Under the pieces are notes generated by a model. That model ran no database searches and was not told the origin of the DNA. It saw only the letters and a program-made list of their open reading frames with translations. DNA of 35,413 bases from Candidatus Kuenenia stuttgartensis (lineage in GTDB: Bacteria > Planctomycetota > Planctomycetia > Pirellulales > UBA1268), in contig CAMBSN010000024.1 in the NCBI GenBank assembly GCA_945870505.1, positions 1-35,413 on the forward strand. The letters run 5' to 3'. The translations under genes were made by a program, and so were the position numbers. Within the stretch, counting starts at the first letter, position 1, and each line of letters begins with the position of its first letter. Positions 1 to 35,413 of the stretch are shown here, in pieces.

Positions 1-1452
1 GCCTGGCAACTCGGCAGCCCTGCCGTCGAGGAGAACGGCGGGTGACCCGCCCGGCCCGGCCTGCCACGTCGTGGCCGCAGTGAGCGGCAGATCGGTCTCC
101 TTGCCAAGGAGGAAAGCGTGGGTCGTCGATCCTGAGCCCTCGGCAAGGGGCAGGTGCACGAGCGGCGTTTCCCGGGGGAGCATCGCGGCGATCGAATCGG
201 GTGTGAAGCCCTTCACCCACGATTCGAACTCGGGTCGGGCGGCCTGCGTGCGCGATTCGACGGCGGCCTTCGCGGCAGGGATCTCGCCTTCGAGCGCCGC
301 GAACCGCAGCCTGTCCTCTGGCGCCGGCACTGTGAGGATCGGCGGCGTGTCCCGGACGTTGCCGTCCATTGCCTTCTGCGTCGTGTTGTTGAAGAAGGCG
401 GCGAGTTCGTAGAACTCGCGCTGCGAGAGCGGATCAAACTTGTGGTCGTGGCAGACGGCACAGCCCGTCGTCAGCCCCATCCAGACGGCCGAGGTGGTCT
501 CGGTGCGATCTCGCGCGTAGAGCACGAGATACTCCTCATCGATCGCCCCCCCTTCGCTCGTCGTGATGTTGCAGCGGTTGAAGCCGCTAGCAATCCGGTT
601 GTCGAGGATCTGATCGGGGGAGACGCTGGGGCCGTGGTCCTGCACGAGGTCGCCCGCCAGTTGCAGGATCGTGAACTGATCGAACGGCAGGTTGCGATTG
701 AAGGCGGCCACCACCCACTGCCGGTAGGTCCACATTTCACGAAAATTATCGTGGTGGATGCCGTGCGTGTCGGCGTATCGGGCGTAGTCGAGCCAGTAGC
801 GGCCGCGATGCTCACCCCACTCGAGGTTCGCGAGCAGTGAGTCGACGAGCCGCTCGTAGGCGTCGGGGGCAGGGTCGGCCACGAAGGCATCGACCACTGC
901 CGGTTCGGGGGGCAGTCCGGTGAGGTCGAGCGCGACCCGTCTGGCGATCGTGCGGCGATCGGCCTCGGGGGCCGGGGCGAGGCCCTCCGCTTCGAGGCGG
1001 GCCAGGATGAACCGGTCGATCGGGTTTTTGACCCAGGCCTCGTGCTTCACCGCCGGCGGATCGGGCCGCTTTGGCGGGATGAACGACCAGTGCGGCTCGT
1101 ACTCCGATCCCTCGGCGATCCACCGCTTGAGGAGTTCCTTCTGCTCGGCTGTGAGCGTCTTCTTGAGGGCCGGCGGCGGCATGACCTCCTCGGGATCGTC
1201 CGAGAAGATGCGGTCAAGCATGACGCTTGAATCGGGGTCACCCGGGGCGATGGCTCCCGATTCAACCGCTTCGTCGCGGTGATCGAGCCGCAGATCGGCC
1301 TTCCTGCTGGCACTGTCGGCGCCGTGACATGAGAAACAGTTCTCGACCAGGATCGGCCGGATGTCCTTGTTGTAGGACACGTCGCCAGCGACCGAGGGCG
1401 CGGCCGCGAAAGCCGCGAGAAGCAGGGCGAGAGTGATCACGGGCCAACGCAT
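1..1452 (-). CDS. Secreted planctomycete cytochrome, PSCyt1-DUF1549 (PSCyt2)-DUF1553 type, partial
   Basis: The frame is open from ATG at 1452 to the window edge (484 codons), so the C-terminus is missing. Residues 1-22 form a signal peptide (hydrophobic core TLALLLAAFAAA). A cytochrome-c-like PSCyt1 domain follows with heme motif CFSCH (C39, C42, H43) and a later VMPPP segment that could supply the methionine ligand. The DUF1549 region includes PDAYERLVDSLLA and a second CxxCH in GCAVCHDHKFDP, diagnostic of this family. Near the edge, AEGSG and SPAVLLDGRAAELPG resemble the LamG-like insert that often precedes DUF1553. AGGAG lies just upstream of the ATG. Proteins of this architecture are greatly expanded in Planctomycetes and often sit with DUF1501 partners; none is visible here. 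Substrate unknown; a redox role in the periplasm is inferred. Confidence 0.93.
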   Translation of the reverse strand, partial: MRWPVITLALLLAAFAAAPSVAGDVSYNKDIRPILVENCFSCHGADSASRKADLRLDHRDEAVESGAIAPGDPDSSVMLDRIFSDDPEEVMPPPALKKTLTAEQKELLKRWIAEGSEYEPHWSFIPPKRPDPPAVKHEAWVKNPIDRFILARLEAEGLAPAPEADRRTIARRVALDLTGLPPEPAVVDAFVADPAPDAYERLVDSLLANLEWGEHRGRYWLDYARYADTHGIHHDNFREMWTYRQWVVAAFNRNLPFDQFTILQLAGDLVQDHGPSVSPDQILDNRIASGFNRCNITTSEGGAIDEEYLVLYARDRTETTSAVWMGLTTGCAVCHDHKFDPLSQREFYELAAFFNNTTQKAMDGNVRDTPPILTVPAPEDRLRFAALEGEIPAAKAAVESRTQAARPEFESWVKGFTPDSIAAMLPRETPLVHLPLAEGSGSTTHAFLLGKETDLPLTAATTWQAGPGGSPAVLLDGRAAELPG

Positions 1453-1554
1453 GCAAACTCCTCGTTGCTGACACGCCTCGACCGGGGCCGGGACATTCTG
1501 CAAGTGCGAACCAAGGAATCGGCGTTGCGCTCCGCCGTTCACCCAACGTCCTTT

Positions 1555-1583
1555 AGTTTAGCACTCGTTTTTTGTCGCAACAA
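1555..1583 (-). promoter_or_regulatory. Candidate sigma70-like promoter for the cytochrome gene
   Basis: Read on the minus strand, TTGTTG (1583-1578) is followed after 17 nt by TAAACT (1560-1555), about 100 nt upstream of the ATG at 1452. Each box matches only part of consensus (3/6 and 4/6), so this is tentative. It lies in the 220-bp divergent region shared with the macroglobulin gene. Confidence 0.3.
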
Positions 1584-1672
1584 CGCGCCTTCTGTGGGCG
1601 TTTCGACGACTGTTTTTCGGCAGGGGCGTAGACTTCGCGGACTAAAAAACCAGACCTGTGAGGGGTTTCCCG

Positions 1673-4600
1673 ATGCGAGCGACGAATGTGTTCCCACGTG
1701 CGGTTCGACTCGTCGCCGTCTCGTGTTGCCTCGCCATCACCGGAGGACTGACCGTGCCGCGTCACGAACTTCGTGCCGATGAGGTGCCTTCCGGCCCCCG
1801 GGCCGAGGCCTGGAAACGGGTCGAAGGGGCCCTGGATGAGGGGAAGCCCAAGTCGGCTGCCGAGGCCCTCGCGGGCGTCGAGCAGGCGGCCGTGGCCGAC
1901 AAGGCATGGGCCGAGGTGGCCCGGGCGATTGCCACGCGGATCCTCGCCGAGACCGGCGATCGCGCCCCCGACGACCCCGAGAGGCTCGTGCGGCTCGCCG
2001 CCGCGATCGAGAAGGCGCCGGCCGAGGCGCAAGGCGTGCTCGAGGCGATCCGGGCCAACTGGACGTGGGGCTACTTTCAGATGAACCGCTGGCGGTTCCA
2101 GCAGCGGACCGCCGGTGGCGTCGATGTGGCGGACCTCGCGCGGATCAGCGAGTGGGATCTGCCCGCAGTTGTTGCTGAGATCCGCAGCCGATTCGCCGCG
2201 TCGATCGAGGGCGGCGAAGGACTGAAGAAGTTCACGGTCGGCGATTGGTCGGCCATCCTCACCAAGGGCACGATGCCCGACGCCTACCGGCCCACCGTCT
2301 GGGACGTCGTCGTCCACGATGCGATCGCGTTTGCATCGTCGGGCGAACGCGGCCTCGCCGCGCCGGAGGACGCCTTTGAACTGGAGGCCACGAGTCCGGT
2401 CCTCGGCACGGCTGCGGACTTCCGCGCGTGGAATCCGGAGGAGCAGAAGTCGATCACCGATACCGACTCGCCGATCCTGCATGCAGCCCGGCTCTATCGC
2501 GAACTGCTCGACTTCCACGCGGCCGACCCCGACCGCACGGCCTTCCTTGCTGCCGACCTCGACCGGATCCTCTGGGCGGCGGGAGTGGCGGTCGATGCCG
2601 GCGATGTGACTGTGGCCGATCGCAAGGCCGACTCGCTGGAGTCTTTTCTGTCGCAGGCGGGCGACCACGAGATCGCTGCCCAGGCTGCGCACGCTCTCGC
2701 CGAGATTGCCCGCGAGCACGATGACCTCGTCGAGGCCCGGGCCATCGCTGCACAAGGTGTCGAACGGCACCCCGACAGCCCCGGTGGAAAGCTCTGCAGA
2801 AACCTGATCACAGAGATCGAGTCGCGGGAACTGGCGCTGGCCACGGAGGAGGCGTGGGCGGCGCCGTGGCCTGCGATCCGCGTGACGTACCGCAACCTCA
2901 CGAAGGCGCACCTGCGGCTTGCCAAGGCCGACTGGCCGGCGCGGCTCAAGGCGGGCAAGCCAAACCCGGCGTGGCTCGACGACGCCGACCGCGCGGCGAT
3001 CCTCGCGCTCCCCGCAGTGAAGACGGCGGCTATCGACCTGCCGGCTACCCCCGATTACCGGTCGCGGCACCACGACGTGCCCGTCACGGTGTTCGAGCCA
3101 GAGTCGCTCGATCCGGGGGCGTACTGGGTGATCGCCAGCCACGATCCCAGCTTCAGTGACAAGAACAATGTGGTTCATGCCACGCTCGTGTGGGTGACGC
3201 GACTGGCGATCGTGTCATCGCACGGCCGGCGGGCGGCGGCTCTCGCGGGCCACGTGGTCGACATCGCGTCGGGCGAACCGGTGGCCGGGGCGACAGTGAA
3301 GGCATTTGTTCGCCAGCAGCGGGTGGATCCGGCCGGGTTTGTCGAGCGGGGTTCGGCCACGACCGACGCCGACGGTCGCTACGAACTCGACGCTGAGCAG
3401 GGGAGGGAACTGCTCCTCGTCGCGACGGCGACGATCGCCGGGAAGTCCCATTCGGTGCCGACCGATTCGCTGCACGTCTGGCAGCAGGATCAGGAGAGCC
3501 GCGGCACGTCGATCGTGCTCGTCACCGACCGTGGCATCCACCGGCCTGGCCAGACCGTGTTCTACAAGGGGATCGCCGGCTCGTTCGACCACGACCGCCG
3601 CGACTATCGCGCGCTCCAGAAGCGGCCGATCACGGTCACGCTCCGCGACGCCAACGGCCGCGAGGTTGCGAAAGCCGAGCACGCGACGAACGACGTGGGC
3701 TCCTTTCACGGCTCGTTTCCGATTCCCACCGGGGCGCTGCCGGGCCAGTGGATGCTGCTCGCTGAGACGCAGGGTTTCAATGGCGGTGTTGCTGTGCGCG
3801 TCGAGGAATACAAGCGGCCGAAGTTCCAGGTGGAACTTGCGGTGCCGAAAGACGCGGTGCGGCTCGGCGAGGCGGTCGCCGTGCCGGGCAAGGCCACGAC
3901 CTACACGGGGCTCCCCGTGGCTGGCGCGAAGGTCGCATGGCGGGTCGAGCGGCGGATGAGGCTGCCGTTCTGGTGCCGCTGGTGCTTTCCGTGGCTGGCT
4001 TTCGGCGACGAGGGACGAAAGATCGCCCGGGGCACCGAGGTAACCGGTGCCGATGGCTCGTTCACGATTCGATTTCCCGTGCTCCCTGACAAGAGCGTGC
4101 CGAAGGCGGCGCTGCCCGTGTTCACCTACGAGGTGGTGGCCGACGTCACCGATACAAGCGGCGAGACACGGAGCGACGAGCGGACCGTCGCGGCGGGCTA
4201 CGCCGATGTCGAGGCCGCGATCGAGCGAAGTGACTGGCAGGCTGTGGCGGCCGGCGTGAAGGACGACCGCGGTCGGCCAGCAGCCACTGTGAAACTCACG
4301 CTCGCCACCACGTCGCTCGATCGCGAGCCGCGGGGGGCGACGGGCACACTGGCGATCCACACCCTCGTGCAGCCAGCCGAGGTCGATCGCGGCGCGTTTG
4401 ATAACCAGTCGCCGCCGCCGCTGCCACGGCCGTTTGGCACGGTGCGGAAGGCGAAGGCTGCGGCGTCCGTCGGGGGTGCACGCCCACAACCCACGCCAAA
4501 ACCCGCCGATCCCGACACCTGGGAACTCGGTGAGGCCGTGGTGAGCCGCGCGGCGACAACCGACCCGCAGACCGGCAAGGTCGAGATCACGGCGCCGCTA

Positions 4601-7600
4601 CCGACGGGCATCTACCGGGCGGTGTTCACGGTTCCCGGCCAGGGAGGCGCGCCGGATGTCCGCACGGAATCAACGTTGAGCGTGATCGACCCGGCGGCCG
4701 ACCGCTATCCGGTGAAGCGACCGTTTGCGATGGCCGCCGAAACCGATTCCGTCGAGGCCGGCCGCGAGTTTCAGGCGATCGTGGGCACGGGCTACAACCG
4801 CGGCCGCGCGCTCGTGGAGGTGTCGCGGGCGGGCCGCGTGTTGAAGAGATTCTGGACGGAGCCGGGTCGAACCCAGTGGCCCGTGAGCGTTGCGGTAGCC
4901 GACGAGGATCGCGGCGGGTTTACGGTGACCGCGTGGCTGGTTCGCGACGGTCGGCTGCACCGCGAGCAGAAGACGGTTCAGGTGCCGTGGACGAACAAAA
5001 AGTTTGCCGTCAGCTGGGAGCGGTTCACACGGAAGCTCGAGCCTGCGGCGAAGGAGGTCTGGCGGGCCACGATCACGACCATGGCCGATCCGCTCACCGG
5101 CCCCGAGGCGCCGGCGGTAGCCGAGTTTCTTGCGCTGCTCTATGACCAGTCGCTCGACGCGCTTGCCGAGCACCAGTGGCCGAGCGCGGGGCTCCTGGGA
5201 CTTTTCCGGAGCGAGTGGGGCGCGGCCGATGTGGCGTTTACCAACGGGCCCAACCAGTTCAATGGCATTCTCGGTACCTGGGACGAGGCCCTCGAGGCCG
5301 CGGAGATGACATACCGCGAACTCCGCGACCCGTTTGGCCCGCCACAGCATGGCCAAAAGTTTTTTGGTGGCAGAGGAGTCGGGCGGTTCCTGTCGCGGCG
5401 GATGGCCAGGGGCCAGGTGGCGATGATGATGGACGATGGAGTTCCGATGTCGGCCGCAGCCGCGCCGATGGAGCGAGAGATGATGGCCAAGGCTCCCGCT
5501 CGAAATGGCGAGGCCAGTCATGGCGACGACGGCCGGAGCACGAGCACCGCTACCCCGCCGCCGCCCCGCACGAACCTCGCCGAGACGGCCTTCTTTCTGC
5601 CGACACTCGTGTCGGGTTCCGACGGCATTGTGACGATCGAGTTCACGCTCCCCGACACGCTCACCACGTGGCAGTTCAAGGGTCTGGCCCACGACGCCGA
5701 TTTGCGGAGCGGCATCCTCGTCGATCAATGCGTGTCTACGAAAGACCTGATGGTTGAGCCACTCGTGCCGCGGTTTCTCCGCGAGGGCGATGTCGTGCAG
5801 ATTCCGGTGAAGGTGAGCAACACCTCCACCGGCCGGTTCGCGGGCGACGTGAGCTTCGCGCTGGCCGATGCGCGAACGGGCGACTCCCGAGACGCGCTGA
5901 TCGAAGGGTCACGACAGCAATCCTTCGACCTCGCGGCTGGCGAATCGAAGCCAGTGGTCTTCACGGTGAAGGTGGCCGATGGCACCGACGTGCTCCGATA
6001 CACGGCGACGGGCGTCACGACCTCCTCGGCGAAGCGGGCCGCCGATGGCGAGGAGGCTCTCGTGGTCGTGCTGCCGCGACGGGTGCCGGTGATCGAGACG
6101 GTGCCGATCACGATCCGCGGCCCGGGCGAGCGGCGCGTAAAGCTTGACCGGCTACTTGAATCAGCGGGCACGGAGATCAGGAGCGAGTCGTTCGTCGTGC
6201 AGGCAGCGTCGAACCCGGCGTGGTATGGCGTGCTCGCCCTGCCCTGCTTGATGGAGGAGAACGACGAGAGCATCGAGACGCTTTTCGCCAGGCTCTATGC
6301 CAACGCCTACGCCCGCCACGTGGCCACGGCCGACCCGCAGATCGCGAAGATCTTTGAGCAGTGGAAGGGCACCGACGCCCTGGAGAGTCCGCTCGAGAAG
6401 AACACCGACCTCGTGAAGACGCTGCTCGCGGAAACGCCGTGGGTGCGCGACGCGGTGGATGAGCGGGAGGCCCGGGCCCGGATTGGGCTGCTCTTCGACC
6501 CCACGCGGGCCGAGAACGAGGTGCGGGCGGCCTTTGAACGGCTGGAGTCGGTTCGCAACGCCGACGGAGGCTGGCCCTGGTTCCCGGGCGGACGGTCGTG
6601 CGACCCCGTCACGCTCGCGATCATCACTGGCTTCGGCCGTCTGCGAGCCAATGGCGTGGCGATCGACGTGCAGCCCGCAGTGGCGGCGCTGCCCTGGCTC
6701 GACGGCCGGCTTATTGAGGAGAAACAGCGGGCGGAAAAGATCGACGACCCGGTGCTCACGCCCACGGGCGCCTACGCCCTCTTCGCGAGGAGTTTCTTCA
6801 AGGAAGACGCGCCCCCCGACGGGGCGGCGGCCGAGGCGATCCGCTGGGGCCTCGACGTGGCCCGGAAGACCTGGATGAAGCTTGGCCGGCGGTCGCAGGG
6901 GCACGTGGCCCTTGCGCTGCATCGCGCGGGTGATCGCGACACGGCCCGTTCCATCATCGACAGCCTGAAGCAGCGGGCGGTGGACGCCGACGTGAAGCCA
7001 GGCACGGAGAAGGATTCGTGGCAGGGGATGTGGTGGCGGGACCAGCATCCGGCCTGGTGGAACTGGGCCTCCGCGCCGATCGAGACGCAGAGCGTGATGA
7101 TCGAGGCCTTCGACGAAATCGCCGCCGACGCCGATACCGTGGAGGCGATGAAGGCGTGGCTCTTGTCGCAGAAGCGGACGAGCCGCTGGCCTGGCAGCAT
7201 GGCGACGGCCGACGCCGTGGGTGTGTTGCTCGGTCGTGGGAAGGAACTGCTCGGATCGAGTGAACTCGTCACCGTGACGGTGGGTGGCAACGATGTGAAG
7301 CCCCCGAAGGTGGAGGCCGGCACGGGATTCTTCGAAGAACGGTTTGTCCGTCGGGAGATCGTGCCTGCCATGGGCGAGGTGGTCCTGAAAAAGCCCGACG
7401 CGGGACTGGCCTGGGGGGGCGTCCACTGGCAGTACCTGGACGACATCGCGAACGTGCCGGCGGCGGGCCGAGAGGAACTCGCGATCGAGAAGCAGCTCTT
7501 CGTGAAGCGGTTCACGAAGGCAGGGCCGGTGCTCGAGCCGGCGACGGTCGTCGAGCCGGGTGACGAACTGGTCGTGCGGCTGGTCGTGACGAGCGACCGC

Positions 7601-7885
7601 GACTACGAGTACCTGGAACTCGCCGACCACCGTCCGAGTCTCACGGAGCCCGTGGACGTGCTCTCCGGCTGGCGGTTTGGCGACGGCGCGGCCTGGTATC
7701 TCGCCGTCCGCGACGCGAGCACGCAGTTCTTCTTCGAGCGGCTGCCCCGGGGCACGCACGTCTTCGAGTATTCGCTGCGGGCGGCCCACCGGGGCTCGGC
7801 GTCGAGCGGCTTCGCCACGATCCGCAGTCGCTACGCCCCCGAGTTCTCCGCCCACTCCGCCGCGGTGCCGCTGGAGGTGAAGTGA
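1673..7885 (+). CDS. Secreted alpha-2-macroglobulin family protein lacking the thioester motif
   Basis: This 2070-aa protein begins with a signal peptide (VRLVAVSCCLAITGG) and contains successive macroglobulin-like beta domains. One includes a carboxypeptidase-regulatory-like segment (VVDIASGEPVAGATVKAF). A low-complexity stretch rich in Met, Ala and Pro (DNA about 5390-5570) precedes TNLAETAFFLPTL and LPDTLTTWQFKGLAHD, the hallmark A2M region. The helical thioester-type domain follows, with LPCLMEENDESIETLF aligned where relatives carry a PYxCxEQTF motif: Cys becomes Ser1533 and Gln becomes Thr, so no internal thioester can form. ATG 1673 was chosen over the in-frame GTG at 1658 because AGGGG sits 7 nt before it and the signal peptide starts cleanly. 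Bacterial A2Ms are periplasmic protease traps, often paired with pbpC; no such partner is here. The low-complexity stretch could be a bait region (inference). Confidence 0.9.
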   Translation: MRATNVFPRAVRLVAVSCCLAITGGLTVPRHELRADEVPSGPRAEAWKRVEGALDEGKPKSAAEALAGVEQAAVADKAWAEVARAIATRILAETGDRAPDDPERLVRLAAAIEKAPAEAQGVLEAIRANWTWGYFQMNRWRFQQRTAGGVDVADLARISEWDLPAVVAEIRSRFAASIEGGEGLKKFTVGDWSAILTKGTMPDAYRPTVWDVVVHDAIAFASSGERGLAAPEDAFELEATSPVLGTAADFRAWNPEEQKSITDTDSPILHAARLYRELLDFHAADPDRTAFLAADLDRILWAAGVAVDAGDVTVADRKADSLESFLSQAGDHEIAAQAAHALAEIAREHDDLVEARAIAAQGVERHPDSPGGKLCRNLITEIESRELALATEEAWAAPWPAIRVTYRNLTKAHLRLAKADWPARLKAGKPNPAWLDDADRAAILALPAVKTAAIDLPATPDYRSRHHDVPVTVFEPESLDPGAYWVIASHDPSFSDKNNVVHATLVWVTRLAIVSSHGRRAAALAGHVVDIASGEPVAGATVKAFVRQQRVDPAGFVERGSATTDADGRYELDAEQGRELLLVATATIAGKSHSVPTDSLHVWQQDQESRGTSIVLVTDRGIHRPGQTVFYKGIAGSFDHDRRDYRALQKRPITVTLRDANGREVAKAEHATNDVGSFHGSFPIPTGALPGQWMLLAETQGFNGGVAVRVEEYKRPKFQVELAVPKDAVRLGEAVAVPGKATTYTGLPVAGAKVAWRVERRMRLPFWCRWCFPWLAFGDEGRKIARGTEVTGADGSFTIRFPVLPDKSVPKAALPVFTYEVVADVTDTSGETRSDERTVAAGYADVEAAIERSDWQAVAAGVKDDRGRPAATVKLTLATTSLDREPRGATGTLAIHTLVQPAEVDRGAFDNQSPPPLPRPFGTVRKAKAAASVGGARPQPTPKPADPDTWELGEAVVSRAATTDPQTGKVEITAPLPTGIYRAVFTVPGQGGAPDVRTESTLSVIDPAADRYPVKRPFAMAAETDSVEAGREFQAIVGTGYNRGRALVEVSRAGRVLKRFWTEPGRTQWPVSVAVADEDRGGFTVTAWLVRDGRLHREQKTVQVPWTNKKFAVSWERFTRKLEPAAKEVWRATITTMADPLTGPEAPAVAEFLALLYDQSLDALAEHQWPSAGLLGLFRSEWGAADVAFTNGPNQFNGILGTWDEALEAAEMTYRELRDPFGPPQHGQKFFGGRGVGRFLSRRMARGQVAMMMDDGVPMSAAAAPMEREMMAKAPARNGEASHGDDGRSTSTATPPPPRTNLAETAFFLPTLVSGSDGIVTIEFTLPDTLTTWQFKGLAHDADLRSGILVDQCVSTKDLMVEPLVPRFLREGDVVQIPVKVSNTSTGRFAGDVSFALADARTGDSRDALIEGSRQQSFDLAAGESKPVVFTVKVADGTDVLRYTATGVTTSSAKRAADGEEALVVVLPRRVPVIETVPITIRGPGERRVKLDRLLESAGTEIRSESFVVQAASNPAWYGVLALPCLMEENDESIETLFARLYANAYARHVATADPQIAKIFEQWKGTDALESPLEKNTDLVKTLLAETPWVRDAVDEREARARIGLLFDPTRAENEVRAAFERLESVRNADGGWPWFPGGRSCDPVTLAIITGFGRLRANGVAIDVQPAVAALPWLDGRLIEEKQRAEKIDDPVLTPTGAYALFARSFFKEDAPPDGAAAEAIRWGLDVARKTWMKLGRRSQGHVALALHRAGDRDTARSIIDSLKQRAVDADVKPGTEKDSWQGMWWRDQHPAWWNWASAPIETQSVMIEAFDEIAADADTVEAMKAWLLSQKRTSRWPGSMATADAVGVLLGRGKELLGSSELVTVTVGGNDVKPPKVEAGTGFFEERFVRREIVPAMGEVVLKKPDAGLAWGGVHWQYLDDIANVPAAGREELAIEKQLFVKRFTKAGPVLEPATVVEPGDELVVRLVVTSDRDYEYLELADHRPSLTEPVDVLSGWRFGDGAAWYLAVRDASTQFFFERLPRGTHVFEYSLRAAHRGSASSGFATIRSRYAPEFSAHSAAVPLEVK

Positions 7886-7910
7886 CGGGGAGGCTGGTAT
7901 CCTGCTCTCC

Positions 7911-8309
7911 ATGGCGAACCTGCCCGACAACCCAATATCACTTGCCAACGAGCTCGCCCGGGAACGGAACCGTGAGGCGGCCGATCGGACGCTCCTGGCC
8001 TGGATCCGGACGAGCCTGGCGCTGATCAGCTTCGGGTTCGGCATCGAGCGGCTCGGGCAGGCGGCGATTGAACTCGACGGAAAACTCGCCGGCTTCTCCG
8101 CGATCCGAACGCGGATCGGCGGGGCCGTGCTGGTGGCGCTGGGTGTCGCCGCCACGCTGGCGGGGATGTGGGAGCACCGGCGTATGCTTCAGGCGATTGC
8201 CAGCGATGATTACCGCTACGCCGACCGGCCGCCGATCGCCCGCTACATGGCAATCGCCTTGGTGGCGGTGGGGCTGGCGGCGCTGGTGCTGATCCTGACC
8301 GGACTGTAA
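7911..8309 (+). CDS. DUF202 (YidH-like) inner-membrane protein
   Basis: The 132-aa product carries the DUF202 signature near its N-terminus: ELARERNREAADRTLLAWIRTSLALISFGFGI, given here as two adjoining parts (residues about 12-29 polar/basic, then about 30-43 hydrophobic). Two further membrane segments follow (AVLVALGVAATLAGMW and MAIALVAVGLAALVLILTG), giving three in all. It starts 25 nt after the macroglobulin stop; GGGGAGG lies rather far (about 18 nt) from the ATG, so translation initiation may be weak or the promoter local. Function of DUF202 proteins is not established. The next gene starts 17 nt downstream. Confidence 0.85.
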   Translation: MANLPDNPISLANELARERNREAADRTLLAWIRTSLALISFGFGIERLGQAAIELDGKLAGFSAIRTRIGGAVLVALGVAATLAGMWEHRRMLQAIASDDYRYADRPPIARYMAIALVAVGLAALVLILTGL

Positions 8310-8326
8310 GAGCAAGAGGAGGAGCG

Positions 8327-9082
8327 ATGGAAACGGGCACGGGTGAGGCGACAGCGTCAGGGAAAACCATTCGGCCGCTCGATGCGTTCGAGCGCCGGGT
8401 GCTCGGCGTGCTCATTGAGAAGGCCAAGACGACTCCCGATCAGTATCCGCTGTCGCTCAATGGCGTGGTCACCGGCTGCAACCAGAAGAGCAACCGTGAT
8501 CCTGTGATGACGGTTGACGAGGAGCAGGTGACGCGGGCGCTCGAAGGGCTGCGGAAGTGCGGCGCGGCATCCGAGGTATTTGGCAGCGGGAAGCTGCCCC
8601 GCTACCGCCACCTTGCCTACGAGTGGCTCGGCGTCGGTAAGGAGGAGTTGGGGATCATGGGTGAACTCCTGCTCCGTGGCGAGCAGACGGAGGGCGATCT
8701 GCGGGGCCGCGCCAGCCGGATGGACCCGATCCCCGACCTCGACACGCTCCGCGTCCATCTCGACCGGCTGGCAGAGCGGGGCCTGGTGATTTGGCTGTCG
8801 CCACCCGGCCGCGGTCGGATGCTCACACACGGCCTCCTGCCGGAGGAGAAGCTCGAGAAGGTGCGGCGTGAACTCGGCCTGGCGATGGCGGCTGCGGCTC
8901 ACGCGGCGCCGGCGCCGGAATGCCACCAGGAGGAAGGCGACGGTGATGAGCCCGCGCCGGCGAGGCAGTCGTCGGCGCCGGCATCGGCCGTCGGTCACCT
9001 CGAGTCGCGGATCGCCGACCTCGAACGCGAGGTGGCCGCGCTGCACGCGCGGCTCAAGGCGATTGAAGACGCGCTCGGCTGA
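8327..9082 (+). CDS. YceH family protein (DUF480)
   Basis: The 251-aa product contains the DUF480 signature in two winged-helix-like halves: LDAFERRVLGVLIEKAKTT and QYPLSLNGVVTGCNQKSNR near the N-terminus, then ELLLRGEQTEGDLRGRASR around residue 110. The C-terminal third is an Ala/Pro/Glu-rich linker (about 190-220) followed by a short coiled coil (LESRIADLEREVAALHARLK), which resembles other YceH proteins. AGGAGG lies 6 nt before the ATG. YceH proteins are conserved and predicted to be DNA-binding-like, but no clear function is known. It is the last gene of its plus-strand run and faces the channel gene across the palindrome cluster. Confidence 0.92.
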   Translation: METGTGEATASGKTIRPLDAFERRVLGVLIEKAKTTPDQYPLSLNGVVTGCNQKSNRDPVMTVDEEQVTRALEGLRKCGAASEVFGSGKLPRYRHLAYEWLGVGKEELGIMGELLLRGEQTEGDLRGRASRMDPIPDLDTLRVHLDRLAERGLVIWLSPPGRGRMLTHGLLPEEKLEKVRRELGLAMAAAAHAAPAPECHQEEGDGDEPAPARQSSAPASAVGHLESRIADLEREVAALHARLKAIEDALG

Positions 9083-9094
9083 TGGTTTCCTGTA

Positions 9095-9241
9095 GCGTAG
9101 GTTTTCAACCTGCGCTGCACCACGCTGGCTGCGCTTCGGCACAGGTTGCCAACCTGTGCTACGTGGTTCCTTGTAGCGTAGGTTTTCAACCTGCGCTGCA
9201 CCACGCCGGATGCCGCTTCAGCGCAGGTTGAAAACCTACGC
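9095..9241. repeat. Cluster of four 21-nt palindromes (9-3-9 hairpins)
   Basis: Copies lie at 9095-9115, 9139-9159, 9176-9196 and 9221-9241. Each has two 9-nt arms and a 3-nt loop with core AGGTTnnnAACCT; the second (GCACAGGTT/AACCTGTGC) pairs perfectly. The first and third are identical within a roughly 35-nt direct repeat that continues to CACGC, and the fourth is their exact reverse complement. The cluster fills the gap between two convergent genes, so it may work as a bidirectional terminator or be a REP-like element. Confidence 0.9.
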
Positions 9242-9255
9242 TACGTCCGGAGATG

Positions 9256-9275
9256 GGGCATGGGCAGCCCCGAGC
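9256..9275 (+). repeat. Secondary motif GGGCryGGGCAGCCCC, copy 1
   Basis: This 20-nt stretch just after the palindrome cluster matches 14001-14020 (reverse complement) at 19 of 20 positions and 14120-14139 at about 17 of 20. It ends a few bases before the stop codon region of the channel gene (9279). It appears to accompany the AGGTTnnnAACCT palindromes at two of their three sites. Confidence 0.7.
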
Positions 9276-9278
9276 CGC

Positions 9279-10403
9279 TCACTCGTGCTTGCCGAGCCAC
9301 TTCTCGAGGATTCGCTCGCGCGTGCCGTCTTCCCGCATCCGCAGGATCGCGGTGTTGAGCTCCTCGCGGAGCGGGCTGCCGTTGGGCAAGGCGATGCCGA
9401 AGTCGAACGACTCGAAGATCGGTCCGACGACTGTCAGGCCGTCGCTGCCCATCTGCTTGATCACGAACATCAGCGACTCATTCTCGCCCACCACTGCCTC
9501 GACCATGCCGAGCGAGAGCGCCTCGAGCGCGTCGTGGACGGTTGCATACTCCCGGACGATGCCTCCCCGCTGCGTTGCGCAGGTGGCCGCGACGGAGGCC
9601 GTCTGGCAGCCGACGGTCCGGCCCGCCAGGTCGCGCGGGCCGTGGATGACGCCCGTGACCTGCTCGGCCGTCATCGTGGCGGTGAGGACGCTCGTGAACG
9701 CCGCCAGTAGGCCGATGCCCCCGACCATCCACGCGAAGGCGATGAGCCGCCCCACCGGGCCGTCGACGTGCTTGTCGTCGCACCCACCGGTCACAATCGT
9801 CGAGGCGATCCACCACATCGACTCGATCACACCCCGAGGATACTCCGGCGGAAACGACCCCGGGTTGTGGGACCGCTCGGCCCACCAGAGCAGATGCCCC
9901 GAGAGCAGTGCCAGCGCGAGCACGACTCCCGCGAGCGCCAGCAACTTCCAGGAGAGCAGCGAGCGGATCGCCGCCAAAAAGCCGGTGTCGTTTTTCTGCC
10001 GCACGGCCAGCCGGAGGCCCGAGTGAAAGACGGAATGCGTGAGGTCGAAGATTCGTTCCCGCTCCTCGGTGATCGCCAGCGGGCCCAACGAGACGTCCAC
10101 GTCTCCATCCTTGACCACCGTCATGAGTTCCATGAACGTCCCTTTGCGGACGTACTCGGTGGTGAGGCCAAGCCGCCGGGCGAGTTCCTCCCAGATGTCG
10201 ATCATGGCGCCGAAGGGCTTGTCCCCAGAGAACTCGACGGCCGTGGCGATTGGGGCAACCGCCACCTGCAGTCGCTTGCCGGCCAGGGGACGTGCTTCCA
10301 CCATCGCTTCGGGATCAGCCGCGCTGCCGATGCCGGTGCCGCTGCAGGCCACGCAGACAACCGCCAGCCCGATCCAACGGAGTGCTGTCGATAACGCGCC
10401 CAT
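9279..10403 (-). CDS. Prokaryotic ionotropic glutamate receptor-like, ligand-gated channel (GluR0-like)
   Basis: The 374-aa product has a signal peptide (IGLAVVCVACSGTGIGSAA) and then a solute-binding fold split by a pore module. Lobe 1 (about 44-138) includes ITEERERIFDLT, where R115 matches the ligand-carboxylate arginine. TM1 (about 153-174) leads to a pore loop with SMWWIAST, residues 195-202, and then TM2 (about 219-243, IAFAWMVGGIGLLAAFTSVL). Lobe 2 follows, with AVVGENESL likely contacting the ligand amino group. This order is that of GluR0-type channels. The filter reads TGGCDDK (205-211; DNA 9771-9791) where K+-selective relatives have TVGYGDK, so ion selectivity is uncertain. ATG 10403 shares one base with the stop of the upstream permease (TGATG), giving translational coupling and fixing the start. 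Ligand is unknown. Confidence 0.88.
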   Translation of the reverse strand: MGALSTALRWIGLAVVCVACSGTGIGSAADPEAMVEARPLAGKRLQVAVAPIATAVEFSGDKPFGAMIDIWEELARRLGLTTEYVRKGTFMELMTVVKDGDVDVSLGPLAITEERERIFDLTHSVFHSGLRLAVRQKNDTGFLAAIRSLLSWKLLALAGVVLALALLSGHLLWWAERSHNPGSFPPEYPRGVIESMWWIASTIVTGGCDDKHVDGPVGRLIAFAWMVGGIGLLAAFTSVLTATMTAEQVTGVIHGPRDLAGRTVGCQTASVAATCATQRGGIVREYATVHDALEALSLGMVEAVVGENESLMFVIKQMGSDGLTVVGPIFESFDFGIALPNGSPLREELNTAILRMREDGTRERILEKWLGKHE

Positions 10404-12595
10404 CACGTGACGTGTGTTTCCAGGTGGCTTTTCTGTCGGGCGAGGGCCAGCAGTGCGGCCCCGATGACGAGACATCCTAACGCAGTTCCGACTGCCCAAG
10501 GAGGCAGGCCCAGCGTGGAGATGTTCAGGGAGTCGAGTTCCTCCGGCGAGGCGGCCGCGACCAGCAGCACAGGCGTCGCATTGTGGACGGCATGAGCGAC
10601 GATGGCCGGCAGGATGCTCCCGGTCGCCAGCACGAGCCCGCCGAGGACGAGCCCCATCACGAACGTCTGGGGCATCCGCTCGGGGAGCAGGTGAAAGGCC
10701 GCGAAGGCCGCGGCCTGGGCGACGACCGCGATCGCGGCGCGTCGTCTCGTGGGCCGCGATCCGACGAAGGCCGACAGGACCCAGCCGCGAAAGAAGAGTT
10801 CCTCGCAGACTGCGGGCATCACGGCGAGGGCCAGCACGGTGGCCCAGGTCGGGCTACGCTGGATCAGGTCGACGATCTGGTCGGCGAATCGCCGGGCCTC
10901 GGGAGAAACCTCGCCCCGCCAGGCGGCGAGCGCCACGGCAGCGCCGACGACGAACAGCCCGCCACCGAGGAGAGCGGCCCCGGCGAGTGCGGCTCCCGCC
11001 CGAGGCCATGAGCCGCCGGGCAGGCGGATCGCAAACGTGTGGCGGGCATCGACCCGCTGCCACCAGGCGACTGCCAGAAGCGGCAGGAGCACGGCCACGG
11101 CCTGCTGGACGATCAGCGCCGGAACGAACTCGCCGGGCGCGAGTCCCTGGGCGTACCAGAGCGCCGCGAGTCCCACGACCACGGCGCCACATCCCTGCCA
11201 GACGGTCGGCACGACACGGTGGGGCGGCCGCCGGAATCCCCGCGTCGCCTCCTCGGGGCCTCGGAAGAGGATCTCCTCATTGGCCACGATCTGCGCCGTG
11301 ACGGCGAGGAGCAGCCAGGTGAGCGCGAGCGACGAGACGACGGAGATCGCGAGAGCGACGGGAAGTTCCATGCTGGATTGCGGGGATGCAGCGTCCACGG
11401 TTTGACGAACATGGCCCCAGCCTCCGAAAGTCGAGAGCATCGATTTCGCCACCGCGACGTGGCCGGCGAAGGGCACGGCCGGCAGCCAGCGACGGCCCTC
11501 CACGCCTGGGACGAGGGCCACACCCGCAAGCGCAGCGATCAGCATCACCACGGGTGTGAGCGTGTTTTGGGCCTCCTTAGCGCTCTTGGCCGCCGCCGTG
11601 ACCGTCAGGCACAGGGCCGACGCGACCGCAGCGAGGCCCGCATAGGCGATGAGCGTGAGCAGCCCGCAGGCGGCGAGGTCGCCCGCCCGCAGACCAGAGG
11701 CAAATCCACCAGGGAGAAAGCGACCGAGCACCGTCGAGGTCAGCGCGATCGAGATCGCGTTGGCTGCGAGCGTGGCGAGGGTCACCGCGAACACCGCCAG
11801 GAACTTTCCCGTTACGACGTCGAACATCGGGCACGGGGCGATGAGTAATGTCTCGATTGTGCCCCGTTCCTTCTCGCCGGCGATGGCGTCGATCGCCGGG
11901 TAGAAGGCCCCGGTCGCGGTGAGCAGGGCGAGGAGCACGAGCACTGCCGCCGTGGCTGCCGGAAGGATTTCGCGGACGGCTGCCGCCGAGCCTTGCGGCA
12001 CGTCGCCGGTGAAGGTGACCCGCAGCGGCTCCATCAGGCTCGCTGGCAGGCCGGCGCGGCGCAGACGAGTAAGGCGGGCCTCGTCAGCGAGGCCCCGCAT
12101 CACGACGAGCACGTTCTCCTTCACCCGGCGATCGGATGGCCGGACGGTCGAGAGCCGTACGTCGAGCGGCAGGGTGCCGGCGCCGTCGAGCTTCGACAGG
12201 CTGCCACTGGGAACGTCGATCCAGGCATCGGCGGCCCCCTCGTCAATCAGCGATTGGGCCGACTGCGGATCGACCACCCGCGCGGTGATGGTCTCAGGCC
12301 AGCCCCCAGGCTTTCCTTCCTCGCATTCGGCCAGCATGCCGATCCGGATCGCGAGCAGCTCTGCGTTGGTGCCGGAGAAGACGAAGTCGAGCCGCTGCGA
12401 CTCGGCCCGACGGTCGAGTTCGAAGATCGCCGTACGGATGCCCAGCGTGCTGGAGAGCGCCAGCAGCGGATACATCGCCATCGGCATCACGAGCGTGATA
12501 AACAGCGCCCGCCGGTCGCGGATGAACTCGAGCAGATCACGGCGGGCGATCGCCAGCCGGGCAGGCCACCCGCCGGTTGGATGCGGTGATCTCAC
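10403..12595 (-). CDS. NatB-like ABC-2 permease fused to CPBP intramembrane protease
   Basis: The 730-aa product is a fusion. The N-terminal part begins IARRDLLEFIRDRRALFITL, has one membrane span, a large extracytoplasmic loop, then a membrane bundle with DAIAGEKERGTIETLL, typical of NatB/ABC-2 exporters. The C-terminal part carries CPBP (Abi) motifs: EELFFRG (E598, E599, R603), AFAAFH (H635) and HAVHN (H668, N672), which would form the metal site of a Rce1-like membrane protease. This permease/CPBP fusion is recurrent in Planctomycetes. Its GTG start overlaps the ATPase stop (GTGA) and its stop overlaps the channel start, so the three genes are one translational unit. Substrate is unknown; Na+ export is only suggested by the NatB resemblance. 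Confidence 0.9.
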   Translation of the reverse strand: MRSPHPTGGWPARLAIARRDLLEFIRDRRALFITLVMPMAMYPLLALSSTLGIRTAIFELDRRAESQRLDFVFSGTNAELLAIRIGMLAECEEGKPGGWPETITARVVDPQSAQSLIDEGAADAWIDVPSGSLSKLDGAGTLPLDVRLSTVRPSDRRVKENVLVVMRGLADEARLTRLRRAGLPASLMEPLRVTFTGDVPQGSAAAVREILPAATAAVLVLLALLTATGAFYPAIDAIAGEKERGTIETLLIAPCPMFDVVTGKFLAVFAVTLATLAANAISIALTSTVLGRFLPGGFASGLRAGDLAACGLLTLIAYAGLAAVASALCLTVTAAAKSAKEAQNTLTPVVMLIAALAGVALVPGVEGRRWLPAVPFAGHVAVAKSMLSTFGGWGHVRQTVDAASPQSSMELPVALAISVVSSLALTWLLLAVTAQIVANEEILFRGPEEATRGFRRPPHRVVPTVWQGCGAVVVGLAALWYAQGLAPGEFVPALIVQQAVAVLLPLLAVAWWQRVDARHTFAIRLPGGSWPRAGAALAGAALLGGGLFVVGAAVALAAWRGEVSPEARRFADQIVDLIQRSPTWATVLALAVMPAVCEELFFRGWVLSAFVGSRPTRRRAAIAVVAQAAAFAAFHLLPERMPQTFVMGLVLGGLVLATGSILPAIVAHAVHNATPVLLVAAASPEELDSLNISTLGLPPWAVGTALGCLVIGAALLALARQKSHLETHVT

Positions 12596-13329
12596 GCGGC
12601 ACCTCCGCCGATCGTGGCGAAGAAGGCTTCCTCGAGTCCTCCGGGCCGCCCGGCGACGAGTTCCGCCCGGCTGCCTGCGGCGACGATCCGGCCGGCATCG
12701 ATGATCACGAACCGGTCGCAGCGATGCTCGATCTCATGGAGGCGGTGGGTTGAGACGAGGATCGTGCGGCCTTCGGCCCGGAGGCTCTGCAGCATGGCGA
12801 ACAGGTCGCGAGCACCGACCACGTCGAGGGTGCTGGTCGGCTCGTCGAGGACGAGTGCCGGTGGGTCGTGGACGAGCGCCCGCGCCAGCGAGACCCTCTG
12901 CCGCTGGCCTGACGAGAGGCGGCCGCAGGGCCGGTCGAGAAAGCCTTCAAGGTCAAGCGATGTGGTCAGCGACGCGATCCGGTCGGCGAGGAGTTGTCTG
13001 TCGATGCCATGCAGGCGGCCGAACGAATCGAGAACCTCATGGGGTGAGAGCCGGTCGGGAACGCCAGTCGTTGCCGACACGTAGCCAAGGCTGCGGCGCA
13101 CGCCGATGGGGTCGGTGCGGACGTCATAGCCCGCGACCCGCGCCATTCCCGACGTCGGCGTCAGAAGCGTCGCCACGATCCTCATCGTGGTGGTCTTTCC
13201 GGCGCCGTTTCCGCCGAGCAGGCCGACCATCTCGCCGTCGGCCACATCAAACGAGACGCCGTCCACGGCCCGCACGGTCTTCCCGCCGCCCGCGCGATAT
13301 TCCTTCACGAGATCACGGACCTCGATCAT
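12592..13329 (-). CDS. ABC transporter ATP-binding protein (NatA-like)
   Basis: The 245-aa ATPase has Walker A GGNGAGKTT (K45), signature LSSGQRQR, Walker B ALVLDEP and switch histidine in STHRLHE. The start MIEVRDLVKEY at 13329 is chosen because it matches the family N-terminus; longer in-frame extensions would run into frr. It begins 28 nt after the frr stop, so it may be cotranscribed with the ribosomal block. Its stop overlaps the start of the permease/CPBP gene by 4 nt, identifying that protein as its membrane partner. Confidence 0.93.
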   Translation of the reverse strand: MIEVRDLVKEYRAGGGKTVRAVDGVSFDVADGEMVGLLGGNGAGKTTTMRIVATLLTPTSGMARVAGYDVRTDPIGVRRSLGYVSATTGVPDRLSPHEVLDSFGRLHGIDRQLLADRIASLTTSLDLEGFLDRPCGRLSSGQRQRVSLARALVHDPPALVLDEPTSTLDVVGARDLFAMLQSLRAEGRTILVSTHRLHEIEHRCDRFVIIDAGRIVAAGSRAELVAGRPGGLEEAFFATIGGGAA

Positions 13330-13357
13330 CGGCGGCCTCGCGCCGCCCGCGGGAAAA

Positions 13358-13918
13358 TCACTGCTCCATGACCTCGGCTTCCTTCGTTCTCGCGAGGTCG
13401 CCGACACTTCCCTCGTACTTCTTCGTCAGTTCCTGAACGTCTTCCTTGCAGCGGTCGCAATCGTCTTCCGTGAGATCGCCGTCGCCCTTCTCGGTGTCGG
13501 CCGCCTTGTTGGCATCGCGGCGGACATTGCGGATCGCGACCTTCGCTTCCTCGGCGAGGTCGCGGATCCGGGCCGACATCTTCTTGCGGACGTCGGCCGA
13601 GAGAGGGGGGATCACGATCCGGATCAGGCGACCGTCGCTCTGGGGGTTGAGGCTCAGGTCGCTCGCCTGGATGGCCTTCTCGATGTCTTTGATCGTGGTG
13701 GGATCAAAGGGCCGGACGACGATCTGGTTGGGCTCGGGGGCACCGACGCTCGCCAGCGCCTTGATCGGCGTGGGGGAGCCGTAGACCTCGACGCGGAGGG
13801 TGTCGACGAGGCCGGGGTTGGCCCTGCCGGTGCGGATTCCGGTGAGGGAGTGGCGGAACACGTCGACCGCCTTCTCCATGCGTTCTTCGGCGTCGAGCAG
13901 AATGTCGTCGAGCGGCAT
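13358..13918 (-). CDS. frr: Ribosome recycling factor
   Basis: The 186-aa length and sequence fit RRF: RMEKAVDVFRHSLTGIRTGRANPGL at the N-terminus (residues about 13-37, three-helix bundle), YGSPTPIKALASVGAPEP and DPTTIKDIEKAIQ in domain II, then SADVRKKMSARIRDLAEEAK and VAIRNVRRDANK in the returning helix. It splits post-termination ribosomes with EF-G. AGGAG precedes the ATG. It is the last gene of the usual rpsB-tsf-pyrH-frr order, separated from pyrH by 355 bp holding repeats, so it may have its own promoter. Confidence 0.98.
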   Translation of the reverse strand: MPLDDILLDAEERMEKAVDVFRHSLTGIRTGRANPGLVDTLRVEVYGSPTPIKALASVGAPEPNQIVVRPFDPTTIKDIEKAIQASDLSLNPQSDGRLIRIVIPPLSADVRKKMSARIRDLAEEAKVAIRNVRRDANKAADTEKGDGDLTEDDCDRCKEDVQELTKKYEGSVGDLARTKEAEVMEQ

Positions 13919-14000
13919 CAGCGGAGCTCCTGGGTTCGCGGATGATCGGAGTATACGCGGTTCGTATACGGCTCACACTTGAGCCGGAACTGCCCGTGAG

Positions 14001-14020
14001 GCTCGGGGCTGCCCACGCCC
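14001..14020 (-). repeat. Secondary motif GGGCryGGGCAGCCCC, copy 2
   Basis: The reverse complement of this 20-mer differs from 9256-9275 at one position. It lies in the frr-pyrH gap, about 140 bp from two AGGTTnnnAACCT palindromes. Confidence 0.7.
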
Positions 14021-14119
14021 GTCGCCGGCCGCTTGCTGCGGCCCTCCGGGGCCTTCGCTCGCTCGATGCTGACTTCGCTCCGCCATCCATGGCTCCGCTC
14101 GTCAGCAACGCCGGCTCCC

Positions 14120-14139
14120 GGGCACGGGCAGCCCCTCGC
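14120..14139 (+). repeat. Secondary motif GGGCryGGGCAGCCCC, copy 3
   Basis: This stretch keeps GGGC, then AC, then GGGCAGCCCC, and diverges near its end (TCGC for GAGC). It faces copy 2 in inverted orientation and lies 17 nt before the palindrome at 14157. Confidence 0.6.
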
Positions 14140-14156
14140 TGCGACCTCTCGAAGTA

Positions 14157-14216
14157 ACACAGGTTTTTAACCTGTGTGTCTCCCCGGTCTCCGTAGCGCA
14201 GGTTGTCAACCTGTGT
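14157..14216. repeat. Two 21-nt palindromes of the AGGTTnnnAACCT family
   Basis: Copies at 14157-14177 (arms ACACAGGTT/AACCTGTGT, loop TTT, perfect) and 14196-14216 (loop GTC, two wobble pairs). Each is followed by the same GTGTCTCCCCGGTC stretch, so the pair looks tandemly duplicated. Here the flanking genes are codirectional, unlike the other two clusters. Confidence 0.88.
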
Positions 14217-14273
14217 GTCTCCCCGGTCCTCGATGGCCTCGGGCTACCACGCCCTGGCTTCCGGTGTGGGCCG

Positions 14274-15002
14274 CTACCGCCGCTGGCCGATGATCGTGCC
14301 AATTTTCTCGCCCGCGACCGCCCGCTCGATGGTGCCTTCGCGGCGGTAGTTGAATACCAAAATCGGCATCCCGTGCTCCATGCACTGCGAGATCGCGGTG
14401 CCGTCCATGACCCGCAGGTTCTGCTGGAGTACCTGTTGGTAGGTGAGCTCGTTGTAGAGGACGGCGTGGGGATTCTTTTCGGGGTCGTCGGAGTAGACAC
14501 CGTCCACCCGGGTGGCCTTCATGAGGATGTCGGCGCCGAGTTCGAGGGCCCGCTGGGCGGCGGCGGTGTCGGTGGTCACGAACGGGCTGCCAGTGCCCGC
14601 CGCAAGGATCACGATTCGCCCCTTCTCGAGGTGGCGGCGAGCGCGGCGGCGGATGTAGGGCTCGGCCACCCCGTCCATGCGGATGGCGGTCATCAGCCGG
14701 GTCTGAGCGCCAAGGCTTTCGAGCGCGTCTTGAAGGGCCAGGCCGTTGATCACCGTGGCGAGCATGCCCATGTAGTGGGCCGTCGCCTCCTGGATCGCGG
14801 TGTTGCCCGCGGTGAACGAGCCGCCGCGAAGGATGTTGCCGCCGCCGATGACGATGGCAAGCTGGACACCCTTCGACGCCGCCTGCACCGTCTGGCGGGC
14901 GATGTGGACGACTTCGTCCATCGAGATGCCCCGCTCTCCCTGCCGGGCGAAGCTTTCGCCGGAGAGCTTAAGGAGCACACGTTTGTACGATGCCGTATCC
15001 AT
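14274..15002 (-). CDS. pyrH: UMP kinase
   Basis: The 242-aa protein belongs to the amino-acid-kinase fold of bacterial UMP kinases, which make UDP from UMP with ATP. Visible motifs are [13 protein letters not shown] (phosphate-binding start), [22 protein letters not shown]-like [36 protein letters not shown] and [17 protein letters not shown]. Length matches the family. It lies 109 nt downstream of tsf, with a stable hairpin in the gap. Confidence 0.98.
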
Positions 15003-15041
15003 CAGGGGTCCAAAAGCCCGCGTCGAATCTCAGGCCGGTCC

Positions 15042-15063
15042 GGTTCCCGAAGGCCCGGGAACC
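15042..15063 (-). terminator. Hairpin between tsf and pyrH
   Basis: GGTTCCCG and CGGGAACC form a perfect 8-bp stem around a 6-nt loop (GGCCTT on the minus strand), about 50 nt after the tsf stop. No U-tract follows, so it is more likely an attenuator or processing/stability element than a strong intrinsic terminator. Confidence 0.45.
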
Positions 15064-15111
15064 TTCAGCAGCCGCAGGTCCGCTGCAACGGGCGAGACGG
15101 GGTTCGCCTCC

Positions 15112-15954
15112 TCAACCACCCAACTTCCAGTTCTCCACCGACTTCACCTCGAGGCCCGCCGCCTTCGCCAACTGGCCGACGGTTTGCTTGTCGTCTTTCA
15201 CGAACGGCTGCTCGAGGAGCACGCACTGACTGAAGAAGTTCCGCAGGCGGCCCTCGATCATCTTGGCGATGATGTTCTCCGGCTTGCCCTCCTTGCGGGC
15301 GGCCTCTGAAAGGATCTCGCGCTCCTTGTCAACGATCACCGGATCAAGATCCTCCTTGCGGATCGCCTGGGGAGCGAGGGCCACGACGTGCATGGCAATG
15401 TCCTTCGCCACCTCGGCCGCCTGGGGGCCTGAGACATTGCCCGTGATCTCGATCAGCGCGGCCTTCGAGCCGTCGTGGTGGGCATAGCCGCCGCAGGCAC
15501 CGTCGATCCGCTTGATACGCGACAGTTCGAATACCTCGCGCATGCGATTGAAGAGTTCGTTCTTCAGTTCGCCAAGCGTGTGTGTGGGGTTGGAGGTGCT
15601 CTTCTGCGCCAGCAGGTCGTCCGGCGTGGCGGCACCCGGCCCGAGGGCGAGGGTCTTGGCGATGTCGTTGGCCAGATCCTTGAAATCCTGGCTGCCGGAC
15701 ACGGGCGGGCTCTCGCACTTGAACTCGATGATGGTGCCCACGCCCTTAGCGGGGTCGGAATACACGGCAAGGCGGCCACAGGAGGTCTCGCGGTCGGCCC
15801 GCATCGACTGGGTCTTGATGCCCTGTTTCCTCAGCCATTCGACGGCCTCGTCGGTGTTGCCGCCGCACTCCTGAAGCGCCTTCTTGCACTCCATCATCGG
15901 CAGGCCGGTCTTCTCTCTCAGAGCCATCACGGCGGCGGCGGTGATCTCAGCCAT
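15112..15954 (-). CDS. tsf: Translation elongation factor Ts
   Basis: The 280-aa product starts MAEITAAAVMALREKTG and has LPMMECKKALQECGGNTDEA, the N-terminal UBA-like domain that docks on EF-Tu. The core has two dimerisation-like halves (ETSCGRLAVYSDPAK and GACGGYAHHDGSKAALIEI), and the DIAMHVVALAPQAI region fits the family. It recycles EF-Tu-GDP. ATG 15954 is preceded by AGGAGA at good spacing; the frame is open far upstream but that part overlaps rpsB in another frame and is not coding. It is 131 nt downstream of rpsB. Confidence 0.98.
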   Translation of the reverse strand: MAEITAAAVMALREKTGLPMMECKKALQECGGNTDEAVEWLRKQGIKTQSMRADRETSCGRLAVYSDPAKGVGTIIEFKCESPPVSGSQDFKDLANDIAKTLALGPGAATPDDLLAQKSTSNPTHTLGELKNELFNRMREVFELSRIKRIDGACGGYAHHDGSKAALIEITGNVSGPQAAEVAKDIAMHVVALAPQAIRKEDLDPVIVDKEREILSEAARKEGKPENIIAKMIEGRLRNFFSQCVLLEQPFVKDDKQTVGQLAKAAGLEVKSVENWKLGG

Positions 15955-16006
15955 CGAAGAATCTCCTGAACGAGGCTCGGGAATGAAAGATGTTGCTACC
16001 AATGGC

Positions 16007-16026
16007 GTCCGCCACTGCTGGCGGGC
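16007..16026 (-). other. Hairpin in the rpsB-tsf spacer
   Basis: CCGCCA and TGGCGG pair around CTGC, extended by a G-T wobble and one G-C pair to about 8 bp, in the 131-nt spacer. It might tune tsf relative to rpsB. No poly-T follows. Weak support beyond the base pairing. Confidence 0.3.
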
Positions 16027-16085
16027 CGCACGCTGGGGGTCGATAGGTCGAAACCGATCGGCAGCCAGGGATGATCGAAGGCTGG

Positions 16086-16886
16086 TTAGGCCTTGGGCTT
16101 CTGCGGGACCGACCGCTTGGCCACCATGGGCCTGGCCTTGGGCTTTGGCTTGCCCTCGCCCTCGCCTTCCGCGCCCTCGGCCGATACCTGGGCTTCGGTC
16201 GCGGAATGCGACTTGCCCTCGAGGATCGCGTCGGCCAGTCGGGCGGCGACCAACTCGATCGAGCGGATCGAGTCGTCGTTGCCCGGGATCGGCAGGTCGA
16301 CCATGTCGGGATCGCAGTCGGTGTCGATCAGCGAAACGGTGGTGATGCCCATCTTGCGGGCCTCGTTCACCGCGTTTTTCTCCTTCTTCGGATCGAACAC
16401 GACGAGGCACTCTGGGAGGCGGGACAAGGTGCGGATGCCACCCAAGTTGCGAAGCATCTTGCGGTGCTCGCGGCGGAGCGATGACTGCATCTTCTTCGAG
16501 TAGGACCCGAAAGCCTCGGACGGGATCAGCGTCTCGAGTTCCTCGAGGCGGGCGAGCCGGTTGCGGATAGTGCGGAAGTTGGTGAGTGTGCCGCCGAGCC
16601 AGCGGTCGCTCACGTACGGCATGCCGCAGCGGGCTGCCTCGCGGGCCACCGCCTCGGCTCCCTGCCGCTTTGTGCCCACGAAGAGAATCAGGCTGCCGGT
16701 CGACGACACCTGCTTGAGGTACTTCTTGGCACGGAGGAGTCCGCGGATCGTTTCGCGGACGTCGATGATGTGGATGAGGTTCCGACGGCCGTGGATGTAG
16801 GGCCGCATCTTCGGGTTCCATCGGCTGGCACGGTGGCCGAAGTGGACGCCGGCTTCAATCAGTTCCTGGGCCAAGACGTTCGACAC
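16086..16886 (-). CDS. rpsB: 30S ribosomal protein S2
   Basis: The 266-aa product has the S2 signature: [19 protein letters not shown] near the start, [43 protein letters not shown] and a late [21 protein letters not shown]-terminal tail (about 225-266) is rich in Lys, Pro, Glu and Ala and exceeds the E. coli length. Start: GTG 16886 ([13 protein letters not shown]) is preferred although its SD is weak. An in-frame ATG at 16979 would give 297 aa, but a good promoter overlaps it (TTGACA begins there), which would place that ATG upstream of the transcription start. First gene of the translation cluster; divergent from ilvN. Confidence 0.96.
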
Positions 16887-16956
16887 GCTTACACGCTCGC
16901 TGGGGTCGCGGGGACGAAAACAGGGTATGGGGGCCGCACGGTGCGGAGCATCGCAA

Positions 16957-16984
16957 ACTATCGGCTTTTTTCGGGCCATGTCAA
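16957..16984 (-). promoter_or_regulatory. Promoter for rpsB (sigma70-like)
   Basis: On the minus strand a perfect TTGACA (16984-16979) is separated by 16 nt from GATAGT (16962-16957, 4/6 match to TATAAT). The spacer contains an A6 run. Transcription would begin near 16950, giving a leader of about 60 nt before the GTG at 16886. Confidence 0.6.
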
Positions 16985-17160
16985 CGTGCCTCGGTGGGCA
17001 GCGGCCGACAGGGGGGCCGGGGCCCCTGTCAGGCCCCTGCGGACGGGCCAAGGCTTGAATGCCTGGGTTTGGGCTTACTAGACTCCGCCCTGCCCCGCAG
17101 CGACGGCCTGTCCGCCGACCCGCCTGCCCGTCCCGGCCCGGAATCCGTTGCGAGCCCCCC

Positions 17161-17715
17161 ATGCGTCACGTCCTTTCCGCCACCGTTCAAAACGTGCCCG
17201 GTGTGCTTGCCCACGTGTCGGGCATGCTGGCCTCGCGGGGCTACAACATCGACAGCCTTGCCGTTGGCGAGACAGAAGATCCGCGTTTCTCGCGGATGAC
17301 GTTCGTGCTCCGCGGCGACGATCGCGTTCTCGATCAGGTTCGCCGACAGCTCGAAAAGATCGTCACGGTCGTCCGGGTGGACGACATCAGCAGCCGCAAC
17401 TACGTGGAGCGGGATCTGATGCTCATCAAGATCGCGGCCGTGCCCGGTCCCGACCGCACCGAGGTCAAAGAACTTGCTGAGATCTTCCGCGGCCGGATCG
17501 TCGACATCGCCGCCGACAGCGTGATCGTCGAGATCTCTGGCACCGAGAAGAAGCTCGAGGGCTTCATCGAACTGATGCGTCCCAAGGGCATTCTGGAGCT
17601 CGTCCGCACCGGTCGGATCGCCATGGTGCGGGGGAGCAGTCCGACCCGCGAACTCACCGAGGCCGCTGACGGCGCCCGCGCCGCCGACGCGGCCCCGGGC
17701 GAGTCGCTCGCCTGA
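17161..17715 (+). CDS. ilvN: Acetolactate synthase small (regulatory) subunit
   Basis: The 184-aa protein starts [20 protein letters not shown], an ACT domain (about 1-75) with [20 protein letters not shown], followed by the IlvN C-terminal domain (about 80-160: [37 protein letters not shown]-like [19 protein letters not shown]). The tail (about 162-184) is Ala-rich and likely disordered. It confers feedback control on the catalytic subunit IlvB, whose gene is not in the window. No Shine-Dalgarno sequence is apparent before the ATG (CGAGCCCCCC). It leads the unit with ilvC, 73 nt away. Confidence 0.96.
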
Positions 17716-17788
17716 CAATCGTCCCGCGTCACGAATCCCCGTTTCTCGTCCCCGAACCTGTTCGAATCACCAACTCCGGAGCGATCCC

Positions 17789-18793
17789 TTGGCCGCCACG
17801 ATCTACTACGACGCCGACGCCGACCTCAAGGCCCTCGAGGGCAAGACCATCGCCATCATCGGCTATGGCTCGCAGGGCCACGCCCAGGCACAGAACCTCC
17901 GCGACAGCGGACTGAAGGTGGTCGTCGCCCAGCGTCCGGGCGGCCCCAACTACGACCTTGCTAAGAAGCACGGCTTCGAGCCGATGAGCGTCGAGGATGC
18001 CGTCAAGCAGGCCGACCTGATCAACATCCTTCTTCCGGATGAACTTCAGGGCGACGTCTACAAGACCTCCATCAAGCCGCACCTCAAGAAGGGCGCCGTG
18101 CTGATGGCCAGCCACGGCTTCAACTTCCACTTCGGCCAGGTCGAGCCGCCGGCGGGCCACGACATCCTGCTCGTCGCCCCCAAGGGCCCCGGTCATCTGG
18201 TTCGCAGCGAGTACGTGAAGGGGGGCGGCGTGCCCTGCCTGATCGCGCTGGGCCCCGGTGCTAGCCCCGAGACGAAGAAACTCGGCCTCGCATACGCCAA
18301 GGGCATCGGCGGCACGCGTGGCGGCGTGATCGAGACCACGATCGCGGAAGAGACGGAAACCGATCTCTTCGGCGAGCAGGCCGTGCTCTGCGGCGGCGTC
18401 TCGGAACTCATCAAGGCGGGCTTCGACACGCTCGTCGAGGCTGGCTACCAGCCGGAGATGGCCTACTTCGAGTGCCTCCACGAGATGAAGCTGATCGTGG
18501 ATCTCTTCTATCAGGGTGGCCTGGAGTACATGCGGTACAGCGTGTCGAACACGGCCGAGTACGGCGACTACACCCGCGGCAAGCGGATCATCACCGAAGA
18601 GACCCGCAAGGAGATGAAGAAGATCCTCGAGGAGATCCGTTCGGGCGAGTTCGCCCGCGATTGGATCCTCGAGAACCGTGGCGGTGCCGCGATGTTCAAG
18701 AGCACGCGTCGTCGCGAGCGGGAGCACAAACTCACGGAGACCGGCCGTGGGCTCCGGAAGATGATGAAGTGGATCGAGTCCAAGGAAGTGTGA
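17789..18793 (+). CDS. ilvC: Ketol-acid reductoisomerase (NADP+), class I
   Basis: The 334-aa enzyme converts acetolactate to dihydroxyisovalerate in branched-chain amino acid synthesis. The Rossmann motif [17 protein letters not shown] is near residue 27, and [41 protein letters not shown] and [17 protein letters not shown] (Mg2+ ligands) are all intact. The knotted C-terminal domain ends RKMMKWIE. The start is TTG: the sequence [16 protein letters not shown] matches the family from here, and GGAG lies 8 nt before it; no ATG or GTG fits. The next small gene begins 3 nt after its stop. Confidence 0.97.
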
Positions 18794-18796
18794 TCC

Positions 18797-19072
18797 ATGA
18801 CGCCCGAGGAATACGAGGCCCGCAGCCTCTACGAGCAGCTCCAACCCGGTGACGCCGTGGAGGTGATTCACGGCGTTCAGGTCGGGTCGTCCGCCAACTG
18901 GACGACGAAGACCACCGGGAAGGTGCTCCGCCGAGAGCGGCGGCGGCATGGGCTGCACTTCCGCCGTAACACCGACGACAAGGTCTACAGCGACGTCCTG
19001 ATCCTCGCCCGCGACGACGGTGAACTGACGACGGTGACCATCGACGAGTTCACCCGCCTGCGTCGCGTCTAG
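18797..19072 (+). CDS. Small protein of unknown function downstream of ilvC
   Basis: This 91-aa acidic-then-basic protein has no motif I recognise. GDAVEVIHGVQVGSSANW and TTGKVLRRERRRHGLHF, followed by KVYSDVLILARDDGELTTV, suggest a small all-beta (SH3-like or KOW-like) fold with a basic patch (inference). It starts 3 nt after the ilvC stop, so it is almost surely co-translated, and codon use is like that of its neighbours. No signal peptide or membrane segment. A structural hairpin follows its stop. Confidence 0.75.
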   Translation: MTPEEYEARSLYEQLQPGDAVEVIHGVQVGSSANWTTKTTGKVLRRERRRHGLHFRRNTDDKVYSDVLILARDDGELTTVTIDEFTRLRRV

Positions 19073-19078
19073 CTGTCC

Positions 19079-19109
19079 GTGGAAAAATCCCTCCATGGCC
19101 TTTTTCCAC
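19079..19109 (+). terminator. Probable terminator after the ilvNC unit
   Basis: GTGGAAAAA (19079-19087) and TTTTTCCAC (19101-19109) form a perfect 9-bp inverted repeat around a 13-nt loop, 7 nt after the stop codon. The stem ends with A5/T5, so it could act in both directions for the convergent kinase gene. Confidence 0.5.
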
Positions 19110-19112
19110 TTG

Positions 19113-19150
19113 GTCGACCTCAGGAAACGCCGAGGGTTTCCCGGGTCGAC
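19113..19150. repeat. Compound inverted repeat beside the terminator
   Basis: Two nested pairs, GTCGAC...GTCGAC (outer, 19113-19118 and 19145-19150) and GGAAAC...GTTTCC (inner, 19123-19128 and 19136-19141), make an imperfect long hairpin with a 7-nt loop. It lies in the convergent gap between the ilvNC unit and the kinase gene. Confidence 0.6.
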
Positions 19151-19216
19151 GCTCGCCGCGTCGTGCGGCGGCAGACTTGTTCCACAGTCTGCGAGGCCGC
19201 GTTCGGCAGCACGCTG

Positions 19217-21049
19217 TCAGCGGTCGGCATCGAGAAGGCGTTTTGCTTCCTTGACCTGCTCAGCGCATTCCGGGTCGTCGGCGAAGGTGTCTTCGACTTG
19301 CTCGAGCAAGGCGTGACGCTGCACGCGCGCAATCACGAGTTCCGTGGCATGGGTTGTCGGGTCGTCCACTTGTTTCCGGAGTTCAGCGGCTTGCCGGAGC
19401 ATCGCTGCTGCCTTCTGGGTGTTCGCGAGTGCCTCACCTCGGGCTTCAGCGAGTTCGTTGTCGACCAGTTTGAGCTGCCGGCGCGCCAACTCACGCCATG
19501 CGGCTGGATCCGGGTTGTCGGTCACGTCGCAGGGTGACGCATTCTCGGGTGGCCCATTGTTGCCGGGTGCTGCGATGATGCCACGGAATTCCTTGGCAGC
19601 GGCTTCCAGATCTTTCTCCACAAGCCAGAGTCGGAGGCCCTCCAGGTATGAGTCCCGAAGCTTGTCTCCTGCGTTGCGTTTTACCGAGAGCCCGAGTTTG
19701 AGTTTCAGGATGCTGCGGCGCGTCTGCTTCTGGAGCCGATCGAGGCCAATCTCGCGGCCGATCTGGCGAAGGCCGGCGGCGCGTGGGTCGGCAGGGAATC
19801 GAGCCAGAAAGTCCTCAATCTTGTTGCACGGCGGATACTCGAGGCTCTCTGGTTTCTCGGCGATCTGGATGATCCGTGCGTGTACGGCGTCGGCACTCGG
19901 AAAGAACACCTGCTTTCCGACGAACCATCCCGCGGCGAGAACCGAGGCGATAATGGTTAAGGCCGTCGCCGTCATCAGCCAGGAGTTCGGCCAGTGTGCG
20001 CGCGATTTTCGTTCACGCTCGATCCAGGCAGCGCGGGCATCGTCTTCGCGGGTGGTGAAGATGGATGGGCCGCCCCTTGATGAGGTATTTGAAGCCTTGG
20101 CCTTGGCGGCGTGACCGTCTGATTTGACGGTGTTGCCCGCCGCATCGGTCACGATGGTGGTCGGCAGTCCGTCAGGGACTTCGGGCATTGCGGTGGAAGG
20201 GGCAACCTGCTCGCTGGGCTTTGATGCCGCAGACGCAACGTCGGCCAGCATCCGCGCCACGATGGTCGCATTATTCGGCCGTCGGCCCGGAGACTTCTCC
20301 AGCAATCGCTCGATGAGATCTGCAAGTGGCTTCGGAACGTCGCGCACGAGCGTGGTGATTCTCGGCGGCTCGCGTGAGCGTTGTGACTCAAGGACCTCTG
20401 CGACGGCTCCTTGGAACGGAGGTTTGCCCGCAAGCATGGCAAACATGACGAGTCCGAGGCTGTAGAGGTCGCCGCGGCGATCGACGTGCTGGCTTGCCGC
20501 CTGCTCCGGCGCCATGTACTCCGGGGTTCCAACAATGCCGCCAGACCGCGTCAGGCCGGTTTCGCCGAAAAGTTTTGCGATTCCGAAGTCGGCGAGTTTG
20601 ACATGAAATCCGCCTCCTGCAGCCGGTGGGAAAATGAGATTGGCAGGCTTGAGATCGCGATGCACCACCCCCAGGTCGTGTGCCGATTTGAGAGCGCGGA
20701 CGATCTCCTGCGCGATGCTTACGGTGTCTCGCCAAGCGAACCGCTTTCCCGAGCGGAGCAGCGCCTCGAGCGTCAGCCCCGGCACATAATCCATGACAAA
20801 AAACGGCAGGCCCTCCTCCTCGCCCCAGGCGAGCATCGGCACGATGCACGGATGCCGGAGCCTCTTGAGCGCGTCGATCTCCGACTGGAAGCGCCGACGA
20901 ATCGTGTCGTCATTGGCGAGGTGGAGAGGCAGAGTTTTGATGGCGACCGTCCGCCCGGTGGCGGGATCGGTCGCCTCATAGACCGTCCCCATCCCGCCTT
21001 GCCCGATCAACCGGACAACGCGATACGGACCGAACGTGGAAGGGTGCAC
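19217..21049 (-). CDS. Membrane-anchored Ser/Thr protein kinase (PknB/Hanks type)
   Basis: The 610-aa protein has a complete kinase domain (about 8-270): glycine loop GQGGMGTVYEA, lysine K38 in VAIK, catalytic HRDLKPAN (D132), DFG (D154), and GTPEYMAPE in the activation segment; GLTRSGG before it offers a threonine for autophosphorylation. A linker rich in Ala/Ser leads to one membrane span (TATALTIIASVLAAGWFVG, near residue 370). The outer part (about 390-610) is helical and charged, without PASTA repeats or any sensor domain I recognise. Planctomycetes carry many such kinases. The double-FHA gene is divergent across 144 bp, so it is a likely phospho-target or partner (inference). A CATAAT box is visible on the minus strand near 21100. 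Confidence 0.95.
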   Translation of the reverse strand: MHPSTFGPYRVVRLIGQGGMGTVYEATDPATGRTVAIKTLPLHLANDDTIRRRFQSEIDALKRLRHPCIVPMLAWGEEEGLPFFVMDYVPGLTLEALLRSGKRFAWRDTVSIAQEIVRALKSAHDLGVVHRDLKPANLIFPPAAGGGFHVKLADFGIAKLFGETGLTRSGGIVGTPEYMAPEQAASQHVDRRGDLYSLGLVMFAMLAGKPPFQGAVAEVLESQRSREPPRITTLVRDVPKPLADLIERLLEKSPGRRPNNATIVARMLADVASAASKPSEQVAPSTAMPEVPDGLPTTIVTDAAGNTVKSDGHAAKAKASNTSSRGGPSIFTTREDDARAAWIERERKSRAHWPNSWLMTATALTIIASVLAAGWFVGKQVFFPSADAVHARIIQIAEKPESLEYPPCNKIEDFLARFPADPRAAGLRQIGREIGLDRLQKQTRRSILKLKLGLSVKRNAGDKLRDSYLEGLRLWLVEKDLEAAAKEFRGIIAAPGNNGPPENASPCDVTDNPDPAAWRELARRQLKLVDNELAEARGEALANTQKAAAMLRQAAELRKQVDDPTTHATELVIARVQRHALLEQVEDTFADDPECAEQVKEAKRLLDADR

Positions 21050-21193
21050 GGCATGGATCCCTGACGGGGGGGCATCTCCACCCTTGTTCCGGAGCGATTA
21101 TGCTAAACGAGACGAATCCGTACGCCAAGCGGTGGGACCAGCGATTCTGCGACCGCGGCATGAGTCCTGGCAGCTGAAAAGAGGGGCCATTCG

Positions 21194-21979
21194 ATGGGCG
21201 ACGACTACGACAATGGCGGTCACCCACCTCCCGAGATGGAGGATCGCAGTAACTCCGGCTGGCGGCCGGCGGCCGCCGCGCCGTACTCGAAGGAGGACGC
21301 GCAGGACTTTCGCCCCATCCTCCGGCCCGCCGTACCGGTGGTCACCGTGCTGGATGACGGCTCGCAGCACGGAGAAGCGGTGCGACTACGAGGCGACACC
21401 TTCACGATCGGTCGTACCTCAGGAGATCTGGTTCTTCCCAATGATCAGGCGATCTCGGGGATGCACGCAGAGATTCTGCGGCGACCATGGAAGGGAAGCT
21501 TTCAGTGGATGCTTCGCGATATACGCAGCGTCAACGGCACCTTTGTTCGCGCCGCTCGGGCAGTTTTTCACGAGGAGGCGATCGTGATTCTCGGCTCCCG
21601 CCGCTTCCGCCTGCGAAACCCGCTGGTGGCTCGCCGCGGAGCCTCTGCCTCGTCGGCCACGCTGCTCGACTCCACGGCACTGCCGCCGACCGTGTGGCCC
21701 GTTCTCGTGGAAGCCACGCAGCGAGGGCAAGGCATCGAGGTGCCGCTGCGGAGCGATTCAGTGTCGATCGGCCGCACCGGTGGCGGTGCCGATCTCGAAC
21801 TCGATGATCCGTTGGTCGCCAATCGTCATGCGCAGCTCGAGCGGCAGCGTGATGGGACGTGGCTGATCGTCGCGGAGACAACCCGCAACGGCGTCTGGGT
21901 GTCGATCACTGAAGTGACACTGAAGCCGTACTGCCACTTCCGGTGCGGCGAACAGCTCTTCCGGTTTGAAATCCCCTGA
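21194..21979 (+). CDS. Protein with two FHA domains
   Basis: The 261-aa protein has a disordered, Pro/Ala-rich N-terminus (1-45) and two forkhead-associated domains. FHA1 (about 48-140) keeps all key residues: G73-R74, S88, H91 and N114-G115. FHA2 (about 168-261) keeps G193-R194, H212 and N232-G233, but the phosphate-contacting serine is Ala209 (LVANRHAQ). FHA domains bind phosphothreonine peptides, so FHA1 is the likelier binder. The divergent kinase gene next door suggests a kinase-reader pair. No signal peptide, membrane span or effector domain is present; an adaptor role is inferred. Confidence 0.9.
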   Translation: MGDDYDNGGHPPPEMEDRSNSGWRPAAAAPYSKEDAQDFRPILRPAVPVVTVLDDGSQHGEAVRLRGDTFTIGRTSGDLVLPNDQAISGMHAEILRRPWKGSFQWMLRDIRSVNGTFVRAARAVFHEEAIVILGSRRFRLRNPLVARRGASASSATLLDSTALPPTVWPVLVEATQRGQGIEVPLRSDSVSIGRTGGGADLELDDPLVANRHAQLERQRDGTWLIVAETTRNGVWVSITEVTLKPYCHFRCGEQLFRFEIP

Positions 21980-22003
21980 TCAGCCGGCGGGGAGCGGCCC
22001 GCC

Positions 22004-23251
22004 TCAGGCCACGCGGGCGATCACGCAGGTGAGATACTCGCCCTCGAGGCAGCTGGCGTTCACCGGATGGTCGGCGGCGGCCCCACGGCTCTCGAGAATC
22101 TGGATCGTGCGGCCGGATCGCTGGGCGACGCCGGAGAGCATCTGGTGGAAGTCGTCGCGTGTCACGGAGCCCGAGCAGGAGCAGGTCACGAGGATACCAC
22201 CCGGCTCCAGGAGGCCGACCGCCAAGCGATTGATGCGATGGTAGGCCCGGAGGGCGTCGTCGACCGTCGCCCGGCTGCGGGCGAACTTGGGTGGATCGAG
22301 CACGATCATCCCAAACCGCTCACCCGCCGCGGCCAGCGCATCGAGCTTCTCGAAGGCGTCCACCGCTTCGACGGTGACGTTGGCGGCGCCATTCAGGTCG
22401 GCATTGGCCCGCGCCAGGGCCGCCGCCTTCTCGCTCGTGTCGACCGCCAGCACGCTCCGCGCCCCGCCCGACGCGGCGCAGGCCACGGCGAAGCCGCCCG
22501 AGTAGCAGAACATGTCGAGCACGCGTCGACCGCGGGCATGGCTGGCGGCCGCCTGGCGGTTGTCTCGTTGGTCGAGGTAGTAGCCCGTCTTCTGCCCCTC
22601 GGCGAGGTCGACGCCGAACTTCAGGCCGTGCTCATGCATGAAGATCGGGCCGGCGGGGGCCGTGCCGCGGATCACCCGGTCGGGCATCGCGAGGCCCTCG
22701 AGCTTCGCCAGCCCCCGTTCCGCACCCCGCAGCAGGATTCCCTTCGGCGCCAGCGCCGCGGCCAGGGCGTCGCAGATCGTTTCCAGCCGGGTCGCGATCG
22801 CCAGCGCCGTCACCTGCACGGCGAGGTAGTCGCCGTAGCGATCCACGATCAGGCCGGAGAGGTCATCCCCTTCGCTGTTCACCAGCCGGGCCGCACCGGC
22901 GGGGTCATCGAGGCCAAGGTGGCGACGCAGGGCTATCGCCGAGGTGAGCCGTCCAAGCCAGAAGGCGTCATCGAGCTTCGTCGCCGCATCAAACGCATAG
23001 AGCCGGACGCGGATCCGGCTCTGCGAGTTCCAGAGGCCGCGGCCCACGAAGTGCCCGTCGTGGGTGGCCAGATCGACCACGTCGCCGTCGGCCGGGCTGC
23101 CTTCGACCTTCGCAACGGCGGAGTCGAGCACCCAGGGATGGCGGCCAAAGAACGGCCGGGCCCGCTTGGGCTTGAGCGCGACGGTCGCCGTGGGAAGGCC
23201 CGAGGAAAGGTTCGAGGCGAGTGGAGCGGTGGGGAGGGCGGGAGTCGTCAT
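22004..23251 (-). CDS. rlmI: RlmI-like class I SAM-dependent rRNA methyltransferase
   Basis: The 415-aa protein resembles RlmI (YccW), which methylates 23S rRNA at m5C1962. An N-terminal PUA-like part starts ARPFFGRHPWVLDSAV, then NSEGDDLSGLIVDRYGDYL. The SAM site is LDMFCYSGGFAVACAASGG (near residue 245), with catalytic-type motifs LDPPKFARSR and TCSCSGSVT. DLAEGQKTGYYLDQRDNR is typical of the family. The first 27 residues are poorly conserved, so a later start cannot be excluded. It lies 34 nt downstream of the RND gene and is convergent with the FHA gene (24-bp gap). The symbol rests on similarity; substrate base is not proven. Confidence 0.88.
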   Translation of the reverse strand: MTTPALPTAPLASNLSSGLPTATVALKPKRARPFFGRHPWVLDSAVAKVEGSPADGDVVDLATHDGHFVGRGLWNSQSRIRVRLYAFDAATKLDDAFWLGRLTSAIALRRHLGLDDPAGAARLVNSEGDDLSGLIVDRYGDYLAVQVTALAIATRLETICDALAAALAPKGILLRGAERGLAKLEGLAMPDRVIRGTAPAGPIFMHEHGLKFGVDLAEGQKTGYYLDQRDNRQAAASHARGRRVLDMFCYSGGFAVACAASGGARSVLAVDTSEKAAALARANADLNGAANVTVEAVDAFEKLDALAAAGERFGMIVLDPPKFARSRATVDDALRAYHRINRLAVGLLEPGGILVTCSCSGSVTRDDFHQMLSGVAQRSGRTIQILESRGAAADHPVNASCLEGEYLTCVIARVA

Positions 23252-23285
23252 CCCCCAACTCTACCACCGTGCACGCGGCGAGGCG

Positions 23286-25790
23286 TCAGGCATGCACGAC
23301 GTGCTTGGCGGGACCCGGCGTCACATGGGGGGCGGGGATCGCATCGCTGCCCGGGTCGGCGATCACCCGGCGCTTGCCTTCTTTGGCGGCCTTCTTCCGC
23401 TCGATCCGCTGCACGCTCCAGGCGAACACGGCGCCCAGCGGGCCGGAGAGAAGCGCCGGCATGAGGACGAGGTTGCCGACCAAGGCAATCGTGAGCATGG
23501 CCAGCATCATGTGCCCGAACCGCTGTGTGGGCCCGAACGGCGACAGCGAAAACACCGACAGCCCGAGGCCAATCACGCCCCAGCTCTGATACATCGCGCG
23601 GGCGCAGCCCTTGTAGGCGAGCATCGTGGCCTGCCTGCGGTCGAGCCCGTCGGCAATGCCCCGGCGGAACCAGAGCATGAAGTGGACGACGTCGTCCACC
23701 GTCACGCCGAGCGCGACGCTCGGAGCCATGACGGAGCCGATGTCGATGAACACGTTGCCCGTGTGAAGCCACTTGGACAGCGCGTTGGCCCAGCCCAAGC
23801 CACCGAACACGAGGATCGCGGGGAAGGCCGCCGGGAGCAGGAGCACGAGGCCGGCCGAGAAGGCACGGCAGAGCACAATCATCACTGCCACGATGATCGC
23901 GAAGTCGAACACGAAGCCGATCTTGAGATTCTCGAGCAACGAGTGCTGCGCCTTGTAGACCAGCGGTACGAGGCCCGTGTAGTTGACTGTGACTCCGTCT
24001 ACACCCTCGCTGTCGAGACGGGCGAGAACCGGATCGATCTTCTTCTGCAGATCGGCCTTGAAGAGGGCGTAGTCAACTTCTTGGATGGCACTGACGCGGG
24101 CGCTGATCCGCCAGAGTTCCTGCGAGTGGCGGCTGCCGTCGGCGGCCGTGACAGTGGCCTCGCGAAGATAGTCGCCGGCGAGAAAGTCGTTGCGGTGCCG
24201 CATCAGCGACTTGTTCAGGGTGCTGCGGGCGAGTTTCGCCCGCAGGCCTTCGCCGCCGCTTGCCATGTCGAGGCTGCGGCCGAACGTGACGGTCGAGAGC
24301 GAGCTTCCCACCTCGCCGAGGACGCCGATCTCGCGCTGGATCTCGTCGACGAGTTCCATCCGCTCCAGGAAGTTGAGCGGACACTGCTCGTCGATCCGCA
24401 CGAGGATCTCCATCGGCACCAGCGGCCCGAGGTGGCTCTCGAGCCAGGCGTAATCAGTACGAATCTGGGCATTGCGGGAGAAAAGCCGCATCAACTGCAC
24501 GCTGCTCTCCACGCGGGTCATTCCATACCCGATGGCCGCCATCACGAGCAGGCAGGCCGCGGTGGCGAGGGCGTGATGCCGGGTGATCCACTCGCCGACG
24601 GCCCACCAGCGGCTCGACTCGATCGGCTTCCAGCCGGCGGCCTGCTCGTCGTCGGCCAGTTTGCCGATGCGGAGCTTTGGCGGGAAGAGTTCGAGCGCCG
24701 CAGGCATGAAGGTGACCAGGATGATGAAACTCACCAACACGCCGGCCGCGGAGAAGATGCCGAACATCCGGATCGGCACCAGTTCGCTGACCGCGAGCGT
24801 GGCCAGGCCGATGGCCGTGGTGCCTGTGGCGAGCGAGAGGGGCAGCAGGGCGTGGTGCACGGCTCGGCCGGCCGCCCCCTCCTGCACGCCGGTTTCGGCG
24901 AGTTGGTCGCGGTAGTAGTTGGCCAGATGGATCGCGCCGCTGGTGGTGGCGACGTAGACCAGCGACGGCATGGTCAACAGGATCGCGTCAACGGGATATC
25001 CGGAGTACCAGACCAGGGCCAGGCTCGCGAACATGCTGTAGACACCGGAGGCGATCACCATCGCCACGAGCGTCTTGCTCTTGAGGCTGAACCAGCTGAC
25101 GAAGAAGCCGACAACGAGCGAGAGTCCGAAGAGGATGGTCACGCTCGTCTGACCGGCCTTGTCGATCGAAACGTTGTCGACCGGCGGGCCGCCCATGTGG
25201 ATCGCCGAGTCGGGGATACCGCATTCGGCCGTGGCCACCTTGCGGATCTCATCGATCGCGCCGTGGAGATTGGCCCGGGCCATGTCGGCCAGGGTCAGCA
25301 CGAGGCAGGTCTTGCGGAAGTCGAGGTCGTCGCCCGCCGCGCCGGCTGCGATTCCTGCCGGCGGGGGGCCGATGATCGCTCCCGTCAGCCGGGCAATGGC
25401 CTCCTCCCGCTCGAGGTTGAGCGGCTCTTGGCACATCCGGGCCACGGCCCGCGGGCCCGTCTGGGCCGTCTTAAAGTAGAGCGGACGCTCGATCCGGGAG
25501 GCCTCTTCCGGGGGCGGAAGGAGCTTCCGAGCCAGCATTTCCAGCCGCGGGTCTGCCATCGTGCAGCCGTCCCAACTGACGAGGATGAACTCCTCGCCCT
25601 GGAAATTCTGACGGAAAAACCGGTAGGTCTGGGTCTCCTGGTACTCCGCCGGCAGCCAGCCTTTGACGTCGTTGCGGTTGTTGGACTTCGCCTTGATCGC
25701 CCCGACGACCACCATGGGCAACAGGAACACCAGGATCGCCATGATCCCGACGCTGAAGCGCTGGTAGAAGTTGGTCCGGTGGTGGGACAT
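23286..25790 (-). CDS. RND/MMPL superfamily membrane protein
   Basis: The 834-aa protein has the RND two-half layout: a first span near residues 15-33, a large periplasmic loop (about 35-215), a five-helix block (about 215-390), a span near 430-450, a second loop (about 450-630), and a final helical block ending in a Lys/Arg-rich tail. The second block contains VALGVTVDDVVHFMLWF, the usual site of functional acidic residues. It lacks the DD/DR-specific landmarks of multidrug HAE1 pumps and is closer to MMPL or hopanoid/sterol-type exporters; the substrate is unknown. ATG 25790 is preferred over TTG 25793. An ordinary SD is not evident. The methyltransferase follows. Confidence 0.9.
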   Translation of the reverse strand: MSHHRTNFYQRFSVGIMAILVFLLPMVVVGAIKAKSNNRNDVKGWLPAEYQETQTYRFFRQNFQGEEFILVSWDGCTMADPRLEMLARKLLPPPEEASRIERPLYFKTAQTGPRAVARMCQEPLNLEREEAIARLTGAIIGPPPAGIAAGAAGDDLDFRKTCLVLTLADMARANLHGAIDEIRKVATAECGIPDSAIHMGGPPVDNVSIDKAGQTSVTILFGLSLVVGFFVSWFSLKSKTLVAMVIASGVYSMFASLALVWYSGYPVDAILLTMPSLVYVATTSGAIHLANYYRDQLAETGVQEGAAGRAVHHALLPLSLATGTTAIGLATLAVSELVPIRMFGIFSAAGVLVSFIILVTFMPAALELFPPKLRIGKLADDEQAAGWKPIESSRWWAVGEWITRHHALATAACLLVMAAIGYGMTRVESSVQLMRLFSRNAQIRTDYAWLESHLGPLVPMEILVRIDEQCPLNFLERMELVDEIQREIGVLGEVGSSLSTVTFGRSLDMASGGEGLRAKLARSTLNKSLMRHRNDFLAGDYLREATVTAADGSRHSQELWRISARVSAIQEVDYALFKADLQKKIDPVLARLDSEGVDGVTVNYTGLVPLVYKAQHSLLENLKIGFVFDFAIIVAVMIVLCRAFSAGLVLLLPAAFPAILVFGGLGWANALSKWLHTGNVFIDIGSVMAPSVALGVTVDDVVHFMLWFRRGIADGLDRRQATMLAYKGCARAMYQSWGVIGLGLSVFSLSPFGPTQRFGHMMLAMLTIALVGNLVLMPALLSGPLGAVFAWSVQRIERKKAAKEGKRRVIADPGSDAIPAPHVTPGPAKHVVHA

Positions 25791-25995
25791 CAAGGCCGTC
25801 CAGGGCGTTTTCGCGGGGATTCTCCGAACCCGAGCATTTCAACCCTACAGGTCTGGAGCGGGCCAGTCCATATCGTTCCACCCCAGTTGACCCTCGATTT
25901 GGAGCCTGTTCCTAGTCGTAAGTGGTTTTCAGGGAAGAGGTTCCGTCTGCCTCACAGTCCCCTCAGGCGGAACAGGTCCACCTGCCAATCCGGGG

Positions 25996-26289
25996 TCATT
26001 CCGGGGCCGGGGCGGTCTCGGTGGCCGAAAAACCGGTTTCCCGGTGCGAGCCGTCACAAAAGGGCTTCAGCCGGCTGTGGCCGCACCTGCAGAGTGCCAC
26101 GGACGGCTTCCCATTCGGCAGAGGGAACTCGTTTCCGAGGTGGTCGGTCACCCGCAGACGGATGTCATCGGGCAGTTCCACGACCAACGGCCCGTCGACC
26201 CGGCAGCGGACGGTCGCACATCCGGGAGCCACTCGTCCTCCACCCTCCGGCGGATGGCCGTCTCCCGGCAGATGGCCGTCCGGCGTCAT
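25996..26289 (-). CDS. CDGSH-type iron-sulfur protein
   Basis: The 97-aa product contains the CDGSH [2Fe-2S] site LCRCGHSRLKPFCDGSH with ligands C67, C69, C78 and H82. Preceding it is a small beta region (VDGPLVVELPDDIRLRVTD, with an NGKP turn) typical of single-CDGSH bacterial proteins. The ATG at 26289 overlaps the stop of the upstream gene (ATGA), fixing the start and indicating translational coupling. Known CDGSH proteins carry redox-active clusters; partner and role here are unknown. It is the last gene of the folK-panC-lgt run. Confidence 0.9.
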   Translation of the reverse strand: MTPDGHLPGDGHPPEGGGRVAPGCATVRCRVDGPLVVELPDDIRLRVTDHLGNEFPLPNGKPSVALCRCGHSRLKPFCDGSHRETGFSATETAPAPE

Positions 26290-26552
26290 TTGACGGTCGT
26301 TTCGGGCGCATCCGCAGCCGGACGCTGGGAGAGCATGGCTGGCGAGTTGATCATGATGGAGAGGATCACCCCGGCGGCAAGCGCGGCGGCGAATGCCCAC
26401 CATGGCCAGCGAGCGGGAGGCGTGGGGGCATCCAGGGCGTCCTCCCCAGCCTCATCGCGTTCTTCCGCGATCCGCTCCGCCTCGAGTTTCCGCCATTCGG
26501 CATCGACGGCGTCTTCGGGATCGGTGGGAGCGGGTTGCGAGCTGATGACCAC
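26286..26552 (-). CDS. Small acidic single-pass membrane protein, unknown
   Basis: The 88-aa frame from GTG 26552 has an acidic, charged stretch (DPEDAVDAEWRKLEAERI) predicted helical, a Pro-rich turn, then one membrane span (WWAFAAALAAGVILSIMI) and a short tail. The frame stays open upstream into lgt, but that part (Cys-rich, no homology-like pattern) looks noncoding, so the 5' end is uncertain. Its stop overlaps the CDGSH start, suggesting it anchors or works with that protein. I know no family. Confidence 0.65.
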   Translation of the reverse strand: MVISSQPAPTDPEDAVDAEWRKLEAERIAEERDEAGEDALDAPTPPARWPWWAFAAALAAGVILSIMINSPAMLSQRPAADAPETTVK

Positions 26553-26653
26553 GAGTGGAGTTCCCGGAAATCTGCAGACCGTACACCCAACGCCAGCCGG
26601 CCGCGGAGCGTCCTCGGCGCACCCACTCAATGTCGCTGCCGAGGCAGCGGCCG

Positions 26654-27679
26654 TCAAAGGGTGTCGGTCGCAGGCCGTAGCGGCTGCCGTCCGATCCACC
26701 ACCAGAGCGCGGCCGCCAGCGCGAGAAGCACCAGTGACACGAGCTGCGAGATCGACAGCGGCGTGCCCAGTGCCGGCGATTCGTCAACGCGGACGATCTC
26801 GAGCAGGATCCGGGAGATCGGATGGAGGGTGAGCACCAGCGCGAACACCTCGCCGTCGCGGCGGGCCAGGGGCGTGTAGGCCACAGCAACCGCCGCCAAG
26901 ATGGCCGCGTCGAGGGCCGCGTAGAGCTGGGCTGGATGGAGCGGAAGGCTGCCGCCTGCTGCCGCAGGATACGCCGCCGCCGGAGTGGTGCCCTCGGGGA
27001 AGCGCACCGCCCAGGGCAGTTCGCACGGTCCGCCGAAGCAGCAGCCGTTGAGGAAGCAACCCACGCGGCCGATGGCCAACCCGAGGAGCATGCCGGGCAC
27101 CACGCAGTCGGCGATTCTGGCGAGGGGCAGTCTTCGGCGCGTGGCGAACCGCCAGGCCGCGAGCGCTGCCGTGGGAAGCGAGCCGAAGACTACGAGGCCA
27201 CCCCCCGCGATGTTGACGATCCGGGCGAGCGACTCGCCGAGGCTCGTGCCCGCTCCGAAGAACTGCTCGTGGTACTCGAGCACGTAGAACAGCCGCGCAC
27301 CGACCAAGCCCCAGAGGAAGACCTCGGTGCCGAGCGCGAGGATCGTGTCGGCGTCGAAGCCCATGCGCCGGCCCCGGATGACTGACAGCCATGTGCCCGC
27401 GGCGGCGGCGGCCAGCAGCATCACGCCGTAGCCGCGGATCGGCACGCCGATCCCGTCGTCGAGCGCCGGCAGCACCCACAGCAGCAACGCGGCGACGACG
27501 GCCAGCGGCAGTCCGAGCGACGTGATGGCCTGCGCGAGACCGTGACGCGAGGCAGCCCAGGCGAATCCCGCCCCGCCGATCACGGCCCAGACCGCCAGCG
27601 CGAGCCCCCAGCCGAACAGCGGCATGTGGGCCACACCGAGGTCGAGCGACGTCGGAATGTGAAACAGCGTCGACCGCAT
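26654..27679 (-). CDS. lgt: Prolipoprotein diacylglyceryl transferase
   Basis: The 341-aa polytopic enzyme transfers diacylglyceryl from phosphatidylglycerol to lipoprotein cysteines. The signature GRVGCFLNGCCFGGPC appears near residue 205, with GARLFYVLEYHEQF, GGLVVFGSLPTAA and HPAQLYAAL around it. It is longer than the common 270-300 aa because of an extended N-terminal membrane region. TGGAG is 6 nt before ATG 27679. It starts 10 nt after panC stops, so it is in the folK-panC operon. Confidence 0.96.
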   Translation of the reverse strand: MRSTLFHIPTSLDLGVAHMPLFGWGLALAVWAVIGGAGFAWAASRHGLAQAITSLGLPLAVVAALLLWVLPALDDGIGVPIRGYGVMLLAAAAAGTWLSVIRGRRMGFDADTILALGTEVFLWGLVGARLFYVLEYHEQFFGAGTSLGESLARIVNIAGGGLVVFGSLPTAALAAWRFATRRRLPLARIADCVVPGMLLGLAIGRVGCFLNGCCFGGPCELPWAVRFPEGTTPAAAYPAAAGGSLPLHPAQLYAALDAAILAAVAVAYTPLARRDGEVFALVLTLHPISRILLEIVRVDESPALGTPLSISQLVSLVLLALAAALWWWIGRQPLRPATDTL

Positions 27680-27689
27680 GCAACTCCAG

Positions 27690-28568
27690 TCAGCCGCGGG
27701 GTGGTAGCGAGTGGTTGTCGATCAGCCGCGTCGTGCCGAGCCGCCCGGCGATGATCGCGATGGCCTTGGCGACGGGGCTCGAGATCGGTTCGAGTGACTC
27801 GCGGTCAACGATCGCGGCGTAGTCGACGGCGACGCCCCGCGCCACAAGGTGGGTTCGCATTGCCCGTTCGATCGCCGCGATGTCGTCGCCGGCGAGCCAA
27901 GCCCGCTCGGCGAGCATGAGGCTCGCGTGGATCGCTGCGGCCCGCGACCGATCGTCGGCCGACAGGTAGGCGTTGCGGGAACTCATCGCGAGCCCGTCGG
28001 GTTCGCGGATCGTGGGGCAGACCGCGATCTCGATGGGCAGGCCGAGGTCGCGGACCATCCGCTTCACGACGAGCGTCTGCTGCCAGTCTTTGGCGCCGAA
28101 GTAGGCCACGTCGGCGGGGACCGCCTGGAACAGCCGGCAGACGACGGTCGCAACACCGGAGAAGTGCCCCGGTCGTAGTTCCCCCTCGAACCGGCGCGCC
28201 GGCCCATCGACGACGACCCGCGTGGCCCACCCGGGCGGGTAGATGGCATCGGCCGCGGGCGCGAAGATCCAGGTGACGCCGCGGCCTGCGACCGCGGCGA
28301 TGTCGGCGTCGAGGCTTCGTGGGTAGCGGGTGAAGTCCTCGCCGGGGCCGAACTGCGTCGGGTTCACGAAGATCGACACGACCACGTCGTCGCACTCCGC
28401 GGCGGCACGTTCCACGAGGCTCACGTGTCCGGCGTGCAATGCCCCCATGGTGGGCACGAAGCCGACGCGCCGGCCACGGTGGCGCGCTGCGAGCACGTCG
28501 CGGTGCATCCGCTGCGGATCGGCGATGGTCGTCGGCCCGCCGGCCTCGCCTCCACGAACAGTGGCCAT
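27690..28568 (-). CDS. panC: Pantoate-beta-alanine ligase (pantothenate synthetase)
   Basis: The 292-aa enzyme joins pantoate and beta-alanine with ATP, giving pantothenate for CoA. Motifs seen: FVPTMGALHAGHVSLV (HIGH-type ATP site), IFVNPTQFGPGEDFTRYPR, FSGVATVVCRLFQ, AYFGAKDWQQ and SSRNAYLS (KMSKS-equivalent). Its ATG overlaps the folK stop by one base (TGATG). Fully intact. Confidence 0.97.
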   Translation of the reverse strand: MATVRGGEAGGPTTIADPQRMHRDVLAARHRGRRVGFVPTMGALHAGHVSLVERAAAECDDVVVSIFVNPTQFGPGEDFTRYPRSLDADIAAVAGRGVTWIFAPAADAIYPPGWATRVVVDGPARRFEGELRPGHFSGVATVVCRLFQAVPADVAYFGAKDWQQTLVVKRMVRDLGLPIEIAVCPTIREPDGLAMSSRNAYLSADDRSRAAAIHASLMLAERAWLAGDDIAAIERAMRTHLVARGVAVDYAAIVDRESLEPISSPVAKAIAIIAGRLGTTRLIDNHSLPPRG

Positions 28569-29659
28569 CAGAGCATCGCCTCAACGGCCGCCGTCGATTC
28601 GAGCGCCGCCTGCGAGAGGTCGGAAGCAGCGATGGTGATCACCGCCTTCGGTGCCCGGTCGCCCGTTGACCGCAGTCGCCGCAGCAGGCGTTCCTGCAGG
28701 CGGAGGAGCGGCGCCACGCGGTCGCCCGAGCGGTCGCAGACGAGCGCTGCGGCCGCGAGGTCGGCGAACACGTCGGTGTGGTCGTGCGACCGGTGCGACC
28801 GGAATGCGATCCGTTCCTCAATCGCCGCGGAATCGGCGACGAGCATGATGACCACGCAGGGCGTGACGGATCGTGCCGCCACGGCAGCGGTGTCGGCACG
28901 GAGGTCGTCGAGTTCATCGGCGTCGAGTTCCTCGGCGGCCGCCGCCACGAGGCCGTCGCACCAGTAGTCGGCGATCGTGGCGACGCCCTCGTCGCGCCAG
29001 TGGTGGCGGTCGAGCGGCGCGGACCAGGCGGCGAGCGTCTGTCGCCAGCGGGCGAGCGACGCCCTCGGTCCACCGTCGGCCGTCGGCAGGGCCGCGGGGG
29101 CGTGGAGCGGCCGGCCCATCACCGCGTCTGCGACCACCGAGGCGACCTCGGAGGCGCCACTCCCGGGCACACCGACGACCGCGATGAGCGGATGCGGCTC
29201 CGAGATGTTGTTGAGCAGGTCGCGGACCGTGCAGGCTGTGGGCGGGAAGATGAGGTCGCCCGCGATCTCCGCTGCCGGCTCGAGCACGAACCTCCGCGTC
29301 GCCATGCGCGGATGCGGAATCGTCAGATCAGGGGTGTCGATCATCACGTCGTCGTAGAGCAGCAGATCGAGATCGATCGTTCGGGCTGCCCAGCGCTCGG
29401 TCCGCTCGCGATGGAGCGTCTTTTCAATGGCAGTGAGGATCTCAAGCACCTTGTGCGGCGGCAGATCGGTATCGATCAGGCAGACGCCGTTGAGGAAGGA
29501 CTGCTGGCCTGGCGGGCCGCCGACGGGGGCGGTCTCACGGTAGTGGCTCACAGCCCCGACACTGACGCCCGGCATGGATCGAAGCAGCTCGACGGCTCGA
29601 TCGAGTTGCTCCCTGCGGCGGCCACGATTGGAGCCGCATCCGATGAGGCATCGTGCCAT
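28568..29659 (-). CDS. folK: HPPK (FolK) fused to deoxynucleoside-kinase-like domain with defective P-loop
   Basis: The 363-aa product has two parts. Residues 1-155 are 6-hydroxymethyl-7,8-dihydropterin pyrophosphokinase: LIGCGSNRG, ETAPVGGPPGQQSFLN, and RTIDLDLLLYDD (R93, D96, D98 for Mg2+/ATP), ending IPHPRMATRRFVLEP. Residues about 156-363 look like a P-loop nucleoside kinase: AVVGVPGSGASEV matches Walker A except that the invariant lysine is Ala169 (codon 29153-29155). RCIVIMLVADSAAIEERI-like PCVVIMLVADSAAIEERIA resembles the later strand and LID entry of dNKs. The second domain's function is uncertain; it may be regulatory. ATG 29659 gives the family N-terminus; the upstream frame (to 29776) is low-complexity and not conserved-looking. 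Confidence 0.9.
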   Translation of the reverse strand: MARCLIGCGSNRGRRREQLDRAVELLRSMPGVSVGAVSHYRETAPVGGPPGQQSFLNGVCLIDTDLPPHKVLEILTAIEKTLHRERTERWAARTIDLDLLLYDDVMIDTPDLTIPHPRMATRRFVLEPAAEIAGDLIFPPTACTVRDLLNNISEPHPLIAVVGVPGSGASEVASVVADAVMGRPLHAPAALPTADGGPRASLARWRQTLAAWSAPLDRHHWRDEGVATIADYWCDGLVAAAAEELDADELDDLRADTAAVAARSVTPCVVIMLVADSAAIEERIAFRSHRSHDHTDVFADLAAAALVCDRSGDRVAPLLRLQERLLRRLRSTGDRAPKAVITIAASDLSQAALESTAAVEAML

Positions 29660-30242
29660 GGCGGCATTTCTCGTGACCTTCGGGCACCGCCGGATTCTAC
29701 CGCCCGGGCCAGGCCACCGTGCAAGCCGCGGCCCTGGCCCGGACCAACCCCTCGCCCAACGCTCGTCCCAGTTCAATCCAGCCCCAGTTCAAGCTCCTGG
29801 GAAACGTTCGCGATCTCAAGAACCGGGGGGGACATCCAGGCCACGACCAAGGTCGTCGACTGTCGATCCCTCAAGTCGTCGCCCCCCTGTTTCTCGAAAT
29901 GCGTGATCCTCGAACGTGCGGTGTCGGCGAGCCTCGCATACGAACCACGGACGAGTGTCTGTGGTGTGCGATCAGCAGGCCATGGCTTCTGCATGGCCCA
30001 CCGACGACCGACGTCGATGGCGTGATTCTGTGGAGGCAGCGCGAGTTGTCAAGCATGCGCTGACTCGTGTCAGCCACATGCCGCTTCTGCGGCGGAAAAC
30101 GACCGATTGACAAAAAACTTTTTTTCGGTCCGCACGTGCGGAGCTTGTCGCGCTGGCGTTGGAGCGAGACGCCGTGGCCGCGGTCGAGGTATGGTGTGCC
30201 GCACGGAGAAGCGCGACCTGCGCACGGCACGAGGGTTCGAGC
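29660..30242. other. 583-bp divergent gap without a convincing gene
   Basis: The gap between folK (-) and the CPBP gene (+) holds only short, unlikely frames. Visible structure: the palindrome ACGACCAAGGTCGT near 29843, a CCGC/GCGG hairpin near 30081, and a marked AT-rich patch of A6-C-T7 at 30112-30125 in otherwise GC-rich DNA, preceded by TTGACA (30107-30112). Promoters for both flanking genes should lie here. A 73-codon minus-strand frame (29994-29773) ends in a hydrophobic/acidic peptide; it is discussed under findings. Confidence 0.6.
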
Positions 30243-31082
30243 GTGTTTTCACGCGACGATTCGCACGAGCGGGATGATGTGGACGGTTCGTTGGACGAAC
30301 TGCTGGAGTCGCTCGCTGCCGATGGGAATGCCGGAGATGACGGGCCGGACGAGTCTGCCGACGGCGCTGACATCGGCGTTGAAACGGCTCCCCTCGTCGA
30401 GAGCTACTGGGAGGCGTCGCGGACGCCGCTGACGAGCCTTGTCTTCGCCCTGCCGCTGGTGCTGGCGTATGAGGGAGGCGTGCTGGCGCTGGGGCGTGGA
30501 TCACCGCGAAATGGGGCCGACGTGTGGCTGCGGCAGATCCTCGATGCGGCCGGTTTCGGCCAGTATTTCCTGCTCCCGACGCTCACGGTGATCGGGCTGC
30601 TCGCCTGGCACCACGTGGAGCACGTCGCCTGGAAGTTTCGGCCCGGTGTGCTCGTGGCGATGGCCTTGGAATGCGTCTTCTGGGCCGCGGCTCTGATCGG
30701 TATTGCCCGGCTCCAGGACCGGCTCTGGCCCCTTGCGGCAGGTGTGGCCGATGAGGGCCTGATCGCCCGGCTCGTGGCATTCTGCGGCGCCGGCCTCTAC
30801 GAGGAGGTGCTCTTTCGGCTGCTGCTCCTGCCGGCACTCGTGTGGTGCTTTGAGAGGCTCGGGTTCTCCGCGATTCCCGCCGCGTGCTGGGGGCTCGTGA
30901 CGTCGAGCCTGCTGTTCAGCGCGGCCCATTACGTCGGTCCCCTTGGCGACACCTTCGCCATCTACAGTTTCACATTTCGCTTCCTGGCGGGAATGTTCTT
31001 TGCATCGCTCTTCCTGGTCCGCGGCTTCGGGATCGCGGCAGGGACGCACGCCGTCTACGACATCCTCGTAGGCCTGTTGTAG
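30243..31082 (+). CDS. CPBP family intramembrane metalloprotease
   Basis: The 279-aa product has an acidic, disordered N-terminus (about 1-55: Asp/Glu/Ser-rich) and a membrane bundle (about 60-279). The CPBP motifs are EEVLFR (E187, E188, R192), SAAHYVGP (H229) and HAVYD (H269, D273), so the glutamate and histidine metal ligands are intact. The GTG at 30243 is preferred because GAGGG lies just upstream and the far-upstream TTG (30159) has no good SD. CPBP proteins are Rce1-like; in bacteria they are linked to bacteriocin immunity or prenyl-type processing, but the substrate here is not evident. It is separate from, and not a copy of, the CPBP domain of the NatB fusion. Confidence 0.88.
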   Translation: MFSRDDSHERDDVDGSLDELLESLAADGNAGDDGPDESADGADIGVETAPLVESYWEASRTPLTSLVFALPLVLAYEGGVLALGRGSPRNGADVWLRQILDAAGFGQYFLLPTLTVIGLLAWHHVEHVAWKFRPGVLVAMALECVFWAAALIGIARLQDRLWPLAAGVADEGLIARLVAFCGAGLYEEVLFRLLLLPALVWCFERLGFSAIPAACWGLVTSSLLFSAAHYVGPLGDTFAIYSFTFRFLAGMFFASLFLVRGFGIAAGTHAVYDILVGLL

Positions 31083-31120
31083 CCGCCGTGGGCCGTAAGT
31101 CGCAGGGTTATGCCGCAACG

Positions 31121-31149
31121 TGGTCGCCGAGGTGATGAATCTCTATAAT
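31121..31149 (+). promoter_or_regulatory. Promoter upstream of the DUF2617 gene
   Basis: A perfect TATAAT at 31144-31149 stands 17 nt after TGGTCG (31121-31126, 3/6 to TTGACA). Transcription would start near 31156, giving a leader of about 83 nt. The -10 box is unusual in this GC-rich sequence, but the -35 is weak. Confidence 0.5.
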
Positions 31150-31238
31150 CGCTCCACGAGGCGAGTGGAGATGCGTGGCCGGTGGCGGATGCCGGTGACA
31201 CGGGATCGCCGCCGGTAGTCCGTGCAGGAGTGACGAGC

Positions 31239-31778
31239 GTGATATCCCTGCGACCGAAGGTTGGCGAGTTGGTGTTTCAACTCTACGGCCGCGGCCTTCA
31301 TCCCGAACTCTTCGAGATCTGCTCGACGCGGTCGATTGATCGCGGAGGCTACACCGCGACGGTCTCGATCACGACCGCGGGCCATCTGGTGACCTGGCGG
31401 AAGGACGGGCTGACGCTCACCGAGGTCGCCACGAGCCTTTCCCAGCCGCTACCCCAGAAGCGGAGGCTGCTCTCCCACCGGATCGCCGGGGAGCGAAGCG
31501 ACCGGATGGAGTGCCGCGGGGGCGCCTCCTACGAGACCTGCTTTCAGTTGGAGACGGTTCAGCAGGAGGTTTTCTGGTCGTTTCAGCAAGAGCTCGTCGA
31601 GGCCGGCATGAAGCGGGGGCTCCTCCATCGGTTCGAGTCGGGCGGGCGGGTGGCCCTCGGCGCCGTCAGCTGGATCGACGTCGAAACCCGGCCTCGCAGC
31701 CTGATCATCCAGGCTTTTCACACGTTTCCCGACGACATGGCGATCGTAAAGAGCCAGTCGGTATTCGAGACACCGTGA
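31239..31778 (+). CDS. DUF2617 family protein
   Basis: The 179-aa product from GTG 31239 begins MISLRPKVGELVFQLYGR, followed by LHPELFEICSTRSIDRGGY and AGHLVTWRKDGLTLTEV, which I recognise as the DUF2617 signature of Planctomycetes. AGGAG is 8 nt before the GTG. ELVEAGMKRGLLHRF and SWIDVETRPRSLIIQAFHTFPDD occupy the second half. The known family has no assigned function; the fold appears mixed alpha/beta. Response regulator gene follows 43 nt later in the same direction. Confidence 0.85.
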   Translation: MISLRPKVGELVFQLYGRGLHPELFEICSTRSIDRGGYTATVSITTAGHLVTWRKDGLTLTEVATSLSQPLPQKRRLLSHRIAGERSDRMECRGGASYETCFQLETVQQEVFWSFQQELVEAGMKRGLLHRFESGGRVALGAVSWIDVETRPRSLIIQAFHTFPDDMAIVKSQSVFETP

Positions 31779-31821
31779 CCGGCCTTGCGGGTCTGGTCGC
31801 ACTCCGCGAGACTTGCCGCCC

Positions 31822-32301
31822 ATGCCCACTCGCAAGGCCGCACCCGCCGACAGTCAGGCCCGCATGCCCCGCGTGCTCATCGCCGACGACAACGAGCCCA
31901 ATCGCGAGCTCCTCGAGGTCTACCTGTCGGGGATTGGCTGCGAGATGGCCGCGGCCATCGACGGCGCCGACACGCTCGAAAAGGTGGCGTCGTTCAAGCC
32001 CGATGTGATTCTTCTCGACGTGATGATGCCGAAGCTTTCGGGCTTCGAAGTCTGTCAGCGGCTCAAATCGGATCCGGCGACGAGCCCGATCATGATCCTG
32101 ATGGTGACGGCCCTCGGCGAGCTCGGCGACATCGAGCGGGCGGTGGAAGCTGGCACCGACGACTTCCTCTCGAAGCCTGTCAATCGCGTGGAACTCGTCA
32201 AGCGGGTGGAGAACATGCTCAAGCTCCGCCATGTCTCCGACGAGCTTGAGCGGCTGCGGAGTTACATCCGCACGATGGACGACGACCAGCCGCCGCGGTG
32301 A
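31822..32301 (+). CDS. Single-domain response regulator (CheY-like receiver)
   Basis: The 159-aa product is one receiver domain with phosphoacceptor D66 (DVILLDVMMP), acidic pair D22-D23, T96 in MVTA and K118 in SKP. A short charged tail (about 135-159) follows, with no output domain. ATG 31822 was used; the ATG at 31864 would remove a 14-residue disordered leader and is also possible. No histidine kinase is nearby, so the input is unknown. It faces metF across three palindromes. Confidence 0.93.
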   Translation: MPTRKAAPADSQARMPRVLIADDNEPNRELLEVYLSGIGCEMAAAIDGADTLEKVASFKPDVILLDVMMPKLSGFEVCQRLKSDPATSPIMILMVTALGELGDIERAVEAGTDDFLSKPVNRVELVKRVENMLKLRHVSDELERLRSYIRTMDDDQPPR

Positions 32302-32314
32302 GGCACCGTCCGTA

Positions 32315-32411
32315 GCACAGGTTTTCAACCTGCGGTTGGCGCGACGCTGACTTGGCCTATGGTGCAGGTAGACAACCTGCACCTACGTAGCCGCAGGTTG
32401 GCAACCTGCGG
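32315..32411. repeat. Cluster of three 21-nt palindromes of the AGGTTnnnAACCT family
   Basis: Copies at 32315-32335 (loop TTC), 32362-32382 (GTGCAGGTA/AACCTGCAC, loop GAC, one mismatch) and 32391-32411 (CCGCAGGTT/AACCTGCGG, loop GGC, perfect). They sit in the gap between convergent genes, as in the 9.1-kb cluster. Confidence 0.88.
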
Positions 32412-32427
32412 TGCAGCTACTCGAGCG

Positions 32428-33309
32428 TCACGCCCCGGCCCGCTTCATGCCCACGTGGTCGAGCACGCGAATGGTCGCGGGCGACTTGTTGAGCACGTAG
32501 AAATGGATCCCGGGCACGCCGGCTGCGATCAACTCCTCGACCTGGCGTGCGGCGTAGGTCACACCCGCCTCGAACTGAGCCGCCTCGTCGTCACCGGCGG
32601 CCTCGAACGACTGCGTGAACGACTCCGGCAGCTGTGCTTTGCAGAGGCTGGCGATCCGGCGGACTTGGCTGTAGTTGGTGACGGGCATCACGCCGGGCAC
32701 GATTGGCTGGGTAATCCCGAGAGACGCGCAGCGGTCTCGAAAGCGGAAGAAGTCGGCGTTATCGTAGAAGAGCTGGGTCACCACCACGTCGCCGCCCGCG
32801 TCACACTTCCGCTTGAGGTTCTCCAGGTCGGCTTGGGCGCTGATCGCCTCCTGGTGCGTCTCGGGATACCCAGCCACGAGGATGCCGAACTCGGGAAACT
32901 CGCTGAGGATCAGCGCCACGAGTTCGGAGGCGTAGCGGAGGCCGCCATCGACTGGCCGGAATGCCGTCTCGCCCTTCGGCGGGTCGCCGCGGAGGGCGAC
33001 GATCGCCGCCACGCCGATCGCGAGAGACTCGCGGAGGTAGTCCCGGAGTTCGTCGATGGAGCTGCCCACGCAGGTGAGGTGGCTGGCCACCGGCAGGTCG
33101 TGGCGGGCGAGCACGCCCTTGAGCACGTCGAGCGTGGTGCCGCGAGTGGAACCACCCGCTCCGTAGGTGCACGTGATCATCGCCGGGTCGAACGCCATCA
33201 GTTCGTCGACGGTCCGCCACATGACGGCTTCCGACTCGGGCGTCTTGGGCGGGAAGAGTTCGAACGACAGTCCGAGCCGGCTGTCGGTGTAGGCGTCCTT
33301 GATAGACAC
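32428..33309 (-). CDS. metF: Methylenetetrahydrofolate reductase
   Basis: The 293-aa flavoprotein reduces 5,10-methylene-THF to 5-methyl-THF for methionine synthesis. Seen are FELFPPKTPESE, TCTYGAGGSTRGTT, SHLTCVGSSIDELRDYL, ALRGDPPKGE (FAD site), VVTQLFYDNADFFRFRDRC and PIVPGVMPVTNYSQVRRIA. The start is GTG 33309 with a poor SD; the frame begins well there (MSIKDAYTDSRLGLSFE). No SAM riboswitch was seen upstream. It links to the folK gene only functionally (folate). Confidence 0.97.
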   Translation of the reverse strand: MSIKDAYTDSRLGLSFELFPPKTPESEAVMWRTVDELMAFDPAMITCTYGAGGSTRGTTLDVLKGVLARHDLPVASHLTCVGSSIDELRDYLRESLAIGVAAIVALRGDPPKGETAFRPVDGGLRYASELVALILSEFPEFGILVAGYPETHQEAISAQADLENLKRKCDAGGDVVVTQLFYDNADFFRFRDRCASLGITQPIVPGVMPVTNYSQVRRIASLCKAQLPESFTQSFEAAGDDEAAQFEAGVTYAARQVEELIAAGVPGIHFYVLNKSPATIRVLDHVGMKRAGA

Positions 33310-33436
33310 TGGGATGCGATGCCTCGGGCCAATGGTGCGAGTGGAAACGACACCGGTATTCTAGCCGCGATCCCGGCGGCGGCTGGTATGGGAAGGCGGC
33401 GGGCCGTAGGCTCTCACGGATCGGTCGCCCTCGTAA

Positions 33437-33519
33437 GCCGGAGTGGCGAAATGGCAGACGCGGCGGACTCAAAATCCGTTGCCCGCAAGGGCGTGTGGGT
33501 TCAAGTCCCACCTCCGGCA
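33437..33519 (+). tRNA. tRNA-Leu (anticodon CAA)
   Basis: The 83-nt sequence folds as a class II tRNA: acceptor GCCGGAG/CTCCGGC, D-arm with GGC box, anticodon stem GCGGA/TCCGT with loop CTCAAAA (CAA reads UUG), a long variable arm (GCCC/GGGC), T-arm GTGGG-TTCAAGT-CCCAC and discriminator A. CCA is not encoded. No attachment-site duplication was seen. Confidence 0.96.
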
Positions 33520-33554
33520 TTCTAGCCCCAGTCGTCGAGTGACGTCGTTTGGCG

Positions 33555-34358
33555 TCAGTAGCGAACCCCGATGCCGAGGTTCGTGAAGAAGTTTGGCGAG
33601 CTTTCGTTGAGCCCCCAGCCGACGCGGAGGCCCACCTCGAAATCCTCCGTCACCAGCACGTGCCCGCCGATACTGGCGAGCTGGGCATCGACCGGCTCCT
33701 CCTTGCCCGTCGAGAGGATGCCGAAGTATTCCGCGTGCACGTTCCAGCGTTCGCCGACGGGAACCTTCACCACCGTGGACGGCGCCCACTGGTTGAAGGC
33801 GTCTCCCTTGTCGAAACCGGTGCCGTACCGGATCGCCGAGGTCCACTCCCAGCCGTTGGCGAACCGCCAGCCCCACGACTCGCCCACGACAACAGTCGAT
33901 GCGGTCGATGGGCCGTAGGTGGGAGTGTAGCCCTGCACGACGGCGGCCGACCGCGGCAGCCAGCCGTCCTGCTCCGAGGTCTCCACCTTGGTGCCGTAGA
34001 GCACGCGGCTCTCGTCCTCGGTCTCGAGGTCCTGCCCGCCCACCTCGCTGCCCGACACGGTGCCCGGTCCGCCCGCCTCGTAGTTGAAGCCGAGCCGGAG
34101 TTCGATGTGATCGCCGATCCCGCGGCGAAGGAGCGTCTCCGGGACGCTGTGGGCCTCGGGGCCGGTGCGGTTGTCGATGAAGGAATACGACGATTCAAAG
34201 ATCGAAAGTCCGCGGCCGGCGGTCGTGGGGGCGAACGTAAACGAGTCGCGGTCGGTCTCGAGCTCCTCCCGCTCGGCCGCGAGGCCCACTCCCGCCAGGC
34301 AGACAACCGCCGTTGCGATCGCCGCCCGCCGCAGCCGATGACACGCCCGGTTGAACAT
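33555..34358 (-). CDS. Outer-membrane transporter, phenol MetA-type family
   Basis: The 267-aa product has a signal peptide (AAIATAVVCLAGVGLA) and a barrel rich in alternating aromatic strands. TDRDSFTFAPTTAGRGLSIF, SSYSFIDNR, LLRRGIGDHIELRLGFNYE and SEQDGWLPRSAAVVQGYTP match the planctomycete branch of the phenol MetA-pathway-like transporter family. The end LGIGVRY is a typical last strand with an aromatic C-terminus for barrel assembly. It begins 5 nt after the FadL-like gene stops, so the two are cotranscribed. Substrate unknown. Confidence 0.82.
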   Translation of the reverse strand: MFNRACHRLRRAAIATAVVCLAGVGLAAEREELETDRDSFTFAPTTAGRGLSIFESSYSFIDNRTGPEAHSVPETLLRRGIGDHIELRLGFNYEAGGPGTVSGSEVGGQDLETEDESRVLYGTKVETSEQDGWLPRSAAVVQGYTPTYGPSTASTVVVGESWGWRFANGWEWTSAIRYGTGFDKGDAFNQWAPSTVVKVPVGERWNVHAEYFGILSTGKEEPVDAQLASIGGHVLVTEDFEVGLRVGWGLNESSPNFFTNLGIGVRY

Positions 34359-34363
34359 TCCGC

Positions 34364-35413
34364 TTACCCCGGATCGCGGGCCACCTGAGGCTGATCGAAG
34401 TGCCAGGTGAAGCCGAGCCCGATCCAGTAGCTCTCGATGTTCACGCGGGTGGCGTTTCCGAGCTGCTCGCCCGCGGGAAACATGCCGCCGGCGAAGACGT
34501 CGAGATCGAGGCCGGGCATGAACAGGTCTTCGATACCGGCACCTGCGGCCATACGGTGTTCGTTGACGATCGCGAACTGCGACTGCAGGTACTTGACCGA
34601 AGGAATCCCACCCGGCACCCCGATCGGCCCGATCTGCGTGCCGACCGTCGGGTTGATCGGGTTTTGGGCGAGCGCGTAGCCGAGCCGCAGCTTCACGCGG
34701 TCGGTGGCGCGGTACTGGGCGCCGAGTTGCATCACCCACTGGCCCCGGTAGAGGTTCTTGAAGAGTGCCGCACTCCGCCAGTCGAGGTAGAGAGCGTCGG
34801 CGGCCAGGAGCAGCCGGCCGTCGGCGAGCGATTCGTTGGCGATCCCCATGCCCACCTGCTGCGGCAGGCCCATGTCGACGTCGCGGGGCCGCCGCTCCGA
34901 GAACAGGATCGCCTCGTCCTGAAAGCGGAAGTCTTGGTTCGTCTGGTAGTAGGCGCCGAGGCGGGTCGCCTCGCCGAGGGCGTAGTCGAGTCCAAATCCG
35001 CCCCGTAGGGAGTAGGCGTTGGTCATGCCGCTGGTGCCGACGAATGGGCCCGACGCGTAGCCGTCACCGATGAACATCGTGGCACCGATCGAGAGCCGCT
35101 CGGTGAGTTCGATCCCTACCGACGGCGCGAACTCGAGCAACAGGAGATACGACGATGTGGCGTTGCTGGCGGGCACCTGCACGTAGCTGGAGCCTCCCCC
35201 CGCCGCACCGAAGACAGCGAGGCCCACGGTGGTGGGCAGCAGCATGCCGTCCACTTCCTGTGCCACGCCGATCGCGGGGACGATCGCCCCCGGCGTGCTG
35301 CTCTTGGCCGAGAACGGCGCCACGCCGAGCGCTGGTACCGGCGCCGTCTGCGTGAGATTGATGGTGGCCTCGGCAAACGCCCCGCCGAGCGTGAAGTTCG
35401 TGCCGCGGTACTG
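34364..35413 (-). CDS. FadL/OmpP1-family outer-membrane transporter, 5'-partial
   Basis: The gene continues off the right edge; 349 residues are visible and there is no start. The sequence begins YRGTNFTLGGAFAEATINL and has the transmembrane strand pattern of the FadL/TodX family, such as SYLLLLEFAPSVGIELTERL, YALGEATRLGAYYQTNQDF, QQVGMGIANESLADGRLLL, YRATDRVKLRLGYALAQNP and SYWIGLGFTWHFD at the end. FadL-type barrels carry hydrophobic compounds across the outer membrane. It heads a two-gene unit with the MetA-like gene. An internal GTG at 35323 is not the true start. Confidence 0.85.
   Translation of the reverse strand, partial: QYRGTNFTLGGAFAEATINLTQTAPVPALGVAPFSAKSSTPGAIVPAIGVAQEVDGMLLPTTVGLAVFGAAGGGSSYVQVPASNATSSYLLLLEFAPSVGIELTERLSIGATMFIGDGYASGPFVGTSGMTNAYSLRGGFGLDYALGEATRLGAYYQTNQDFRFQDEAILFSERRPRDVDMGLPQQVGMGIANESLADGRLLLAADALYLDWRSAALFKNLYRGQWVMQLGAQYRATDRVKLRLGYALAQNPINPTVGTQIGPIGVPGGIPSVKYLQSQFAIVNEHRMAAGAGIEDLFMPGLDLDVFAGGMFPAGEQLGNATRVNIESYWIGLGFTWHFDQPQVARDPG

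Follow-up and report, generated by a model that had tools for sequence, protein, structure and literature searches.

What kind of pore, if any, does a bacterial glutamate receptor form when its potassium filter has been replaced, and with what other proteins does such a receptor work? The bacterial ancestor of the animal glutamate receptors is usually modelled on GluR0, which has a potassium filter. A different filter is encoded in the window, i.e., the whole stretch of 35,413 nucleotides analysed here, by a gene for a protein of 374 amino acids (aa) resembling an ionotropic glutamate receptor (iGluR), which lies on the minus strand (9279..10403, with its ATG at 10403) and reads TGGCDDK in place of TVGYGD. 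The reading preferred here, with a probability of about one half on sequence comparison and structure prediction, is that the protein would be an amino-acid-binding, probably non-K+ cation channel acting as a module of a NatAB-like ABC exporter.

Architecture of the receptor

In a Pfam scan, the best match of the protein is SBP_bac_3 (residues 51-372, E 6.5e-22), and inside this span lie two further families, namely Lig_chan (residues 161-271, E 2.6e-11) and Ion_trans_2 (residues 191-245, E 2.6e-6), all three above their cut-off. An AlphaFold2 model built on an alignment of 37 rows (mean pLDDT 79, pTM 0.58) predicts the succession of a lobe, M1, a P helix, M3 and a lobe, i.e., the S1-M1-P-M3-S2 layout. 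From the model, the M1 helix is placed at residues 152-176 (9876..9950), the re-entrant P helix at residues 190-204 (9792..9836; up to residue 205 as a helix in the model) and the M3 inner helix at residues 216-249 (9657..9758), all on the minus strand as for the two ligand-binding lobes. The latter were delimited from Pfam, the model and the alignment, namely S1 at about residues 43-141 (9981..10277), with invariant T112 and R115, and S2 at about residues 250-374 (9282..9656), with an acid, E307. Among the PDB matches of the model returned by Foldseek, the best 50 of 1989 were animal-type iGluRs (AMPA, kainate, delta), headed by 7qhb_B, an open-state AMPA chain (TM 0.64 by model length), and the best whole-protein sequence match of known structure was 2pyy, the ligand-binding part of a bacterial receptor homologue. 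Pfam domains, model and Foldseek matches thus agree on the GluR0-like architecture proposed in the initial annotation, and the predicted fold makes the protein a homologue of bacterial iGluRs, with an inverted two-helix pore inside a two-lobed clamshell.

The protein shares with GluR0 of Synechocystis, a group 1 receptor, both this layout, devoid of M4 and of an amino-terminal domain, and the arginine and acid of the binding lobes. In prokaryotic iGluRs, an S1 arginine and an S2 aspartate hold the ligand (PMC2950845). As the alignment is read here, R115 (37 of 37 rows) and the acid at 307 (37 of 37 rows, 33 E and 4 D) would correspond to this ligand-holding pair, the acid being mostly Glu in the present set.

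The filter and its conservation

Translation confirms the position given to the filter in the initial annotation, the codons of TGGCDDK (residues 205-211) occupying 9771..9791 and being read from 9791 to 9771 on the minus strand. By phmmer, the receptor (WWIASTIVTGGCDDK) aligns gap-free to KcsA (WWSVETATTVGYGDL), with TGGCDDK in the columns of the KcsA TVGYGD; as such, its identification as the filter stretch holds, and so does the loss of the potassium signature, the TVGYGD of GluR0-type group 1 receptors being absent from the aligned columns (PMC2950845 for the potassium filter of GluR0). With the S1-M1-P-M3 segment as query, five phmmer alignments place the same stretch on QQGCD of GluA4 and GluA3, and by alignment to AMPA receptors Thr205 falls at the Q/R site and Asp209 at the +4 site. 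Since it aligns with the GCD of AMPA receptors, TGGCDDK need not be a degraded filter.

Over the 37 alignment rows, G207, C208 and K211 never vary, an acid (27 D, 10 E) occupies position 209 and hence the +4 site in 37 of 37 rows, and the remaining positions vary within narrow limits, i.e., T 27, A 8 and S 2 at position 205, G 31 and S 6 at position 206, D 21 and N 16 at position 210. With a mean majority fraction of 0.84, the filter is better conserved than any other part of this alignment; the eight further regions that are sufficiently populated reach 0.56-0.74, the P helix coming second, in a set partly retrieved with the filter motif itself and therefore biased toward it. In a whole-protein search, [TS]GGC[DE][DN]K was found in 21 of the 21 family loci covering the pore, the window's own included. 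The initial annotation would have been refuted by TVGYGD in close homologues together with a frameshift here; instead, close homologues share GGC[DE] in these 21 loci. A frameshift or a pseudogene is ruled out, as the reading frame and the filter are kept in relatives and codon changes fall mainly at third positions (16/8/63 and 29/28/84 changes at codon positions 1/2/3 versus the two nearest relatives); the filter codons themselves differ from those of these two relatives by synonymous changes only. In one relative, an in-frame TAG interrupts the receptor copy (L009, L035).

Replacement of TVGYG abolishes potassium selectivity. Given a filter of the form [TSA][GS]GC[DE][DN]K in place of TVGYGD, the potassium selectivity of the receptor has most likely been lost, to judge from the residues. 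Selectivity cannot be predicted from sequence alone, according to PMC3483616, and an aspartate at the +4 position from the Q/R site is required for polyamine regulation in GluA2 and in a placozoan receptor, according to PMC12226733.

Distribution of receptor and filter types

A whole-protein search of 40 genomes, 25 of them from the window's family (its own genome included), detected the gene in 20 of these 25, and a profile search gave a match in 56 of 72 genomes of the family, the filters of most of these resting on the profile match without a fresh reading. A scan of 84,980 species genomes yielded 52 loci, of which 50 carry a planctomycete or unnamed-bacterium label and two belong to Chthoniobacterales; the filter could be read in 51, all of which fit [TSA][GS][GS]C[DE][DN]K, in a set biased by the use of the filter motif as one of the two patterns of the scan. 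The sole filter among these 51 without a glycine preceding the Cys is TGSCDDK (L045).

At the level of the order, 50 of 246 genomes match, namely 42 in the window's family and eight in two other families; a TVGYGDK copy is present in each of these eight, joined in four of them by a tandem copy that reads LLGHKG. In the window's own family, two genomes likewise hold a second receptor with TVGYGDK (L205, L206). A potassium-type filter characterises 24 of the 26 pore-readable loci retrieved over the phylum, the window's excluded; taken together, the more distant loci read in planctomycetes and Verrucomicrobiota carry it in 40 of 46 cases. In Verrucomicrobiota, 20 loci comprise 16 of potassium type, one GGC (in the genome used as centre), two GGADNK and one other, the GGADNK receptors (L127, L128) being without the Cys that marks the GGC type. 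From viral contigs, a single weak fragment was obtained. In other planctomycetes, tandem receptor pairs (L197-L200; L094 with L095) combine a TVGYGDK copy with a copy bearing LLGHKG or similar and, from their sequences, look as if they served heteromeric channels.

Ger et al. (2010, PMC2950845) had already described, as group 2, bacterial receptors whose P regions were unrecognised and not of the potassium type. The window receptor is like them in its non-potassium-type P region, a comparison made by description, as the main text of PMC2950845 gives no filter sequence. Ten plasmid-borne relatives retrieved from 89 records (cyanobacterial, alpha- and gammaproteobacterial) have neither GGC[DE] nor a potassium filter and differ from the window receptor in carrying SGKSPKRKN, GQDVT, TRGPFNYF, etc. 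Six alphaproteobacterial ones (L112, L113, L116, L118, L119, L120) have a basic filter region (e.g., SGKSPKRKN, SGRTARKN) and, where annotated, are named as transporter substrate-binding proteins. Searches of the open-access literature turned up no report of a GGC[DE] filter in bacterial receptors.

Origin of the filter

In a tree of 95 rows computed with the filter masked, the planctomycete GGC and SGC receptors, together with the one TGSC, form a single branch of 39 rows (support 100/96), and the Chthoniobacterales pair (L075, L080) groups outside this clade with the GGADNK and alphaproteobacterial types. A single origin is compatible with the data for GGC and SGC (AU p 0.277) and also with GGA added (0.335).

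The likeness to animal AMPA receptors GluA1-4 consists in GC(D/E) at the aligned filter columns and in the acid at +4. Unlike AMPA receptors, the window receptor, with M1, P and M3 only in its 374 aa, has neither M4 nor an amino-terminal domain, Thr, Ala or Ser stands in place of Gln/Arg at the Q/R site, one extra residue follows the filter, and the remaining pore is not especially close. Special common ancestry with AMPA receptors, by which the GCD filter would have been inherited, was raised by a profile of the GGC-clade pore, whose best 60 of 422 PDB sequences were all glutamate receptors (AMPA subunits or chimeras throughout, where a subtype was named), and it would also account for the alignment of the filter columns. 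The corresponding profile of potassium-type bacterial pores found potassium channels only among its best 60 of 581 PDB sequences, but scored GluA4 higher than the GGC-clade profile did (46.4 versus 42.8 bits), and more so with the filter columns masked (48.3 versus 37.1 bits). By these profile scores, the overall pore is not closer to AMPA receptors than potassium-type bacterial pores are; the likeness is local, and AMPA ancestry was dropped as highly improbable. Since the pore outside the filter shows no such closeness, the AMPA likeness appears confined to the filter and convergence is the likelier explanation. The bacterial GC(D/E) clade as such provides a small natural system in which to ask how a potassium filter becomes one of another kind, and whether evolution arrives readily at the filter solution of AMPA receptors.

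The exporter-protease gene and its fusion to the receptor in relatives

The ATG of the receptor gene has one base in common with the TGA of a gene on the same strand (10403..12595) encoding a protein of 730 aa, which Pfam resolves into an ABC-2 permease and a CPBP (Rce1-like) intramembrane protease domain (residues 583-673; 10577..10849, minus strand) and which is fused in frame to the receptor in relatives. Directly upstream of this permease gene lies that of an ABC transporter ATPase (12592..13407, minus strand), whose best NCBIfam match, DrrA, is below its cut-off. The permease gene, preceded by an ATPase gene, is of the kind known from ABC_perm_CPBP (NF041647) and NatAB exporters; the window protein differs in falling below the curated NF041647 cut-off, its 392 bits (over positions 6-634 of a model of 636) comparing with the 435 required. 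PMC11466899 lists NatAB of B. subtilis as sodium export; for the window permease, a NatAB function would follow by family resemblance only.

Over the 52 homologous loci, permease-protease and receptor share one uninterrupted reading frame in 25, and the receptor lies directly downstream of the permease-protease gene in 19. A fusion was called from an in-frame permease match without intervening stop; the length of the open frame alone was insufficient because split genes in this GC-rich DNA also occupy long frames. In 15 of the 19 adjacent loci, a mechanical reading finds an in-frame start (ATG or GTG) overlapping the permease stop, and in the remaining four the first start comes 2 to 68 bases past it. 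The tie is not obligatory, since eight of the 52 loci have no permease match within the flank covered and, within the window's family, receptor and permease gene are on separate contigs in G003, G018 and G022 at least. Over 41 rows, the fused, split and none states (17/16/8, none referring to no permease match in the flank covered) change eight times.

The permease family itself occurs in 57 of 60 relatives at E 1e-20, and an ATPase gene stands beside the permease in all of the 30 best-scoring permease loci; the ATPase-permease pair is old and general as far as these sequence matches indicate. In the same 30 loci, a receptor match was found in none of the 22 outside the window's family versus five of the eight inside, and among the loci read the permease match accompanies only receptors of the GGC/SGC clade. 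Searches of the open-access literature turned up no report of a bacterial glutamate receptor tied or fused to an ABC exporter, nor anything on Planctomycetes together with ionotropic glutamate receptors or on an ABC permease with CPBP in Planctomycetes, and none of the titles found there on fusions of CPBP and ABC transporters concerns a receptor fusion. The window receptor gene, by its overlap with an exporter-protease gene and the fusions in relatives, differs from that of GluR0, for which the partially available source text mentions no exporter tie.

In all three fused proteins examined, Pfam recognises the permease, the protease, the binding lobe and the channel, and in 15 of 15 aligned fused proteins the CPBP residues EE...R, H and H...N, which we take to be catalytic, are invariant. 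In one fused pair (L066 versus L067), the pore differs by 4/0/27 changes at codon positions 1/2/3 and at 4 of 115 residues, which points to a strongly constrained pore. Of the four parts compared in this pair, the linker shows the least conservation (22 of 85 residues differ), and it keeps a third-position bias (13/12/26 changes, and 2/2/10 for L066 versus L065). Two hydrophobic stretches were recognised in the linkers of fused proteins by eye and by a hydropathy scan, which flagged the second in some fused proteins, not all. This second stretch looks like an internal signal sequence, which fits with the position of both GluR0 termini outside the cell (PMC13099474). Because of this stretch and of residues predicted with low confidence that link CPBP to the receptor lobe, in a fused-protein model itself of low confidence (pTM 0.40) and used for secondary structure only, the fused protein may be cut after translocation, signal peptidase separating the CPBP part from the receptor.

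Proposed function and alternatives

The GluR0 likeness, the filter and the lost potassium signature stand from the interpretation in the initial annotation, which had left out the alignment to the AMPA GCD, the already known group 2 and the link to an exporter-protease. The predicted fold, the filter sequence, its conservation and that of the ligand-contact columns, the gene overlap and the fusions are read from the data, whereas the role proposed next, with co-transcription, conduction, selectivity, ligand, formation of a complex and physiology, is our inference. The receptor would be the module that gives a NatA-NatB(CPBP)-like exporter, with which it would be co-transcribed or fused, sensing and a leak; an amino acid in the periplasm would close the lobes and thereby open a non-potassium cation pore, and pore opening would link either the entry of ions or the signal of the ligand as such to the exporter. 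The filter is expected to be wider, with a small residue at the site equivalent to Q/R and with rings of Cys and, at +4, of acidic residues, and should pass monovalent cations, perhaps divalents. More tentatively, a ligand-gated cation channel would have been built into an ATP-driven exporter, its AMPA-like GC(D/E) filter having evolved independently, and an outside amino acid would control a leak-and-pump or pump-and-cleave unit, i.e., one polypeptide of permease, protease and channel in relatives and overlapping split genes in the window.

In the main rival reading, the receptor would serve the exporter as an amino-acid sensor in the periplasm that does not conduct; ligand closure would be relayed to the permease or to the CPBP protease and the pore would be a structural relic. 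Domains resembling substrate-binding proteins are often fused to transporters, and the fusion or adjacency of the receptor to the exporter, together with the vanished potassium signature, is in keeping with such a sensor; however, filter and then P helix are the most conserved regions, albeit in the motif-biased set, and the strong constraint on the pore in the L066/L067 pair argues against a relic, which would be expected to drift. This rival is possible though doubtful. A channel selective for divalents or metals (Ca2+, Mn2+ or a thiophilic ion) by means of the Cys and acidic rings would explain why the Cys and the +4 acid, followed by a second D/N, are kept in 37 of 37 rows, but is unlikely, AMPA receptors being non-selective with an identical GCD filter and none of the neighbouring genes scanned (ATPase, permease, RRF, UMP kinase, EF-Ts, A2M family, DUF480, DUF202) being metal-specific by name.

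That the protein is an ordinary binding protein of an ABC importer, anchored in the membrane, which is how such genes are commonly annotated, is suggested by its top Pfam match, SBP_bac_3, and by the label 'transporter substrate-binding domain-containing protein' on plasmid relatives. ABC-2 permeases are exporter-type. The lobes are, however, interrupted by two helices and a P loop, with Lig_chan above its cut-off, and the adjoining gene encodes an ABC-2 permease, not an amino-acid importer, so that, on receptor architecture and exporter-type neighbour, this candidate is rejected as very improbable; genes labelled as substrate-binding proteins can thus be channel homologues. The fusion of the receptor to ABC exporter and CPBP protease in relatives gives a concrete lead to the wiring of a non-potassium bacterial receptor.

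An intergenic repeat

Between the receptor gene and a convergent DUF480 gene, the 26-base sequence GTAGCGTAGGTTTTCAACCTGCGCTG is present three times in positions 9083-9244, twice in direct and once in inverted orientation. When two mismatches at most are allowed, the first 25 bases of this sequence occur at 17 sites of the genome, compared with 0 for the reversed control.
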